Origin: Lysobacter arseniciresistens ZS79
Lineage (GTDB): Bacteria > Pseudomonadota > Gammaproteobacteria > Xanthomonadales > Xanthomonadaceae
DNA length: 64,000 nt
Assembly: GCF_000768335.1 (NCBI RefSeq)
Contig: NZ_AVPT01000003.1
Location: 1-64,000, forward strand
Direction of reading: 5' to 3'
Shown here one piece after another: positions 1-64,000 of the stretch (positions are counted from its first letter, which is position 1; the number at the start of each line of letters is the position of its first letter). Both the position numbers and the translations under genes were made by a program. A model generated the notes under the pieces. That model saw only the letters and a program-made list of their open reading frames with translations. It had not been told where the DNA came from and did not search any database.

Positions 1-1
1 C

Positions 2-370
2 CCGCCCGCACCGCTCGATGCCGGGGTGCCGGTACCGCCGGCGCCGCCCGCTCCCCCGGCCGCGCCTCCGCCGCCGCCCGGTGCGCTCCCGGCCAACCGC
101 ACCCCGCCACCGCGCTACCCGGCGGCCGCGATCGAGCAGGGCATCGAGGGCGCCGTGGTACTGGTCGTGGAGATCGACGCCGAAGGCCGTCCGCTGGATG
201 TCGAGGTCGAGAAATCCGAGCCGGCCGGCGTGTTCGACCAGGCCGCGATCGACGCCGCGATGCAATGGCGGTTCTCGCCCGCGGTCGAGGACGGCAAAAA
301 GGTTCCTGGCCGGGTGCGGGTGCCGATCGAGTTCCGGTCAGACGGTCAAACCGGCGAGACCGGCGCCTGA
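2..370 (+). CDS. TonB-family protein, C-terminal part (cut by window start)
   Basis: The reading frame is open from the first complete codon, so the N-terminus lies outside the window. What is visible is a proline/alanine-rich stretch, the kind of periplasm-spanning linker found in TonB proteins. It is followed by a TonB C-terminal fold of about 75 residues: an RYPAAA start, a V-x-V-x-IDAEG-R strand pair, and an FDQAAIDAAMQWRF helix-to-strand segment. TonB passes proton-motive energy from ExbB/ExbD to outer-membrane receptors, but many proteins in this lineage carry only the C-terminal module in another role. Without the N-terminus, a true energy-transducing TonB cannot be told from a TonB-like protein. 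It is convergent with the nuclease gene, 38 bp away. Confidence 0.75.
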   Translation, partial: PPAPLDAGVPVPPAPPAPPAAPPPPPGALPANRTPPPRYPAAAIEQGIEGAVVLVVEIDAEGRPLDVEVEKSEPAGVFDQAAIDAAMQWRFSPAVEDGKKVPGRVRVPIEFRSDGQTGETGA

Positions 371-408
371 CTGAACGCACCCGTGATGCAGGATTCGGCC
401 GTGAAGGC

Positions 409-1230
409 TCAACCGCCCAGTACGCGGTTGAGCAACCCCGCCAGCTGCGAGCCGCCGCGCCGCAACTGGGCTTCGGCCACCGGAAGCCAGGCCTGCACGT
501 AGTCGTCGTCGACCGCCGCGCCGCTGGCCACGTACACGCCCGGTCGCACCACCACCTCGCAGGAGGCCTCGGCCCAGTCGGCCGGACCGGTGCCGGCCGG
601 CACCGCCAGCGGCAACGCGCGCAACCGGGCCAGGTAGGCCGCATCGTCGAGTTCCGCGGTGTTGAGCAGGCCGCTGTCCCACAGCCGGTGCAGGTTGCCG
701 CCGCGACCATCGGGCATCCGCAGCTGGACATCGTTGCCGCCCTTGTCGTGGCCGTAACCGGCGTGCATCGGCTGGTGCACGTCGCCGACGAAATGGACCA
801 CGAACTTCAGCGCCTGCCGGCGTTCTTCGAGCGGCCGGGCCGGGTCGCCGAGGACCGCCGCCTGCGCGCGGATCGCCTCCACCACGCAGTCGCCACCGGC
901 GCAGGCACTGGCGGCGTCGTAACGGCAGCCCTGGCCGGCGATGTTGACGTAATGCCAGCGCGCACTGCGGCGGCCGATGTCGGGGTCGTTGCCGCGCAGG
1001 TCGTCGGCCCAGTTGGCGATGCCGGGCAGGGTCGGATCGGACTCACCGGCAAGCAATTGCTCGACCCGCGCGCGGGCCCGCGGGTCCAGTTCGTCCCAGG
1101 CCAGCGCAGCTACCAGCCGGTGGCCCTGCGGCCCCCACGCGGACGCGAGCGCGGGCGCCAGCAGCAGGCCGGCGAGGACAGAAGCGGCGGTGAGCATGCG
1201 CAGGCGGCGTAGCGGGCGGGTGATGGCCAT
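409..1230 (-). CDS. S1/P1-family nuclease, secreted
   Basis: This 273-residue protein has an N-terminal signal peptide: basic RPLRRLRM, a hydrophobic core, then a cut after ALASA. The predicted mature N-terminus is Trp32, followed by GPQGH. In S1/P1 zinc nucleases the free N-terminal Trp and this His bind the catalytic zinc cluster. More metal-binding motifs follow in order: NWADD, ARWHYVN, KFVVHFVGDVHQPMH and a GGND segment, then NLHRLWD. The family cuts single-stranded DNA and RNA in the periplasm or outside the cell. Length matches bacterial members (260-290 residues). It is divergent from gap and probably has its own promoter in the 185-bp gap. Confidence 0.9.
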   Translation of the reverse strand: MAITRPLRRLRMLTAASVLAGLLLAPALASAWGPQGHRLVAALAWDELDPRARARVEQLLAGESDPTLPGIANWADDLRGNDPDIGRRSARWHYVNIAGQGCRYDAASACAGGDCVVEAIRAQAAVLGDPARPLEERRQALKFVVHFVGDVHQPMHAGYGHDKGGNDVQLRMPDGRGGNLHRLWDSGLLNTAELDDAAYLARLRALPLAVPAGTGPADWAEASCEVVVRPGVYVASGAAVDDDYVQAWLPVAEAQLRRGGSQLAGLLNRVLGG

Positions 1231-1289
1231 CTTCGGGTCCCGGCACGGGTTGGGTCCGGAAGGATAGCCGCGCCGCGCTGCGCCGGTGA

Positions 1290-2420
<1,131 letters not shown>

Positions 2421-2444
2421 GCCGCTGCCGCTCCCGAACCCGAG

Positions 2445-2469
2445 GAAGCCCCGCCACGTGCGGGGCTTC
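2445..2469 (+). terminator. Hairpin terminator after gap
   Basis: A perfect 10-bp stem (GAAGCCCCGC with its complement) and a 5-nt loop lie 24 bp after the gap stop codon. The T-run behind it is weak (TTCGTT). Since gap and the thioesterase gene converge here, it may serve both strands. Confidence 0.65.
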
Positions 2470-2532
2470 TTCGTTCCGGCGGCAGCACGCCACCCCGGCC
2501 TGGGCGATCCCGGACGCTGCCGCGGCGCTGTC

Positions 2533-2946
2533 TCAGCCCGGCAGCGCGGGCACCGGCGCGGGGCGACCGGCATCGTCCAGCGCCACCATCGTAAAGCGGC
2601 CGCGCGTGGCGAGGTGCGCGTGGCCGGAGTGCAGGTCCTCGCAGTGCATTTCCACCTCGACCTCCATCGAGGTGCGCCCGGTCGAGACCACGCGCGCGAC
2701 CAGCTCCACCAGCGCACCGGTGGATACCGCGGCGCGGAAGTCGATCCGTTCCGAGCGCGCGGTCACCACCGTGCAGCGCGCGTGCCGGCTGGCGGCGATG
2801 AACGCCGCCTTGTCCATCCACGCCAGCGCCTGGCCGCCGAACAGCGTGCCCAGGTGGTTGCTGTGGTCGGGAAACACGATCTCGACCGTGCGCGTCTCAG
2901 CGGCGCTGCGAAGGGGCAGGGGGGCGCTTTCAGAACGCGGCATCAA
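2533..2946 (-). CDS. Hotdog-fold acyl-CoA thioesterase (YciA/BACH type)
   Basis: This 137-residue protein has the single hotdog domain of cytosolic acyl-CoA thioesterases, which split acyl-CoA into free acid and CoA. The family signature is the central-helix segment NHLGTLFGGQALAWMDKAAF, in which the Asp is the usual catalytic residue, followed by V-x-RSERIDFRAAV. The start codon lies inside the end of nrdB (17-bp overlap), so it is the third gene of the nrdA-nrdB operon and is probably translationally coupled to nrdB. A second ATG one codon on (MPRSES) is an equally likely start. The preferred acyl chain cannot be read from the sequence. Confidence 0.85.
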   Translation of the reverse strand: MMPRSESAPLPLRSAAETRTVEIVFPDHSNHLGTLFGGQALAWMDKAAFIAASRHARCTVVTARSERIDFRAAVSTGALVELVARVVSTGRTSMEVEVEMHCEDLHSGHAHLATRGRFTMVALDDAGRPAPVPALPG

Positions 2947-3937
2947 ACGCCACCTCGCCCTGCACGCCGACCTGGTACGCCGACACCCGGCGCTCGAAGA
3001 AGTTGGTCACCTCCTGCACGTCCTGCAGGTCCATGAAGCCGAACGGATTGCTCGCGCCGAAATGTTTCGGCAGGCCGAGCTGGCCGAGTCGCTGGTCCGC
3101 GCAGTACTCCAGATACTGCCGCATGTCCTTCAAGGACAGCCCGGCGACGCCGCCGGACAGCACGTCCTCGGCGAAGCGCATCTCGCAGTCGACCGCCTCG
3201 TTGAGCATCAGCACCACGTCGTCCTCGAACGCGGCGTCGAACAGCCCCGGCTCCTCCTTGCGTATCGTCGAGATGACCTCGAACGCGAACGCCATGTGCC
3301 CACTCTCGTCGCGGAACACCCAGTTGGTGCCGGCCGCCAGCCCGTGCAGCAGGCCGCGCGAGCGCAGGTAGTAGACGTAGGCGAACGCGGCGAAGAAGAA
3401 CAGGCCCTCGATGCACGCCGCGAAGCAGACCAGGTTGAGCAGGAACTGCCGCCGTTGCTCGCGCGTCTCGATGCGCTTGAGTTCCTGCACCGAATCGATC
3501 CAGCGGAAGCAGAACTCCGCCTTGGCGCGGATCGACGGGATGTTCTCGACCGCGGCGAACGCCTTGGCCCGCGCGACCGGATCGGGCAGGTAGGTGTCGA
3601 GCAGGGTCAGGTAGAACTGCACGTGCAGCGCCTCCTCGTACAACTGCCGCGACAGGTACATGCGCGCCTCGGGGGCGTTGATGTGCTGGTACAGGTTGAG
3701 CACGAGGTTGTTGGCGACGATCGAGTCGCCGGTGGCGAAGAACGCGACGAGGCGCTCGACTAGGTGGCGCTCGGCCCGTCCGAGCTTGTGCTTGAGGTCG
3801 TTGACGTCGAGCGAGAAGTCGACCTCCTCGACGGTCCAGGTGTTGCGGATCGCGTCGCGGTACATGTCGTAGAACTTCGGGTAGCGCATCGGCCTCAGGG
3901 TGAGGTCGAAGCCGGGGTCGAGCAGGTGGGTGTGCAT
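2930..3937 (-). CDS. nrdB: Ribonucleotide reductase class Ia, beta subunit
   Basis: NrdB (335 residues) is the ferritin-like subunit that holds the diiron-tyrosyl radical cofactor and passes the radical to NrdA for deoxyribonucleotide synthesis. By alignment to the family pattern, the metal ligands are Asp71, Glu102, His105, Glu177, Glu211 and His214. Tyr109 in EALHVQFY takes the radical position. It lies 159 bp downstream of nrdA, with a REP-type inverted repeat in between, and overlaps the thioesterase gene at its 3' end. The REP in the intergenic gap could alter the relative stability of nrdA and nrdB mRNA (inference). Confidence 0.96.
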   Translation of the reverse strand: MHTHLLDPGFDLTLRPMRYPKFYDMYRDAIRNTWTVEEVDFSLDVNDLKHKLGRAERHLVERLVAFFATGDSIVANNLVLNLYQHINAPEARMYLSRQLYEEALHVQFYLTLLDTYLPDPVARAKAFAAVENIPSIRAKAEFCFRWIDSVQELKRIETREQRRQFLLNLVCFAACIEGLFFFAAFAYVYYLRSRGLLHGLAAGTNWVFRDESGHMAFAFEVISTIRKEEPGLFDAAFEDDVVLMLNEAVDCEMRFAEDVLSGGVAGLSLKDMRQYLEYCADQRLGQLGLPKHFGASNPFGFMDLQDVQEVTNFFERRVSAYQVGVQGEVAFDAAF

Positions 3938-3979
3938 GGTGGGTGTCCTTGGTCGGGTGCGATCGCGATGGCTCCATAT

Positions 3980-4051
3980 GTAGGAGCGACGTAAGTGGCG
4001 AACGCGCAGAGAACTGGAAGGTCGGCGGGTCGCGACTTACGTCGCTCCTAC
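3980..4051. repeat. REP pair (BIME), GTAG type, inside the nrdAB operon
   Basis: Two inverted copies of the palindromic unit that begins GTAGGAGCGACGT and ends ACGTCGCTCCTAC. The left copy is degenerate (GTAAGTGGCG instead of GTGAGTCGCG). It lies between nrdA and nrdB, while the other copies in the window mostly sit between convergent genes. A GTAG-headed palindrome is typical of REPs mobilised by RAYT (TnpA-REP) proteins. No RAYT gene is present here. Confidence 0.85.
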
Positions 4052-4096
4052 AACGAAGCGACATCAGGATCCGCGCCGTTGGCTGGCGGCATATGG

Positions 4097-6595
4097 CTAC
4101 TGGCAGGCCTCGCAGCTCTCCGGGTTCTCCAGCGAGCACGCCACCGCATCGCGTTCCGATACCGGCGCCTGCACCGCCCCCGCGCTCACCGTCGACTTGG
4201 CGATCCGCGTCGCGGGGCGCGAGCGCAGGTAGTAGGTCGTCTTCAACCCGCGCTTCCACGCGTGCATGTACATCGACGACAGCTGGCCGATGTTCGGGCT
4301 CTCGATGAACAGGTTCAGCGACTGGCTCTGGTCGATGAACGCGCCGCGCTCGGCGGCCATGTCGATCAGCGAGCGCATCGGCAGCTCCCACGCGGTGCGG
4401 TAGATCGCGCGCAGCGATTCGGGAATCGCGGCGATGCCCTGTACCGAGCCCTCGGCCAGCTTGATCGCATCGCGCAGCTCCGGCGTCCACAGGCCGAGCG
4501 TCTTCAGCTCCCCGACCAGGTAGCGGTTGACCACGATGAAGTCGCCCGACAGCGTCTCGCGCTTGAACAGGTTGGACACCTGCGGCTCGATGCATTCGTA
4601 GCAGCCGGCGATCGAGGCGATCGTCGCGGTCGGCGCGATCGCGACCAGCAATGAATTGCGCAGGCCGTGTTCGCGGATGCGCGCACGCAGCGCGTCCCAG
4701 CGCTCGCGCTCGGCCGGTTCCACGCCCCACGCGTCGAACTGAAGCTCGCCCGCGGCGGCGCGGGTGTCGGTGAACGCCGGATGCCGGCCGCGCTCCATCG
4801 CCAGTTCGCACGAGGCGTCCAGCGCGTGGAAGTAGATTTCCTCGGCGATCCGTTGCGACAGGCCACGGGCCTCCTCCGAGTCGAACGCCAGCCGCAGCTT
4901 GAAGAACACGTCCTGCAGGCCCATCGCGCCGAGCCCGACCGGCCGCCAGCGCAGGTTGCCATCGCGCGCGCTGTCGATCGGGTAGAAGTTCAGGTCGATC
5001 ACTCGGTCGACCTGGCGCACCGCCTGGCGCACCGTTTCGGCGAGCTTCCCGAAATCGAAGCGTCCGGTCCGGCCGTGCAGCGGTTCGTCGAAACACTCGA
5101 CGTGGTGCGACAGGTTGATCGAGCCGAGGTTGCACACCGCGGTCTCGCCGGCGGAGGTCACCTCGATGATCTCGGTGCACAGGTTGGACAGGTGCACCAC
5201 GTTGCCCTCGCGCGCGGTCTGGTTGCAGGCGCGGTTGCTCTTGTCCTTGAAGTTCATCCAGCCGTTGCCGGTCTGGGCCAGCGTGCGCATCATCCGCGCG
5301 TACAGCTCGCGCGCCTTGACCGTGTGGCTGGCCAGCCCGGCGGCCTCGGCGGCGCGGTAGGCACGGTCGAACGCCTCGCCCCACAGGTCGGTCAGCTCCG
5401 GCACCTTGCGCGGGTCGAACAGCGACCACGGCGCGTCGGCCTCGACCCGGCGCATGAACTCGTCCGGGATCCAGTTGGCGAGGTTGAGGTTGTGGGTGCG
5501 CCGCGCCTCGTCGCCGGTGTTGTCGCGCAGTTCCAAAAACTCCTCGACGTCGGCATGCCACGGCTCCAGGTAGACGCAGGCCGCGCCCTTGCGCTTGCCG
5601 CCCTGGTTGACCGCGGCGACCGAGGCGTCGAGCGTCTTCAGCCACGGCACGATGCCGTTGGACAGGCCGTTGGTGCTGCGGATCAGCGAGCCGCGCGAGC
5701 GCACGCGGGTGTAGCTCAGGCCGATGCCGCCGCTGAACTTGGACAGCTTGGCCACGTCCATGTAGCGCCGGTAGATGCCTTCCAGCGAGTCCTCGGGCGA
5801 GTCGAGCAGGAAGCACGACGACAGCTGCTCGTGGGTGGTGCCGGCGTTGAACAGCGTCGGCGACGACGGAATGTAGTCCAGCCGCGCCATCGTCTGGTAC
5901 AGCGCGATCGCTTCGCCGACGTCCTCGCTCAGTGCGCAGGCCACGCGCAGGAAGAACTGCTGCGGGGTCTCGATGACGGTGCGCGCGGTCGGGTGGCGCA
6001 GCAGGTAGCGGTCGTACAGCGTGCGCAGGCCGAAGTAGTCGAAGCCGCGGTCGAGGTCGTTGTCGATCGCGTCGTTGAGCTTGCGCGCGTTGGCCTGCAC
6101 GAAGCCGAGCAGGCGCTCGTTGACCAGCCCCAGCTCGTGCCCGCGCTGGACCGACTGCGAGAACGCGTTGATGTCGAGCGCGGCGACCTCCTTGCCGATC
6201 ACCCCGGCCAGCAGCCGCGCGGCGAGGCGGCCGTACTCGGGTTCCTCGGCGGTCAGCAGCGCGGCGGTGCGGATCGACAGTTCGTCGAGCTCGCGCGTGG
6301 TCGCGCCGTCGTACAGGCCGGAGATGGTGCGGGTGGCGACACGCATCGGGTCGACCGCGTGCAGGCCGTCGCAGCAGCGGCCGATGGCGCGGACGATCTT
6401 GTTGAGGTCGACCGGCTCGTGCGCGCCGTTGCGCTTGGTCACGCCCATGCCGAGCGCGCCGGCGGGCGGGGTGAGGTTGAAGCTGCCGTTGCGGGTGTCG
6501 GCAGGCTCCGGCGTTTCCGCCCGGGCGTGTGCGGGCACGGCTTCGGGTTCGATGGCGTCGATGGCCGGGGTGGCGTCGGCGGCGTGGCTGGTCAT
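4097..6595 (-). CDS. nrdA: Ribonucleotide reductase class Ia, alpha subunit
   Basis: NrdA (832 residues) reduces ribonucleoside diphosphates. Residues about 45-135 form an ATP-cone (VTKRNGAHEPVDLNKIVRAI), the allosteric activity site. Active-site residues are Cys261 (QLSSCF), Cys473 and Glu475 (NLCTEI) and Cys488 (VCNLGS). The Tyr-Tyr radical relay is in KTTYYLRSR, and the C-terminal redox cysteines are in PESCEACQ. The frame stays open 91 codons upstream, but the chosen ATG has a GGAG site 8 bp before it and the upstream codons look like untranslated leader. The operon promoter is about 490 bp upstream and is controlled by NrdR-like boxes and a cobalamin riboswitch. Confidence 0.96.
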   Translation of the reverse strand: MTSHAADATPAIDAIEPEAVPAHARAETPEPADTRNGSFNLTPPAGALGMGVTKRNGAHEPVDLNKIVRAIGRCCDGLHAVDPMRVATRTISGLYDGATTRELDELSIRTAALLTAEEPEYGRLAARLLAGVIGKEVAALDINAFSQSVQRGHELGLVNERLLGFVQANARKLNDAIDNDLDRGFDYFGLRTLYDRYLLRHPTARTVIETPQQFFLRVACALSEDVGEAIALYQTMARLDYIPSSPTLFNAGTTHEQLSSCFLLDSPEDSLEGIYRRYMDVAKLSKFSGGIGLSYTRVRSRGSLIRSTNGLSNGIVPWLKTLDASVAAVNQGGKRKGAACVYLEPWHADVEEFLELRDNTGDEARRTHNLNLANWIPDEFMRRVEADAPWSLFDPRKVPELTDLWGEAFDRAYRAAEAAGLASHTVKARELYARMMRTLAQTGNGWMNFKDKSNRACNQTAREGNVVHLSNLCTEIIEVTSAGETAVCNLGSINLSHHVECFDEPLHGRTGRFDFGKLAETVRQAVRQVDRVIDLNFYPIDSARDGNLRWRPVGLGAMGLQDVFFKLRLAFDSEEARGLSQRIAEEIYFHALDASCELAMERGRHPAFTDTRAAAGELQFDAWGVEPAERERWDALRARIREHGLRNSLLVAIAPTATIASIAGCYECIEPQVSNLFKRETLSGDFIVVNRYLVGELKTLGLWTPELRDAIKLAEGSVQGIAAIPESLRAIYRTAWELPMRSLIDMAAERGAFIDQSQSLNLFIESPNIGQLSSMYMHAWKRGLKTTYYLRSRPATRIAKSTVSAGAVQAPVSERDAVACSLENPESCEACQ

Positions 6596-6892
6596 GGGTG
6601 ACTCCGGTGCATGGCGCACGGGCCGCCGCTCCTCCCTCGCGGGGCGACGCACGGGGAACGCGACGCACCGGCCGCGCCGCCGGTCGGCGACGAGGCACGC
6701 TGCGGCCACGCCCCCGCGGGCGTGGAGTCGGATCGTCGGGAACCGGGGTGCCACGCAACCGGCATCGGCCGGTCCGGCGACAGCGGCCGAAGGCCTGCCA
6801 TCGCCTGCCGGGCGGAGACCCGGGCGCGACACCGACCGTCTTCCCCCGAAGACTCCGTGGCCGGTCACCGCGCGGTGTGCTTCGCGCGGCTG
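6596..6892 (-). other. nrdA mRNA leader after the riboswitch (expression platform)
   Basis: This is about 300 nt of untranslated leader between the riboswitch and nrdA. It opens with a strong hairpin (7-bp stem CCGCGCG, 6869-6890). Next comes GTCTTCGGG (complement of 6846-6854), which can pair over 9 bp with the riboswitch B12-box core (complement of 6901-6909) or fold locally into a GTCTTC/GAAGAC hairpin. Another 8-bp hairpin lies at 6706-6725. No U-run follows any of these, so control may be Rho-dependent or translational. I see no convincing leader peptide. Confidence 0.55.
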
Positions 6893-7075
6893 TCGGCAGG
6901 TCTTCGGGCTCTGGACGCGGACAGTCTGCTGTCCTCCTACCGGCCGTCGCTTCCCGGGGCGTACCCAGTGCCAAGACGGCTTTCGTTTCCACTACCGCTG
7001 CGGGGCAGCGCCGGCATTGGACTGAGGTGTCCGCACCGGCTTCCCTTTTCAGCCGACCGCGAGGCCGGCACCGAC
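6893..7075 (-). promoter_or_regulatory. Cobalamin (AdoCbl) riboswitch upstream of nrdAB
   Basis: Read on the minus strand, the leader shows the conserved cobalamin aptamer landmarks in order. A P1 5' strand GTCGG is followed by GGTGCCGGC, the GCTGAAAAGGGAAGCCGGTG core and TGCCCCGCAGCGGTA. GGAAACGAAAGCC, a GGCACTGGG segment and the 3' B12 box GAGCCCGAAGACCTGCC come next, and CCGAC closes P1. Cobalamin binding normally lowers downstream expression. Placed before the B12-independent class Ia reductase, it would shut nrdAB down when vitamin B12 is present, which makes sense if a B12-dependent class II reductase (nrdJ) exists elsewhere (inference). Confidence 0.93.
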
Positions 7076-7078
7076 GTG

Positions 7079-7094
7079 ACACAACATATCGCGC
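7079..7094 (-). promoter_or_regulatory. NrdR-box-like site 2 over the nrd -10 region
   Basis: A 16-bp element matches about 12 of 16 positions of the NrdR consensus (ACAC-w-ATAT-x-T-w-GTGT). It overlaps the -10 element and is centred 31 bp from the better site 1, about three helical turns away. This paired geometry is usual for NrdR, the zinc-ribbon/ATP-cone repressor of RNR genes. Confidence 0.6.
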
Positions 7095-7110
7095 TTGTTG
7101 GATATGTCAA
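7083..7110 (-). promoter_or_regulatory. Sigma-70-type promoter of nrdA-nrdB-thioesterase
   Basis: On the minus strand TTGACA (complement of 7105-7110) and TATGTT (complement of 7083-7088) are separated by 16 bp. The predicted start near 7076 coincides with the 5' edge of the riboswitch, which supports the promoter call. NrdR-like boxes cover both flanks. Confidence 0.75.
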
Positions 7111-7125
7111 CGCTAGATATTGTGG
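7110..7125 (-). promoter_or_regulatory. NrdR-box-like site 1 upstream of the nrd -35
   Basis: The minus-strand sequence CCACAATATCTAGCGT agrees with the NrdR box consensus at nearly every position. It abuts the -35 element of the nrd promoter. The AT-rich core is conspicuous in this GC-rich genome. Confidence 0.75.
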
Positions 7126-7167
7126 TGGGCGTGTCTAAAGGCAAAAGCGGCTGGTGGGTTGCGGAAG

Positions 7168-7415
7168 GCGCCTGCCGGGTAGCCTGGACAGTCGCTCCCC
7201 GATACTCGCTTGGTGTCCAAGCCACCCGGCAGGCGCTCGCCGAGCTGCGCCGGAGCCTGGGGGAGAGCAACGGCAAAAGCGAGAGCGCCACGGGCGGACG
7301 ATCTTCTTCGCTTTTGATCTCCTCCCGGTTCGCCGGACCGTGGGGAGCGGGGGCGCGGTGCCGTCGCAACCAAGCGAGTATCGGGGAGCGACTTGCGGCG
7401 GCACCGCGCCCCCGC
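7168..7415. repeat. Two hairpins with mutually complementary loops, upstream of pgk
   Basis: Hairpin A (7168-7236) has a stem of about 22 bp with two mismatches around a 23-24-nt loop. Hairpin B (7347-7415) has a 23-bp stem with one G-T pair and a 23-nt loop. A 25-bp segment spanning loop A (7190-7214) is an exact inverted repeat of the segment spanning loop B (7369-7393). A smaller inverted pair (AAAAGCGA/TCGCTTTT, 7275-7282 and 7308-7315) lies between them. The stem sequences of A and B are unrelated. No gene is visible here. It may be a non-autonomous repeat element or a structured pgk leader. Confidence 0.8.
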
Positions 7416-7523
7416 CCATCGAACGCCGCTTTTTGGACGTTTGCCCAACCCATCCCCCCATCCGACAATACCGGGCTGACCGCACGCCACCTCCACGCGT
7501 GCCCCCACACCACGGAAGCGCCC

Positions 7524-8699
7524 ATGACCATCCTCCGCATGACCGACCTCGACCTCACCGGCAAGCGCGTGCTGATCCGCGAGGACCTGAACGTGCCGAT
7601 CGACGCGGACGGCCGGATCACCTCCGAACAGCGCATCACCGCGGCCCTGCCGACGCTGAAGCTGGCGCTGGAGAAGGGCGCGGCGGTGATGGTGATGTCG
7701 CACCGCGGCCGCCCGACCGAGGGCGAGTGGCGCTCCGAGGACTCGCTCGCGCCGGTCGCCGCGCGGCTGTCGGAACTGCTCGGCATCGAGGTGCCGCTGG
7801 TGCGTGACTGGGTCGGCGGCGTGCCGGTCGAGCCGGGCCAGCTGGTGCTGCTCGAGAACTGCCGCATGAACGTCGGCGAGAAGAAGGACGACGAGGCGTT
7901 GTCGAAGGCCTACGCGGCGCTGTGCGACGTGTTCGTCATGGACGCCTTCGGCACCGCGCACCGGGCGCAGGCGTCCACCCACGGCGTGATCCGCCACGCC
8001 AAGGTCGCCGCCGGCGGCCCGCTGCTGATGGCGGAGCTCGACGCGCTCGGCAAGGCGCTCGACAACCCGGCGCGGCCGCTGTTGGCGATCGTCGCCGGTT
8101 CCAAGGTCAGCACCAAGCTTGAACTGCTGTCGTCGCTGGTGTCGAAGGTGGACCAGCTGATCGTCGGCGGCGGCATCGCCAACACCTTCATCGCGGCGAT
8201 GGGGCACGGGGTCGGCAAGTCGCTGGTCGAGACCGACCTGGTCGACACGGCGAAGAAGATCATGGCCGACGCGAAGGCCCGCGGCGCCGACATCCCGGTG
8301 CCGACCGACGTGGTGGTGGCGCCGGCGTTCGCCGCCGACGCGCCGGCGACGGTCAAGCCGGTCGACGCGGTCGGTGCCGACGACATGATCCTCGACATCG
8401 GCCCGGACACCGCCGCGCGCTATGCCGCGATGATCGGGCGGGCCGGCACGGTGGTGTGGAACGGCCCGGTCGGTGTGTTCGAGTTCGACGCCTTCGGCAA
8501 GGGCACCGAGGCGCTGGCCCGCGCGATCGCGGCGTCGAACGCGTTCTCGATTGCCGGTGGCGGCGACACCCTGGCCGCGGTCGACAAGTACGGTATCGAG
8601 GACGGCGTGTCGTACATCTCCACCGGCGGCGGCGCGTTCCTTGAGTTCCTGGAAGGCAAGGAGCTTCCGGCGGTCGCGGCGCTGGCCGCGCGCGGCTGA
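7524..8699 (+). CDS. pgk: Phosphoglycerate kinase
   Basis: This 391-residue cytosolic kinase transfers phosphate from 1,3-bisphosphoglycerate to ADP. The N-terminal domain has [12 protein letters not shown] and SHRGRP, which bind the phosphoglycerate. The C-terminal nucleotide domain has [15 protein letters not shown] and the GGGDTLAA loop. The frame runs open about 140 codons upstream through the hairpin element, but the chosen ATG has GGAAG 7 bp before it and matches the usual family N-terminus. An ATG six codons on (MTDLDLTGK) is also possible. It is divergent from nrdA, and a REP pair lies after the stop. Confidence 0.96.
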
Positions 8700-8728
8700 G
8701 CGGGTTCCGCGTCGGCTTTGGTTCCGGT

Positions 8729-8801
8729 GTAGGAGCGACGTGAGTCGCGACCCGCCGAACGCCGGAGGCGATGTACAGGTCGCGACTCACGTCGCTCCTA
8801 C
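8729..8801. repeat. REP pair (BIME) between convergent pgk and GNAT gene
   Basis: Two inverted, nearly perfect units (GTAGGAGCGACGTGAGTCGC and its complement) enclose a short spacer with CCGCCGAACGC on one side and GATGTACAG on the other. The RNA of either strand would fold into a long hairpin at the 3' end of both genes. Confidence 0.9.
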
Positions 8802-8837
8802 GGACGCGGACCGATCTCGTATACGCGGGCGGAGGGC

Positions 8838-9428
8838 TTACCGCGCCCGCACCCGCCAGTCGGCCGCCAGCAGGCCATACATGGCGGAGTCACTGACTTC
8901 CCCGGCCACGCACCAGCGCTCGCGCAGCAGGCCCTCGCGGACGAAGCCCATCCGCTCCACCAGCCGACATGAGCCCGCGTTGCGCGGGTCGATGTCGGCC
9001 TCGATCCGGCGCAGCCCGAGCACGTCGAACGCGTGCCGCAGCACCGGCGCCATCGCCTCTTGCGCGAGGCCACGGCCCCAGTGGCTGGACGACAACGCGT
9101 AACCGGTCTCCGCGCGCCCCTGCTCGCGGTTGATCGCGAACAGCACGATGCTGCCGAGCAGGCGGTCGTCGCCCTGGTCGGCGATCGCCCAGCACAGCAC
9201 CCGGTTCGCACCGCGCTGGCCGATCACCTGCGACAGCCGGTCCTGCGCCTGCTCGACGGATGTCCACGCCGGCCAGCTCCAGTAGCGCATCACCGCCGGG
9301 TCGGCATGCAGTTGGAAGTACGCATTGAGGTCGTCCTGGCGGTGCCCGCGCAGGCGCAGGCGCGCGGTCTCGATGACCGGCAGGTCGTCGACCGGGGGAG
9401 CGGACGTGGCGGCGTCGGAATCCTGCAT
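8838..9428 (-). CDS. GNAT-family N-acetyltransferase (RimJ/RimL type)
   Basis: This 196-residue protein of the Acetyltransf_3 type uses acetyl-CoA to acetylate an amine, such as a protein N-terminus, a small molecule or an antibiotic. Motifs include the opening IETARLRLRGHRQDDL, the acetyl-CoA loop HWGRGLAQEAMAPVLRHAF (R/Q-x-x-G-x-G/A pattern), RRIEADIDPRNAGS and LVERMGFVREGLLR. The frame extends 47 codons upstream, but that part is Arg/Ala-rich and unlike the family, so the ATG of MQDSDAAT was chosen. It is divergent from pyk across 68 bp. The substrate is unknown. Confidence 0.88.
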   Translation of the reverse strand: MQDSDAATSAPPVDDLPVIETARLRLRGHRQDDLNAYFQLHADPAVMRYWSWPAWTSVEQAQDRLSQVIGQRGANRVLCWAIADQGDDRLLGSIVLFAINREQGRAETGYALSSSHWGRGLAQEAMAPVLRHAFDVLGLRRIEADIDPRNAGSCRLVERMGFVREGLLRERWCVAGEVSDSAMYGLLAADWRVRAR

Positions 9429-9496
9429 TCGTATGCAACCCGGGGGGCGTGCGGGCTGTGCTAGCTTCGCGGCAACCTCAAGAGTCTGCCACGCCC

Positions 9497-10957
9497 ATGA
9501 CCGCGCGCCGCACCCGCATCCTCGCCACCCTCGGCCCCGCAACCGACGCGCCGGGCGTGCTCGACGCACTGCTGGCGGCCGGGGTCGACGTGGTCCGGCT
9601 CAACTTCTCGCACGGCGATCCGGCCTCGCAGATCGCACGGGCCGAGGCGGTGCGCGCGTCGGCGCGCCGGGTCGGGCGGGAGGTCGGCATCCTCGCCGAC
9701 CTGCCGGGCCCGAAGATCCGGATCGAGCGCTTCGCCGGCGGCAAGGTGCAACTCAAGTCGGGCGAGCGCTTCGACCTGGTCGCGAGTGACAACGCGCCGC
9801 AGGGTTCGACCAGCGAGGTCGGCGTCAGCTACCTCGGCCTGCCCGGTGATGTCGCGCCCGGCGACGTGCTGTTGCTCGACGACGGCATGATGCAGCTGCA
9901 GGTCGAGTCGGTCGAAGGCGAGCGCATCGTCACCCGCGTCCTCAACGACGGCGAGCTGTCCGACCGCAAGGGGCTCAACAAGCTCGGCGGCGGGTTGTCG
10001 CTGGGCGCGCTGACCGAGCGCGACCGCGAACTGATCGGGGTCGCCGCGCAACTGGGGGCCGACTTCATCGCGGTGTCGTTCTGCCGCACCGCCGCCGACA
10101 TGGACGAGGCGCGCCGGATCGCCCGCGAGGCCGGCAGCGATGCCGCCCTGGTATCCAAGATCGAGCGCGCCGAGGCGATCGAGAACCTCGCCGAGATCGT
10201 CGAGGCCAGCGACGTGGTGATGGTCGCCCGCGGCGACCTGGGCGTGGAGATCGGCGACGCCGAGCTGCCCGGCCTGCAGAAGAAGATCATCCGCGAGGCG
10301 CTGGCCCGCAACCGCGTGGTCATCACCGCCACCCAGATGCTGCAGTCGATGGTCGACAGCCCGATGCCGACCCGCGCCGAGGTGCTCGACGTCGCCAATG
10401 CGGTGATCGACGGCACCGACGCGGTGATGCTGTCGGCCGAGACCGCGGCCGGCCGCTACCCGGTCAAGGCGGTCGAGGCGATGTCGCGGATCTGCCTTGG
10501 CGCCGAGCGCCAGTTCGACCACGACACCGATTTCGAGGCCGCCCCACGCAACCTGCAGCGCGCCGACCAGGCCATCGCGATGGCGGCGATGTTCCTGTCC
10601 GAGCACATCGGCGTGCGTGCGATCGTGGCGATGACCGAGTCCGGCGGCACCGCGCGGTTCCTGTCGCGCTTCCGCTCGCCGGCGCCGGTGTTTGGCCTGT
10701 CGCGCCACGCCGGTGCGCGCCGCAAGATGGCGCTGATGCGCAGCGTCACCCCGGTGGACTTCGACAGCCGCGGCCTCGCCACCCGCGACGCCGTCCGCAA
10801 CGCGATCCGGCAGTTGTTCGACGCCGGCCAGCTGGCCGAGGGCGAGCGCGTGATCGTCACCAGCGGCGACCACATGGAGCAGCACGGCGCCACCAACGTC
10901 CTGCGCCTGCTGCAGGTCGGCGCCGGCGGCATGGCCGAGGGGTTGGGCGAGCTGTAA
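9497..10957 (+). CDS. pyk: Pyruvate kinase
   Basis: This 486-residue enzyme makes ATP and pyruvate from phosphoenolpyruvate and ADP. The N-terminus RTRILATLGPATD and NFSHG begin the TIM barrel. GPKIRIE starts the B-domain boundary, VSKIERAEAIEN holds the catalytic Lys, and VMVARGDLGVEIG and ITATQMLQSM are diagnostic. The C-terminal regulatory domain has AIVAMTESGGTARFLSRFR. The start was chosen at the ATG just before the conserved N-terminus rather than 16 codons earlier. A TGTGCTAGCTT element at 9456-9466 could be an extended -10. Confidence 0.96.
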   Translation: MTARRTRILATLGPATDAPGVLDALLAAGVDVVRLNFSHGDPASQIARAEAVRASARRVGREVGILADLPGPKIRIERFAGGKVQLKSGERFDLVASDNAPQGSTSEVGVSYLGLPGDVAPGDVLLLDDGMMQLQVESVEGERIVTRVLNDGELSDRKGLNKLGGGLSLGALTERDRELIGVAAQLGADFIAVSFCRTAADMDEARRIAREAGSDAALVSKIERAEAIENLAEIVEASDVVMVARGDLGVEIGDAELPGLQKKIIREALARNRVVITATQMLQSMVDSPMPTRAEVLDVANAVIDGTDAVMLSAETAAGRYPVKAVEAMSRICLGAERQFDHDTDFEAAPRNLQRADQAIAMAAMFLSEHIGVRAIVAMTESGGTARFLSRFRSPAPVFGLSRHAGARRKMALMRSVTPVDFDSRGLATRDAVRNAIRQLFDAGQLAEGERVIVTSGDHMEQHGATNVLRLLQVGAGGMAEGLGEL

Positions 10958-10993
10958 AGTCCGCTCGGGGACAATCGTGCGCAGGGCACAGGG

Positions 10994-11914
10994 ATGGATA
11001 CTCGACCAGTTGCAGTAGCCGCCGCGCTGTTGCTGCTTCTTGCGAACGCTTGCGGAATTGCCCGGGCCGACGGGCCGGATGTCGCCTGGGAGCTGGAAAG
11101 CCCGATATTGCCGCCGCTCCCGGCCGGCATCGACGCCAACGGTATCGGCTGCGTCGCACTTGCCATGGCTGTGCTGGAAGACGGGCGGACCGCGCACCCG
11201 ATGGTGCTGCAGGGCGCTTTCAACGGCAGGGTGGACGAGACGGCGCGCAAACGCTTCTCCGAGGCGGCCGTGGAAGCCGCCAAGGGGTGGCGGCATCGCC
11301 ACGTCGGGCCTGGGCGGCGGACCACGGATTTTGTCACCCATGTCGTGGGTTTCGGTGCTGGCGTGGAGGATCGAGTGGTGCTTGGGATCGACGCACAGGC
11401 CGCACCGCTGCGCGACGCATGCCGGGTGGACGACCTCCACGCGTGGACGCAGCGTAATGCGATCCCGGTGGAAAAAGCTGTCGCGCTCCATGACGGCAAG
11501 GTGGCGTTGCACGACGACGATGCGGTGCCTTTATGGTTAGGGGTGACGCGAGAACCTCCCCGATACCCTGCGGCCGCGCTGTCGGCCGGGTACAGCGCGT
11601 GCGTGGTGGTTGGCTTCGTTGTTGGCAGTGATGGCCATCCGGGGCTATTCAAGGTGATCCGGTCCCGCCTGTCCGGACCGGGTTCGCGCTCAATGCGGGA
11701 GGCATTCGAAAATGCCAGCCTCGTCGCAGCCACCGAATGGACACACGTACCCAGCCCCGTCAACTTGCAGCGGCTACCGGAGTTCCAGCAGGTGCCCGTG
11801 GATTTCGCGATCGGAGGCGGCTCGGCGCCCCCATGTGAGTCGTTGTCTACGGAAGAACTGGAGCGACGGATGCCAGGTGACTCTGGGGAACCAGAAGCGG
11901 CTTCAAGGCTATAA
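10994..11914 (+). CDS. Exported protein with two TonB C-terminal-like domains
   Basis: The 306-residue product opens with a signal sequence (hydrophobic residues 7-20, cut near ARADG). Two regions resemble the TonB C-terminal fold. One, about residues 45-110, has VLEDGRTAHPMVLQGAF then EAAVEAAKGWRHR. The other, about 188-270, has RYPAAALSAGYSACVVVGF, DGHPG and ENASLVAATEWTHV. I recognise no named family. It lacks the N-terminal anchor and proline linker of a real TonB, so energy transduction is unlikely and a periplasmic binding role is a guess. Its base composition is a little lower in GC than its neighbours. It lies between pyk and fba on the same strand. Confidence 0.7.
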   Translation: MDTRPVAVAAALLLLLANACGIARADGPDVAWELESPILPPLPAGIDANGIGCVALAMAVLEDGRTAHPMVLQGAFNGRVDETARKRFSEAAVEAAKGWRHRHVGPGRRTTDFVTHVVGFGAGVEDRVVLGIDAQAAPLRDACRVDDLHAWTQRNAIPVEKAVALHDGKVALHDDDAVPLWLGVTREPPRYPAAALSAGYSACVVVGFVVGSDGHPGLFKVIRSRLSGPGSRSMREAFENASLVAATEWTHVPSPVNLQRLPEFQQVPVDFAIGGGSAPPCESLSTEELERRMPGDSGEPEAASRL

Positions 11915-11915
11915 T
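11910..11915 (+). promoter_or_regulatory. Perfect -10 element (TATAAT) before fba
   Basis: TATAAT spans the stop codon of the upstream gene and lies 37 bp before the fba start. No good -35 is present at 16-18 bp (nearest GGAACC), so activity may need an activator or rely on upstream contacts. It suggests fba has its own promoter. Confidence 0.55.
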
Positions 11916-11952
11916 CCCGGGTTTCCCACCGCTCCCGCAGGACGTCCACGAA

Positions 11953-12957
11953 ATGAGCATCGAACAGCTTGCCGAAACCGCCCTGGCGATGGTCGCCCCG
12001 GGCAAGGGCATCATCGCGATCGACGAGTCCAACGCCACCATCAAGAAGCGTTTCGATGGCGTCGGCATCGAGTGCACGGAGGAGAACCGCCGCGCCTACC
12101 GGGAGATGCTGCTGACCACGCCGAAGCTGGGCGAGCACATTTCCGGCGCGATCCTGTTCGACGAGACCCTGCGCCAGTCGACCAGGGACGGCGTGCCGTT
12201 CACCAGGGTCATGACCGACAACGGCATCATCCCGGGCATCAAGGTCGACAAGGGCACCCACGCCCTGGCCGGCTTCCCGGGCGAGGTGGTGACCGAGGGC
12301 CTGGACGGCCTGCGCGCACGCCTGGAGGAGTACTACAGGCTCGGCGCCCGCTTCGCCAAGTGGCGCGCGGTGATCAACATCGGCGAGACGATCCCGTCCG
12401 GCGCCTGCATCGACGCCAATGCCCACGCGCTGGCCCGTTACGCCGCGCTGTGCCAGGAGCAGGGCCTGGTGCCGATGGTCGAGCCGGAAGTGATCATGGA
12501 CGGCGGCCACGACATCGACGAGTGCTTCCAGGTCACCGAGGTGACGCTGCGTTCGCTGTTCGCGTCGCTGTACGAGCAGAACGTGATGCTGGAAGGCACC
12601 ATCCTGAAGGCCTCGATGGTCCTGCCGGGCACCACCAGCGGCGAGAAGGCCAGCGTCGAGGAAGTCGCCGCGGCGACCCTGCAGTGCCTGAAGTCGACCG
12701 TGCCGGCGACCCTGCCGGGCATCGTGTTCCTGTCGGGCGGCCAGTCCGACGAGGACGCGACCGCGCACCTGGACGCGATGAACCGCATGGGCCCGAACCC
12801 GTGGCCGCTGAGCTTCTCCTACGGCCGCGCGATGCAGTCGGCGGCGCTGAAGCTGTGGTCGCAGGACCTGGTCGGCAACGTCGGCAAGGCGCAGGAGACC
12901 GTGTTCGCCCGCGCGCGGGACAACGGCCTGGCGGCGCTGGGGCAGTGGAAGGCGTAA
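11953..12957 (+). CDS. fba: Fructose-bisphosphate aldolase, class I
   Basis: This 334-residue aldolase cleaves fructose 1,6-bisphosphate to two triose phosphates through a lysine Schiff base rather than zinc. The features are KGIIAIDESNATIKKRF near the N-terminus, KWRAVINIG, VEPEVIMDGGHD and the Schiff-base Lys219 in EGTILKASMV. A phosphate-binding FLSGGQSDEDAT loop and a C-terminal FSYGRAMQ segment follow. Class I enzymes of this animal-like type are less common in bacteria than class II. It has its own -10 element and ends at a strong terminator, so it is probably a single-gene transcript. Confidence 0.96.
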   Translation: MSIEQLAETALAMVAPGKGIIAIDESNATIKKRFDGVGIECTEENRRAYREMLLTTPKLGEHISGAILFDETLRQSTRDGVPFTRVMTDNGIIPGIKVDKGTHALAGFPGEVVTEGLDGLRARLEEYYRLGARFAKWRAVINIGETIPSGACIDANAHALARYAALCQEQGLVPMVEPEVIMDGGHDIDECFQVTEVTLRSLFASLYEQNVMLEGTILKASMVLPGTTSGEKASVEEVAAATLQCLKSTVPATLPGIVFLSGGQSDEDATAHLDAMNRMGPNPWPLSFSYGRAMQSAALKLWSQDLVGNVGKAQETVFARARDNGLAALGQWKA

Positions 12958-12982
12958 GCCTCCGGTTCCGTCCGGAACAGAA

Positions 12983-13012
12983 AACGCCGGCTTCGCGCCG
13001 GCGTTTTTTTTT
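12983..13012 (+). terminator. Rho-independent terminator after fba
   Basis: A 9-bp GC-rich stem (AACGCCGGC with its complement), a TTCGC loop and then nine T residues start 25 bp after the fba stop. This is the clearest intrinsic terminator in the window. Confidence 0.95.
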
Positions 13013-13039
13013 GGCAGAGCGCCCCGCGATGGTTCCCCT

Positions 13040-13112
13040 GTAGGAGCGACGTGAGTCGCGACCCGCCGAACGCCCGGGACCCTGTACAGGTCGCGACCCA
13101 CGTCGCTCCTAC
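13040..13112. repeat. REP pair (BIME) between convergent fba and cysK
   Basis: It has the same two-unit inverted arrangement as at 8729, with the CCGCCGAACGC flank inside the left unit and CCTGTACAG before the right unit. One base differs in the right unit (ACCCACG for ACTCACG). Confidence 0.9.
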
Positions 13113-13157
13113 GGACGCGAGGACGTTCCGCGGGGCGTGCTCACTACCCACTCGGCG

Positions 13158-14114
13158 CTACGACAACCCGGCCAGCCATGCGTCGTCGGAGCCTTCTTCC
13201 ACGCCTTCCAGCAGGAAGGTGCTGAGGTAGCGCTCGCCGGTGTCGGGCAGCATCGCCAGGATCACCGCACCGTCGTCGGCGTCCTTCGCCACCTGCAGCG
13301 CGGCCGCGACCGTGGCGCCGGCGGAGATGCCGGTGAAGATGCCTTCCTCGGTCGCCAGCCGGCGGGCGGTGTCGCGGGCCAGCACGTCGTCGACCGGCAG
13401 CACCGCGTCGGCGGCGTCGCGGTTGAGCACCTCGGGGACGAAGTCCGGGGTCCAGCCCTGGATCCTGTGCGGCTGCCACTCCTTGCCGGCCAGCAGCGAG
13501 GCGCCGGCGGGTTCGCAGGCGGTGATGCGGACCCCGGGCCGGGCCAGCTTGAGCATCTCGCCGACCCCGGTCAGGGTGCCGCCGGTGCCCCAGCCGCTGA
13601 CGAAGTGGTCGAGCCGGCGGCCGGCGAAGTCCTGCAGGATCTCGGCGCCGGTGGTGTTGCGGTGGTACGCCGGATTGGCCGGGTTCTGGAACTGCCGGGC
13701 GAGGAACCAGCCGTGCCTGGCCGCCAGTTCCTCGGCCTTGCGGACCATGCCGGTGCCGCGCTCGGCGGCTGCGGTCAGGATGACCTTGGCGCCGTAGGCG
13801 CGCATCAGTTTGCGGCGCTCGATCGAGAAGGTCTCGGTCATCACCGCGACGAACCTGTAGCCGCGCGCGGCGCAGACCATCGCCAGCGCCACGCCGGTGT
13901 TGCCGCTGGTCGCCTCGACCACGGTGTCGCCGGGCTTGAGCAGGCCACGCGCCTCGGCGTCGAGGATGATCGCCAGCGCCAGCCGGTCCTTGACCGAGCC
14001 GCCCGGGTTGAACGATTCGACCTTGGCGTACAGGGTGACGTGGGCCGGCGCGAGCCGGTGCAGGCGCACCACCGGGGTGCGGCCGATGGTGTCGACGATG
14101 CTGTCGTGGATCAT
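13158..14114 (-). CDS. cysK: Cysteine synthase (O-acetylserine sulfhydrylase), PLP enzyme
   Basis: This 318-residue fold-type II PLP enzyme makes cysteine from O-acetylserine and sulfide. Lys42 in NPGGSVKDR forms the internal aldimine, TSGNTGVALA binds the substrate carboxylate, and SGWGTGGTLTG holds the PLP phosphate. The MTETFSIERRKLMRAYGA segment and the length favour CysK over CysM. The chosen ATG gives the conserved opening IHDSIVDTIGRTPVVRL. Its upstream region lacks a good Shine-Dalgarno match. The frame stays open further upstream but the extra residues are not family-like. It is divergent from the efflux operon. Confidence 0.9.
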   Translation of the reverse strand: MIHDSIVDTIGRTPVVRLHRLAPAHVTLYAKVESFNPGGSVKDRLALAIILDAEARGLLKPGDTVVEATSGNTGVALAMVCAARGYRFVAVMTETFSIERRKLMRAYGAKVILTAAAERGTGMVRKAEELAARHGWFLARQFQNPANPAYHRNTTGAEILQDFAGRRLDHFVSGWGTGGTLTGVGEMLKLARPGVRITACEPAGASLLAGKEWQPHRIQGWTPDFVPEVLNRDAADAVLPVDDVLARDTARRLATEEGIFTGISAGATVAAALQVAKDADDGAVILAMLPDTGERYLSTFLLEGVEEGSDDAWLAGLS

Positions 14115-14345
14115 GGGGAGGATCCGGTGCGGGGGGGCGTTCCAGCCTGCCACAGGTGCCGGGACGTGGCGTGTCGGCCGGCGCAATGCCGGCGTTCCAC
14201 CGCTGCAACCGTCCGTGGTCGCGACGGCACGGTCGCGCAGACTTTGCCGGATCGGGTTTGCCGGGTTGGCTGTCAACCTCCGGCCCACGCCACCGTTAAC
14301 CCCCGGCGACTAGACTCCCCGGTTCCCCGACGTGACTCCTCCCGC

Positions 14346-15482
14346 ATGCAAGTGATGACCCGATTCGGCGCGGCCTGCGCCCTCGCACTGGCCCTGGCCG
14401 GCTGCAGCGACCCGGCACCCGGGCGCGGTGGTGGCGGCGCCGAGATCGTGACCACCGAGGTGGTCCGGATGCAGCCGTGGAACGACACCCTGCGCGCGCT
14501 GGGCACGGTGCAGGCGCGCGAGTCGGTGACGGTCACGGCCAAGGTCAGCGAGACGGTCGAACAGGTCCACTTCGACAGTGGCGACGTGGTCACCGCCGGG
14601 GCGCCGCTGGTCACCCTCAGCGGTCGCCAGCAGCGGGCCGCCCTGGCCGAGGCCGAGGCCGCCGCCAACGAGGCCTCGCGGCTGTACGAGCGCCAGGCCA
14701 ACCTCGCCGAGCAGCAGCTCATCGCGCGGGCGATGCTGGACAGCCAGCGTGCCACCCGCGACGCCGCCAACGCCCGGGTCGCGCAGATCCGCGCCCAGCT
14801 CGGCGACCGGGTGGTCCGCGCGCCGTTCGCCGGCGTGCTCGGCCTGCGCCAGGTCAGCCCGGGCTCGCTGGTCACGCCCGGCACCGCGATTGCGACCCTC
14901 GACGACCTCGCCCGCGTATACGTCGACTTCCCCGTGCCCGAGACCGCCATCGCCCAGCTCGCCGCGGGCCGGCCGCTGACCGCCACCAGCGCCGCCTACC
15001 CGGGCCGCGAGTTCACCGGCACCGTAGCCACGGTCGATTCGCGGATCGATCCGGCCACCCGCTCGGTGACCGTGCGCGGCGACTTCCCGAACGCCGAAGG
15101 CCTGTTGCGGCCGGGCATGCTGCTGCAGGTCACCCTGATCCGGCCCGAGCGCGAGGCGCTGCTGGTGCCGGAGATCGCCGTGGTGCAGGTCGGCAACAGC
15201 TCGTTCGTGTACCGGGTGAAGGACGACGACACCGTCGAGCGCGTCAACATCGAGGTCGGTGCACGCCGTGGCGGGCTGGCCGAGGTGCTGTCGGGGCTGC
15301 AGAGCGGCGACCGGATCGTGGTCGACGGCACCGCCAAACTGCGGCCGGGCGCGAAGATCGAGGTTCGTCCGACGGGCGCCGGTGCCGGTGCCGGTGCCGG
15401 TGCGGAAAACGGTGATCCGGAGGCCGCCGAGACCGAAGCCGAAGCCAGGCCGGCCCGCGGCGCCACCCCCCCGGCGGACTGA
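14346..15482 (+). CDS. RND efflux periplasmic adaptor (MFP) lipoprotein
   Basis: The 378-residue product starts with a lipoprotein signal ending LALAGC, so it is probably anchored by lipid at Cys. It then has the adaptor order: barrel/lipoyl halves (AKVSETVEQVHFDSGDVV, VVRAPFAGVLGLRQVSPGSLV), a coiled-coil hairpin around residues 95-150, a beta-barrel (GTVATVDSRIDPATRSVTVRG) and a membrane-proximal domain. The tail is low-complexity, with the hexamer GGTGCC repeated four times near 15385-15402 encoding Gly-Ala repeats. It joins the pump to an outer-membrane channel. The pump gene begins 2 bp after its stop. Confidence 0.93.
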   Translation: MQVMTRFGAACALALALAGCSDPAPGRGGGGAEIVTTEVVRMQPWNDTLRALGTVQARESVTVTAKVSETVEQVHFDSGDVVTAGAPLVTLSGRQQRAALAEAEAAANEASRLYERQANLAEQQLIARAMLDSQRATRDAANARVAQIRAQLGDRVVRAPFAGVLGLRQVSPGSLVTPGTAIATLDDLARVYVDFPVPETAIAQLAAGRPLTATSAAYPGREFTGTVATVDSRIDPATRSVTVRGDFPNAEGLLRPGMLLQVTLIRPEREALLVPEIAVVQVGNSSFVYRVKDDDTVERVNIEVGARRGGLAEVLSGLQSGDRIVVDGTAKLRPGAKIEVRPTGAGAGAGAGAENGDPEAAETEAEARPARGATPPAD

Positions 15483-15484
15483 AC

Positions 15485-18400
15485 ATGAGTATTTCCGAGC
15501 TGTCGATCCGGCGCCCGGTGTTCGCCACCGTGGTCAGCCTGCTGCTGATGGTGCTGGGCGTGATGGCGTTCTCGCGGCTGACCCTGCGCGAATTGCCGGC
15601 GATCGACCCGCCGATCGTGTCGGTCGACGTCAACTATCCCGGCGCCTCCGCCGCGGTGGTCGAGACCCGCGTGACCCAGGTGCTGGAAAGCGCGCTGTCG
15701 GGCATCGAGGGCATCGAGACGATCCAGTCGCGCAGCGTCAACGGCCGCGCGGCGGTGACGCTCGAGTTCACCCTCGAGCGCGACATCGAGGCCGCAGCCA
15801 ACGACGTGCGCGACGCCATCAGCGGCGTCGCCGACCGCCTGCCCGACGAGGCCGACGCGCCCGAAGTCGAGAAGGCCGACAGCGATTCGGACACCGTGGT
15901 CTGGCTCAACATGAGCTCGACCACGATGGACACCCTGCAGCTGTCCGACTACGCCGAGCGCTACATCGTCGACCGCCTGTCCAGCCTCGACGGCGTGGCA
16001 CAGGTGCGGCTTGGCGGCCGCCAGCGCTACGCGATGCGGATCTGGCTCGACAGCGCGGCGATGGCCGCGCGCGGGATCACCCCGGCCGACGTCGAGGCGG
16101 CGCTGCGCACCGAGAACGTCGAGCTGCCGGCCGGCCGGATCGAGTCGGCCGACCGCGACTTCACCCTGCGCGTGGCGCGCCAGTACCAGGAGCCGGCGCA
16201 GTTCGCGCAGATCCCGGTGAAGGAGGGCGCCGACGGCTACGTCGTGCGGGTGGGCGACATCGCCCGGGTCGAGCTGGCCTCGGCCGAGCGCCGCGCGTAC
16301 TACAAGAGCAACGGCGAGACCAACGTCGGCCTCGGCATCGTCAAGACCTCCACCGCCAACGCGCTGGACGTGGTGAAGGCCGCGCGCGCGCAGGCCGAGG
16401 AGATCCAGAAGACCCTGCCGGAGGGCACCGACATCTTCGTCGCCTACGACGACACGGTGTTCATCGACGCCTCGATCAAGCGCGTGTACTGGACGCTGGG
16501 CGAGGCGATGGCGCTGGTGCTGCTGGTGATCTGGGCGTTCCTGGGCAGCTTCCGTGCGGCGCTGATCCCGGCGGTGACGGTGCCGGTGTGCCTGGTGGCC
16601 GCGTTCATCCCGCTGTACCTGTTCGGCTACTCGATCAACCTGCTGACGTTGCTGGCGCTGGTGCTGGCGATCGGGCTGGTGGTCGACGACGCGATCGTGG
16701 TGCTGGAGAACATCCAGCGCCGCGCCGACCTCGGCGAGCCGAAACTCGTCGCCGCCTCGCGCGGGACGAAGCAGGTCGCGTTCGCGGTGATCGCGACCAC
16801 CACCGTGCTGGTCGCGGTGTTCCTGCCGGTCGGCTTCATGGAGGGCAATACCGGCCGGCTGTTCCGCGAGCTGTCGGTGGCGCTGGCGGGCGCGGTGGCT
16901 CTGTCGGCGTTCGTCGCGCTGACGCTGACGCCGATGATGTCGTCCAAGCTGGTGCGGCCGCACAACGAGGAGAAGTCCAACCGCCTCAACCTGTGGATCA
17001 ACCGGCGCCTCAACGACCTGTCCAGCGGCTACCAGGGCTGGCTGCGGCGCAACGTCGGCAAGCGCTGGCTGCTGGCGCTGGTGATGCTGGGCGCCGTCGC
17101 GCTGAGCTATGGGCTGATCAGGTTCGTGCCGTCGGAGCTGGCGCCGGCCGAGGACCGCGGCAACTTCTTCGTCTCGGTGACCGGGCCGGAGGGCGCGGGC
17201 TTCGACTACACCGTCGGCCAGATGCAGCAGGTCGAGAAGATCTTCGCCCAAAACACCGGCGGGGACAGTGCGATCCGCCGCTACAACACCCGCGTGCCGG
17301 GCGGCTGGGGCGCGAGCGAGGAGATGCACACCGGCAACGTGATCGTGTTCCTGCAGGACTGGGACGAGCGCGAACGCAGCACCGCCGAGGTCGCCGAGGA
17401 GCTGCGCCGCGAGCTGTCGGTGCTGCCCGGCGTGCGCGCGCAGCCGCGCGTCGGTGGCGGCCTGGTCGGCGGTCGCGGCCAGCCGATCCAGATCGTGCTC
17501 GGCGGCCCGGAGTACAGCGAGATCGCCGGCTGGCGCGACACCATGATGCAGCGCATGGAGGAGAACCCCGGGTTCTTCTCGGTCGACTCCGACTACAAGG
17601 AAACCCGCCCGCAGATGCGCGTGCAGATCGACCGCCAGCGCGCCGCCGACCTCGGCGTCAGCGTCGCGAGCATCGGCCAGGCGCTGGAGACGATGATGGG
17701 CAGCCGCCGCGTCACCACCTTCGTGCAGGACGGCGAGGAGTACGACGTGATCGTGCAGGCCGACCGCGCCGACCGCGCCGACCCGGCCGACCTCGCCGCG
17801 ATCCAGGTGCGCGCGCGCAGCGGCGAGCTGGTGCCGCTGTCCAACCTCGTGACCCTCAGCGAGCTGGCCGAGGCCGGCAGTCTCAACCGCTTCAACCGCC
17901 TGCGCGCGATCACGATCACCGCCGGCCTGACGCCGGGCTACAGCATGGGCGAGGCGCTGGAGTTCCTCGAGGCGACCGCCCGCGAGGAGCTGCCGGAGTA
18001 CGCCCAGATCGACTGGAAGGGCGAGTCGCGCGAGTTCCAGAAGGCCGGCGGCGCGGTGCTGCTGACCTTCACCCTGGCGCTGCTGGTGGTGTTCCTGGTG
18101 CTGGCGGCGCAGTTCGAGAGCTTCATCCATCCGTTCGTGATCATGCTGACGGTGCCGCTGGCGGTGTTCGGCGCGCTGGTCGGGCTCGCCGCCACCGGTG
18201 GCACGCTCAACCTGTTCAGCCAGATCGGCATCGTCATGCTGGTCGGGCTGGCGGCCAAGAACGGCATCCTGATCGTCGAGTTCGCCAACCAGCTGCGCGA
18301 CGAGGGCCGTGACATCGCCCAGGCCATCGTCGAGTCGGCCGGGGTGCGGTTGCGGCCGATCCTGATGACCTCGGTCGCGACCGCGTTCGGCGCGCTGCCG

Positions 18401-18610
18401 CTGGTGCTCGCCGGCGGCCCGGGCTCGGCCAGCCGCGCGACCATCGGCGTTGTGGTGATCTCCGGCGTGGCGTTCTCGACCCTGCTGTCGCTGTTCGTGG
18501 TGCCGGCGTTCTACGTGCTGCTGGCGCGGTTCACCCGCTCCCCGCACGCGGTCGGCAACGAGCTGGACCGGCTGGAGGCCGACACCCCCGAGGCGGGCGG
18601 CCACGCCTGA
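15485..18610 (+). CDS. RND multidrug efflux permease (HAE1 family)
   Basis: This 1041-residue inner-membrane proton antiporter forms the pump of a tripartite drug efflux system. The N-terminus SELSIRRPVFATVVSLLLMV is typical. Transmembrane helix 4 carries the proton-relay pair Asp401-Asp402 in GLVVDDAIVVLENIQ. The second membrane half repeats the pattern (GLAAKNGILIVEFANQLRDEG). Large periplasmic loops lie at about 40-335 and 560-865. No outer-membrane factor gene follows, so it must use a TolC-type protein encoded elsewhere. The substrate cannot be read from sequence. Confidence 0.95.
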   Translation: MSISELSIRRPVFATVVSLLLMVLGVMAFSRLTLRELPAIDPPIVSVDVNYPGASAAVVETRVTQVLESALSGIEGIETIQSRSVNGRAAVTLEFTLERDIEAAANDVRDAISGVADRLPDEADAPEVEKADSDSDTVVWLNMSSTTMDTLQLSDYAERYIVDRLSSLDGVAQVRLGGRQRYAMRIWLDSAAMAARGITPADVEAALRTENVELPAGRIESADRDFTLRVARQYQEPAQFAQIPVKEGADGYVVRVGDIARVELASAERRAYYKSNGETNVGLGIVKTSTANALDVVKAARAQAEEIQKTLPEGTDIFVAYDDTVFIDASIKRVYWTLGEAMALVLLVIWAFLGSFRAALIPAVTVPVCLVAAFIPLYLFGYSINLLTLLALVLAIGLVVDDAIVVLENIQRRADLGEPKLVAASRGTKQVAFAVIATTTVLVAVFLPVGFMEGNTGRLFRELSVALAGAVALSAFVALTLTPMMSSKLVRPHNEEKSNRLNLWINRRLNDLSSGYQGWLRRNVGKRWLLALVMLGAVALSYGLIRFVPSELAPAEDRGNFFVSVTGPEGAGFDYTVGQMQQVEKIFAQNTGGDSAIRRYNTRVPGGWGASEEMHTGNVIVFLQDWDERERSTAEVAEELRRELSVLPGVRAQPRVGGGLVGGRGQPIQIVLGGPEYSEIAGWRDTMMQRMEENPGFFSVDSDYKETRPQMRVQIDRQRAADLGVSVASIGQALETMMGSRRVTTFVQDGEEYDVIVQADRADRADPADLAAIQVRARSGELVPLSNLVTLSELAEAGSLNRFNRLRAITITAGLTPGYSMGEALEFLEATAREELPEYAQIDWKGESREFQKAGGAVLLTFTLALLVVFLVLAAQFESFIHPFVIMLTVPLAVFGALVGLAATGGTLNLFSQIGIVMLVGLAAKNGILIVEFANQLRDEGRDIAQAIVESAGVRLRPILMTSVATAFGALPLVLAGGPGSASRATIGVVVISGVAFSTLLSLFVVPAFYVLLARFTRSPHAVGNELDRLEADTPEAGGHA

Positions 18611-18615
18611 GGCGG

Positions 18616-18642
18616 CGGCGGCCGGGCTGCGTCCGGCCGCCG
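18616..18642 (+). terminator. GC-rich hairpin after the RND pump gene
   Basis: A perfect 10-bp stem (CGGCGGCCGG with its complement) and a 7-nt loop begin 6 bp after the pump stop. No T-run follows, so it may only slow RNA polymerase or protect the 3' end. Confidence 0.5.
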
Positions 18643-18689
18643 AATCCGGTTAAGGTGCGGAGCTTGTCCGCCCGAAGGATCCCCGCCCC

Positions 18690-20198
18690 GTGGAAGACCT
18701 GATCAACGCCCTCAACGGCATCATCTGGAGCAAGGCGCTGATCGCGCTGTGCCTCGGCCTCGGCTTGTACTTCTCCATCCGCACCCGCTTCATGCAGATC
18801 CGCGGCGTGCCGGAAATGCTGCGGCTGATGTTCAACAACAAGTCCTCCAACGCCGGTGTGTCCTCGTTCCAGGCACTGGCGCTGTCGCTGTCGGGGCGGG
18901 TGGGCACCGGCAACATCGCCGGCGTCGCCACCGCGATCGCCTTCGGCGGCCCCGGCGCGGTGTTCTGGATGTGGGTGATGGCCTTCCTCGGCGCGTCGAC
19001 GTCGTACGTCGAGTCCACCCTTGCCCAGATCTACAAGGAGAAGGACGACGAGGGACGCTACCGCGGCGGCCCGGCGTACTACATCGAGAAGGCGATGGGC
19101 CAGAAGTGGTACGCGTGGATCTTCGCGGTGGTCACGATCATCGCCTGCGGCTTCCTGCTGCCGGTGGTGCAGGTCAATACGTTGGCCTCGAGTATGCAGA
19201 CCGCGTTCGGCCTGCCACCGTTGCTGATCGCGCTGGGCGTGGCGATGGGGCTGGCGCTGATCATCTTCGGCGGCGTCACCCGCATTGCCAGCTTCACCCA
19301 GTTCGTGGTGCCGTTCATGGCGCTGGCCTACATCCTGGTGGCGCTGACCATCCTGGCACTCAACATCGAGCGGGTGCCGGCGATGTTCCAGCTGATCATC
19401 GAGAGCGCGTTCGGCCTGCACGCCGGCTTCGGCGCGATGCTCGGGCTTGCGGTGGAGTGGGGCGTCAAGCGCGGCATCTACTCGAACGAGGCCGGCCAGG
19501 GTACGGGCCCGCATGCCGCCGCCGCGGCCGAGGTCCAGCACCCGGCGCAGCAGGGCTACGTGCAGGCGTTCGCGGTATACGTCGACACCCTGCTGGTGTG
19601 CACCGCGACCGCCTTCATGATCCTGATCACCGACATGTATAACGTCATCGCGCCGGCCGGCGGCTTCCTCAGGGAGGCGCTGCCGGGCATGGACGCGGGT
19701 GCCGGGTTCACCCAGGCTGCGGTCGACTCGGTGCCCGACATGAGCGGCTGGGGCGAGGGCTTCGTCGCGCTGGCGCTGTTGTTCTTCGTGTTCACCACGG
19801 TGCTGGCCTACTACTACATGGCCGAGACCAACATCGCCTACATCAACCGCAAGGTGCACCGGCCGTGGCTGGTGCTGCTGCTGCGGCTGGTGATCATCGC
19901 CGCGGTGATGATCGGCGTGTTCCGCACCACCGGCGGTGCGTGGGCGCTGGGCGACATCGGGGTCGGCCTGATGGCATGGCTCAACCTGGTCGCGATCGTG
20001 ATCCTGCAGAAGCCGGCGCTGCTGGCGTTGCGCGACTACGAGCGGCAGAAGAAGGCGAAGGTCGCCGACTACGACTTCGACCCGCGCGCGCTGGGCATCC
20101 GCAATGCCGGTTACTGGGAGCGACGCGAGGTCGGGCTGGAACCGGACCTGCCGTTGCCGGACGGCGTGGATGCGCCGCGGGGTGGCGATGGCCGCTGA
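18690..20198 (+). CDS. Sodium:alanine/glycine symporter, AGCS family
   Basis: The 502-residue inner-membrane protein has about ten hydrophobic segments and takes up alanine or glycine with sodium. Signature segments are SSFQALALSLSGRVGTGNIA near residue 60, GGPGAVFWMWVMAFLGASTS, and KRGIYSNEAGQGTGPHAAAAA near residue 265. The cytoplasmic C-terminal tail is charged. Its 3' end overlaps the SPOUT methyltransferase gene by 11 bp, so the two are co-transcribed despite unrelated roles. Alanine or glycine preference cannot be assigned. Confidence 0.93.
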   Translation: MEDLINALNGIIWSKALIALCLGLGLYFSIRTRFMQIRGVPEMLRLMFNNKSSNAGVSSFQALALSLSGRVGTGNIAGVATAIAFGGPGAVFWMWVMAFLGASTSYVESTLAQIYKEKDDEGRYRGGPAYYIEKAMGQKWYAWIFAVVTIIACGFLLPVVQVNTLASSMQTAFGLPPLLIALGVAMGLALIIFGGVTRIASFTQFVVPFMALAYILVALTILALNIERVPAMFQLIIESAFGLHAGFGAMLGLAVEWGVKRGIYSNEAGQGTGPHAAAAAEVQHPAQQGYVQAFAVYVDTLLVCTATAFMILITDMYNVIAPAGGFLREALPGMDAGAGFTQAAVDSVPDMSGWGEGFVALALLFFVFTTVLAYYYMAETNIAYINRKVHRPWLVLLLRLVIIAAVMIGVFRTTGGAWALGDIGVGLMAWLNLVAIVILQKPALLALRDYERQKKAKVADYDFDPRALGIRNAGYWERREVGLEPDLPLPDGVDAPRGGDGR

Positions 20199-21039
20199 TC
20201 CGTACGGGCGGTTCCGCGGCGCCGGCCGGACGCCGCCGGACGACCGCGGCGGGCAGGACGTTCGAAGCGGGCGTCGCGACGAACCCTCCCGCGCCGCCGG
20301 CGAAGCGACGTCGCGCGAGCTGCGCCTGTACGGGCTGAACGCGGTGCGCGCGATGTTCGCCCGGCGGCCCGGCGCGCTGCGCAAGCTGTACCTGGCGGAG
20401 ACGCGGATCCCGGCCCTGCAGCCGCTACTGAAGTGGTGCGTGGCGAACCGCGTCGGCTACCGCGTGGTGGAAGAGGACGACCTGCGCAAGCTGGCCGCCA
20501 GTTCGCACCACGAGGGCGTGGTCGCCGATGTGCTGCGCGAGGCCCCGCAACCGCTGGACAGCTGGCTGGCGGCGCTGCCTGCCGGCCCGCAATGCGCGGT
20601 CTGGCTCGACGGCGTCGGCAACCCGCACAACCTCGGCGCGATCCTGCGCTCGGCCGCGCACTTCGGCGTCGGTGCGATCCTGCTGCCGCAGGCGTCGACG
20701 CTGGCGCTGTCGGGCGCCGCCGCGCGCGTTGCCGAGGGCGGCGCCGAGGCGGTGCCGATGGTGCGGCTGGACGGTGTCGACGAATCGCTGGCAGCGCTGC
20801 GCGGGGCCGGTTTCGCCACCGCCGCGACGGTGGTGGACGGCGGTGACGACCTGTTCGCCGCCGCGCTGCCACGAAGGCTGGTCTACGTGCTCGGCGCCGA
20901 GGGCGAGGGCATGGACCGCGGCCTCGCGTCGCGGTGCGACCTGCGGCTGTCGATCCCCGGCACCGGTGCGGTTGAAAGCCTCAACGTGGCCGCCGCGACC
21001 GCGGTTCTGCTGGCCGCGTGGCGCAGCCGGACGGGGTAG
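20188..21039 (+). CDS. TrmH/SpoU-family RNA 2'-O-ribose methyltransferase
   Basis: This 283-residue SPOUT-class enzyme transfers methyl from S-adenosylmethionine to a ribose 2'-OH of tRNA or rRNA. The substrate-binding N-domain begins at ELRLYGLNAVRAMFARRP. The knotted catalytic domain shows motif 1 (GVGNPHNLGAILRSAAHFG), motif 2 (VYVLGAEGEGMD) and motif 3 (SIPGTGAVESLNVAAATAV). The first 35 residues are Arg/Asp-rich and look disordered. Start choice: the ATG that overlaps the symporter stop, rather than a longer frame inside it. Whether the target is rRNA (RlmB-like) or tRNA is unclear. Confidence 0.9.
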   Translation: MAADPYGRFRGAGRTPPDDRGGQDVRSGRRDEPSRAAGEATSRELRLYGLNAVRAMFARRPGALRKLYLAETRIPALQPLLKWCVANRVGYRVVEEDDLRKLAASSHHEGVVADVLREAPQPLDSWLAALPAGPQCAVWLDGVGNPHNLGAILRSAAHFGVGAILLPQASTLALSGAAARVAEGGAEAVPMVRLDGVDESLAALRGAGFATAATVVDGGDDLFAAALPRRLVYVLGAEGEGMDRGLASRCDLRLSIPGTGAVESLNVAAATAVLLAAWRSRTG

Positions 21040-21085
21040 AAGTCCCGGCGCCGGACCGTAGTTGTTGCCGCAGAGGTACCGATCG

Positions 21086-21109
21086 GTAGGAGCGACGTGA
21101 GTCGCGACC
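21086..21109. repeat. Single REP unit, GTAG type
   Basis: One copy of the 24-bp palindromic unit (GTAGGAGCGACGTGAGTCGC...) without an inverted partner, between convergent trmH-type and kinase genes. The flank (CCACTGACC) differs from both common flank types. Confidence 0.85.
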
Positions 21110-21171
21110 CACTGACCGGACGAAGTCCGACGTTCAACGCCATGCGCAATCGCGCGAAACAGTTATCGCGT

Positions 21172-21195
21172 TGACCGCCGCCAGTCGGGCGGTCA
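21172..21195. terminator. Hairpin that includes the sensor-kinase stop codon
   Basis: A perfect 8-bp stem (TGACCGCC with its complement) and an 8-nt loop. The minus-strand TGA stop of the kinase gene is the first base triplet of the stem. There is no T-run. It lies between convergent genes and may protect or end both transcripts. Confidence 0.45.
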
Positions 21196-22125
21196 GTGGT
21201 ACAGGTGCGTGGTGGAGTGCTCGCGGCTCGCGTGCGGGGCCATCGGCAGCCTGGCGCAGACACAGGTGCCGCCAGCCTCGCCACGCCGCACTTCCAGCGT
21301 GCCACCCAGCTGCTCGGCGCGCTCGCGCATGGTCACCAGCCCGAGACCCGGGCTGCGGCGCGGGTCGAAACCGACGCCATCGTCCTCGACGCGCAGTTCG
21401 ATCACGCCTACCAGGTCGCCGCCGGTCGCGACATCCGCGCCCCGGTGCATGCCTCCACCGCCACCGGCCGCCATTGCCGCATCGTCGTGGTGCGCGATGT
21501 CGACGTCACCACTGCTCGACACCGTGCCCTCCTCGACCGCGGCATCGAGCACCAGCTCCACCCGCGTCGCGCCGGCATGGCGCAGCACGTTGGTCAGTGC
21601 TTCCTGGGCGATGCGGAAGCAGGCCAGCTCGACCGCCGGTGCCGGCCGTTGCGGTAGCGGTTGCAGCGACATCGCCAGCTCCGGTGTGCCGCTGCGGAAC
21701 ATCGTGCCGGCCTGCCAGCGCAGCGCCGCTTCCAGCCCCAGTGCGTCGAGTTGCGGCGGGCGCAGCAGCAGCGAGAGGTTGCGCAGCTTGACCACGGTCT
21801 GGTCGGCAATGGCCGAGATCTCGGCGATGGTCGCGCCGCGCCGCGCGTCGTCTTCGTCGTCCAGCGCCAGCGCGCACAGCTTGATCGCGGTGATGGCCTG
21901 GCCGATGTCGTCGTGCAGTTCGCGCGACAGCGCGCTGCGCTCGTCTTCCTGCAGGGTGATGATGCGCCGCGTCAGGGCCTGCAACTCGACCCGCTGCCGG
22001 CCCACCGTGTCGGTGTTGTTGCGGACGGTGCGGCGGCACAGCACTTCGTAGCAGACCGCGGCGCCGGCCAGTGCGGCGACCGCCGCGACCAGGGCCATCA
22101 GCAACAGGGACGAGGTGAGCGGCAT
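21193..22125 (-). CDS. NarL/UhpB-type sensor histidine kinase
   Basis: This 310-residue kinase has one N-terminal membrane helix (residues about 5-28) and no periplasmic domain. A short coiled linker then leads to a HisKA_3 dimerisation domain with the phospho-acceptor His71 in ALSRELHDDIGQ. The ATPase domain has an N-box (FRIAQEALTNVLRHAGA) and G-boxes (VEDDGVGFD, GLGLVTMRERAEQLGG). About 40 residues of Ser/Asp/His/Gly-rich sequence (including GGGGGMHRG) are inserted between the N-box and first G-box. Partners of this class are LuxR-type regulators. None is adjacent, but one is cut by the right window edge. Confidence 0.88.
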   Translation of the reverse strand: MPLTSSLLLMALVAAVAALAGAAVCYEVLCRRTVRNNTDTVGRQRVELQALTRRIITLQEDERSALSRELHDDIGQAITAIKLCALALDDEDDARRGATIAEISAIADQTVVKLRNLSLLLRPPQLDALGLEAALRWQAGTMFRSGTPELAMSLQPLPQRPAPAVELACFRIAQEALTNVLRHAGATRVELVLDAAVEEGTVSSSGDVDIAHHDDAAMAAGGGGGMHRGADVATGGDLVGVIELRVEDDGVGFDPRRSPGLGLVTMRERAEQLGGTLEVRRGEAGGTCVCARLPMAPHASREHSTTHLYH

Positions 22126-22162
22126 GCCCGCAGTGTGCCTGCGGTAAAACCCGGAAAGCAAA

Positions 22163-22185
22163 ATCCCCGCCACGGGGGCGGGGAT
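22163..22185 (-). terminator. Intrinsic terminator after MCP gene
   Basis: A 9-bp stem (ATCCCCGCC with its complement) and a 5-nt loop. On the minus strand it is followed by TTTTGCTTTCC. It ends the sigma-28-driven MCP transcript before the kinase gene, which therefore probably has its own promoter. Confidence 0.7.
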
Positions 22186-22214
22186 CGGGTGTTGCGGGCG
22201 GCCCGGGCCGGCGG

Positions 22215-23384
22215 TCAGAACAGCTCGACGCTGCCGGCGTCCATCGACTGCTGCATCACCGGCTTGTGCGGCGGGCGCTCCCAGTCGCTGCGCATCTGGC
22301 CGATGCGCTGCACCAGCTTCTTCAGCGCGGCCTGGACCTCGCCGTCGTGGTGGTCGCGGTGCAGCAGGTCGTGCAGTGCGGTCGCTTCGTTGTTGATAGC
22401 GCTCAGGCGTTCCAGGTGCAGGTTGGCCGCGCCGAGTGCCTGGGTGGCGATGTCCTCGAACTGCAGCGAGCGCACCGCCTCGGCCACCGAGCCGTCGATC
22501 GCGCGGCCGCAATCGGCGATCTCGCGCATGCCGTTGCCGAGGCCACGGTTGATGCCGTCGACCCGCTCCAGCATCGCGGCGGCTTCGGCACGGGCGCCAC
22601 GGGAGCGGTCGAGGTCTCGCGAGGCCATCGTGGTGACGGTGTCGCGCACCTTGGCGATCGCGTCCTTGGAGCTGTGGGCGAGCTTGCGGATCTGCTCGTT
22701 GAACGCGGTCGAGCGCTCCGACAGGTTGCGCACCTCGTCGGCGACCACCGCGAAGCCGCGGCCGGCCTCGCCGGCGCGCGCGGCCTCGATCGCGGCGTTG
22801 AGCGCCAGCAGGTTGGTCTGGTCGGCGATCGACTTGACGTCTTCGAGCAGCGCGAAGATGCCGTCGAGGTGCTCGGCCATCGCGTCGATGTGGGTCACGG
22901 TGGTGCCGCTCTGACCGGCGACGGCCTCCAGCGCCTCCACCAGCTGCTCCATCTTCTGGCTGGCCTGCAGCGCGAACTGCTGGATATCGACGCCGGCGCC
23001 GTTGTCGCTGCCGGTGCGGTCGATGATGCGGGCGACCACCTCGCCCTGCTCGCGCGACTTGCGGTTGACCGCGTCGAAGCTGTTGCCGAGCTTGGCGACG
23101 GCTTCGCGGATCAGCTCGCGGGTGCGCTCGATCTCGGTGCGCGAACCCTGCACCTCGGAACCGACGAAGCTGCGCAGTTCCTCCAGCAGGCGGCTCTGCT
23201 CGCGGACCGCCGCGCCGGCCTGGCCGGGGCGCAGGGTGAACCAGGCGAACCCGAGCCACGCGGCGGTCATCGCCACCAGCGCGCCGAGGCGCACGGCGAC
23301 GGGCCAGCCGAGGAGTTCGGCACACAGCAGGACGGCGGTAAGCACCAGCGGTGCGGCCAGGCGGATCATTGCGCGGGAGTCCAT
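22215..23384 (-). CDS. Methyl-accepting chemotaxis protein without periplasmic sensor domain
   Basis: The 389-residue MCP has two closely spaced N-terminal membrane helices (residues about 8-50) joined by a few residues, and no HAMP domain. Its input is therefore membrane-borne or cytoplasmic. The kinase-control hairpin tip is [32 protein letters not shown]. The C-terminus is GSVELF, whose last five residues loosely resemble the CheR-tethering pentapeptide (NWETF type: aromatic or large residue, Glu, x, Phe). CheD, encoded two genes upstream, ends with the same six residues, from identical DNA. A sigma-28 promoter lies 30 bp upstream and a terminator follows. Confidence 0.9.
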
Positions 23385-23413
23385 CAGAGCTCTCTCGGGG
23401 GCGGTCACTCCCG

Positions 23414-23440
23414 GTATCGGCGCGTGCGCGGGTTGCTTTA
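23414..23440 (-). promoter_or_regulatory. Sigma-28 (FliA) promoter of the MCP gene
   Basis: The minus strand reads TAAAGCAA, 11 bp, GCCGATAC, close to the flagellar sigma consensus (TAAAGTTT, 11 bp, GCCGATAA). It ends 30 bp before the MCP start codon and has the same spacing as the four other candidates in this window. Confidence 0.85.
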
Positions 23441-23472
23441 GCAACGGGCCGCGCGATTCGCGACCTGCGTCG

Positions 23473-24555
23473 CTACCGGTTGGCGGTGGCCTCACGCGGC
23501 GGCGGGGTGAGCAGTGCGGTGGCCACCTCGTCCAGCGGCACCATGCGCTGCGCCGCACCCAGCGCGACCGCGGCGCCGGGCATGCCCCAGATCACGCTGC
23601 TGGCCTGGTCCTGCGCGAAGGTCGCCGCGCCGGCGTTGCGCAGCGCGAGCAGGCCGCGCGCACCGTCGTCGCCCATGCCGGTCAGCAGTGCGGCGGCGGC
23701 GTTGCCACCGGCGTGGCGGGCAATCGATTCGAACAGCACGTCGACGCTGGGGCGGTGACCGCGCACCGGCTCGTCGTCGGCCAGCTCGCAGTACCAGCGC
23801 GCACCGCCGCGGCGCACGCGCAGGTGGCGACCGCCGGGGGCGACGTAGGCGTGGCCGGCGAGCAGTTGTTCGCCGTCGCGCGCCTCGACCACGGTCAGTC
23901 GGCTGTGGCGGTCCAGCCGTTGCGCGAACGGACCGCTGAACGGGGCGGGGATGTGCTGCGCGATCACCGTTGCCGGCGCGTCGGCCGGCATCGACGCGAG
24001 CACGGAACGGATCGCCTCGGTGCCACCGGTGGAGGCGCCGATCGCCAGCAGGCGGTCGGTGGTGCGATAGCCGATCGGCCCCGCGACGGGTGCCGCGATG
24101 CCCTCCGGCTGCAGCCGGCAGACCCGTGCGCCGGCCGCCTGCCGGACCTTCTCGCACAGCAGTCGCGCGTGTCCGGCCAGCCCACGGGCGACGTCGATGC
24201 GCGGCTTGGCGACGAAGTCGACCGCGCCCAGCGCCAGCGCGTCCAGCGTGACCTGCGCGCCGCGTTCGGTCAGCGAGGACACCATCACCACCGGCATCGG
24301 TCGCAGCCTCATGAGGTTGCGCAGGAAGGTCAGCCCGTCCATCCGCGGCATCTCGACGTCGAGCGTCAGCACATCGGGCGCGAGCTGCTTGATCTTCTCC
24401 CGCGCGATGAACGGGTCCGCGGCGGTGCCCACCACCTCGATCCGCGGGTCGGCCGACAGCAGTTCGGCCATCAGCTTGCGCACCAGCGCGGAATCGTCGA
24501 TGACCAGCACCCGCACCGGGCGCCGTGGCGTGGGCGCCACCGCTCGCGCCGCCAT
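23473..24555 (-). CDS. cheB: Chemotaxis response regulator protein-glutamate methylesterase
   Basis: CheB (360 residues) removes methyl groups from, and deamidates, MCP glutamates during adaptation. The N-terminal receiver domain has the acidic pair in [10 protein letters not shown], phosphorylated Asp66 in [12 protein letters not shown], and VAKPR. A linker of about 40 residues leads to the esterase domain with Ser in [10 protein letters not shown], His in AQHIP and Asp in [11 protein letters not shown], the catalytic triad. It lies 3 bp after cheD in a PDE-cheR-cheD-cheB operon. In Pseudomonas the main cheB sits between cheA and motC, whereas here it is about 14 kb away from that block. Confidence 0.95.
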
Positions 24556-24558
24556 GGA

Positions 24559-25155
24559 TCAGAACAGCTCGACGCTGCCGGCCACCGGCGCGCGGTTGAG
24601 GCTGCCCAGGTACGCGCGCTCGGCCCGTGCGATCTCGTCGTCGCGGGTCGCCGGCAGGCGCTTGACCAGGGTGCGGCCGGTCTGGGCGAAGAAGCAGACC
24701 TTGCGCGGGTGGATGTCGCCGAGGTCCTGCGCCATCACCGGGATGCGCTCGGCCGCCAGGTACTCCAGAACGAAGCGCGCGTTGCGGGTGCCGATCGGAT
24801 CGGTGTGGAACCCGCTGAGCACGTTGCCGCCGCCGAACACCTTGGCCAGCAGCCGGTTGCGCCGCGCGCCGCGCTTGAGCAGATCATTGATCAGCAGTTC
24901 CATCGCGTGGGCGCCGTAGCGCGCGCACACGCTCTTGCCGTCCTCGCCGGGCAGCATGAAGTGGTTCATGCCGCCGACCTTCACCGCCGGGTCGTACAGG
25001 CAGGCGGCGACGCATGAGCCGAGCAGGGTCACCAGCGCGACCGGTTCGCCGGTGGCGACGTAGTCGGCCGGCAACAGCTTGATCGCCTCGGTCTGCAGGG
25101 TGCGGTCATAGTAGCGGCCGTTGAGGGCCTCGGCGACGGGGGATACAGCGTTCAC
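24559..25155 (-). CDS. cheD: Chemoreceptor glutamine deamidase CheD
   Basis: CheD (198 residues) deamidates receptor glutamines to glutamates so they can be methylated. The family motifs are [14 protein letters not shown], with the catalytic Cys, and [13 protein letters not shown], with the catalytic His. KVFGGGNV and GRTLVKRL follow. It starts with GTG in a 4-bp GTGA overlap with the cheR stop, so translation is coupled. The C-terminus is GSVELF, identical in protein and DNA to that of the nearby MCP, which is not a usual CheD feature as far as I know. Confidence 0.93.
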
Positions 25156-26030
25156 GGGCGGGCTCCGGCGCGCGGCGCGACGCGGTAGACGGTGCGACCG
25201 CAGGGCACGACGATGTCCTGCGCGTGGGCGAAGCTTTCCGAGTGGCCGGCGAACAGCAGGCCGCCGGGCGCCAGCAGCGGTGCCATCCGCGCCAGCACCG
25301 TGTACTGCGTCGGCTTGTCGAAGTAGATCATCACGTTGCGGCAGAACACCGCCTGGAAGCCGCCGCGCAGTCCGTAGTCGGCGTCGAGCAGGTTGAGCGG
25401 GCGGAAGGTCACCAGCGCAGCCAGCGCCGGCTTGACCCGGCACATGCCGGCGTGCGGCCCGCCACCGCGCTGGAAGAACGCACGCTGGCGCTGTTCGGAC
25501 ACCGCCGCGATCCGCTCCAGTGGGTAGACCCCGGCGGCGGCGGTGCGCAGCACGTTGGTGTCGATGTCGGTGGCGAGGATCCGCACCGGCGGCGTCGGCG
25601 TGTCGAACGCCTCGCAGGCGGCGATCGCGATCGAGTAGGGCTCCTCGCCGGTGGATGCGGCGGCGCACCAGATCGTGATGCGCTCGGCCGGCACGTCGCG
25701 CAGGTGGCGGACGAGTTCGTCGAAGTGGTGCGCCTCGCGGAAGAACGAGGTGAGGTTGGTGGTCAGCGCGTTGGTGAACGCCTCCCACTCCGGGCCGTCG
25801 TCTTCTTCCAGCGCGTCGAGGTAGTCACAGAAGCGGTCAAGCCCGAGCGCGCGCACTCGGCGGGCGAGGCGGCTGTACACCATGTCGCGCTTGTGCGCGC
25901 TGAGGTGGATGCCGGCGCGGGTGTGGATCAGGCGCGAGACGCGGCGGAAGTCGCGCTCGTCGAACGCGAAGTCGCGCTCGACGTCGTCGCGGGCCGCGCC
26001 GCGCGGGTGGGCGAGGGCGGTGTCAACCAT
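25152..26030 (-). CDS. cheR: Chemotaxis protein methyltransferase
   Basis: CheR (292 residues) methylates MCP glutamates with S-adenosylmethionine. The N-terminal helical domain ([12 protein letters not shown]) is followed by [15 protein letters not shown], the SAM-binding [26 protein letters not shown] and CRNVMIYFD motifs. The beta-subdomain that grips the MCP C-terminal pentapeptide lies in the middle of the SAM domain. One MCP here ends HWQEF, a good ligand for it. The start overlaps the end of the GGDEF/EAL gene by 8 bp. A longer upstream frame exists but is Arg-rich and not family-like. Confidence 0.95.
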
Positions 26031-28203
26031 GGCCGGCGGTCTCCGGCCGCGTCCACGGCGCCGCCGCGGGGTCGTGGGTATGTGCCGCCAGCCACTCGGC
26101 GAAGGCCTGCGGGTCCAACGCCGGCGCGTACAGGAAGCCCTGCGCGCCGTGGCAGCCGAGGCCGCGCAGCAGCAGCGCCTGCTCGTGGCTCTCGACACCC
26201 TCGGCGACCACCTGCAATGCCATGTTGGTCGAGATCAGCAGTATTGATTTCACGATCGCCGCGTCGCCGGTGTTGGCGAGCATGTCGCGCACGAACGAGC
26301 GGTCGATCTTGACCCGGTCCACCGGCATCCGCTGCAGCAGCGACAACGACGCGTAACCGGTGCCGAAGTCGTCGAACGACAGCCGCACGCCGCGCGCGCG
26401 CAGCCCGGCCAGCGCACGCGCGCCGTCGTCGTCGGGGTTGAGCGCGATGGTCTCGGTGATCTCCAGCTCCAGCCGCTCCGGCGGCAGCCCGCTGGCGGCC
26501 AGGGCCTGGTCGATCTCGTGCGGCAGCAGGCCGTTGTTCACCTGCACCGGGAACAGGTTGATGCTGATCGCCAGCGGCTGGCCGCCGACGCGCGGCCACG
26601 CGGCGGCATCCTGGCAGGCCTGGCGGATGATCCAGCGACCCACCTCGGCGGCGACCGGGCTGGCCGCAAGCACGTCGATGAAGTCGACCGGCAGCAGCAG
26701 TCCGCGTTCGGGATGGCGCCAGCGCAGCAGTGCTTCGGCGCCCATCGTACGGCCACTGCCGAGGTCGATCTGCGGCTGGTAGTGGACCTCGAACTCGCCG
26801 CTTGCGTATGCGCGGCGCAGCTCCAGCTCCATCAGCCGGCGCGCGTTGACCTCCTCGCGCATGCCCTCGTCGAAGCGGCAGCAGCGGCGGCCGCCGGCGG
26901 CCTTGGCCTTGTACAGCGCGAGGTCCGCGCGGGCGACCAGCTCGCCGGCCGGGCAATCGTCGTCGCCATGGCACAGCGCGATGCCGATGCTGGCCTCCAG
27001 GCTCACCGGATGGCCGTCGATGTCCTCCAGCCGGCAGACCTGCCGCAGAAGATCGGCCAGGTGCGCGCCGAGACGCACGGCGTCCGCGCCGGGGCAGACC
27101 AGCGCGAACTCGTCGCCACCGAACCGCGCAAGCATCGCGCCGGCCGGGAGCAGCGACTCCAGGCGCACGGCGGTGGCGCGCAGCACCGCGTCGCCGACAT
27201 CGTGGCCCAGGGTGTCGTTGATCGACTTGAAGTTGTCCAGCCCGACCACGGCGAAGCCGACCGCGATGCCGGCGTCGATGTGGCCGGACAGGGCGGCCAG
27301 CGCCGCGTTGCGGTTGGGCAGGGCGGTCAGCGGATCGACCAGCGCGGCCTGCCGCAGACGTTCTTCCTGCTCCAGCTGGGCGGTGATGTCGCGCAGTACC
27401 AGCGCGACGCCCTCGCCGTGCTGCAGGCGCCACGCGCAACGTGCCGCCTCCAGGGTCAACAAGGCATCACCGTGGCGCACCCGCAGGTGGAAGGGCGCGA
27501 CGGGGTGGGTGCCGCGGCCGTGCAGCCACGCGCTCGCGGCCTCGGGATCGGCCTGCAGGTAGGCCGGGAACAGCGTGTCGACCGGCATCCCGCGCATCGC
27601 CCGCGCACCGCCGCCGAACAAACGCTCGGCCGCGTGGTTGACGTAGCCCACGCAGCCGCGCGGGTCGACCATGACCACCGCGCTGAAATCGGCCTGCACG
27701 ATCTGCGCGGCGATCCGGTTGCGGCGTTGCAGCTGGTGGCGCTCCAGCAGGCGCGCGGCGAGCCGGCCGAGCTGGCCGAGCAACGGGTCGTCGGCCGGCG
27801 GCGGGGCGGGGCGGGTGTGGTGGTCGGCCACCAGCAGCCGGCCCAGCGCGCAACCGTCGGTACCGACTACCGGCAGCACCATCGCGAAACGCGCGCCGGC
27901 GGCGACCAGCGGGTCGCGGCGCAGGGATGGCACCGCGGCGGCGTCGGCCACGGCGGCCGTGCCTTCGCGCAGCATCGTGCTGTTGCGCATGATCGCAGGG
28001 TCGAAACCGTGGTGCGCGATCAGCCGCGCGTCGTCGCCACTGCCGACCACCAGCGCCGCCATCGAAGCCCGCAGCAGCGAGGCCGCCAGCGATACCAGGT
28101 CGGTGAACTCCTCGCCGCTGCGCTCGCCACCGGGCAGGTCGTCGCCGGTCCGCGGCCACGGCATGCCGGCCTCGCTCGTGCTGGGGTGGAACGGTGGCGG
28201 CAT
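26023..28203 (-). CDS. GAF-PAS-GGDEF-EAL cyclic-di-GMP protein
   Basis: This 726-residue cytosolic protein has a GAF-like N-terminus (about 25-155), a PAS domain (about 170-290), then GGDEF and EAL. The GGDEF site is intact (RFGGDEF near residue 361), as is the EAL site (GAEALLRW near 487, ITETIALN, DDFGTGYASL, KIDRSFV, EGVES). It could both make and degrade cyclic di-GMP, the signal that slows flagellar motors and favours biofilm. It heads the operon with cheR, cheD and cheB under a sigma-28 promoter, so it is made with the motility genes. Which activity dominates is unknown. Confidence 0.93.
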   Translation of the reverse strand: MPPPFHPSTSEAGMPWPRTGDDLPGGERSGEEFTDLVSLAASLLRASMAALVVGSGDDARLIAHHGFDPAIMRNSTMLREGTAAVADAAAVPSLRRDPLVAAGARFAMVLPVVGTDGCALGRLLVADHHTRPAPPPADDPLLGQLGRLAARLLERHQLQRRNRIAAQIVQADFSAVVMVDPRGCVGYVNHAAERLFGGGARAMRGMPVDTLFPAYLQADPEAASAWLHGRGTHPVAPFHLRVRHGDALLTLEAARCAWRLQHGEGVALVLRDITAQLEQEERLRQAALVDPLTALPNRNAALAALSGHIDAGIAVGFAVVGLDNFKSINDTLGHDVGDAVLRATAVRLESLLPAGAMLARFGGDEFALVCPGADAVRLGAHLADLLRQVCRLEDIDGHPVSLEASIGIALCHGDDDCPAGELVARADLALYKAKAAGGRRCCRFDEGMREEVNARRLMELELRRAYASGEFEVHYQPQIDLGSGRTMGAEALLRWRHPERGLLLPVDFIDVLAASPVAAEVGRWIIRQACQDAAAWPRVGGQPLAISINLFPVQVNNGLLPHEIDQALAASGLPPERLELEITETIALNPDDDGARALAGLRARGVRLSFDDFGTGYASLSLLQRMPVDRVKIDRSFVRDMLANTGDAAIVKSILLISTNMALQVVAEGVESHEQALLLRGLGCHGAQGFLYAPALDPQAFAEWLAAHTHDPAAAPWTRPETAGHG

Positions 28204-28269
28204 GGGCTTCCCTGAAGCTCCGGCGGGTGGACCGGGGCGCGCGGCGGACGGCGATGCCGTCGGTGAGGA

Positions 28270-28296
28270 TTAACGGCGTGCGGCGGTTCGACTTGA
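28270..28296 (-). promoter_or_regulatory. Sigma-28 promoter of the GGDEF/EAL-cheRDB operon
   Basis: The minus strand reads TCAAGTCG, 11 bp, GCCGTTAA. The -10 half is identical to that before the STAS-cheYAW operon, and TCAAGTC is shared as well. It ends 67 bp before the start of the GGDEF/EAL gene. Confidence 0.87.
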
Positions 28297-28341
28297 GCGG
28301 GCCGGACGCGACCACTCCACAAACGTTGAACGCCGGAAACG

Positions 28342-28374
28342 GCAAAGGCCGCGTCGTTTGCACGCGGCCTTTGC
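28342..28374. terminator. Terminator after the large MCP gene
   Basis: A perfect 13-bp stem (GCAAAGGCCGCGT with its complement) and a 7-nt loop lie 30 bp after the MCP stop on the minus strand. The descending arm includes a short T-rich stretch. It separates this MCP from the GGDEF/EAL operon. Confidence 0.75.
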
Positions 28375-28404
28375 GGGATTCCGCTCCGGGTGGGCCAGCC
28401 CCCG

Positions 28405-31080
28405 TCAGAACTCCTGCCAGTGCTGGTCGCCCGCGGCCGGCTTGGCGCTGGTGCGACGGGCCGGGCGGGCCGGCGCGGCGGGCTTCAACGCAGCGGCCTT
28501 CAGCGGGGCCGGTGCGACGGCGGGCTCGGCCACGCGCACGATCGTCGCCGGCTGCAGGTGCTCCTCGTCGGCGGCGAGGCGGAACGCGGCCACCGCCTGC
28601 ACCAGCTGGCCGGACTGCTGCTCCAGGCTGCGTGCGGCGGCCGATGCCTCCTCGACCAGCGCGGCGTTCTGCTGGGTGCCCTCGTCCATCTGCAGGATCG
28701 CCTGGTTGACCTGCTCGATGCCGCTGCTCTGCTCCTGCGAGGCGGCCGAGATGTCGGCGATGATGTCGGTCACGCGCTTCACGCTGCCGACGATCTCGTC
28801 CATGGTCTTGCCGGCCTGGTCGACCAGTGCGCTGCCTTCCTCGACCTTGCCGACCGAGTCGGTGATCAGCTGCTTGATCTCCTTGGCGGCGTTGGCCGAG
28901 CGCTGAGCCAGCGAACGCACCTCCGAGGCGACCACCGCGAAGCCGCGGCCCTGCTCGCCGGCGCGCGCGGCTTCCACCGCGGCGTTGAGCGCGAGGATGT
29001 TGGTCTGGAACGCGATGCCGTCGATCACGCCGATGATGTCGTTGATCTTGCGCGAGGAGTCGTTGATCGCGCTCATGGTGTGCACGACCTGGCCGACCAC
29101 CCGGCCGCCCTGCTCGGCGACGTCGGCCGCGCCGATCGCCAGCTGGTTGGCCTGGCGCGCGTTGTCGGCGTTCTGCTTGACCGTCGAGGTCAGCTCCTCC
29201 ATCGACGAGGCGGTTTCCTCCAGCGACGCGGCCTGCTGCTCGGTGCGCTGCGACAGGTCGTTGTTGCCGGCGCTGATCTCGCCGGCGGCGGCGCTGATCG
29301 CGTCGCTGCCGTTGCGGATCCGGCCGACCACCAGTGCCAGCTGGTGGACCGCGCCATTGGCATTGCGTGCCAGCTCACCGAACTGGCCCGGCAGGGTGTC
29401 GTCGGCATTGCGGGTCAGGTCGCCGTCGGCCACCGCGCCCAGCAGCTGGCCGACCTCGTCGATGCCGCGGTCGGCGCTTTCCATCAGTGCGTTGAGGCCG
29501 TCGATCATTTCGCGGTAGACGAACTCGAAGCGCCCGGCGTCGCCGCGACGGCTGAAGTCACCGGCCACGGCGGCGTCGACCAGGGTCTTGATCTCGCCGT
29601 TGACCGCCAGCATGCGCGCCTTGACGTCGTCGACCGCCTCGGTGATGCGCGCCTTCTGGCCCGGCAGGCGCTCGATGTCCTCGGACAGGTCGCCGCGGCC
29701 GTAGGCATCGACGATCGCGACCACGCGGGTCTGCAGGTCGATATGCGAACCGACCAGGGTGTTGATCTCCTCGGCCATGGTGCCGAACGAACCCGGGAAC
29801 GCCTGGCAGTCGAGCCGTTCGTCGACGTTGCCGGCCTGGTGGGCGTCGAACAGCGAACGCTGGGCGTCGGCGAAGCGGCGCAGGTTGGACACCGCGGCGT
29901 CGAGGCTGCCGGCGATGTCGCTGAGTTCGTCCTTGCCGTCGACTCGCACGCGCTCGGGGAACTCGCCGGCGCCGATCGACTCGGACACGCGGCGGATCTG
30001 CTGCAGCGACAGGCGGGTGCCGCGGATGAAGCCGAGGAACAGGTAGGCGGCGACCAGCAGGGTGACCACGGTGAACAGCGTGATCAGCCACAGCTGCCGC
30101 TGCAGGCCGGCGATCTCGGCGTCGGTGGACGCGACCAGGCCGTTGTTGGCGCCGATCAGCGCGGCGGTCAGCGCCAGCCGGGTGGCCTCCTCGCGCGCGG
30201 CCATCGCCTGCACGGGCTTCTCCGGCATCGGCGCGTCGAGGATGTGCTCCTGCACGTAGGCGGTCTGCTTGTCGACCGCGGCCAGCGCGGCGGCGAGCTT
30301 GTCGCCGACCGTGCCGGACAGCTCCGGCATCGCCTGCGCGGCGTTGGCGGCGTCGAGCTCGGCGCGCTGGCGCAGGAAGTCCTGCATGTTGCGGGTGATC
30401 GCCAGCGTGGTGCGGTCGTCGACCCAGATGCTGCCGGCGCCGAGCACCACCATCGCGGTAGCGGCCTGGCGCGAGGTGTACTCGGCCAGCGCCGGCAGCC
30501 ACTCGGTGGCGACGCTGCTGGTGTACAGGGTCTCGGCGGCGTTGGCGCGCGACAGACCGGCAATGTCGGCCATCAGGCGGATCACCTCGTGCAGGCGGGT
30601 CACCGCGTGGTTGCGCGCGGCGATCGCGGTGGCGAGGTCGGCGTGTTCACCGTTGGCGGCCTGCCACGCGGATTCGGCTTCATCGAACGCGGTGGCCAGT
30701 GACGCCGACTCGGGCAGGTTGGCCCGCGCCCACTGCCTGACCTGGCGCAGCTCGGTGCCCGCCTCGGCCTTGGCGGCGTCGAGCGCGGCGGCCGCAACCT
30801 CCTCGCCGGCATCGCTGCGGACTTCGAGCTGGCGGACGGTGTGCATCGCCTGCATCGACCGCTGCAGCCGCGCGATCGGTGCGATCGCGTCGCGCTGCAT
30901 CCGCGCGTCGGCCAGTGACGAGGCCGCGTTGACGATCACCATCCCGCCAAGCACGGCGCAGGTCAGGGTGAACGCGGCGCCGATCACCATCGCCTTCTGG
31001 CCGAAGCGCAGCCGCGCCATCAATCGCATCGCCGGCGCGAACGCCTGGTCGAGCAGGGAAACGGGTGCGCGGTAAGACAT
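28405..31080 (-). CDS. Methyl-accepting chemotaxis protein with periplasmic helical sensor
   Basis: The 891-residue transmembrane receptor has helix 1 (about 28-52) and a largely helical periplasmic domain (about 55-320) rich in Ala and Asp. Helix 2 (about 330-352) is followed by a HAMP and further HAMP-like segments to about 590. The signalling domain tip is [32 protein letters not shown]. The tail is Pro/Ala-rich and ends HWQEF, a good match to the pentapeptide that tethers CheR and CheB. The ligand is unknown. It has its own sigma-28 promoter and terminator. Confidence 0.95.
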
Positions 31081-31125
31081 GGAAACCTCGGCAATGGTGA
31101 CCGCTGGGTGGGTCGACTCTCCGGA

Positions 31126-31152
31126 CCAACGGCACGCCGCGTCGAAACTTTA
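31126..31152 (-). promoter_or_regulatory. Sigma-28 promoter of the large MCP gene
   Basis: The minus strand reads TAAAGTTT, 11 bp, GCCGTTGG. The -35 half is a perfect match to the FliA consensus. It ends 46 bp before the MCP start codon. Confidence 0.87.
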
Positions 31153-31348
31153 GGTCGGCGGGGTGCGGCAACCGCGCTGGGAGGCAGGGCCTGCGATGTG
31201 CATGCGTAGCGGTGGCGCGTGGCTGAACGGGAGGTGTACCTGTCGGTGTGGCGGCGGTCACAGTTCCGCTGAGGATCGCGAAAGTTCGCGCGATGGCGGC
31301 CGATGGAAGGGGCAACCCCCAGGCAGTTCCTCCCAAGGAGTCATCCCC

Positions 31349-31654
31349 ATGTTGCGTTCGCTCTTCGTCGCCGCGCTGGCCGTGGCATTCGTCACCCCCG
31401 CCTTCGCCTCCCCGGACCTCAAGCCGCTGAAGCGGGTCGAGCCCGATTACCCGGTCGAGGCGATGCGCGCCGGCACCGAAGGTTTCGTCGAGGTCGAGTT
31501 CTCGGTCGACGCCGCCGGCAAGGTCGAGAGCGTCTCGGTCGTCAACGCCCAGCCGGCCCGCGTGTTCGAGCGCTCGGCCGTGGCCGCGGTCAAGAAGTGG
31601 TCGTTCGCCCCGGGCGGCGGTCGCGGCAAGGTCCGCCTCGACTTCGCGCTGTAA
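31349..31654 (+). CDS. Small exported TonB C-terminal-domain protein
   Basis: This 101-residue protein consists of a signal peptide (LRSLFVAALAVAFVTPAFA) followed by a single TonB C-terminal fold: PLKRVEPDYPVEAMRAGTEG, VEVEFSVDAAGKVESVSV and FERSAVAAVKKWSFAPGGG. It has no membrane anchor or proline linker, so it is a free periplasmic module, not an energy-transducing TonB. A strong AAGGAG ribosome site lies 8 bp before the ATG. It is the only plus-strand gene in the chemotaxis region and ends at its own terminator. Its function is unknown. Confidence 0.85.
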   Translation: MLRSLFVAALAVAFVTPAFASPDLKPLKRVEPDYPVEAMRAGTEGFVEVEFSVDAAGKVESVSVVNAQPARVFERSAVAAVKKWSFAPGGGRGKVRLDFAL

Positions 31655-31700
31655 GCCAAGGTCCCGCCGGGTCACCGGCGGCATCCGTTCGCGGCAAAGA

Positions 31701-31733
31701 AAAGAACGTGCCCTTTCGGGGCGCGTTCTTTTT
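31701..31733 (+). terminator. Intrinsic terminator after the small TonB-C gene
   Basis: A stem of about 13 bp (AAAGAACGTGCCC against GGGCGCGTTCTTT, one G-T pair) with a short loop, ending in a TTCTTTTT run. It lies about 45 bp after the stop. Confidence 0.85.
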
Positions 31734-31809
31734 GCGTGCAGGAGTCGCGCAAGGCCGGCCATGCTTCGCTTGCCGCGCGTGTCCCGTCCGGGTTCCAACG
31801 CCCGGCATG

Positions 31810-31968
31810 GTAGGAGCGACGTGAGTCGCGACCCGCCGAACGCGTGGGATGCGGTGCGATTCGCTTGCGAACGGATTGTCCGGGGCCTGCTTCGGCAACC
31901 CGCGTCGCGGCTGGTGGTTCCGTCGCGTTCCGTGGCGATGTACAGGTCGCGACTCACGTCGCTCCTAC
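31810..31968. repeat. Widely spaced REP pair in the 371-bp gap before cheW's 3' end
   Basis: Inverted GTAG-type units lie at 31810-31833 and 31945-31968, 111 bp apart instead of the usual 25 or so. The left unit has the CCGCCGAACGC flank and the right one GATGTACAG. The extra DNA between them shows no gene or repeat that I can recognise. With the terminator at 31701, this accounts for the whole gap between the TonB-C gene and cheW. Confidence 0.85.
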
Positions 31969-32025
31969 GGGGGAGGGCATCGCTCTGGCGGGGGCAGCGG
32001 AATCGCCGCGGCAGATGCAGTGGAC

Positions 32026-32547
32026 TTACGCCGCGAGCGCCTCGCTCACCAGGCCCATCTCGCTGCTGGTCATCAGCCGCTCGATGTCGAGCAGGATCAG
32101 CATGCGCTCGTCGAGGGTGCCGATGCCGGTCAGGAACTGGCGGTCGATCGCCGCGCCCAACTCGGGCACCTCGCGGATCTGCTCGCCGGCCAGGCGCACC
32201 ACGTCGGACACGCGGTCGACCACGATGCCGACCACGCGGTCGGCGACGTTCAGCACGATCATCACCGTCAGCGGGTTGTAGTCGGCGGCGAGGCGGAACT
32301 TCAGGCGCATGTCGATCACCGGCACGATCACGCCGCGCAGGTTGATCACGCCCTTGATGTATTCCGGCGCGTCCGGCAGGCGCGTCACCGCGTCGTAGCC
32401 GCGGATTTCCTGCACCTTGAGGATGTCGACGCCGTACTCCTCCTCGCCCAGGGCGAAGGTCAGGAACTCGTTGCTGGCGCCGTCGCCGTCCACGCCGGGG
32501 GCGTGGTGGCCGGCGGCGTTGCGGGTGTCGGGGCGGGGGCTGCTCAT
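32026..32547 (-). CDS. cheW: Chemotaxis coupling protein
   Basis: CheW (173 residues) links MCPs to CheA in the signalling array. After a variable N-terminus of about 25 residues comes the paired SH3-like fold: FLTFALGEEEYGVDILKVQEI, VTRLPDAPEYIKGVINLRG, VIPVIDMRLKF, and MLILLDIERLM near the end. It is the last gene of the STAS-cheY-cheA-cheW operon, 33 bp after cheA. Length is typical for CheW with a short extension. Confidence 0.95.
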   Translation of the reverse strand: MSSPRPDTRNAAGHHAPGVDGDGASNEFLTFALGEEEYGVDILKVQEIRGYDAVTRLPDAPEYIKGVINLRGVIVPVIDMRLKFRLAADYNPLTVMIVLNVADRVVGIVVDRVSDVVRLAGEQIREVPELGAAIDRQFLTGIGTLDERMLILLDIERLMTSSEMGLVSEALAA

Positions 32548-32580
32548 GTCGGGTCCTTGGTTGCGGTCCGGCGGCGGCGC

Positions 32581-34581
32581 TCAGGCGGCCGACGGAAGGG
32601 TGTTGGGTTGCGCCAGGCCACCGGCGTCGACGATCAGCGCGACCCGGCCGTCGCCGAGGATGGTCGCGCCCGACACGCCGGCCACGCGGCGGTAGTTGGC
32701 TTCGAGGTTCTTGACCACCACCTGCTGCTGGCCGAGCAGTTCGTCGACCTCCAGCGCCAGCTTGCGGCCGTCGCTTTCCACCACCACCGCGATCGGCGCG
32801 GTGGTCGCGGCGTTGGCGGCGGCACCGTGCACCGGGTCGGGCAAGCGGTACTGCTCGCGCAGGTTGATCAGCGGCAGGTAGTCGTCGCGCACCTTCAGCA
32901 CGCGGGTGTCGTTGGCGATCGTGCGGATCTCGCCCGGTCCGGGCTGCAGCGACTCGATCACCATGTTCAGCGGCAGGATGAAGACCTCGTCGCCGACCGC
33001 CACCGACATGCCGTCGAGGATCGCCAGCGTCAGCGGCAGCTTGATCGACACCGTGGTGCCGACGCCCTTGGCGCTGCGGATCTCGACCTGGCCACCGAGG
33101 GCGACGATGTTGCTCTTGACCACGTCCATGCCGACACCGCGGCCGGACAGGTCGGTCAGCGCGTCGGCGGTGGAGAAGCCGGGGTGGAACACGAGGTCCC
33201 ACACCTGCGCGTCGGTCGGCTCGGCCGGCAGCGGCAGGTTGCGCTCGGCGGCCTTGCGCAGGATCCGCTCGCGGTCCAGTCCCTTGCCGTCGTCACCGAC
33301 CTCGATGACGATGTGGCCGCCCTGGTGCGCGGCGCTCATGCTGATGGTGCCGGTCTCGTCCTTGCCCGCGGCGCGGCGCTCGGCCGGCGACTCCAGGCCG
33401 TGGTCGATCGCGTTGCGCATCAGGTGGACCAGCGGGTCGACGATCTTCTCGATCACGCCCTTGTCGAGCTCGGTCGCCTCGCCCTGGGTCTTGAGCCGGA
33501 CCTTCTTGTCGAGCCGCGCGGCGAGGTCGCGCACCATCCGCGGGAAGCGGCTGAAGGCGAACTCGACCGGCAGCATGCGCACGCTCATCACCGCTTCCTG
33601 CAGGTCGCGGGTGTTGCGGTCGAGCTGGTCGAGGCCGCCAAGCAGCGCCTCGTGGGTGTTGGCGTCGAGCCCGGTGGACTGCTGGCGCAGCATCGCCTGG
33701 GTGATGACGAGCTCGCCGACTAGGTTGATCAGCGCGTCGACCTTGTTGACCGCGACGCGGATCGAGGTTTCCGGTTCGGTGGCGCGGGTGGACGGGCCGG
33801 CGGCGTCGGCGGTCGCGGTTGCCGCGGGCGCGTCGGGTGCCGGGGCAGGCGGCGCCGTTGCGGGCGCGGCCGCGATCGCCTCGATCGACAGCTCGCACTG
33901 GTCCTCGACCCACGCGAACGCCTCGTCGATCGCGCCGCGCGGCACGCTGCCGGGCAGCATCAGGTCCCACGCGAGGTGCGCCTCGAACGGGTCGAGCTGG
34001 TTGAACGGCGGCAGGCGGTCGTCGAGGCAGGTTGCCTGCACCGGGCCGTGGCTTTCGAGTTCGCGCAGGATCCGCAGCGGGTCGTTGCCGCTCATGAACA
34101 GCGACGGCTCGGGGCGGAAGCCGATGCGCCAGCCGTCGGTGGCGGCGTCGCCGGACGGAGCTTCGGTACCCGCATCGGTGGCGGCCGCGCCGGCATCGCC
34201 GCTCAGGATCGCGTCCAGCCCGGCGCGTGCACGGGCGAGTGCGGCGTGGTCGATGTCGCCGTCGCCACGCTCGGCCGCGGCGAGCAACCCTCGCAGCACG
34301 TCGACCGCCTCCAGCAGCACGCCGATGGCCGCGCTGTCGAGCACGCGCTGGCCGGCGCGGGCCTGGTCGAGCAGGGTCTCCAAGAGGTGGGTGAGGTCGG
34401 TGACGTGGCCGAAGCCGAACGTCGCTGCGCCGCCCTTGATCGAATGCGCGGCGCGGAAGATCACGTTGACCACGTCGGCGCTGGCGCCGCCGGCCTCCAG
34501 TCCCAGCAGGCCGGACTCCATCGCGTCGAGACCCTCGCGGCTCTCCTCGAAGAACGCGGCGTGGAACTGGGTGATGTCCAT
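32581..34581 (-). CDS. cheA: Chemotaxis histidine kinase CheA with full P1-P5 layout
   Basis: This 666-residue kinase has P1 with His46 in RAAHSIKGGAATFGF and a P2-like domain at about 150-245 (WRIGFRPEPSLFMSG to EDQCELSIEAI). P3 dimerisation begins at RVAVNKVDALINLVGELV. The P4 ATPase has HLMRNAIDHGLES, GDDGKGLD and GRGVGMDVV, and P5 is CheW-like. It phosphorylates CheY and CheB in response to receptors. It starts 14 bp after the cheY-like gene. This is one of two CheA genes in the window, and the other lacks P2. Confidence 0.95.
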   Translation of the reverse strand: MDITQFHAAFFEESREGLDAMESGLLGLEAGGASADVVNVIFRAAHSIKGGAATFGFGHVTDLTHLLETLLDQARAGQRVLDSAAIGVLLEAVDVLRGLLAAAERGDGDIDHAALARARAGLDAILSGDAGAAATDAGTEAPSGDAATDGWRIGFRPEPSLFMSGNDPLRILRELESHGPVQATCLDDRLPPFNQLDPFEAHLAWDLMLPGSVPRGAIDEAFAWVEDQCELSIEAIAAAPATAPPAPAPDAPAATATADAAGPSTRATEPETSIRVAVNKVDALINLVGELVITQAMLRQQSTGLDANTHEALLGGLDQLDRNTRDLQEAVMSVRMLPVEFAFSRFPRMVRDLAARLDKKVRLKTQGEATELDKGVIEKIVDPLVHLMRNAIDHGLESPAERRAAGKDETGTISMSAAHQGGHIVIEVGDDGKGLDRERILRKAAERNLPLPAEPTDAQVWDLVFHPGFSTADALTDLSGRGVGMDVVKSNIVALGGQVEIRSAKGVGTTVSIKLPLTLAILDGMSVAVGDEVFILPLNMVIESLQPGPGEIRTIANDTRVLKVRDDYLPLINLREQYRLPDPVHGAAANAATTAPIAVVVESDGRKLALEVDELLGQQQVVVKNLEANYRRVAGVSGATILGDGRVALIVDAGGLAQPNTLPSAA

Positions 34582-34595
34582 GGTGCCGGGCTTCC

Positions 34596-34973
34596 TCAGC
34601 CCAGGACCTTGCGGACGGTGGCGAGCAGCTGGTCGGGGTCGAACGGCTTGACCAGCCAGCCGGTCGCGCCGGCGGCCTTGCCTTCCATCTTCTTGTCGCC
34701 GCCGGACTCGGTGGTGAGCATCAGCAGCGGGGTGAACTTGTAGTCGGGCAGGGTGCGCAACTGGCGGATCAGCTCGATGCCGTCCATGCGCGGCATGTTG
34801 ACGTCGGTGACGACGGCGTCGAACTTCGCGGTCTTCGCGATGTCGAGCGCGGCCTGGCCGTCTTCGGCCTCCTTGACGTTGTAGCCGCCCGACGACAGCG
34901 CGAAGGCGACCATCTGCCGCATGGAGGTGGAATCGTCGACGATGAGCAGGTTTTGGGGCAGATTGGCGCTCAC
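34596..34973 (-). CDS. CheY-like single-domain response regulator
   Basis: A 125-residue receiver with acidic pocket Asp13-Asp14 (LIVDDSTSMR), phosphorylated Asp57 (VVTDVNMPRMDG), the conserved Thr in MLTTES and Lys in VKPFDP. It has no output domain. TESGGDKKMEGKAAGATGW is typical of the CheY/PilG-like regulators encoded beside a STAS protein and CheA in gammaproteobacteria. It overlaps the STAS gene by 4 bp. It probably takes phosphate from the adjacent CheA, but whether it binds the motor is unknown because a second, more classical CheY lies near fliA. Confidence 0.92.
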   Translation of the reverse strand: MSANLPQNLLIVDDSTSMRQMVAFALSSGGYNVKEAEDGQAALDIAKTAKFDAVVTDVNMPRMDGIELIRQLRTLPDYKFTPLLMLTTESGGDKKMEGKAAGATGWLVKPFDPDQLLATVRKVLG

Positions 34974-35260
34974 GCGGGTTCTCCGGAGGGTGAATCGACA
35001 CCGAGGCTGGCGGCGAGCGCGAGCGAGCGCGCGGCGTCGGCCAGGGTCGGCGAGGCGAGGGTGACGGTGGTGCTGCGGCCGGCGGCGGCGCGGTCGCGGA
35101 CGAAGGCGTGCAGCAGTTGCAGGCCGGCCGCATGCACCCGCCGTACCTGGTCGCCGGCGAGCTGCACCGGGGCCTCGTCGTCGAGGTGCGGCAGCAGCGC
35201 GGCCTGCAGTTCGGCGACGTGCTCGATGCCGAGATCGGGTTGCAGCGACAGTTGGGTCAT
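34970..35260 (-). CDS. STAS-domain protein of the chemotaxis operon
   Basis: This 96-residue protein has a single STAS-like fold (LSLQPDLGIEHVAELQAALL, then DQVRRVHAAGLQLLHAFV). The Ser that is phosphorylated in SpoIIAA-type proteins, near the start of helix 2, appears replaced by Ala in VHAAGLQ. It is the first gene of the STAS-cheY-cheA-cheW operon under a sigma-28 promoter. In other gammaproteobacteria similar small proteins sit beside cheY. Role unclear, perhaps a structural adaptor. Confidence 0.8.
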   Translation of the reverse strand: MTQLSLQPDLGIEHVAELQAALLPHLDDEAPVQLAGDQVRRVHAAGLQLLHAFVRDRAAAGRSTTVTLASPTLADAARSLALAASLGVDSPSGEPA

Positions 35261-35290
35261 GGCGGCGCGGCGAAGGGGTGGTCGAGTGGT

Positions 35291-35317
35291 TTAACGGCGG
35301 GGCGGGCTGGGACTTGA
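35291..35317 (-). promoter_or_regulatory. Sigma-28 promoter of STAS-cheY-cheA-cheW
   Basis: The minus strand reads TCAAGTCC, 11 bp, GCCGTTAA, almost identical to the promoter at 28270. It ends 30 bp before the STAS start codon, and a REP pair lies just upstream. Confidence 0.87.
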
Positions 35318-35351
35318 GGCGGCCGTCGCGCGGGAATGCGGCTGCGTCGTT

Positions 35352-35424
35352 GTAGGAGCGACGTGAGTCGCGACCTGTACATCGCCCCGGTTCCAGCCGC
35401 GGTCGCGACTTACGTCGCTCCTAC
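35352..35424. repeat. REP pair (BIME) between parP and the STAS operon
   Basis: Two inverted GTAG-type units. Here the left unit carries the CTGTACATCGCC flank that elsewhere belongs to the right unit, so the element is turned round relative to the copies at 8729 and 13040. It lies 73 bp beyond the parP stop. Confidence 0.88.
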
Positions 35425-35497
35425 ATCCGACGGACACCGGTGGTTGCGGTGGCCCGTCCCGGTGCGGGCCAGCAGGCCTGATCCACTCCACCATCCC

Positions 35498-36193
35498 TCA
35501 CGCGAACAGCGCGTTCGCGTCCAGCAGCACGGTCGGGCTGCGGCCGATGCGGGCGATGCCGAGGATCGCGCCGGCGTCGCTGCCGACCAGCGGCGGCTCG
35601 ATGTGCTCGCGGGCCAGGGTGGCGACGTCTTCGACCGCGGTGACCAGCACGCCGATCAGCTCGTCGTCGCGCTCGACCACCACGATCCGCGACTGCTCGC
35701 CGGCCAGCACGGCGTCGCCGCCGAGCCAGCGGCCGAGGTCGAACACCGGGACGATGCGGCCGCGCAGGTTCATCACTCCGGTCACCGCCGGCGGCGCGCC
35801 GCGCATGGCGACGGTCGGGGCGACGCGCACCACTTCCTGCACGCGCAGCAGTTCGAAGGCGTAGTGGTCGCGGCCGATGCCCAGGCGCAGCCAGCGGCTG
35901 GTGGTGGCCGGGCGCGGCATCGGACGCGCGTCGCCGTCGTTGCCGGCGGTGTCGTTCGGGGCCCGGAACGGTTGCGGCGTCTGGACGGGTTGCGGTTCGG
36001 GCACGGCTGGCGCCGGAAGCGGTGTCAGCAGTGGTTCGGCGGCAATCGCGACGGGCCCGGCTGCAGGCGGAGCGAGGGCCTCGGGGGCGACGACCGCAAC
36101 GCGCGGAGCCGCACCCTCGTCCGCCACCACCGGGGCATCCGACACATCGGTCAGCAGCTCGTCGAGGTAGGCGTCAACCACCAGCGTGTTCAT
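35498..36193 (-). CDS. parP: ParP-like CheW-domain protein (array integration)
   Basis: This 231-residue protein has an N-terminal half (about 1-100) rich in Ala, Pro and Val and likely disordered. The rest is a CheW-like domain (RLGIGRDHYAFELLRVQEV, TGVMNLRGRIVPVFDLGRW, RIVVVERDDELIGVLV). It follows the ParA-like parC gene with a 4-bp overlap. In Vibrio, ParP has this design, pairs with ParC and places chemotaxis arrays at the flagellated pole. I infer the same job. A plain second CheW is the alternative. Confidence 0.8.
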   Translation of the reverse strand: MNTLVVDAYLDELLTDVSDAPVVADEGAAPRVAVVAPEALAPPAAGPVAIAAEPLLTPLPAPAVPEPQPVQTPQPFRAPNDTAGNDGDARPMPRPATTSRWLRLGIGRDHYAFELLRVQEVVRVAPTVAMRGAPPAVTGVMNLRGRIVPVFDLGRWLGGDAVLAGEQSRIVVVERDDELIGVLVTAVEDVATLAREHIEPPLVGSDAGAILGIARIGRSPTVLLDANALFA

Positions 36194-36963
36194 GCGGCCT
36201 CCTGCTGGCGCGGCATCGCCGCCAGCAACCAGTTCAGTGCCGAGCGGTAGGCGTCGGCGCCGCGGCCGCCGGGTTCTTCGCTGGCGGTGAGGGTGGCGGG
36301 GTCGCGCAGGCGGGTGTCCATCGGGATCGCCTTCGGCCACACGTGGCCTTCGTACAGGTCGTGCAGGCGCTCCAGGCTCTGCACGCCGGAACGGGTGCGG
36401 CGGTCGTACAGCGTCGGCAGGATGTGGCGCGGCAGCGGGCGACGGCGCGAGCGCTCGACCATGTCGGCGGTGCGCAGCATGTCGGCCAGCCCGTGCAGCG
36501 CCAGCGGGTCGGTCTGGGTCGGTACCACGAGGCGGTCGGCCGCGGCCAGCGCGTTGACCATCAGCAGGCCGAGCGTCGGCGGGCAGTCCAGCACGGCGTA
36601 GTCGAAATGCGCGCGCGCGGCATGCAGGGCGCGGCCGATCGACAGGCCCAGCCCGGGCTGGGTCGCGCCTCGGCGCTCCAGCGTCGCCAGTGCCGGCTGC
36701 GCGGCCACCAGCAGCAGGCCGTCGATGGCGGTGCCGCGCGCCAGCGAGCGCAGCTCGACGCTGCCGCCGGTGTTGAACAGGTCGTGGCTGCCCGACGGCG
36801 CCGGGTCGGTCGGCACGCCGAAGGCGCGGGTCAGCGACGCATGCGGGTCGAGGTCGACCAGGACCACGCGCGCGCCATCGGCGGCGAGCCCGCGCGCAAG
36901 GCACAGCGAGGTGGTGGTCTTGCCGACGCCACCCTTCTGGTTGGCGATTGCCCAGGTCTGCAT
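36190..36963 (-). CDS. parC: ParA-family ATPase, ParC type (polar chemotaxis array)
   Basis: A 257-residue deviant-Walker ATPase: P-loop NQKGGVGKTTTSLCLARGL at the N-terminus, VLVDLDPHASLT, and DYAVLDCPPTLGLLMVNAL (Walker B). It lacks the N-terminal DNA-binding domain of plasmid ParA proteins. Encoded between motD and the CheW-like parP, as in Pseudomonas and Vibrio polar flagellates, where it forms a polar gradient that places chemotaxis arrays. The stop overlaps the parP start; the gene begins 1 bp before the end of motD. Confidence 0.88.
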   Translation of the reverse strand: MQTWAIANQKGGVGKTTTSLCLARGLAADGARVVLVDLDPHASLTRAFGVPTDPAPSGSHDLFNTGGSVELRSLARGTAIDGLLLVAAQPALATLERRGATQPGLGLSIGRALHAARAHFDYAVLDCPPTLGLLMVNALAAADRLVVPTQTDPLALHGLADMLRTADMVERSRRRPLPRHILPTLYDRRTRSGVQSLERLHDLYEGHVWPKAIPMDTRLRDPATLTASEEPGGRGADAYRSALNWLLAAMPRQQEAA

Positions 36964-36964
36964 G

Positions 36965-37984
36965 TCAGGGGACTCCCAGGGCGGCGCCGGCGGACGCGGC
37001 GTCCGGCAGCGGGTAAAGAGGGGCGAGGGCGTCGTCGGCGGCGGGCTGCCCGGCTTCGGCAGTGGCGGTGTCGACCTCGCCGGTGGCCGCGCCGGCCATC
37101 ACCGGCGGCAGCGGTTCGGTGATCGCGTCCGGGCCCTGCGGCGCGGCGAGGATCACCAGCAGCACCCGCCGGTTGGCGTTGCGGCCTTCGACCGTGGCGT
37201 TGTCGGCCACCGGCTGGTGCTCGCCGAAGCCGACCACGGCCAGCCGCGACGGGCCGACGCCGGAACCGACCAGTTCGTGCACCACGCTGCCGGCGCGCGC
37301 GGCCGACAGTTCCCAGTTGGACGGGAACTGCGCGGTGTGGATCGGCTGGTCGTCGGTGTAGCCCTCGACCCGGACCGAGTTCGGCTCGTCGCGCAGCACG
37401 CCGGCGAGGCGGCGCACGGTTTCGGTCGCCAGCGCATTGGGCACCGCCGAACCGCTGGCGAACAGGATGTCGCTGCGGATCTCGACCTCGAGGAAGGTCT
37501 CGCTGCGGCGCACGGTGACCAGCTTGCGCTGCACCAGGTCCGACAGTGCCTCCTGGATGCGCTTGCCGATCGACTGCAGCTGCATGGCGCGCTGGCCCTG
37601 CGCCGCGTCCGGGCGCATCGCCGCCTGGGTCGGCCGGGCCATGTGGCCGAAGGTCGGCATGTCCAGCACCTGCAGCATGCGCGGCGAGTTGATCGGGCTC
37701 GCGGCCGACGGCCCGGCCTTGGAGTCGGGCGTCTGCATCGAGGGCCGGTCGAACGACGAGCCGCGCAGCTGGGTCTTGCCCAGCTGGATCGGCGAGATGG
37801 TCCGCGGCGCGCCGCCGAACGCCGACGACAGCGAGTCGGCCAGCACGCGGTACTTGCCCTCGTTGAGCGAGGAGATCGCGTACATCACCACGAAAAACGC
37901 CAGCAGCAGCGTCATCAGGTCGGCGTACGGGATCGCCCAGGCCTCGTGGTTCTGGTGCTCCTCGTGGCGGTGGCGGCGGGCCAT
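36965..37984 (-). CDS. motD: Flagellar stator protein MotD (MotB-like)
   Basis: The 339-residue product has one N-terminal membrane helix with the proton-accepting Asp22 (PYADLMTLLLAFFVVMYA). After a plug/linker region comes an OmpA-like peptidoglycan-binding domain (VRVEGYTDDQPI, NWELSAARAGSVVHEL, GRNANRRV). The C-terminal tail is Ala/Asp-rich. It forms the anchored half of the proton-driven stator with MotC, 10 bp upstream. MotC/MotD are the second stator set described in Pseudomonas and Xanthomonas. A MotA/MotB pair may exist elsewhere. Confidence 0.93.
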   Translation of the reverse strand: MARRHRHEEHQNHEAWAIPYADLMTLLLAFFVVMYAISSLNEGKYRVLADSLSSAFGGAPRTISPIQLGKTQLRGSSFDRPSMQTPDSKAGPSAASPINSPRMLQVLDMPTFGHMARPTQAAMRPDAAQGQRAMQLQSIGKRIQEALSDLVQRKLVTVRRSETFLEVEIRSDILFASGSAVPNALATETVRRLAGVLRDEPNSVRVEGYTDDQPIHTAQFPSNWELSAARAGSVVHELVGSGVGPSRLAVVGFGEHQPVADNATVEGRNANRRVLLVILAAPQGPDAITEPLPPVMAGAATGEVDTATAEAGQPAADDALAPLYPLPDAASAGAALGVP

Positions 37985-37994
37985 GCGCGGCGCC

Positions 37995-38735
37995 TCAATG
38001 CACGAAGCCGTTGAGCCGCGCCTCGATGTTGCGCGGGTTCTCGCCCTGGGCGATCGCGATCAGGCCTTCGACGATCATCTCGCGCTCCTGTGCCTGGTGG
38101 CCGATCAGCCCCTTGAGCTTGCTTGCCATCGGCAGCAGCGCCAGGTTGGCCATGCCGATGCCGTAGATGGTCGCGGTGAACGCGGCGGCGATGCCGTGGC
38201 CGAGCTGGCTCGGGTCGGCGAGGTTCTTCATCACCGCCATCAGGCCCAGCACCGCGCCGATGATGCCCAGCGTCGGCGCATAGATGCCGGCGCCTTCGAA
38301 CACCTTGGCCGCGGCCACGTCGCGGTCGGACTGGCCGTGCAGCTCGATCTCCAGCATCTGCCGGATCGCTTCCGGCTCGACGCCGTCGACCACCATCTGC
38401 AGGCCCTTGCGCAGGAACGGGTCCTCCAGCGCCTGCACCTCCGCCTCCAGCCCGAGCAGGCCCTGCTTGCGCGCGGTGCCGCTCCACTCGACGATCCGCG
38501 CGATCACCGCGGTGCGGTCCTGCATCGGCGGCTGGAACACCCAGCGCATGATCTTCAGCGCCCGCTTGAAGGTGTCCATCGGGGTCTGCAGCAGGATCGC
38601 CGCGATGGTGCCCAGCACGACGATCACGAATGCCGCCGGCGACCACAGCCCGGCCAGCCCCGCGCCCTTGAGCACGCTGCCACCCATCAGGGCGCCTATC
38701 GCCAGTACCGTACCGATGATGCTGAGCCTGTCCAT
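37995..38735 (-). CDS. motC: Flagellar stator protein MotC (MotA-like)
   Basis: This 246-residue inner-membrane protein has four transmembrane helices (two near the N-terminus and two at about 145-195, GAGIYAPTLGIIGAVLGLM and AFTATIYGIGMANLALLPM). A cytoplasmic loop of about 110 residues touches FliG. A ring of these proteins surrounds MotD and turns proton flow into rotation. A sigma-28 promoter ends only 8 bp before the ATG. If its start is placed normally, the mRNA would have almost no leader and no Shine-Dalgarno sequence. Confidence 0.93.
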   Translation of the reverse strand: MDRLSIIGTVLAIGALMGGSVLKGAGLAGLWSPAAFVIVVLGTIAAILLQTPMDTFKRALKIMRWVFQPPMQDRTAVIARIVEWSGTARKQGLLGLEAEVQALEDPFLRKGLQMVVDGVEPEAIRQMLEIELHGQSDRDVAAAKVFEGAGIYAPTLGIIGAVLGLMAVMKNLADPSQLGHGIAAAFTATIYGIGMANLALLPMASKLKGLIGHQAQEREMIVEGLIAIAQGENPRNIEARLNGFVH

Positions 38736-38743
38736 TGTTCGCG

Positions 38744-38770
38744 TTATCGGTTTCCGGAGCGGTTTCTTGA
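38744..38770 (-). promoter_or_regulatory. Sigma-28 promoter of motC-motD-parC-parP
   Basis: The minus strand reads TCAAGAAA, 11 bp, ACCGATAA. The -10 half matches the consensus at 7 of 8 positions. It lies between cheA and motC, so the stator genes can be read apart from the long upstream fli/flh transcript. It ends unusually close to the motC ATG. Confidence 0.72.
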
Positions 38771-38795
38771 GGTGGGCGGGGCGATGCGGGTGCGG

Positions 38796-40595
38796 TCAGC
38801 GGTTGCCGCGCACGCCGGTGCGGTAGAGCGCGTCGACGTCGAGGATCAGCGCCATCCGGCCGTCGCCGATCAGGCTGGCACCGGCGTAACCGGCCAGTCC
38901 GCGCAGGGTTTTCGGCAGCGCCTTGATGACGACTTCCTCGCGCCCGCGCACGCTGTCCACCGACAGGCAGAAGCGCTGTTCGCCGGACTGCAGGACCACC
39001 GCGGTGGGTTCCTCCAGCGCGGTGCCGGGCACGCCGAGCCACTGCCGCAGCGACAGCAGCGGCACCGGTTGCTGGCGCAGGTCCAGCACGGTCTGGCCGT
39101 CGACCTGCATCGCCGCGCCGCGCTCGTGCGACAGCACCTCCACCACGCGCACCAGCGGCAACGCGTAGACGTCGCCGGCCAGTTCGACCAGCAGCGTCGG
39201 CAGGATCGCCAGAGTCAGCGGGACGCGGATCAGGAAGCGGCTGCCACGTCCGGGCTCGGACTGGATCTGCACCTCGCCCGACAGCTCGCGGATCTTCGAC
39301 TGCACCACATCCATGCCGACGCCACGGCCGGACAGGTCGCTGACCTCGGTGCGGGTGGAGAAGCCGGCCATGAAGATCAGTTGCAGGCACTCGTCGGGCG
39401 ACAGCCGGGCGGCGGCGTCGGCCTCGATCAGGCCCTTGCGCACGGCGCTGTCGCGGATCCGGTCGGGGTCGATGCCGGCGCCGTCGTCGCGCACCTCGAT
39501 GGCGACGTGGTCGCCTTCCTGTTGCGCGCTCAGCACCACCTGGCCCTGTGCCGGCTTGCCGGCGGCGAGGCGCGCATCGGGGCTTTCGATGCCGTGGTCG
39601 ATCGCGTTGCGGACCAGATGCACCAGCGGGTCGGACAGGGCTTCGACGAGGTTGCGGTCGAGCTCGGTCTCGGCACCGATGACTTCCAGCTCGACCTTCT
39701 TCTGCAACTGGCGGGCGACGTCGCGGGCGAGCTTGGGGAAGCGCGAGAACACGCGGCCGACCGGCTGCATGCGCGCCATCATCACCGCCGACTGCAGGCG
39801 CGAGGTGGCGGCGTCGAGCGTCGTCACCGCGCGGTCGAGCTCGTCGTCGCGCAGGCGCGGGCGGATGGTCTTGAGCCGGTTGCGGGCGAGCACGAGTTCG
39901 CCGACCAGGTTGACCATCGCGTCGAGCCGGCGCACGTCGACGCGCACGGTCGGGTCTTCGGCGTGGGCGGCCGCGGCCGGCTTGCGTGGTGCAGGCGGCG
40001 TGGCCTCGGTTGGAGTTGCAGGCGCCGGCTTCACCGGTGCCAGGGCGGGCGCTGCCGGCGTCGCCGCGGGCGCGGCCTCGCCGCTGCCGGGCAGGTTGCC
40101 GGCGCCGTGCAGGCTGTCCAGCAACGCGTCGAAATCGAGGTCGTCGAGGTCCTCGCCGATGCCGGCCGGCGCGGCGTCGGCGCCGCTCGCGGCCGGCGCG
40201 GCGGCACCGCCGGAACCGGCGCGCAGACCGTCCAGCAGCCTTTGTGGCGCCGGCATCAACGTCTCGCCGGCGGCCACGCAGTCGAGCAGGTCGACCAGCA
40301 GGTCCAGTGACTGCTGGGCGCCGTCGAAGGCGTCGGCATCCAGCGGCACCTCGCCGCTGCGCGCGGCGTTGAGGCGGTCCTCGACCGCGTGGCAGATCGC
40401 CACCATCGGCGCGAAGTCGAGGAAGCCGGCGCCGCCCTTGATCGTGTGGAAGCCGCGGAACACCGCGTTGAGGCATTCGCGGTCGGCCGGGCTGCGTTCG
40501 AGCGCGACCATCTGCTCGCCGAGCTGGTCGAGGATCTCGCGCGCCTCGATCAGGAAGTCGGCGCAGATGTCATTGCCTTCGAACGCGGCGTTCAT
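38796..40595 (-). CDS. cheA: Chemotaxis histidine kinase CheA without P2 domain
   Basis: This 599-residue kinase has P1 with His50 in FRGFHTIKGGAGFLDF. The usual P2 (CheY-docking) domain is missing. In its place is a low-complexity linker with one conserved-looking segment, EDLDDLDFDALLDSLHG (148-164), followed by Ala/Pro repeats. P3 starts at RVDVRRLDAMVNLVGELV, P4 has HLVRNAIDHGIES, RDDGAGID and GRGVGMDVV, and P5 is CheW-like. It lies between cheZ and motC, the place of the main motility CheA in Pseudomonas. That acidic segment resembles the CheY-binding ends of CheZ and FliM. Confidence 0.94.
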   Translation of the reverse strand: MNAAFEGNDICADFLIEAREILDQLGEQMVALERSPADRECLNAVFRGFHTIKGGAGFLDFAPMVAICHAVEDRLNAARSGEVPLDADAFDGAQQSLDLLVDLLDCVAAGETLMPAPQRLLDGLRAGSGGAAAPAASGADAAPAGIGEDLDDLDFDALLDSLHGAGNLPGSGEAAPAATPAAPALAPVKPAPATPTEATPPAPRKPAAAAHAEDPTVRVDVRRLDAMVNLVGELVLARNRLKTIRPRLRDDELDRAVTTLDAATSRLQSAVMMARMQPVGRVFSRFPKLARDVARQLQKKVELEVIGAETELDRNLVEALSDPLVHLVRNAIDHGIESPDARLAAGKPAQGQVVLSAQQEGDHVAIEVRDDGAGIDPDRIRDSAVRKGLIEADAAARLSPDECLQLIFMAGFSTRTEVSDLSGRGVGMDVVQSKIRELSGEVQIQSEPGRGSRFLIRVPLTLAILPTLLVELAGDVYALPLVRVVEVLSHERGAAMQVDGQTVLDLRQQPVPLLSLRQWLGVPGTALEEPTAVVLQSGEQRFCLSVDSVRGREEVVIKALPKTLRGLAGYAGASLIGDGRMALILDVDALYRTGVRGNR

Positions 40596-40598
40596 GCG

Positions 40599-41228
40599 TC
40601 AGAGCCCCAGCGAGGACAGCAGTTCGTTGGCGTCGTCCTGGGTCGCCGGGGCGGGGTCGAGGCCGGCGATGGACGGGCCGTTGCCGCGGCTGGACAGGTG
40701 CAGCGGCGCGCTCGGCCCGGTGACCTCGCCGAGGCCTTCCTGCACCGCACGCACCAGCTCCACCACGCGCAGGATGATCTGCCCGGTGAGGTCCTGGTAG
40801 CCCTGCGCGGCGGTCATTTCCGACAGCCGCTCGCGGATGCCGGCAACCGCGTCGGGCTGGCTCGCGTCGCCGGACTGCAGGCGGCCGAGCAGGCCCGAGC
40901 ACTCCTGGATCAGGTCCAGCGTGCGCATGCTGGCGGTCTCGGTCAGCGTGACCACGTGCTCCAGACGCGCGCAGGCGTCGGGCAGCGAGCCGCCGTGGCT
41001 GGTGGCATCGCCGAGCGCGAGTTCGAGCTCGCGTGCGATCCGCGCCAGCCCCTGCACGAACGGCTGCGTGCGCCACTGGATCAGCTCGTCGACGTTGGCC
41101 CGCCAGCCGGCGTGGTCGTCGTGCTCCAGCGCCCACAGCGCCGCGTGCAGGCGCCGCGTGATCAGCTGGCGGTCCTGCTCGGGCAGGCCCCGGGCCGGTT
41201 CGTCCGTGCCGGTCGCCGCGGTGCTCAC
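40599..41228 (-). CDS. cheZ: CheY-P phosphatase
   Basis: CheZ (209 residues) removes phosphate from CheY-P. The long helical hairpin carries the catalytic segment [10 protein letters not shown] at residues 141-150, which inserts the active Gln. After a flexible Gly/Ser/Pro linker the C-terminus is [12 protein letters not shown], the amphipathic helix that docks on CheY. It overlaps the cheY stop by 4 bp and is followed 3 bp later by cheA. Its presence marks the beta/gammaproteobacterial type of chemotaxis. Confidence 0.94.
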
Positions 41229-41617
41229 GCCGCCGACTCCAGCCGCTCCCAGATCTTGCCAAGCTTGTCGCCGAGCGTGGACGCGGTGAACGGCTTGATC
41301 ACGTAGCCGTTAACGCCCGCCTGCGCGGCCTCGATGATCTGCTCGCGCTTGGCCTCGGCGGTGACCATCAGCACCGGGATCCTGGCCAGCGAGGCGTCGG
41401 CGCGGATCGCCTTGAGCAGGTCGATGCCGGGCATGCCGGGCATGTTCCAGTCGGTGATGACCAGGTCGAACGGGCCCTTGCGCAGTTCCACCAGCGCGGT
41501 GGAGCCGTCGTCGGCCTCGGTGGTGTTGAAGAAGCCCAGGTCGTTGAGCAGGTTCTTGACGATGCGTCGCATCGTGGAGAAGTCGTCGACGATCAGGATC
41601 TTGATGTTCTTGTCCAT
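41225..41617 (-). CDS. cheY: Chemotaxis response regulator CheY (motor switch)
   Basis: This 130-residue receiver has Asp11-Asp12 ([18 protein letters not shown]), phosphorylated Asp56 ([12 protein letters not shown]), Thr in [10 protein letters not shown] and Lys in YVIKPFT. The NLLNDLGF and DWNMPGM segments match motor-binding CheY proteins of flagellated gammaproteobacteria. CheY-P binds FliM and changes rotation. It lies between fliA and cheZ in the order fliA-cheY-cheZ-cheA. Confidence 0.96.
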
Positions 41618-41670
41618 GGGTCAGGCTCGTGCAGCGGAGTGTCCGGGAAAGGGGGCGGCGGCGGAGGCCG

Positions 41671-42420
41671 TCATTCGTCGTCGAGCTGGGCTTCCTCGCG
41701 CCAGTCGCCCAGCCGCGCGCGCAGGCGCAACATCGCCTGGCCGTGGATCTGGCAGACGCGCGATTCGCTGATCGACAGCACCGCGCCGATCTCGCGCAGG
41801 TTCAGCTCCTGCTCGTAGTACAGCGACAGCACCAGCTGTTCGCGCTCGGGCAGGTCGCCGATCGCGCCGCCGAGCGCCTCGCGGAAGGCGGTGTGCTCGA
41901 ACTCGCGCGCCGGGCTGGCGCTGCCGGTGGAGGCGAGCCGCGGCTCGCCGTCGTGCTCCTCGATGTGCGCGTCGAGGCTGATCAGCTGCCCGCGCGCGGC
42001 GTCCTCCAGCATCCGGTGGTACTCGTCCAGCGGCACTTCGAGCTGGGCGGCGACTTCCTGCGCGGTGGCGGCGCGGCCGGTGTCCTGCTCGACCGCGCGG
42101 GTGGCGGCCACCACGTCGCGGTACTTGCGGTGGACCGAACGCGGCACCCAGTCGCCGCGGCGGATCTCGTCGATCATCGCGCCGCGGATGCGGATCGATG
42201 CGTAGGTCTCGAACGCGGCGCCCTGGTCGGCCTGGAAATTGCGGGCGGCGTCGATCAGGCCGAGCATGCCGGCCTGGATCAGGTCGTCGACCTCGACGCT
42301 GGCCGGCAGGCGTGCGGCGAGGTGGTGGGCGATGCGGCGCACCAGCTCGCCGTGGCGCTCGACCACGAGTGCGGTCTCGCTGGGCTGGTGGGCGCGATAG
42401 GCGGCAGCGGCGGTGCTCAT
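41671..42420 (-). CDS. fliA: Flagellar sigma factor 28
   Basis: FliA (249 residues) directs RNA polymerase to late flagellar and chemotaxis promoters. Region 2 shows LVRRIAHHLAARLP, DDLIQAGMLGLIDAARNF and FETYASIRIRGAMIDEIRRGDWVPRS. Region 4 shows LPEREQLVLSLYYEQELNLREIG and SRVCQIHGQAMLRLRARL. The ATG overlaps the flhG stop by 4 bp. Five promoters that fit its consensus lie in this window. FlgM, its anti-sigma factor, is not encoded here. Confidence 0.96.
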   Translation of the reverse strand: MSTAAAAYRAHQPSETALVVERHGELVRRIAHHLAARLPASVEVDDLIQAGMLGLIDAARNFQADQGAAFETYASIRIRGAMIDEIRRGDWVPRSVHRKYRDVVAATRAVEQDTGRAATAQEVAAQLEVPLDEYHRMLEDAARGQLISLDAHIEEHDGEPRLASTGSASPAREFEHTAFREALGGAIGDLPEREQLVLSLYYEQELNLREIGAVLSISESRVCQIHGQAMLRLRARLGDWREEAQLDDE

Positions 42421-43295
42421 GCGGCGGCACTCCTCGACGGTTGCGCGATCAGGCGCTCCATGAAGAACTCGACGTGGCCGCGCGGGCCCTGCGGGCTCTG
42501 CCACTGGCCGGCGCGGCGGGCGATGTCGCGGAACGCGGCCGAGGCCGGCGCCGACGGGAACGCGTCGACCACCGCCTCCTGCCGCTGCACCGCGCGGCGC
42601 AGCCACTCGTCGCGCGGGATCGCACCGAGGTAGTTGAGGGTGACGTCGAGGAACTTGGACGTGACCCGCTGCAGCTTGTCGAACAGCAGCCGGCCCTCGG
42701 CGGCGTGTTGCACCTGGTTGGCGAGGATCTGCACCCGGCTGACGCCGCGGTCGCGGCTGAGCACCTTGATCAGGGCGTAGGCGTCGGTGACCGAGGCCGG
42801 CTCGTCGCAGACCACCACGATCACGTCCTGCGCGGCCTGGCAGAAGGTCAGCACCCCATCGGCGATGCCCGCGGCGTTGTCGACCACCATCGTGTCGATC
42901 GGCACGTCGAGCTGGCTGAAGGCGTGCACCAGGCCGACGTGCTGCTGCGGCAGCAGCTCGGTCATGTGGCGCTTGCCCGAGGCGGCCGGGACGATCCAGA
43001 TGCCGCCGGGGCCCTGCAGCAGGGTGTCGCGCAGCTCGCAGCGGCCGGCGAACACGTCGGCCAGGGTGAAGCGAGGCGACAGCCCGAGCATCACGTCGAC
43101 GTTGGCCAGGCCCAGGTCGGTGTCCAGCAGCAGGGTGCGCTGGCCGGCGTTCTGCAGCGACAGCGCGAGGTTGACCGAGACGCTGGTCTTGCCGACGCCG
43201 CCCTTGCCGCTGGCCACGGCGATGACGCGCACGGGCGCCGGCGCAGCGCCGGGCTGCGTCGCCGGGAAGGTCGGGTTGTGGTCAGGCGACGGCAT
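42417..43295 (-). CDS. flhG: Flagellar number regulator FlhG (FleN), MinD-like ATPase
   Basis: This 292-residue MinD/ParA-type ATPase has P-loop ASGKGGVGKTSVSVNLALSL near residue 28, LLLDTDLGLANVDVMLGL, and TMVVDNAAGIADGVLTF. It limits the number of polar flagella by acting on FlhF and, in polar flagellates, on FleQ. The N-terminus before the P-loop is Pro-rich. Start: the ATG of MPSPDHN was preferred over an upstream extension, and it still overlaps flhF by 14 bp. FleQ is encoded in this window, so a FlhG-FleQ circuit is plausible. Confidence 0.93.
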   Translation of the reverse strand: MPSPDHNPTFPATQPGAAPAPVRVIAVASGKGGVGKTSVSVNLALSLQNAGQRTLLLDTDLGLANVDVMLGLSPRFTLADVFAGRCELRDTLLQGPGGIWIVPAASGKRHMTELLPQQHVGLVHAFSQLDVPIDTMVVDNAAGIADGVLTFCQAAQDVIVVVCDEPASVTDAYALIKVLSRDRGVSRVQILANQVQHAAEGRLLFDKLQRVTSKFLDVTLNYLGAIPRDEWLRRAVQRQEAVVDAFPSAPASAAFRDIARRAGQWQSPQGPRGHVEFFMERLIAQPSRSAAA

Positions 43296-45093
43296 GACGG
43301 TCCTCGGTGGCAAGGGGGTTATCGGCAGCACGGCGCAATTTCTCCAGTAGCAGCACGAGGCGGGAGGCATCGGCCGCGGCGAGGTCGGTGGTGACCTGCT
43401 GGCCGGCGGTGGTGTAGGCCAGGCTCAGGCCGTTGCGGATCACGGTCGACAGGGCGGCGCCGAGGCGGCCGGTCTCGTCGAGCTTGGTCAGCACCACGCC
43501 CTCCGGGCTGGCCATGCGGTAGCGGCGGACCACCTCGTTCATGTCGTGCGGGTGGCCGTTGGCCGGCAGCACCAGCAGGCTGCGCACGTTCTGGGTGGCC
43601 CGCAGCCAGGTGATCTGGCCGAGCAGGGCACGGTCGCGGGCGCCGTAGCCGGCGGTGTCGACCACCACCAGCGGGTAGTCCTGCAGCTGGTCGAGGGTCT
43701 GCTGCAGCGCCTCCGGGCCGTTGGCCTCGCAGACGGTGATGCCGAGGCGGCGGCCGTGGGCGTGCAGTTGCTCGCAGGCGCCGACGCGCTCGAAGTCGGT
43801 GGTGACCAGGGCGACGTCGCGGGCGCGGTGGCGGGCGGCGAAGCGGGCGGCGAGCTTGGCTGCGGTGGTGGTCTTGCCGGCGCCGGTCGGGCCGACCAGG
43901 GCGATGATGCCGCCGTCCTCGATCGGCTCCTCGCGGGTGACGGTGAGCATGCGGGCCAGCTCGGCCAGCATCGGCGCGTGCACGCGGGCGGGGTCGAGGG
44001 CGGGGTCGATCTTCGCCGCGAGGGTCTGCGCCAGCGATTCGTCGCAGCCGTAGCCGAGCAGGGTGTCGAACGCGGCGGCGCGCGCCGGCGAGCCCTTCAG
44101 GCGCTCGACCGCGAACTGGCCCATCTCGCGCTCGATCAGCTGGCGCATGGTCGCCAGCTCCTCGCGCATCGCGGCGACGGCGGGGTCGGCGTCCCAGCGC
44201 GGGACGGCGTGCAGGTGGCGGGGGGCGTCGGCGGGGTCGTTGGCCGGCTCCGCCCCGGCGACCGGCTCCAGCGTCAGTTCCGGGTGCGCGGGGGTTTCGG
44301 TTTCGGGTTCCGGTTGCGGCTCGGGCAGCGGTTCGAGGGTCAGTTCGAGCTTCGGTGCGGATGCCGTGACCGCGGCCGGCTCTTCAGCGAGGGCCTGCGT
44401 GGCAACCGCAGCCGGAACCTGCGCCGGCGCGGCCGTCGCCGTGGCGTCCTGCCCGGCGACCGGCCGCGGCGACGCCGGCGGGGAAACCTGGTTGGCGGCC
44501 GACCGTGCGGCGCCGGACAGGGCGACCACGTCGTCGGCCGGTTCCTGCAGGGCGGCGGCCGGCACGCCGAGCGCAGCCATCATCGCGTCGAAGCGGCCGG
44601 CGCCCGTGTCGGCGGTATCGTTCGCGCGGGACGGGGCGTTGCCGGCCGGCGCGGTGGTGGCGGGCGCCGGGTTCGCGTCGCCGGTCAGCTCGGCCAGGGT
44701 CGGCTCGTTCGATGCCGGGCGGTTGGCGTCGCCGATGCGGAACACCGCGCGGGCGCGGCTGGCGAGGGTCTCGCGGACCGGCGGCGGGGTCGCGGTCGCA
44801 ACACCGGCGAACGACGGCAGTGGCGCCTCCGCCGGGGCAGGCGTCGGCACCGCAACGGGCCTGGCGGCCGGCGCGGCCTGCGCCGGCATCGACGGTACCC
44901 GCACCATCGCCGGCGCGGCGGCGCGCAGCGCCTGGTGCACCAGCGCCTCGTCGTAGTCGGTGGCCGAGACCACCTCCACCCCGCCCTCGCACGGCCGGTT
45001 GGAGAGGATCACCGCGTCCGGGCCCTGTTCGTCGCGGACCATCCGCAGCGCGGTGCGCATGTCGCTGGCAATGAATCGCTTGATTCTCATCAA
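43282..45093 (-). CDS. flhF: Flagellar placement SRP-like GTPase FlhF
   Basis: FlhF (603 residues) marks the site of the polar flagellum. The N-terminal B domain (RIKRFIASDMRTALRMVRDEQ) is followed by a low-complexity Ala/Pro/Glu-rich linker, at about 60-300 much longer than in many FlhF proteins. The NG GTPase domain has G1 LVGPTGAGKTTTAAKLAARF near residue 400, then VALVTTDFERVGACEQLHAH, VVDTAGYGARD and LTKLDETGRLG. It lies between flhA and flhG. Its long linker has many Ala-Pro repeats and is likely disordered. Confidence 0.94.
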   Translation of the reverse strand: MMRIKRFIASDMRTALRMVRDEQGPDAVILSNRPCEGGVEVVSATDYDEALVHQALRAAAPAMVRVPSMPAQAAPAARPVAVPTPAPAEAPLPSFAGVATATPPPVRETLASRARAVFRIGDANRPASNEPTLAELTGDANPAPATTAPAGNAPSRANDTADTGAGRFDAMMAALGVPAAALQEPADDVVALSGAARSAANQVSPPASPRPVAGQDATATAAPAQVPAAVATQALAEEPAAVTASAPKLELTLEPLPEPQPEPETETPAHPELTLEPVAGAEPANDPADAPRHLHAVPRWDADPAVAAMREELATMRQLIEREMGQFAVERLKGSPARAAAFDTLLGYGCDESLAQTLAAKIDPALDPARVHAPMLAELARMLTVTREEPIEDGGIIALVGPTGAGKTTTAAKLAARFAARHRARDVALVTTDFERVGACEQLHAHGRRLGITVCEANGPEALQQTLDQLQDYPLVVVDTAGYGARDRALLGQITWLRATQNVRSLLVLPANGHPHDMNEVVRRYRMASPEGVVLTKLDETGRLGAALSTVIRNGLSLAYTTAGQQVTTDLAAADASRLVLLLEKLRRAADNPLATEDRHAVA

Positions 45094-45164
45094 CTACCCC
45101 TGACCACTCCGGCTCGTGCCGTTCTCGTTTCGTCCCGCACCGCGGTGGCGGTGCCTCGTTGTGT

Positions 45165-47231
45165 TCAGCCGACCGCGCCGACCAGGCGCAGCCGCTTGTC
45201 TTCCGGCACTTCCGTGTAGGCCAGCACCGACAGCGCGGGGACGCTGTGGCGGACGAGCCGCGCGATGGTTGCGCGGATGCCCGCCGGGACCAGCAGCACC
45301 GCGGGTTCGCCGCGGCCTTCCTGCTGGGTCACGCAATCGCTGAGGTTCTGGTGCAGCCGCTCGGCGAGTCCGGGTTCCAGCGCGGCCCCCTGGCCGTTGA
45401 CCGAGTCCTGCAATACCCGTTCCAGCGCCGGCGCCAGGGTGTAGACGGGCAGCTCCGGGTTGAGCCCGTTGAGCTCCTGCACGATGAAGCGGCCCAAGGC
45501 GGTGCGGACCGCGGCGGTCAGCGTGGCCGGGTCCTGGGTGTGGGCACCGTGCTCCAGCAGGGCCTCGACGATCTGCCGCATCTGCCGCAGCGGCACCTTT
45601 TCGACCAACAGCGACTGCAGCACCCGCACCACCACCGACAGCGGCAGCAGCTTGGGCGTCAATTCCTCGACGAGCTTCGGCGCCGCCTTGCCGACGCTGT
45701 TGAGCAGCTGCTGCGCCTCTTCGTGGCCGAGCAGCTCGGAGGCGCGCTCGCGCACCACGTGCGAAAGGTGGGTGGCGACCACGGTGGCGGCGTCGACCAC
45801 GGTGTAGCCGAGCGACTCGGCGTGGGCATGCTGCGATTTCTGGATCCACACCGCGTCCAGCCCGAACGCCGGGTCCTTGCCGGGGATGCCATCGAGCGGG
45901 CCGAACACGCGGCCGGGGTCGAGCGCCAGTTCGCGGTCGGCGTGCAGCTCGCCGGTCGCCACCGGCACGCCGTGGACGAGGATGCGGTACTGGCCCGGCG
46001 CCAGTTCGAGGTTGTCGCGCACGTGCACGGCCGGGATCAGGAAACCGAGGTCCTGGGTCAGCTTGCGGCGCACGCCCTTCAGCCGCGCCAGCAGCTCGCC
46101 GCCCTGGGCCTTGTCGACCAGCGCGATCAGCTTGTACCCGACCTCCAGCCCGAGCGGCTCGACCGGGCGCACCTCGTCCCAGCTCAGTTCGGCGGTGGTC
46201 GGGGCGCTGGCCAGTTCGGCGGACTCCTCCTCGACCCGCGCCTCGGTGGCGCCGCGCCTGTGCAGTTGCCAGGCGGCATAGCCCAGCACTGCGGCCAGGG
46301 CCAGGAACGGGATGTTCGGCATGCCCGGCACAATGCCGACCAGCCCCATCAGCAGCGCCGCGACGATGAGTGCGCGCTTCTGCCCGAACACCTGCTTGCG
46401 CACCGCCGGGCCCATGTCCTGCTCGCGGGTGGCGCGGGTGACCAGCATCGCCGCCGCGGTGGAGATCAGCAGCGCCGGCAGCTGCGCCACCAGGCCGTCG
46501 CCGATTGCCAGCAGGGTGTAGACCTGGGCCGCGTCGCCGAAGGCCATGTCGTGCTGCATCAGGCCGATCAGGATGCCGCCGACCAGGTTGATCGCGAGGA
46601 TCAGCAGGCCGGCGATGGCGTCGCCGCGGACGAACTTGCTGGCACCGTCCATCGAACCGTAGAAGTCGGCTTCCTCGCGGACCTCCTCGCGGCGGGCCTT
46701 GGCGTCCTCGCGGCTGAGCAGGCCGGCGTTGAGGTCGGCGTCGATCGCCATCTGCTTGCCGGGCAGGGCGTCGAGGATGAAGCGCGCCGACACCTCGGAG
46801 ATGCGCCCCGAACCCTTGGTCACGACCACGAAGTTGATGATGGTCAGGATCGCGAACACCACGATGCCGACCGCATAGCTGCCGCCGATCACGAACTGCG
46901 CGAACGACTCGATGACGTGGCCGGCCGCGGCCGGGCCTTCGTGGCCGTGCAGCAGCACCACGCGGGTGGAGGCGACGTTGAGGCCGAGCCGCAGCAGGGT
47001 CACCAGCAGCAGCACGCTGGGGAACACCGAGAACTCCAGCGGCCGCTTGACGTAGACCACCGCCATCATCACCACCAGCGACAGCGCGATGTTGATGGTG
47101 AACAGCGCGTCCAGCATCAGCGGCGACAGCGGCACCACCACCATGGCCAGCAGCGCCAGCACGATGACCGGGGCGGCGGCGCCGTTGCGGACCGCGGCGG
47201 CGACGCCGGAAAGCCGGCTCTGCGAACTCAT
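45165..47231 (-). CDS. flhA: Flagellar type III export gate protein FlhA
   Basis: FlhA (688 residues) is the major export-gate protein. Eight or so membrane helices fill residues about 20-320, including the FHIPEP-family signature region (TLLRLGLNVASTRVVL, KGSGRISEVSARFILDALPGKQ split across it) and the acidic DADLNAGLLSREDA loop. The cytoplasmic domain (about 350-688) docks chaperone-substrate pairs. It forms a nine-subunit ring and uses proton flow. It overlaps flhB by 4 bp and precedes flhF by 71 bp. Confidence 0.96.
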   Translation of the reverse strand: MSSQSRLSGVAAAVRNGAAAPVIVLALLAMVVVPLSPLMLDALFTINIALSLVVMMAVVYVKRPLEFSVFPSVLLLVTLLRLGLNVASTRVVLLHGHEGPAAAGHVIESFAQFVIGGSYAVGIVVFAILTIINFVVVTKGSGRISEVSARFILDALPGKQMAIDADLNAGLLSREDAKARREEVREEADFYGSMDGASKFVRGDAIAGLLILAINLVGGILIGLMQHDMAFGDAAQVYTLLAIGDGLVAQLPALLISTAAAMLVTRATREQDMGPAVRKQVFGQKRALIVAALLMGLVGIVPGMPNIPFLALAAVLGYAAWQLHRRGATEARVEEESAELASAPTTAELSWDEVRPVEPLGLEVGYKLIALVDKAQGGELLARLKGVRRKLTQDLGFLIPAVHVRDNLELAPGQYRILVHGVPVATGELHADRELALDPGRVFGPLDGIPGKDPAFGLDAVWIQKSQHAHAESLGYTVVDAATVVATHLSHVVRERASELLGHEEAQQLLNSVGKAAPKLVEELTPKLLPLSVVVRVLQSLLVEKVPLRQMRQIVEALLEHGAHTQDPATLTAAVRTALGRFIVQELNGLNPELPVYTLAPALERVLQDSVNGQGAALEPGLAERLHQNLSDCVTQQEGRGEPAVLLVPAGIRATIARLVRHSVPALSVLAYTEVPEDKRLRLVGAVG

Positions 47232-48379
47232 CGCGTCGGCTCCCCGTCACCGCTGTCGGGCGCGCCATCGGCGCCGACGTCGACCTGCGACAGCACCGGC
47301 GCGGGCCCGTGGGCCGGGTGCCAGCGCCTGAGCTGGTAGATGTAGGACAGTACCTGCGCGACGGCGGCGTAGAGTTTCACCGGGATTTCCTGGTCGACCT
47401 GCGCCTGCCGATACAAGGCGCGTGCCAGCGGCGGCGCCTCCAGCACCGCGACCCGGTGCTTGCCGGCCACGTCGCGGATCGCCAGCGCCATCTCGTCGAC
47501 GCCCTTGGCCACGACCTTCGGCGCGCGCATGTTGCCGGCGTCGTACTTCAGCGCGACCGCGTAATGGGTCGGGTTGGTCACCACCACGTCGGCGGTCGGC
47601 ACCGCCTCCACCATCCGGCGCTGCGACATCTGCTGGGCGATCTGCCGGACCTTGGCCTTGACCTCCGGGTTGCCTTCCATCTCCTTGAACTCGTCGCGGA
47701 TCTCCTGCTTGGTCATCTTCAGCTTGCTGCGGTGCCGGTAGTGCTGCCACGGCACGTCGACGGCGGCCAGCACGGCGAGCGAGCCGACCATCGCCAGCAG
47801 CGCCCAGAGCGCGGTATCCAGCCCGGTCCTGATCGCCTCCTCCAGCGACATCCCCGGCATCGCCACCAGCTCGTGGAAGCCGCGGTAGACCATCGCGGCG
47901 CCGACGCCGAGCACCAGGCCGACGCGCATCAGCGAGCGCAGCAGTTCGGCGAAGCCCTCCTTGCCGTAGATGCGGGCCAGGCCGGATGCCGGGTTGAGCC
48001 GCTTGAAGTCCGGTTGCAGCGCCTGGGTGGAGAACCGCAGCCCGCCCAGCACCGCCGGGCTGATCAGGCACGCCAGCAGCGCCGCGGCCAGCATCGGCAG
48101 CACCGGCAGGACCAGCCCGCCGGCCAGCCGCGCGCTGTGGGCAAGCAGGCGGTCGGGGTGGCCGAGCAGGGCCGGGTCGAGCATCAGCGCGCCGCGCAGC
48201 CAGCCCTGGCCGGCATCGGCCAGCGACGACGCGGTGACCATCAGGGCGACGGTCGCCGTGCCCAGCACCGCGACGTTGCCGAGTTCACGCGAGCGCGGTA
48301 CGTCGCCCTTTTCGCGGGCGTCGCGAAGGCGTTTTTCGGTAGGTTGTTCGGTGCGGTCGTCCTTGTCTTCGCTCGCCAT
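47228..48379 (-). CDS. flhB: Flagellar export switch protein FlhB
   Basis: FlhB (383 residues) has four membrane helices and a cytoplasmic domain that cleaves itself at NPTH (VVTNPTHYAVALKYD, near residue 268). Cleavage switches export from rod/hook to filament proteins, together with FliK. The N-terminus is the usual charged DKDDRTEQPTEKRLRDAREKG. A C-terminal tail of about 35 residues (HGPAPVLSQVDVGADG...) extends past the conserved core. It follows fliR by 42 bp. Confidence 0.96.
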   Translation of the reverse strand: MASEDKDDRTEQPTEKRLRDAREKGDVPRSRELGNVAVLGTATVALMVTASSLADAGQGWLRGALMLDPALLGHPDRLLAHSARLAGGLVLPVLPMLAAALLACLISPAVLGGLRFSTQALQPDFKRLNPASGLARIYGKEGFAELLRSLMRVGLVLGVGAAMVYRGFHELVAMPGMSLEEAIRTGLDTALWALLAMVGSLAVLAAVDVPWQHYRHRSKLKMTKQEIRDEFKEMEGNPEVKAKVRQIAQQMSQRRMVEAVPTADVVVTNPTHYAVALKYDAGNMRAPKVVAKGVDEMALAIRDVAGKHRVAVLEAPPLARALYRQAQVDQEIPVKLYAAVAQVLSYIYQLRRWHPAHGPAPVLSQVDVGADGAPDSGDGEPTR

Positions 48380-48421
48380 CTCGCCGGCCCTGTCGTGGGC
48401 GGCGGACGGCCGGCCCGGTTG

Positions 48422-49210
48422 CTATGGAGTCAGTGCGCGGGCCGCGAGGAAGGCGTCCTCGAACAGCCGCTGCACCGGCCCCTGCAGTTCCCGTGCCAGC
48501 AGCGACATCAGCACCAGCCCGACCAGCAGCGCGACCGGCAGGCCGATCTGGATCGGGTTGAGCGAGGCGGCCGCGCGCGACAGCACGCCGAAGGCGAGGT
48601 TGGACGCCAGCAGCGCCATCATCACCGGCAGCGCCAGCAGCAGCCCGACCCGCAAACAGGTACCGAAGAACGCCGGCAGCGCGGCGAGGAAGCCCGCCAC
48701 GTCCGCCAGAGGCGTGCCGATCGGCAGCGCGTGGTAGCTGTCGACCAGCAGGTTGACCAGCGCCAGGTGGCCGTCGAGGGTGAAGAACAGCAGCCCGAAC
48801 ACCAGGAAGAACCATTGCGACAGGACGTTCGAGGAGGCGCCGCTGAGCGGGTCGGCCATGGTCGCGAACGACAGGCCCATGCCCTGGCTGACCAGCTCGC
48901 CGGCGAACTGCCCGGCCTCGAATGCGAGCCGCAGCACCAGCCCCAGCGCGATGCCGACGGCGAACTCGCGGATCACGTTGAGCACGGTGGCCGCGTCGAC
49001 CGCGGCCGGTGGCGGCGCCGGCAGGATCGTCGACATCGCCGCCGACAGCGCCAGAGCCAGCACCAGCCGCGCCCGCATCGGCATGCCGCGGCCGCCGACC
49101 ATCGGCAGCACCTGCAGCGCCGCGCCGATCCGCAGCAGGTGCCACAGCACCGCGGCGAGCATGCCGAACAGGTTCAGCCCGTCGACGGTGGTGGCGGTGA
49201 CCGGATCCAT
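48422..49210 (-). CDS. fliR: Flagellar export protein FliR
   Basis: This 262-residue inner-membrane protein has about six hydrophobic segments and forms the export gate with FliP and FliQ. Conserved stretches include LVLALALSAAM, REFAVGIALGLVLRLAFEA and GELVSQGMGLSFATMADP. The SRAAASLNPIQIGLPVALLVGL segment lies near the end. It lies between fliQ and flhB, 13 bp after fliQ. Confidence 0.95.
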   Translation of the reverse strand: MDPVTATTVDGLNLFGMLAAVLWHLLRIGAALQVLPMVGGRGMPMRARLVLALALSAAMSTILPAPPPAAVDAATVLNVIREFAVGIALGLVLRLAFEAGQFAGELVSQGMGLSFATMADPLSGASSNVLSQWFFLVFGLLFFTLDGHLALVNLLVDSYHALPIGTPLADVAGFLAALPAFFGTCLRVGLLLALPVMMALLASNLAFGVLSRAAASLNPIQIGLPVALLVGLVLMSLLARELQGPVQRLFEDAFLAARALTP

Positions 49211-49223
49211 CGGGCGCGCGCGC

Positions 49224-49493
49224 TCAGCCGATCAGGTGCGGGATGCGCTGGAACAGGTCGGTGGTGAACGACACCAGCCGGCCGAGCAGGAAGTGCCCGG
49301 TCACCGCCAGCACCGCCACCAGCGCAATGGCCTTGGCGACGAAGGCGATGGTCTGCTCGTTGATCTGGGTGGCGGCCTGCAGGATGCCGACCACCACGCC
49401 GATCACCAGCACCGCCAGCAGTGGCGGCGCGCCCAGCAGCAGCGCCATCTGCAGGCCGCGGCCGATCTCGGTGAGGGCGGTTTCCGGACTCAT
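49224..49493 (-). CDS. fliQ: Flagellar export protein FliQ
   Basis: An 89-residue protein with two membrane helices (about 14-40 and 50-75): ALLLGAPPLLAVLVIGVVVG and FVAKAIALVAVLAVTGHFLL. The QAATQINEQTIAFVAK turn between them is the FliQ/SctS signature. Part of the FliPQR gate complex. It sits 10 bp after fliP. Confidence 0.95.
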   Translation of the reverse strand: MSPETALTEIGRGLQMALLLGAPPLLAVLVIGVVVGILQAATQINEQTIAFVAKAIALVAVLAVTGHFLLGRLVSFTTDLFQRIPHLIG

Positions 49494-49503
49494 CGTGCGC
49501 GCC

Positions 49504-50388
49504 TCAGGTGTTGAAGCTGGCGGCGAGCGAGCCGACCACCAGCACCCAGCCGTCGACCAGCACGAACAGCAGGATCTTGAACGGCGCCGAGATCATCATC
49601 GGCGACAGCATCATCATGCCCATCGACATCAGCACGCTGGCCACGACCAGGTCGATGATCACGAACGGGATGTAGATCAGGAACGCGATCTCGAACGCGG
49701 TTTTCAGTTCGCTGGTCAGGAACGACGCGGCCAGCACGCCGAACGGCACGTCCTGTGGTGACGCGTAGGGACCGGTGCCGGACAGGCCGGCGAAGGTCAT
49801 CAGGTCGTTCTCGCGGATCTGCGCCAGCATGAAGCCGCGGAAGGGTTCCAGCGCCGCGCTCCACGCCTGGCGGAACTCCATCTGGTCGTTGAGGTAGGGC
49901 GAGATCGCCGTGACCCAGGCCTGGTCGAACACCGGCATCATCACCATCGCGGTGAGGAACAGCGCCAGCGCCAGCAGCACCTGGTTGGACGGGGTCTGGC
50001 CGGTGCCGAGTGCCTGTCGTAGAAGCCCGAGCACGATGATGATGCGGGTGAACGCGGTCAGGCCGAGCAGCGCCGCCGGCAGCAGCGTGATCGCCGTCAT
50101 CAGCAGCAGCACCTGCAGCGGCATGCTGACCGGCTCGCCGCCGATGTTGCCGACGTTGACCGACGGCAGCGGCTGGCTGGCCGCCGGGACCGCGGTGGCC
50201 GGCGCGGAGGCCGCCGGAGTGGCGGCCGGCGCGGTCTGCGCCTCGGCCGGGGCGATGAACAGTGCCGCCGCGAACAGCAGCATCAGCGCCATGCCGATGC
50301 GCAGCAGGCGGGCGGCGCGGGTGGCCGGGTTGCGCCGGCCGGGAATGGCGACGACCTCGCGGCTTGGGTGCAGGCCGGACGCGGTCAT
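49504..50388 (-). CDS. fliP: Flagellar export protein FliP
   Basis: FliP (294 residues) is the core of the export gate. A cleavable signal sequence (LLRIGMALMLLFAAALFIAP, ending AEA) is followed by an Ala/Pro/Thr-rich segment longer than in E. coli. Four helices follow with VLLLMTAITLLPAALLGLTA, TRIIIVLGLLRQALGTGQTP and SELKTAFEIAFLIYIPFVII. The ATG overlaps the fliO stop by 4 bp. It forms a pentamer with FliQ and FliR in the C-ring centre. Confidence 0.95.
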   Translation of the reverse strand: MTASGLHPSREVVAIPGRRNPATRAARLLRIGMALMLLFAAALFIAPAEAQTAPAATPAASAPATAVPAASQPLPSVNVGNIGGEPVSMPLQVLLLMTAITLLPAALLGLTAFTRIIIVLGLLRQALGTGQTPSNQVLLALALFLTAMVMMPVFDQAWVTAISPYLNDQMEFRQAWSAALEPFRGFMLAQIRENDLMTFAGLSGTGPYASPQDVPFGVLAASFLTSELKTAFEIAFLIYIPFVIIDLVVASVLMSMGMMMLSPMMISAPFKILLFVLVDGWVLVVGSLAASFNT

Positions 50389-51044
50389 CGCGGCTTCTTC
50401 CCGAACTGCTGCGCCAGCACCTGGGCGAACGGCGACGGCGTGCCGGCCGCGACCGGCAGCGGCTGCTCCAGCGTGTGCAGGGTGCGGGTGCCGCCGGGAC
50501 CCGTGGCGAGCAGCAGCTGGGTGCCGCCGACATCGACCACGACCACGCGCTCGCGCGGACCGAGCGCCAGCGAGCCGACCACCTTCAGCGCCGGGTTGGC
50601 GGCGCCGCCAATGCCCGGCATGCGCTTGGCGAGCCACGCCAGCAGCAGGATGAAACCGATCACCAGCAGCAGCGTCACCACCGTGGTGCCGACCATGCCG
50701 GCGCCGCTGGGCGGGGCGCCGAGCGGAGCGGCCGTCGGCTGCGCGGTGGTGGCGGTCGCGACCGGCTGGCCCTCGGTGAAGGCGCTGGCGGCGCTGCGCG
50801 GGGCGGTCGTCGTGGCGTTGGTCGACGTTTCGATGAAGCGCGCGTGGGCCGAAGCGGGTGCGAGTGTCGCTGCAGTGGCATCGGTTTGCGCCGACGCGGC
50901 GGGCGCCACGGCGGCGACGCCGGCCGCGGCATCACCCGCGCCAGCGGCCGGCAGCGGCTCGACCACGGTCGCGCCCGCGCTCGCCAGCAGCGGCCAGGTC
51001 TGCGCCACGCCGGCGGCGTCGGCGGTGATCGGTGACGGTTTCAT
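50385..51044 (-). CDS. fliO: Flagellar export protein FliO
   Basis: FliO (219 residues) helps FliP assemble. Only one membrane helix is present (about 115-140, MVGTTVVTLLLVIGFILLLAW), followed by a small cytoplasmic domain (KVVGSLALGPRERVVVVDVG, QLLLATG). The N-terminal 110 residues are almost all Ala, Thr, Pro and Ser and have no signal-like helix. Family members usually have a much shorter periplasmic part. Start and stop each overlap a neighbour by 4 bp. Confidence 0.9.
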   Translation of the reverse strand: MKPSPITADAAGVAQTWPLLASAGATVVEPLPAAGAGDAAAGVAAVAPAASAQTDATAATLAPASAHARFIETSTNATTTAPRSAASAFTEGQPVATATTAQPTAAPLGAPPSGAGMVGTTVVTLLLVIGFILLLAWLAKRMPGIGGAANPALKVVGSLALGPRERVVVVDVGGTQLLLATGPGGTRTLHTLEQPLPVAAGTPSPFAQVLAQQFGKKPR

Positions 51045-51385
51045 CGCAGGCGCTTGATCCGCTCGGCCGGGCTGACCACGTCGGTCAGGCGCACGCCGAA
51101 GCGGTCGTTGACCACGACCACCTCGCCCTGGGCGATCAGCGTGCCGTTGACGAACACGTCCAGCGGTTCGCCGGCCGCGCGCTCGAGCTCGACCACCGAG
51201 CCCTGGTTGAGCTGCAGCAGGTTGCGGATGGGGATGCGCGCGCGGCCGACCTCGAGCGACAGCGCGACCGAGACGTCGAGGATCACGTCGAGGTTGAGGT
51301 CGGCGCCGGCGGTGGCGTCGGCGGTCAGCGACTCGAACGAGGCGCGGGCCGGATCGGCAAGCTGGGCGGAATCGGATGCGTTCAT
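51041..51385 (-). CDS. fliN: Flagellar motor switch protein FliN
   Basis: This 114-residue C-ring protein consists of a short variable head and a SpoA domain (NLDVILDVSVALSLEVGRAR, LLQLNQGSVVELERAAGEPL, VFVNGTLIAQGEVVVVNDRFG, LTDVVSP). It supports FliM, binds FliH and directs cargo to the export gate. It overlaps both fliM and fliO by 4 bp. Confidence 0.96.
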   Translation of the reverse strand: MNASDSAQLADPARASFESLTADATAGADLNLDVILDVSVALSLEVGRARIPIRNLLQLNQGSVVELERAAGEPLDVFVNGTLIAQGEVVVVNDRFGVRLTDVVSPAERIKRLR

Positions 51386-52386
51386 GGCGTGGTTGTCAGG
51401 CTGGCGATTGAGGGGACGGTGCGCGCGGCGTGGACCGCGGTGACCTTGATGGCGTTGCGGCCGTTGTGGGTGCCGAACTCGCCGGAGAACAGCGGCATCT
51501 GCTCGACCTGCAACTGCACGGTCTGCGGCAGGTCGATCGGGATCACGTCGCCCACCTTCAGCCGGCACAGCTCGCGCAGGCTGATCTGGCGCTGGGTCAG
51601 GGCGCAGGCCAGTTCGACCTCGGCGTCCTGCAGCTGGGTACGCATCGCGCGGGTCCAGCCCTCGTCGCGCTCCACCCGGTCGCTCTGGACGCCGGCGTCG
51701 AGCTGCTCGCGGATCGGCTCGAGCATCGAGTAGGGGATGGACACGTGGAACTCGCCGCCGCCGCCTTCAAGCTCGACGTGGAAGCGGCTGACCACGATGT
51801 ACTCGCGCGGGCTGATGATGTTGGCGAAGTGCGGGTTGACCTCGGAGTTGAGGTACTCGAACTCGACCGGCATCACCGGCGCCCACGCCTCCACCAGGTC
51901 GGCGAAGGTCTGCTTGAGCAGCAGCTGGATGACACGCATCTCGGTGGCGGTGAACTCGCGGCCCTCGATGCGCGTGTGGTACTTGCCGTTGCCGCCGAAG
52001 AAGTTGTCGACCACGGTGAACACCAGCCGCGGCTCGTACACCACCAGCGCGGTGCCGCGCAGCGGCTTCATCTTCACCATGTTGAGGTTGTTGGGCACCT
52101 GCAGCGAATGCATGTACTCGCCGAAGCGGATCAGGTCGACGCCGCGCACCGACAGGTCGGCCGAGCGCCGCAGCAGGTTGAACAGGCCGATGCGCCAGGT
52201 GCGGGCGAAGCGCTCGTTGATCATCTCCAGCGTCGGCAGGCGGCCGCGGACGATCCGGTCCTGGCTGGCGAAGTCGTAGCTGCGCGCCTCGCCGGGCGCC
52301 GGCGGGGCGTCCTCGGTGTCGACCGCACCGCTGTCGACGCCGTGCAGCAGGGCGTCGATTTCGTCTTGTGACAGCAGGTCGCTCAT
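51382..52386 (-). CDS. fliM: Flagellar motor switch protein FliM
   Basis: FliM (334 residues) holds the N-terminal CheY-P-binding peptide LLSQDEIDALLHGV at residues 4-17. The middle CheC-like domain (RTWRIGLFNLLRRSADLSV, LRGTALVVYEPRLVF, DNFFGGNGKYHTRIEGREFT) contacts FliG. The C-terminal SpoA domain (ALTQRQISLRELCRLKVGDV) pairs with FliN. CheY-P binding here switches motor rotation. It lies 18 bp after fliL. Confidence 0.97.
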   Translation of the reverse strand: MSDLLSQDEIDALLHGVDSGAVDTEDAPPAPGEARSYDFASQDRIVRGRLPTLEMINERFARTWRIGLFNLLRRSADLSVRGVDLIRFGEYMHSLQVPNNLNMVKMKPLRGTALVVYEPRLVFTVVDNFFGGNGKYHTRIEGREFTATEMRVIQLLLKQTFADLVEAWAPVMPVEFEYLNSEVNPHFANIISPREYIVVSRFHVELEGGGGEFHVSIPYSMLEPIREQLDAGVQSDRVERDEGWTRAMRTQLQDAEVELACALTQRQISLRELCRLKVGDVIPIDLPQTVQLQVEQMPLFSGEFGTHNGRNAIKVTAVHAARTVPSIASLTTTP

Positions 52387-52404
52387 GGCTCGTGTCCGGG
52401 TGCG

Positions 52405-52899
52405 TTACTGGGTGACCAGGCTGGTGAACAGCACCGCCTCGACCTTGGCCGGCGCGGCCTCGGCCTTGAGCACGGCGACGACCTCGGCCCTGGCCTTCTC
52501 TTGCAGCCGCTCCTTGCCGCTGCGCTGCGCCAGTTGCGCGGCCGACTGCTGGCCGAACAGCAGCAGCAGGCGGTTGCGGATGGCGGGGGTATGCAACTCC
52601 AGCGCGGCGGAGGTGGCCGCGTCGCGGGTCATGAGCTGGACGTCGGCCTGCAGGTAGCGGACCGCGTCGGTGTCGGCGAGGTTGACCACGAATGCCGGCT
52701 CCAGCGCGTAGTAGCGGGCCGGCGCACGGCCGGGGGCGGCGGCCGGCGCCTGTGCACCGTCGGTGGCCGGCGGCGCGGCGCGGGCCTGCATGAACCACCA
52801 GCCGCCACCACCGGCGATGGCCAGCAGCAGCACGATGATGATGATCCAGGGCAGCTTGCTGCCTTTGGTGGCGGGGGCGGTGGAACTCTGGGCAGGCAC
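52405..52899 (-). CDS. fliL: Flagellar basal-body protein FliL
   Basis: This 164-residue single-pass membrane protein (helix about 16-37, LPWIIIIVLLLAIAGGGGWW) has a periplasmic stomatin-like domain (YYALEPAFVVNLADTDAVRYLQADVQLM, with later LLLLFGQQSAAQL). It surrounds the stator and improves torque. It starts with GTG, which has GGAG 7 bp upstream. A sigma-54 promoter lies 33 bp upstream, so fliL heads the fliLMNOPQR-flhB operon. Confidence 0.92.
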   Translation of the reverse strand: MPAQSSTAPATKGSKLPWIIIIVLLLAIAGGGGWWFMQARAAPPATDGAQAPAAAPGRAPARYYALEPAFVVNLADTDAVRYLQADVQLMTRDAATSAALELHTPAIRNRLLLLFGQQSAAQLAQRSGKERLQEKARAEVVAVLKAEAAPAKVEAVLFTSLVTQ

Positions 52900-52931
52900 G
52901 CGATCACTCCGGCTGTCGGTGCCGGTTACCG

Positions 52932-52947
52932 TGCAAGGGGTGTGCCG
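52932..52947 (-). promoter_or_regulatory. Sigma-54 promoter of the fliL operon
   Basis: The minus strand has CGGCACA, 4 bp, TTGCA, which fits the -24/-12 pattern (TGGCACG, 4 bp, TTGCA) with the invariant GG and GC at correct spacing. The start would be about 22 bp before the fliL GTG. It should need RpoN and FleQ, both encoded nearby. Confidence 0.82.
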
Positions 52948-53024
52948 CGATGCGCGCCGGGTTGCCGCCGGTGATTTGACGCGAAGGTGAACGGAGCGGT
53001 GACGGGTTTCCGCGGATGCCGGGT

Positions 53025-54278
53025 TCAGGCGTACTCGTCGAGCAGCCCGCGGGTGCGCAGCTGCACCGGTGCGCGCTCGCTGCGGCCGTCGGCGTGGATG
53101 CCGTCAGCGTTGCCGGCCACGGTCCCGGCGCGCCCGCCGGCGCTGTCGCCGGCACCGTCACCACGCCCTTGGCCGACGTCGCTGTGCGCCAGCTGCAGGC
53201 CGTGCTGGCCGAGCAGTTCGCGCAGGCGGCCGACGCTGTTCTCCAGCGCGTGGCGGACGTCGGCGTGGGCCGACTGGAACTCGGCGACGACGCGGGTGCC
53301 GTCGATTTGCAGGCGGACGTCGATGGTGCCGAGGGTCTCCGGGTTCAGGCGGATCTCGGCGTGGCCGATGCGCTGCTCGGCGAGCCAGCCGATTCGCGCA
53401 CCGAAGGCGTCGTCGAAGCCGGCGTCGGGGTCGGCCGGGAAGGCGAGCGGCGGCTGGCCGGCGGCGGTGACGGGGCGTGCACCGGTGGGCGTGCTGCCGG
53501 TGGCGCCCGGCGGCAGGGTGCGCTCGCCGGTCTCGAATTCGGGGATGAGGTCGGGCGAAGTGCCGTCGGCGGACTGCTCCAGCACCGGGGCGAAGTCGAC
53601 CGGCGGGGCGCTGCCGGCGGAGCCGACTGCGGTGTCCGTGGCCACGGGCATCGCGGGCAGGGGTGCCAGGCCGGCGAGGGTGGATGCGGCGGTGTCGGAA
53701 GTGGCTGCCGCGCCGGCCGGCGTGGTGGCCGCGACGGGTCCGGAGGCGAGCAGGGTCGCGGGCAATCCGTCAGCGGTAGCCGTCGGGAACAGTGTGGCCG
53801 CCGGCATCGCAGCGGTGCCGCCCGGCGCGCCGGATGGCGGCGGCCCGATGCCCGGCGCCGGCGCGGTCTCGCGCCATCCGCCGATCATCGCGAACAGCTG
53901 GTCCGGCAGCGTTGCATCGGCGGCGTCCCCGCCCCGTGCATCGGCCGAATCCTTTGTCGCGGCGGACGCGTCGCCGTCGCCTTCCCGCCGCTCCGCGCGT
54001 GCGGCGGTGCCCGGCGACGCATCGCTGGAACCGGCGGCGCCGGTCGCCTCGCCGGCGCGCGAGCGCTCGTCCGCCGAGCGCGAACCGTCGTCGCGGGCCT
54101 GCGAGCCGCGCGACTGCGAAGCCCGCGCATCCGCCCCGGCCGCGGGACGTGCCGCCGCGGGATCCAGCAAGCGCTCGAAGCTGTCCCCGTCCCGCCCACC
54201 GCCATTGCCACGTGACGCCCGGCCACCGTCGCCCGACGGCGCGGCGGACGGCGCCGAAGCCAGCCCCGACGCGATCAC
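53025..54278 (-). CDS. fliK: Flagellar hook-length control protein FliK
   Basis: FliK (417 residues) sets hook length and triggers the FlhB export switch. The N-terminal three quarters are Ala/Gly/Pro/Asp-rich and poorly conserved. The C-terminal Flg_hook domain (RIGHAEIRLNPETLGTIDVR, VRHALENSVGRLRELLGQHGL) is diagnostic. It starts with GTG overlapping the fliJ stop (GTGA). Translation of the other strand gives long spurious frames here because of base bias. Confidence 0.87.
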   Translation of the reverse strand: MIASGLASAPSAAPSGDGGRASRGNGGGRDGDSFERLLDPAAARPAAGADARASQSRGSQARDDGSRSADERSRAGEATGAAGSSDASPGTAARAERREGDGDASAATKDSADARGGDAADATLPDQLFAMIGGWRETAPAPGIGPPPSGAPGGTAAMPAATLFPTATADGLPATLLASGPVAATTPAGAAATSDTAASTLAGLAPLPAMPVATDTAVGSAGSAPPVDFAPVLEQSADGTSPDLIPEFETGERTLPPGATGSTPTGARPVTAAGQPPLAFPADPDAGFDDAFGARIGWLAEQRIGHAEIRLNPETLGTIDVRLQIDGTRVVAEFQSAHADVRHALENSVGRLRELLGQHGLQLAHSDVGQGRGDGAGDSAGGRAGTVAGNADGIHADGRSERAPVQLRTRGLLDEYA

Positions 54279-54727
54279 GCCGGCACCTCGCCGTCGTCGC
54301 GGGTGGTGTTGCGCACGCGACGGGCGCCGAGGTCGTCGAGCTCGCGCTGCACGCGTTGCTCGGCGGCGCGCGACTCCTCGGCGCGATAGCTGGCCGACAG
54401 CTTCTCCAGCACGTGGGTCTCGCGGCTGGCCAGCATCAGGCGGGCGCGCTCGACGTCGGCGTGCTGGCGGGTGTTGTCGACCACGCGCACCTGCTGGGCG
54501 ACGGCGGCGTCGAGGCGTTCGCGGAATGCCAGCCGGTTGGCCAGCAGCGCCGGGTTGGTCAATGCCGCGGCCGGTGCCGAGTACTCGGCGGCGTAGCGGC
54601 GCAGCGCCTCCAGCCGTTCCTCCTGCTCGGCCACGGCACGGTCGCGCTCGGCGACCTCGCGGGCGACGTCGTCCTGGTGTTGCTGCTTGACCCGCAGCAG
54701 CGGGTCGAGCCGTTGCGAGCGCGTCAT
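54275..54727 (-). CDS. fliJ: Flagellar export chaperone FliJ
   Basis: A 150-residue protein predicted to be a two-helix coiled coil throughout, with the heptad-rich opening SQRLDPLLRVKQQHQDDVARE and many charged residues. FliJ forms the central stalk of the FliI hexamer and recycles chaperones. It overlaps both fliI and fliK by 4 bp. Identity rests on position and coiled-coil design as much as on sequence, since FliJ is poorly conserved. Confidence 0.88.
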   Translation of the reverse strand: MTRSQRLDPLLRVKQQHQDDVAREVAERDRAVAEQEERLEALRRYAAEYSAPAAALTNPALLANRLAFRERLDAAVAQQVRVVDNTRQHADVERARLMLASRETHVLEKLSASYRAEESRAAEQRVQRELDDLGARRVRNTTRDDGEVPA

Positions 54728-56151
54728 CGGGCAGGCTCCTGGGCCGGGGTGGGCATCTGGGGGGTTGCGGTGGCGGGCGCAGCCTCGCGGCCGTCGTCGA
54801 GCAAGCGGGCCAGCGCGGCGCGGCTGGCCTCGACATCGGAGGCCTCGGCCACGTCCTGGCCGAGGAACTCCATGATCCTCGGCCAGCGCGCCACCGCCTC
54901 GTCGACCAGCGGGTCGCTGCCGCGCTGGTAGGCGCCGATCGCGATCAGGTCGCGCTGGGCGTTGTAGGCCGCCATCAGCCGCTTCAGCTTGCGGATGCGC
55001 TCGCGCCACGACGCGTCGGTGATCTCCTGCATCACGCGGCTGACCGACACCTCGACGTCGATCGCCGGGTACTGGCCGGCATCGGCGATCCGGCGGGTCA
55101 ACACGATGTGGCCGTCGAGGATCGCGCGGGCGGCGTCGGCGATCGGCTCCTGCTGGTCGTCGCCCTCGGTCAGCACGGTGTAGAACGCGGTGATCGAGCC
55201 GCGGCCGTCGGCGCCGTTGCCGGCGCGCTCGACCAGCTGCGGCAGCTTGGCGAACACGCTCGGCGGGTAGCCGCGGGTGGTCGGCGGCTCGCCGACCGAC
55301 AGGCCGATCTCGCGCTGGGCATGGGCGAAGCGGGTCAGCGAATCCATCAGCAGCAGCACGTGCAGGCCCTGGTCGCGGTACCACTCGGCGATGGCGGTAG
55401 CCCGCAGCGCACCGTGCAGGCGCGCCAGCGGCGGGCGGTCGGCCGGGGTGGCGACCACGACCGAGCGGCGCAGGCCTTCCTCGCCGAGCGTGCTCTCGAC
55501 GAAGTCGCGCACTTCGCGGCCGCGCTCACCGATCAGCCCGACCACGATCACGTCGGCGGCGGTGTAGCGGGTCATCATGCCCAGCAGCGTCGACTTGCCG
55601 ACGCCGGACCCGGCGAACAGCCCGATGCGCTGGCCGCGGCCGATCGGCAGCAGGGCGTTGATCGCGCGCACGCCGACGTCGAGCGAACGGGTGATCGGCT
55701 CGCGCATCAGCGGGTTGATCGCCTCGCCGCCGAGGCCGACCCAGCTTTCGGGGCGGATCGGGCCGCGGCCGTCGAGCGGCACGCCGTCGCTGTCGATCAC
55801 GCGGCCCAGCAGGCCCTCGCCGACGGCCACTTCGCCCTGCTGGCGGGTGTTGACCACGCGCGCGTTGGGCAGCAGGCCGGCGAGGTCGGCGGTCGGCATC
55901 AGGAAGGTGCGGTCGCCGGAGAAGCCGACCACCTCGGCGTCGACCCAGCGACCGCCCGCGGTCTCGACCCGGCAGCGTGAACCCAGCGGCGCCGAACAAC
56001 CCGACGCCTCCAGGGTCAGGCCGACCGCGCGGCGCAGCACGCCCTCGCGGGCCAGCCCGAGTGACGGCGGCTGCGCGCTGGAACCGTCCAGCCGCGCGGC
56101 CAGCCGCAGGTTGCGGGCTTCTTCCCAGTGTTCGGCGGCGACCGAAGTCAT
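54724..56151 (-). CDS. fliI: Flagellar export ATPase FliI
   Basis: FliI (475 residues) is the F1-beta-like ATPase of the flagellar export apparatus. Walker A is GLFAGSGVGKSTLLGMM near residue 175. Walker B is LLLMDSLTRFAHAQREIG, and GERGREVRDF and RGYPPSVFAKLP are typical of the FliI/SctN family. About 25 residues precede the conserved N-terminal domain. The C-terminal tail after the last conserved helix is Pro/Ala-rich. It has 4-bp overlaps with fliH and fliJ. Confidence 0.96.
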   Translation of the reverse strand: MTSVAAEHWEEARNLRLAARLDGSSAQPPSLGLAREGVLRRAVGLTLEASGCSAPLGSRCRVETAGGRWVDAEVVGFSGDRTFLMPTADLAGLLPNARVVNTRQQGEVAVGEGLLGRVIDSDGVPLDGRGPIRPESWVGLGGEAINPLMREPITRSLDVGVRAINALLPIGRGQRIGLFAGSGVGKSTLLGMMTRYTAADVIVVGLIGERGREVRDFVESTLGEEGLRRSVVVATPADRPPLARLHGALRATAIAEWYRDQGLHVLLLMDSLTRFAHAQREIGLSVGEPPTTRGYPPSVFAKLPQLVERAGNGADGRGSITAFYTVLTEGDDQQEPIADAARAILDGHIVLTRRIADAGQYPAIDVEVSVSRVMQEITDASWRERIRKLKRLMAAYNAQRDLIAIGAYQRGSDPLVDEAVARWPRIMEFLGQDVAEASDVEASRAALARLLDDGREAAPATATPQMPTPAQEPAR

Positions 56152-56768
56152 GCGCGCGGCTCCGGCGGGGTGTTGGCGAACGCGTCGAGGCTGGCCTGCA
56201 GCCGGGCGGCGAGGGTGCCGTCGATGCGCATGCTTTCGCTGTGCAGCCGCAGCTCGCCGCGGCCGAGGGTGGAATCGGCGGTCAGGCGCACGCCGCTGAG
56301 GCCGGCCAGGTGCGGCGCGAGCACGCCGAGATCGTCCGGGTGCAGGCGCAGTTCGACCTCGCGCGAGCTGGTGCCGACCGCGTCCAGCGCCTCGCGCACG
56401 AGGTCGGCCAGCAGGGTCGGGTCGGCCGCGTAGGCACGACCGAGCAGGGCGCCGGCGATGCGCACGGCGAGGTCGCCCAGCGCGTCGGCGACCTCCGAGT
56501 CGAGCCTTGCCAGTGGCCGGGTGAAGCCGTCGAGGATGCCCTCGATGCGGGCCAGCTGGCGCCGCACCTCGGCCTGTCCGCTGGCCAGCCCCTCGGCATG
56601 GCCGGCGGCGTAGCCTTCCTCGTGGGCGGCGCGCTCGAGCGCCTGCAGATCCTCGACGCTGGGCGGTGGCGGCAGAGGTTCGGGTTCGACGTACTCGAAG
56701 CCCGGCGCGGTCCAGCGCACCGCGCCGGAGGCGTCGGCGAACCGCGCCTGCAGCAGGGTCTCGCTCAT
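56148..56768 (-). CDS. fliH: Flagellar assembly protein FliH
   Basis: FliH (206 residues) regulates FliI and links it to FliN. The N-terminus has aromatic-rich WTAPGFEYVEPEPLPPP, then a helical stalk with GxxxG-like spacing (EEGYAAGHAEGLASGQAE) characteristic of FliH. The C-terminal V-ATPase E-like domain (FTRPLARLDSEVADALGDLAVRI, LRLHPDDLGVL) follows. Overlaps with fliG and fliI are 4 bp each. Confidence 0.92.
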   Translation of the reverse strand: MSETLLQARFADASGAVRWTAPGFEYVEPEPLPPPPSVEDLQALERAAHEEGYAAGHAEGLASGQAEVRRQLARIEGILDGFTRPLARLDSEVADALGDLAVRIAGALLGRAYAADPTLLADLVREALDAVGTSSREVELRLHPDDLGVLAPHLAGLSGVRLTADSTLGRGELRLHSESMRIDGTLAARLQASLDAFANTPPEPRA

Positions 56769-57787
56769 ACGAAGGCCTCGGCCTTGGCGGCCAGCTGGAT
56801 GGTGCCCTCATCGGCCATCTTGCGGACGGTGGCGAGGATCTCCTTCTGCGCCGCCTCCACCTCGGCCAGCCGCACCGGGCCGCGCGCCTCCATGTCCTCC
56901 AGCAGGATCTCGGCCGCGCGCTGCGACATGTTGGTGGTGATCTTCTCGCGCACGCGCGGGTCGGCGCCGCGCAGGGCCACGGCGAGCTTGTCGGACGGCA
57001 CGTCGCGCAGCACGGTCTGGATCGCGCGGTCGTCGATGTCGGCGAGGTTGTCGAAGACGAACATCAGGTCGCGGATGCGGCCACCCAGCGCGTCGTCGAT
57101 CTCGCCGATGCTGCCGAGGATCACCTCGTCCTGGCCGGAGTCCATGAAGTTGAGGATGTTGGCCGCCACCTTGATGCCGCCGACCGACGACGACTTGATG
57201 TTCTGGCTGCCGGAGAACTGCCGCGCCATCACGTCGTTGAGCTCGTTGAGCGCGTTGGGCGGGATGCCGTCGAGGGTGGCGATGCGCACCAGCACGTCCG
57301 GGCGCACGCGCTCGGGCAGCACCTTGATGACGTCGGCGGCCTGGTCGGGGTCGAGGTGGGACAGGACGATGGCGATGATCTGCGGGTGCTCGTTGCGCAC
57401 GAGGTCGGCGATCGCGCGCGGCTCCATCCACTTCAGCGTGTCCAGCCCGGAGGTGTTGCGGCCGGCGAGGATGCGGTCGATCAGGCTGCTGGCGCGCTCC
57501 TCGCCGAGCGCCTGGGTCAGCACCGCGCGGATGTAGTCGTCGGCCGAGCCGAGCGCGCCGGGCTGGGCCAGCACGTCGACGAAGTCGTCGAACACCTGCG
57601 CGACCGACTCGTGCGAGATGCCGCCGACCGACGTCATCGCCAGGCCGAGCTTCTGCACTTCCTTCGCGCTCATGTGCTTGAGCACCTCGGCCGCCTGCGT
57701 CTCGCCGAGCGAGAGCAGCACCACCGCGGCACGCTGGGTGCCGGTCAACACGTCGAGCTTGCGGCCGCCGGCCGTTGCCTCAGCCAT
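56765..57787 (-). CDS. fliG: Flagellar motor switch protein FliG
   Basis: FliG (340 residues) is the C-ring protein that contacts the stator. The N-domain (GTQRAAVVLLSLGETQAAEVLKH) binds FliF. The middle domain has the EHPQ motif (LVRNEHPQIIAIVLSHL) and binds FliM. The C-domain holds the charged torque helix (DDRAIQTVLRDVPSDKLAVALRGADPRVREKI). Start: ATG 16 codons into an open frame, preferred because it gives the family N-terminus. It overlaps the fliF stop by 8 bp. Confidence 0.96.
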   Translation of the reverse strand: MAEATAGGRKLDVLTGTQRAAVVLLSLGETQAAEVLKHMSAKEVQKLGLAMTSVGGISHESVAQVFDDFVDVLAQPGALGSADDYIRAVLTQALGEERASSLIDRILAGRNTSGLDTLKWMEPRAIADLVRNEHPQIIAIVLSHLDPDQAADVIKVLPERVRPDVLVRIATLDGIPPNALNELNDVMARQFSGSQNIKSSSVGGIKVAANILNFMDSGQDEVILGSIGEIDDALGGRIRDLMFVFDNLADIDDRAIQTVLRDVPSDKLAVALRGADPRVREKITTNMSQRAAEILLEDMEARGPVRLAEVEAAQKEILATVRKMADEGTIQLAAKAEAFV

Positions 57788-59432
57788 CGGATTCCACCCA
57801 GTTGCGCACCACGTTGGCGACCCGCTTGGGATCATTGGCGACCGCGGTCTTGGCGACGGTCAGCTTCTCGTCGAAGTTCATCGCCGCCTCGGCGGTGACG
57901 CGTGGCTGCGGCTTGGGTTTCTCGGCCGGCGAGGACAGCGAGACCGGGATTTCCTCGTCCTCCGGCAGCACGGTGACCACCGCGGTCTGCGGCGCGCGCG
58001 GCGCCAGCAACTGGCGGAACGCCGGCCGCAGCACGGTCAGGATCAGCACCAGCACCGCCAGCCCGCCCAGGCCGATGCGCAGCAGCTCCTGCGCGCGCGG
58101 GTGCTGCCAGAACGGCGGCGCTTCGGGGGCGTCGAGTGCATCGCCGCGTGCGAACGGCGCGTTGACCACCGACACCGTGTCGCCGCGCGTAGCGTTGAAG
58201 CCGATCGCCTGCTGCACGAGCGTCTCGATGCGTGCCAGTTCGTTGTCGGTGAGCGCGCGGTAGCTGGTCTTGCCGTCGGCGGCGGTCTGCGGGACGTTGT
58301 CGACCAGCACCGCGGCGGTGACGCGGGTGATCTGGCCCGGTGCCTGGCGGGTGTGGGTGAGGGTGCGGTCGATCTCGTAGTTGCGCACCGCGGTGCGCGC
58401 GCCGGTGCCGGTGCCGCCGGTGGCAGCCTGCGGGGTGGCGGCTGCGGCGGCGGCCGCGGCGGTGTCGGGGTTGTTGCTGGCCGCGCCGGGCACGCCCTGC
58501 GGGCCCTGCAGCGCGGCGAGGTCGCCGGATTCGGAGATCTGCTCGCTGCGGATCATCGCCGGGTCCGGGCCGTAGGTCTCGCTGGCCTGCTCGGTCTCGG
58601 CGAAGCTCATGTCGATGCTGACCTGCGCGCTGATGCGGCCCGGGCCGGCCAGCGGTTCCAGCAGCTCCTGGATGCGCTGCACGTAGACCGCCTCGGCGCG
58701 GCGCTGCTGCTCGAAGCGCTGCGCGGTCAGCGCCGATTCGCTGTCGGGGTTGTCGTTGGACAGCATGCGGCCGAACTGGTCGACCACGGTGACGTTGTCG
58801 ACCGGCATCTGCGGCACGCTGGAGGCGACCAGGTGCTCGATCGCGGCGACCTGGCCGGGTTCGAGCACGCTGCCGCTGCGCAGGTGCAGCACCACCGACG
58901 CGCTGGCCGGCTCCTTCTGGCGGGTGAACGCGCTCGGCTTGGGCAGCGCCAGGTGCACGCGGGCCTCGCGCACCGGGCGCAGGTTGGCGATGGTGCGGGC
59001 CAGCTCGGTCTCCAGCGCGTGCTGGTAGCGGGCGTTCTCGACGAACTGGCTGGTGCCGAAGCCCTGGTCGCCCTGCAGGGTCTCGAAGCCGCCGCCCTCG
59101 GCCGCCGGCAACCCGGCCGCGGCCAATGCGAGCCGCGCCTTGCCGACCTGGTCGGTCTCGACCGACAGCGCGCCGCTGCCGGGGTCGATCCGGTAGGGGA
59201 TCTGCGCGGTGCGCAGCAGCTCGCTGGCCTCGGCGGTGGAGCGCGCGTCGAGCCCGGCGAACACCGGCACGTAGCTCGGCTTCTGGGTCCAGAAGAACAG
59301 CCACAGGCCCAGCGCGATGACCGCGGCGACCAGCGCGAACAGGCCGATCTGGCGTACCGCCGGGATGTCCTGCAGCGGACCGAGGTCCTTGAGGCTGCTG
59401 GCGGCGTTCTTGGGAAGGGTGATGACGCTCAT
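57780..59432 (-). CDS. fliF: Flagellar MS-ring protein FliF
   Basis: FliF (550 residues) builds the membrane ring on which the flagellum assembles. Two membrane helices (about 27-48 and 450-470) flank a large periplasmic part with ring-building motifs (YVPVFAGLDARSTAEASELL, PSAFTRQKEPASASVVLHL, NVTVVDQFGRML). The C-terminal cytoplasmic tail binds FliG. Ala-rich and Gly-Thr-rich segments interrupt the periplasmic domain near residues 310-345. It follows fliE by 81 bp. Confidence 0.95.
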   Translation of the reverse strand: MSVITLPKNAASSLKDLGPLQDIPAVRQIGLFALVAAVIALGLWLFFWTQKPSYVPVFAGLDARSTAEASELLRTAQIPYRIDPGSGALSVETDQVGKARLALAAAGLPAAEGGGFETLQGDQGFGTSQFVENARYQHALETELARTIANLRPVREARVHLALPKPSAFTRQKEPASASVVLHLRSGSVLEPGQVAAIEHLVASSVPQMPVDNVTVVDQFGRMLSNDNPDSESALTAQRFEQQRRAEAVYVQRIQELLEPLAGPGRISAQVSIDMSFAETEQASETYGPDPAMIRSEQISESGDLAALQGPQGVPGAASNNPDTAAAAAAAATPQAATGGTGTGARTAVRNYEIDRTLTHTRQAPGQITRVTAAVLVDNVPQTAADGKTSYRALTDNELARIETLVQQAIGFNATRGDTVSVVNAPFARGDALDAPEAPPFWQHPRAQELLRIGLGGLAVLVLILTVLRPAFRQLLAPRAPQTAVVTVLPEDEEIPVSLSSPAEKPKPQPRVTAEAAMNFDEKLTVAKTAVANDPKRVANVVRNWVESDG

Positions 59433-59513
59433 GCGTGGTGTCTCGGCTCGTCATCCCCGCGGGCGCGGGGCGTGGGCGTGGGGACGGGGAAGTGGGGTGG
59501 GCGGGGCCGTGCG

Positions 59514-59894
59514 TCAGATCGGCATGTTCATGACGTCCTGGTAGGACTGGACCAGCCGGTTGCGGACCTCCGCGGTGGCCTTGAACGCGACCGAGGACTG
59601 CTGCATCGCCACCATCACCCGCGCAAGGTCGGCGCGCGGGTCGCCCATCTCGAACGCCGCCTGCAACTCGCCCGACACCCGCTGGGCGCGGCTGACGTTG
59701 TCGAGCGCGTTGTTGAGGGTGGCGCCGAAGCCCGGCGCGCCGGCCTCGGCGGCCTCGCCGGCGCGGCCGATCCCCTCCGGCCGCAGCCCCTGCGGGTTGA
59801 TCGCGTTGCCGGCCGGCGCGTCGGCCAGCGGCCCGCGCGCACGCATCTCGTGGGCGCGGATCTGGGAAAGGATCGATGAAATCGCGTCGGTCAT
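59514..59894 (-). CDS. fliE: Flagellar hook-basal body protein FliE
   Basis: FliE (126 residues) joins the MS ring to the rod. The conserved C-terminal half is ALDNVSRAQRVSGELQAAFE, then MVAMQQSSVAFKATAEVRNRLVQSYQDVMNMPI (read in two parts), as in other FliE proteins. It is the first gene of the fliEFGHIJK operon, with a sigma-54 promoter 40 bp upstream. Confidence 0.95.
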   Translation of the reverse strand: MTDAISSILSQIRAHEMRARGPLADAPAGNAINPQGLRPEGIGRAGEAAEAGAPGFGATLNNALDNVSRAQRVSGELQAAFEMGDPRADLARVMVAMQQSSVAFKATAEVRNRLVQSYQDVMNMPI

Positions 59895-59933
59895 GGCGTG
59901 GCTTGCGCGTCCGGCGGGTCTGCCCGTTCATAG

Positions 59934-59948
59934 GCAAGCCGCGTGCCA
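59934..59948 (-). promoter_or_regulatory. Sigma-54 promoter of the fliEFGHIJK operon
   Basis: The minus strand reads TGGCACG, 4 bp, TTGC, a perfect -24/-12 pattern. The expected start is about 28 bp before the fliE ATG. The fleQ gene ends about 50 bp upstream. Confidence 0.93.
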
Positions 59949-60000
59949 CGGATGTGCCGGGAACCCGTCGCGCCGCCGGCGCGTCCCGGCGATGCGGTTC

Positions 60001-61428
<1,428 letters not shown>

Positions 61429-61434
61429 CGTCGC

Positions 61435-61827
61435 TTACGCCTGGCTGGCGGTGGTGTGCCGGTCGGCCAGTGCCTGCAGCAGTGGCACCACGTCGTGGAT
61501 GTACGACAGCTTGCTGACGAAGGCGTCGGCACCGGCGCGCAGTGCGTGCTCGCGGTGCTCGGCGTCGTCGAAATGGCTGGCGATGACGATGTACGGCGGG
61601 TTGTCCTGCGCCTTGATCAGGCGCGTGGCCTGCAGCCCGCCCATCTCCGGCATGGCCAGGTCCATCAGCACCGCGTCGGGGCGCAGCGCCTCGCACTGGG
61701 CGATCGCCTCGATGCCGTTGCCGGCCGAACCGACGATGTCGAGCCATTCGGTGCGCCGCAGGTGGCGCATCGCGGCGTTGATGAAGCCTTCGTGGTCGTC
61801 GACCAGAAGCAGTCTGACGGTGCTCAT
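61435..61827 (-). CDS. vemR: VemR-like single-domain response regulator
   Basis: A 130-residue receiver without output domain, with acidic Asp10-Asp11 (LLLVDDHEGF) and phospho-acceptor Asp56 (VLMDLAMPEMGG). The conserved Lys is followed by Leu (VSKLSY), not the usual Pro. Its place between rpoN and fleQ matches vemR of Xanthomonas, an atypical regulator of motility, exopolysaccharide and virulence (known family context). The start was chosen at the ATG giving a normal receiver N-terminus, and the gene ends 6 bp before fleQ. Confidence 0.9.
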   Translation of the reverse strand: MSTVRLLLVDDHEGFINAAMRHLRRTEWLDIVGSAGNGIEAIAQCEALRPDAVLMDLAMPEMGGLQATRLIKAQDNPPYIVIASHFDDAEHREHALRAGADAFVSKLSYIHDVVPLLQALADRHTTASQA

Positions 61828-61840
61828 CGGTGTCTCCGGA

Positions 61841-63226
61841 TCAGGCCGCGAGGGCCGGCTTGCAGCGCTGGCGCGCGGACGGGATCGACAGCTGGTCCCG
61901 GTACTTTGCCACCGTGCGCCGCGCGATGCGGACACCGCGGCGTGCGAGCAGGCCGGCGATGACGTCGTCGGCCAGCGGCGCGTGGCCCGGTTCGGCGTCG
62001 ATCAGGCGCTTGACCATCGCCTTCACCGCCGCGCCGGACACCGCCGCGCCCTCCAGTCGCACGGCGAACAGCCGCTTCAGCTCGAAGGTGCCGCGCGGGG
62101 TCTGGATGTACTTGCCGCTGGTGATGCGCGAGACGGTGGACTCGTGCATGCCGATCGCATCGGCGACCTCGCGCAGGGTCAGCGGCGCGATGGCCTCCTC
62201 GCCGCGTTCGAGGAACGCGCGCTGGCGCTCCACCAGCACCTGCACGGTGCGCAGCAGGGTGTCGTTGCGCATGGCGATGCCGCGCACCAGCCAGCGTGCC
62301 TCGTCGAGCAGGCCGCGCAGCACGCTCTGGTCGCCCGGCGCGTGGGCCAGAGCCTGCTCGCAATGGGCGGCGATGCGGATGCGCGGGGTGGCGCGGCCGT
62401 TCAGCGCGACCCGCCACTGGCCGCCGAGGAAGCGCACGCTGACGTCGGGAATGACGTGGCCGTCGTCCTCGGCCGCCGGCGGTTCGACCGGCGAGGGACG
62501 CAGCGACAGCACCAGCGCGGTGGCGGCGGCAACCGCGTCGGCATCGGCGCCGAGTGCGTGGGCCAGCGCGGCATTGTCGTGCGCGGCGAGTGCGTGGATC
62601 TGCTCGCCGACCATGCGCTCGGCCAGTGAGCGGGTGGCGTCGGCCGGATGGCTCGCCAGCTGCGCGAGCAGGCACTCGGCGGCGCTGGCCGCGGCGACGC
62701 CGGTCCAGGCGCCGTGCAGCAGGCGCTGGCGCGCGGCTTCGAGCGCGGCGGCGGTGGTCGTCAGGGCGGCCGCCCCCTCGCGGGCCAGCTCCCCGGGGTC
62801 GCCTTCGAGCAGACCATGGTCGTCGCAGTGGTCCAGCCACCATTGCGCCTGCCGCAGGGCGCCGTCCCCCCATTCGAACGACAGCTCCTGCAGCAGGCGC
62901 ACGCGCCAGTCGGTCGACTCGCCCGCGGCGATGCGCGCGCAGGCGTCGTCGTCGGCGCCGCCGGTCCCGCCCCCCGACAGGAACACCGGGTCGGGCAGCT
63001 CGTCCCACGCCGCGGCCTCGAGTTCGGCGTCGGTGGCGGTATCGACGGCGTCGGCTTCCCCGGCCTCGTCGTCGTCCACCGGCTCCAGCATCGGGTTGCG
63101 GTCCAGCGCCTGGCGCAGCTCCAGCTCGAGCTGCGGCGCGGTCAGCTGCAGCAGCCGGATCGACTGCAGCAACTGCGGCGTGAGATTGACGCCCTGCGTG
63201 AGCTGGGCCCTGACGCTGGTCTTCAC
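61841..63226 (-). CDS. rpoN: RNA polymerase sigma-54 factor (flagellar copy, RpoN2)
   Basis: RpoN (461 residues) directs transcription from -24/-12 promoters. Region I is the Gln/Leu-rich N-terminus (NLTPQLLQSIRLLQLTAPQL). An acidic region II follows, then the core-binding part, the HTH (TLREVADAIGMHESTVSRI) and the RpoN box ARRTVAKYR near the end. It starts at a GTG with GGGAGGGAG 6-15 bp upstream. An earlier GTG 16 codons upstream is less likely. Because it sits next to vemR and fleQ, it is probably the rpoN2 type, with a second rpoN elsewhere. Confidence 0.95.
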   Translation of the reverse strand: MKTSVRAQLTQGVNLTPQLLQSIRLLQLTAPQLELELRQALDRNPMLEPVDDDEAGEADAVDTATDAELEAAAWDELPDPVFLSGGGTGGADDDACARIAAGESTDWRVRLLQELSFEWGDGALRQAQWWLDHCDDHGLLEGDPGELAREGAAALTTTAAALEAARQRLLHGAWTGVAAASAAECLLAQLASHPADATRSLAERMVGEQIHALAAHDNAALAHALGADADAVAAATALVLSLRPSPVEPPAAEDDGHVIPDVSVRFLGGQWRVALNGRATPRIRIAAHCEQALAHAPGDQSVLRGLLDEARWLVRGIAMRNDTLLRTVQVLVERQRAFLERGEEAIAPLTLREVADAIGMHESTVSRITSGKYIQTPRGTFELKRLFAVRLEGAAVSGAAVKAMVKRLIDAEPGHAPLADDVIAGLLARRGVRIARRTVAKYRDQLSIPSARQRCKPALAA

Positions 63227-63458
63227 TTCGCTCCCTCCCGGTCCATGCCGCCGTCTTGAAGCTGGCTGCGGCATGAATCCTGCAGAAGGCGCGCCGGCGA
63301 TCGCATCGGGAGGAACCCGTCATCCGCCGGGGTTGGCCCGACCCGTGTGGGGGAATCCCCGACACAACCGCCGTTTTTCCGGTACGCCGGTCACGCTGGA
63401 CGGCCGCAACGACTTGCCGGTATTGGGACGCAGGTCCGCCCGGCGTCGGGCGGCAAAC

Positions 63459-64000
63459 CTACAGGTCGCCGTGGATCCGCATCGCGGTGCGCAGCAGCTC
63501 GGTCGCGTTGCGGCAGCCGAGGGCATCCATCAGCCGGGCGCGGTGGGTCTCGACCGTCTTGACGCTGATGCCGAGGTCGGCGGCGATCTGCTTGGTGCTG
63601 CGGCCGGCACCGATCGCCGCGAGAATCTCGCGCTGGCGCGGCGGCAGCGCATGCACGCCGCCCTGGCCGGCCGTGGCCGCGCGGGTGGTGGCCAGCTGCG
63701 GCGCCGACACCTGCGGGCTGAGGAAGGTGCGGCCGGCAAACGCCGCGCGCAGGGCGATCTCCAGCTCCGCCGGAGCGGCCTCCTTGACCACGAAACCCTT
63801 GGCGCCGCGGGCCAGTGCCTCGCGCACGTGGCTGGCGTCGTCGTGCATCGACATGATGACGACCGCGCAACCGGGGCAGGTGCGGTGCAGCTCGGCGAGG
63901 GCCTCGAAGCCGTTGCGACCGGGCATCGACAGGTCCAGCAGGACGACGTCGGGCAGCGCCTCGCCGGCACGGATCACCGCTTCGTCGGCGCTGGCCGCCT
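63459..64000 (-). CDS. NarL/FixJ-type response regulator (N-terminus beyond window)
   Basis: About 180 residues are visible; the frame is still open at the window edge. The receiver is cut in its first half but keeps the phosphorylated Asp (VVLLDLSMPGRNG) and Lys (FVVKEAAPAEL). A LuxR-type HTH follows (LPPRQREILAAIGAGRSTKQIAADLGISVKTVETHRARL, read in two parts). It is co-oriented with the flagellar genes and 232 bp upstream of rpoN. Nothing recognisable lies in that gap besides a GC-rich hairpin at 63436-63453 just after its stop. Confidence 0.9.
   Translation of the reverse strand, partial: AASADEAVIRAGEALPDVVLLDLSMPGRNGFEALAELHRTCPGCAVVIMSMHDDASHVREALARGAKGFVVKEAAPAELEIALRAAFAGRTFLSPQVSAPQLATTRAATAGQGGVHALPPRQREILAAIGAGRSTKQIAADLGISVKTVETHRARLMDALGCRNATELLRTAMRIHGDL

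Follow-up and report, generated by a model that had tools for sequence, protein, structure and literature searches.

Which signals decide whether Lysobacter arseniciresistens ZS79 makes its class Ia ribonucleotide reductase (RNR)? The question is raised by the promoter of the nrdAB operon, at which two sequences resembling binding sites of the regulator NrdR stand directly next to a cobalamin riboswitch. Here, we analysed a window of 64,000 nucleotides (contig NZ_AVPT01000003.1, positions 1 to 64,000) together with the whole genome and relatives. By analogy with studied systems, we consider it highly probable that nrdAB, the class Ia RNR operon, is subject to two stacked repressive inputs, one exerted by NrdR and one by a riboswitch for adenosylcobalamin (AdoCbl). 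The elements, genes, conservation and counts of riboswitches and nrdJ genes given below were computed in this study, while ligands, binding and regulatory logic are transferred from studied relatives.

The nrdAB promoter, its box pair and the leader

The locus comprises the following features:

7125-7110, minus strand: NrdR box 1, CCACAATATCTAGCGT, adjoining the -35 element (read from sequence, consensus score)
7110-7105, minus strand: -35 element TTGACA (promoter scan)
7094-7079, minus strand: NrdR box 2, GCGCGATATGTTGTGT, overlapping the -10 element (read from sequence, consensus score)
7088-7083, minus strand: -10 element TATGTT, inside box 2 (promoter scan)
7077 (A) or 7076 (C), minus strand: transcription start predicted from the -10 position
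7090-6877, minus strand: cobalamin riboswitch aptamer (RF00174, 93.7 bits), P1 core from 7075
6853-6838, minus strand: hairpin GTCTTC-GGGG-GAAGAC after the aptamer, probable P13/L13
6837-6596, minus strand: remainder of the nrdA leader, structured, no terminator-like site
6595-4097, minus strand: nrdA, encoding the 832-aa large subunit of class Ia RNR (TIGR02506, 710.8 bits, cut-off 341.05)
3937-2930, minus strand: nrdB, RNR small subunit, 335 aa (NF005550, 265.3 bits, below the cut-off of 309), directly following nrdA in the same orientation

The box pair agrees with the palindromic NrdR consensus at 25 of 32 positions; when 1200 bp of upstream sequence were dinucleotide-shuffled 2000 times, the maximum was 20, reached twice. 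The sequence-only reading of this DNA, which had placed two NrdR-like boxes with centres 31 bp apart around a TTGACA/TATGTT promoter, was thus confirmed; the centres lie about three helix turns apart, and the spacer between the boxes in the window measures 15 bp. A stricter pattern requiring ATAT matched the two nrdAB boxes only, compared to 3 matches of a control pattern, but was drawn up after the boxes were known and carries no evidential weight. Both boxes have a C at position 4 and a G at position 13, the conserved C and G being 9 bp apart, and these are the counterparts of two G-C pairs that the cited passages describe as important in S. coelicolor (PMC9110341). According to the same passages, the critical pairs at S. 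coelicolor nrdRJ occupy positions 9/18 and 40/49, an offset of 31 bp equal to that at nrdAB here (PMC9110341). In the cited part of another study, NrdRs of four species bound boxes with spacers of 14-17 or 24-27 bp and other spacers far less; the spacer of the window falls within the 14-17 bp class bound by all four (PMC12051234).

TTGACA/TATGTT (10 of 12 consensus matches, spacer of 16 nt) was the sole promoter-like site detected by the promoter scan between 6500 and 7500, while shuffles gave a mean of 0.0 sites (sd 0.2). The earlier claim that transcription starts at the first base of the riboswitch holds to within a few bases, the P1 core beginning at 7075, the start itself being a prediction. 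The RF00174 match is complete (1-189 of 189), and its 93.7 bits compare with a gathering threshold of 31.5. The model leaves its first 8 positions unpaired, and with GUCGGU, the P1 core, beginning at 7075, a transcript starting at 7077 or 7076 would contain the complete core P1.

P1 and the hairpin were compared across 80 riboswitch loci, with the near-duplicates L045, L046 and L068 left out. Judged by eye, P1 varies on both strands in the relatives while pairing is kept (GTCGGT/GCCGAC, GTTGGT/GCCAAC, GCTGGT/GCCAGC). The hairpin with the GGGG loop probably corresponds to P13/L13 and would form a kissing interaction with a CCCC loop of P5, in keeping with its resemblance to the L13 partner of L5. 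Its stem likewise changes in pairs (GTCTTC/GAAGAC, GTCTCC/GGAGAC, GCCTTC/GAAGGC, ATCTCC/GGAGAT) and comprises 6 bp in 28 of the 80 loci, in which it begins 23-26 nt beyond the aptamer, 3 bp in 25/80, and is absent from 9/80. As shuffles yielded GGGG hairpins of at least 6 bp in 198 of 4000 cases, it is the fixed position and the paired changes that carry the case for this hairpin. Judged from these features, the nrdAB riboswitch looks intact. The nrdA leader (482 nt) is more stably folded than its shuffles (z -2.76). At about +53, the window and some close relatives repeat the 5' strand of P1 downstream, which made an anti-P1 switch a candidate; over the 78 of 80 riboswitch loci scored, such a copy did not exceed shuffles, and the switch was rejected.

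NrdR, NrdJ and the other riboswitches of the genome

With 3.09 Mb and a listed completeness of 100, the genome contains one nrdR over cut-off, a full-length TIGR00244 match (Zn-ribbon and ATP-cone) with 196.7 bits versus 124.65, and hence the regulator that the sequence-only reading had invoked is present. The protein has both CxxC motifs as well as R12, D15, R17, R26-29 and R37, the counterparts of which in S. coelicolor NrdR contact DNA or zinc, as stated in the part of the structural account cited here (PMC9110341). Upstream of nrdR itself, no NrdR box pair was evident (score 15). By eye, the gene lies after what we take to be a glyA-like gene and before a presumed ribD-like gene.

The suggestion that the organism keeps a B12-dependent class II reductase also proved correct: one nrdJ was found over cut-off (581.4 bits versus 399.95), the only other match being nrdA, under the cut-off. 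A looser pair scan revealed an NrdR-type box pair upstream of nrdJ as well (score 21), and the idea of NrdR acting on nrdAB alone was therefore dropped. Such a pair precedes nrdJ in 30 of 30 fetched relatives, with scores of 19-26 and a distance of 31-33 bp. These scores come without shuffles of their own, and since at least 19 was reached in 86 of 2100 shuffles of nrdA upstream regions, isolated low values (19-20) prove little. The first nrdJ box is near-palindromic and found at a similar place in most loci. An alignment of 12 of the 31 rows places the pair downstream of a TTGAC promoter-like sequence. In this alignment, little is conserved from the boxes to the region of the start, which speaks against a conserved RNA in the nrdJ leader. 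Downstream of nrdJ and on the same strand, with one frame in between, lies the gene for a 270-aa protein that has a CxxC tail at its C-terminus (L011:2487-3299, minus strand); this protein may be a second NrdJ subunit, split off as in Pseudomonas.

Three cobalamin riboswitches were detected in the genome, at nrdAB (93.7 bits), at btuB on C12 (104.2 bits) and on C68 (74.1 bits). Both riboswitches outside nrdAB stand in front of B12 receptor genes, each over the TIGR01779 cut-off, and none of the three RF00174 matches is located at nrdJ. One receptor gene with its riboswitch is followed by cobO, cobB and cbiB (L009:3277-9140); the second receptor gene with a riboswitch lies at L010:3555-5567.

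Conservation in relatives and co-occurrence with nrdJ

Within a set of 80 genomes (our own and 79 relatives), 79 gave some NrdA-like match, and 41 encode an NrdA of at least 69% identity, referred to as window-type. RF00174 was matched by hand directly upstream of, and on the same strand as, 40 of these 41 nrdA genes, own included, the sole exception being G026. NrdR exceeds its cut-off in 40/41 window-type genomes, with a partial match in G015, and nrdJ in 38/41; nrdJ is missing in G026 (completeness 100), G015 (72%) and G032 (83%). G026 thus has neither riboswitch nor nrdJ and nevertheless retains the boxes.

The boxes turned out to be conserved in relatives. The pair is visible at all 30 fetched loci, own included, and scores at least 20 in 97 of 104 upstream regions, or in 97 of 105 if L097 is included, for which riboswitch and nrdJ are untested, compared to 21 of 2100 shuffles. 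In both sets the region of L029 was excised wrongly; its pair scores 21 at the fetched locus. Across the 104 regions the register of 31-33 bp is maintained, TTGAC adjoins box 1 in 96 (82/87 Lysobacterales-type loci), and a GTCGGT-like P1 stands just beyond box 2 in 85 (71/75 riboswitch-bearing Lysobacterales-type loci). All 12 Lysobacterales-type loci that lack the riboswitch still have the boxes. Five loci with less than 300 bp of upstream sequence (L083, L100, L101, L109, L112) were dropped from the 105-, 104- and 74-locus sets and from the tree.

Does the riboswitch go with nrdJ? The named loci represent the best 80 of 573 confirmed relatives, of which 74 had enough upstream sequence, L097 also being left out. 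Among these 74 of the best 80, RF00174 is present in 54 and nrdJ over cut-off in 60; 51 have both, 11 neither, 3 the riboswitch only and 9 nrdJ only. The riboswitch-only loci are L069, which has an nrdJ fragment just under the cut-off, and L095 and L099, two MAGs without detected nrdJ that may be incomplete. After setting aside 17 loci named for or grouping with other phyla, 57 Lysobacterales-type loci remained. With the riboswitch, 43 of 46 have nrdJ; without it, 10 of 11 have no nrdJ over cut-off, L057 being the exception. Of the 17 loci set aside, 8 combine nrdJ with absence of the riboswitch (L094, L103, L105, L108, L110, L117, L120, L121), a combination seen in Myxococcus-type genomes, and a universal coupling is therefore contradicted.

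A quickly built NrdA tree with 105 rows requires at least 5 changes in the presence of the riboswitch and 7 in that of nrdJ, with L097 labelled by default only and L069 labelled as nrdJ-positive despite its fragment below the cut-off. Absence from Lysobacterales falls at three places: a Stenotrophomonas clade of nine, the pair L058/L063, and L028. At each of them the boxes are kept and nrdJ is missing too, except that one Stenotrophomonas (L057) has nrdJ; S. koreensis and Stenotrophomonas sp. ATCM1_4 fall outside the clade of nine and keep both riboswitch and nrdJ. We infer that these absences are losses rather than gains on what is an unrooted tree. At E values up to 10, neither an aptamer remnant in 7 of the 11 riboswitch-less loci and L028 nor a divergent aptamer in 9 non-Lysobacterales loci without RF00174 was found. 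Independent pairs never run the opposite way, but the events are few and the sign test is not significant (median p 0.5). By counts, riboswitch presence tends to follow nrdJ within Lysobacterales, on the basis of few independent events.

Several nrdJ matches are split by about 370 aa at 281/282 within one frame of about 1100-1220 aa (G083, G094, G115, G121, G129, G135, G137 and others), and the insert is putatively intein-like. G094, the genome of L057 with nrdJ and no riboswitch, carries such a split match. Two loci possess a second cobalamin riboswitch on the minus strand pointing away from nrdA, forming a divergent pair (L080:1936-2232, L099:2144-2385).

Probable two-input control, its alternatives and known systems

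Given these elements, control of nrdAB could proceed in two steps. When dATP is high, a tetramer of NrdR loaded with dATP/ATP would bind both boxes, covering about -49 to -2, and keep RNA polymerase out, thereby blocking initiation. Transcripts that have started would carry the complete AdoCbl riboswitch from nearly their first base, and coenzyme B12 would close the aptamer and shut the leader down before or at nrdA translation. With two repressive inputs, expression of nrdAB should hence require low levels of both dATP and B12. In presence of B12, the cell would rely on the class II enzyme NrdJ, which has NrdR-type boxes of its own. Because nrdJ also has such a pair, NrdR is probably a common brake on nrdAB and nrdJ, and B12, via the riboswitch alone, would decide between the enzymes.

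Could one of the two inputs be illusory? The boxes overlap the -35 and -10 elements, and part of their conservation is thus promoter conservation, as expected if the riboswitch alone controlled nrdAB and the NrdR-like boxes were just AT-rich promoter sequence without a regulator. Yet box 1 is conserved although it lies almost entirely upstream of the -35 element, the 31-33 bp register holds, the boxes outlast the riboswitch in all 12 riboswitch-less Lysobacterales-type loci, nrdJ has a similar pair that stands downstream of its own promoter-like sequence, and nrdR is present in the genome, which together make sole control by the riboswitch very improbable. We attach still less credence to the reverse, a riboswitch decayed to a remnant with NrdR acting alone: the nrdAB aptamer scores below that of btuB on C12, though above that on C68, but it far exceeds the gathering threshold, its P1 and P13/L13 hairpin show paired changes, and it persists at 40 of 41 window-type nrdA genes.

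Two inputs stacked on one operon, the reading that we prefer, still allow different ways of wiring them. With regard to the riboswitch output, the chances appear evenly balanced that the leader acts only post-transcriptionally, concealing the start site of nrdA, rather than through Rho-dependent termination; the terminator scan found no intrinsic terminator-like site in the nrdA leader and a GGAG Shine-Dalgarno-like sequence follows about 270 nt beyond the aptamer, but no sequestering helix conserved across loci was demonstrated. The inputs might also be physically coupled if NrdR shifted the start site and thus gave transcripts whose P1 is disrupted and which no longer respond to B12. With P1 starting near +2 and box 2 ending near -2, the two are tightly juxtaposed, as in 71 of 75 riboswitch-bearing Lysobacterales-type loci; this arrangement follows equally from a start at the aptamer edge, however, and no second promoter-like site was found between 6500 and 7500, so that we regard such coupling as quite unlikely. 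A slim chance is given to a broader evolutionary scenario, in which box pair, promoter and aptamer would be an old fused cassette of the NrdA lineage with separately losable parts, the aptamer being selectively deleted after loss of nrdJ while the NrdR half is kept, and in which selection may keep box 2 and P1 almost without a gap, start-site choice determining whether a transcript can sense B12. The unit of NrdR boxes, promoter and aptamer also occurs in some myxobacterial and acidobacterial genomes.

A comparable arrangement is known from actinobacteria. The cited passages on S. coelicolor describe an AdoCbl riboswitch at nrdAB (PMC4991794, citing Borovok 2006) and experimental binding of NrdR to boxes at nrdAB(S) (PMC9110341); as in our strain, the class Ia operon has both NrdR boxes and a B12 riboswitch, and NrdR boxes are also present at nrdJ, in S. 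coelicolor an operon for which these passages mention no riboswitch (PMC9110341, PMC4991794). The systems differ in that nrdR is co-transcribed with nrdJ in S. coelicolor and stands apart here, between the glyA-like and ribD-like genes, and in that two-input control has been shown there by experiment and is predicted here from sequence. For Propionibacterium acnes, the section cited likewise places an nrd-box at the promoter of nrdAB and annotates a cobalamin riboswitch in the 5' UTR, with none annotated at nrdRJ; unlike our strain, it has a single nrdAB box, an nrdRJ operon and a riboswitch annotated also at nrdDG (PMC3848588). Pseudomonas aeruginosa (class Ia/II/III) resembles our strain in combining nrdAB with nrdJab in one genome, but the B12 response of its nrd genes is reported, in the portion cited, as independent of a B12 riboswitch, unlike what we propose (PMC5962746). 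In an account of 186 predicted proteobacterial NrdR regulons from 20 taxonomic groups, NrdR is described as never autoregulated, in agreement with the absent pair at nrdR here, and the cited part of this account makes no mention of riboswitches, nrdA or nrdJ (PMC5343134). The arrangement is thus already known in S. coelicolor and P. acnes, and the literature searched, which excluded most subscription papers and RegPrecise, yielded no description of NrdR paired with a B12 riboswitch in Lysobacterales; what is new is therefore the bacterial group, not the principle. Two-input RNR control would hereby be extended from actinobacteria to a gammaproteobacterial order. Natural one-input variants exist in most Stenotrophomonas examined, in Lysobacteraceae bacterium NML08-0793 and in G026, and as one input is missing in these, the share of B12 sensing in the decision for a class Ia or a class II enzyme becomes testable by comparison.

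Between the nrdA promoter and a phosphoglycerate kinase gene, we additionally observed two inverted hairpins (7168-7236 and 7347-7415) that share an identical loop of about 22 nt (around AAGCGAGTATCGGGGAGCGA) on differing stems of about 23 bp. A constant loop on varying, fully paired stems is not known to be typical of ordinary REP elements, and nothing clearly matching these conserved-loop hairpins was found in the literature searched. The loop occurs in four copies in the genome. Matches to 18 of its bases with up to 2 mismatches were found in 20 of 60 genomes, own included, with 20 copies in G008, including seven pairs in inverted orientation at a distance of 120-190 bp. Single matches with 2 mismatches may be chance, since six genomes each gave one match to a reversed control pattern. 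In 24 distinct hairpin copies from 19 loci, obtained with four spellings of the loop, 21-24 of 24 stem positions are paired, and many stems differ, some having a common motif.
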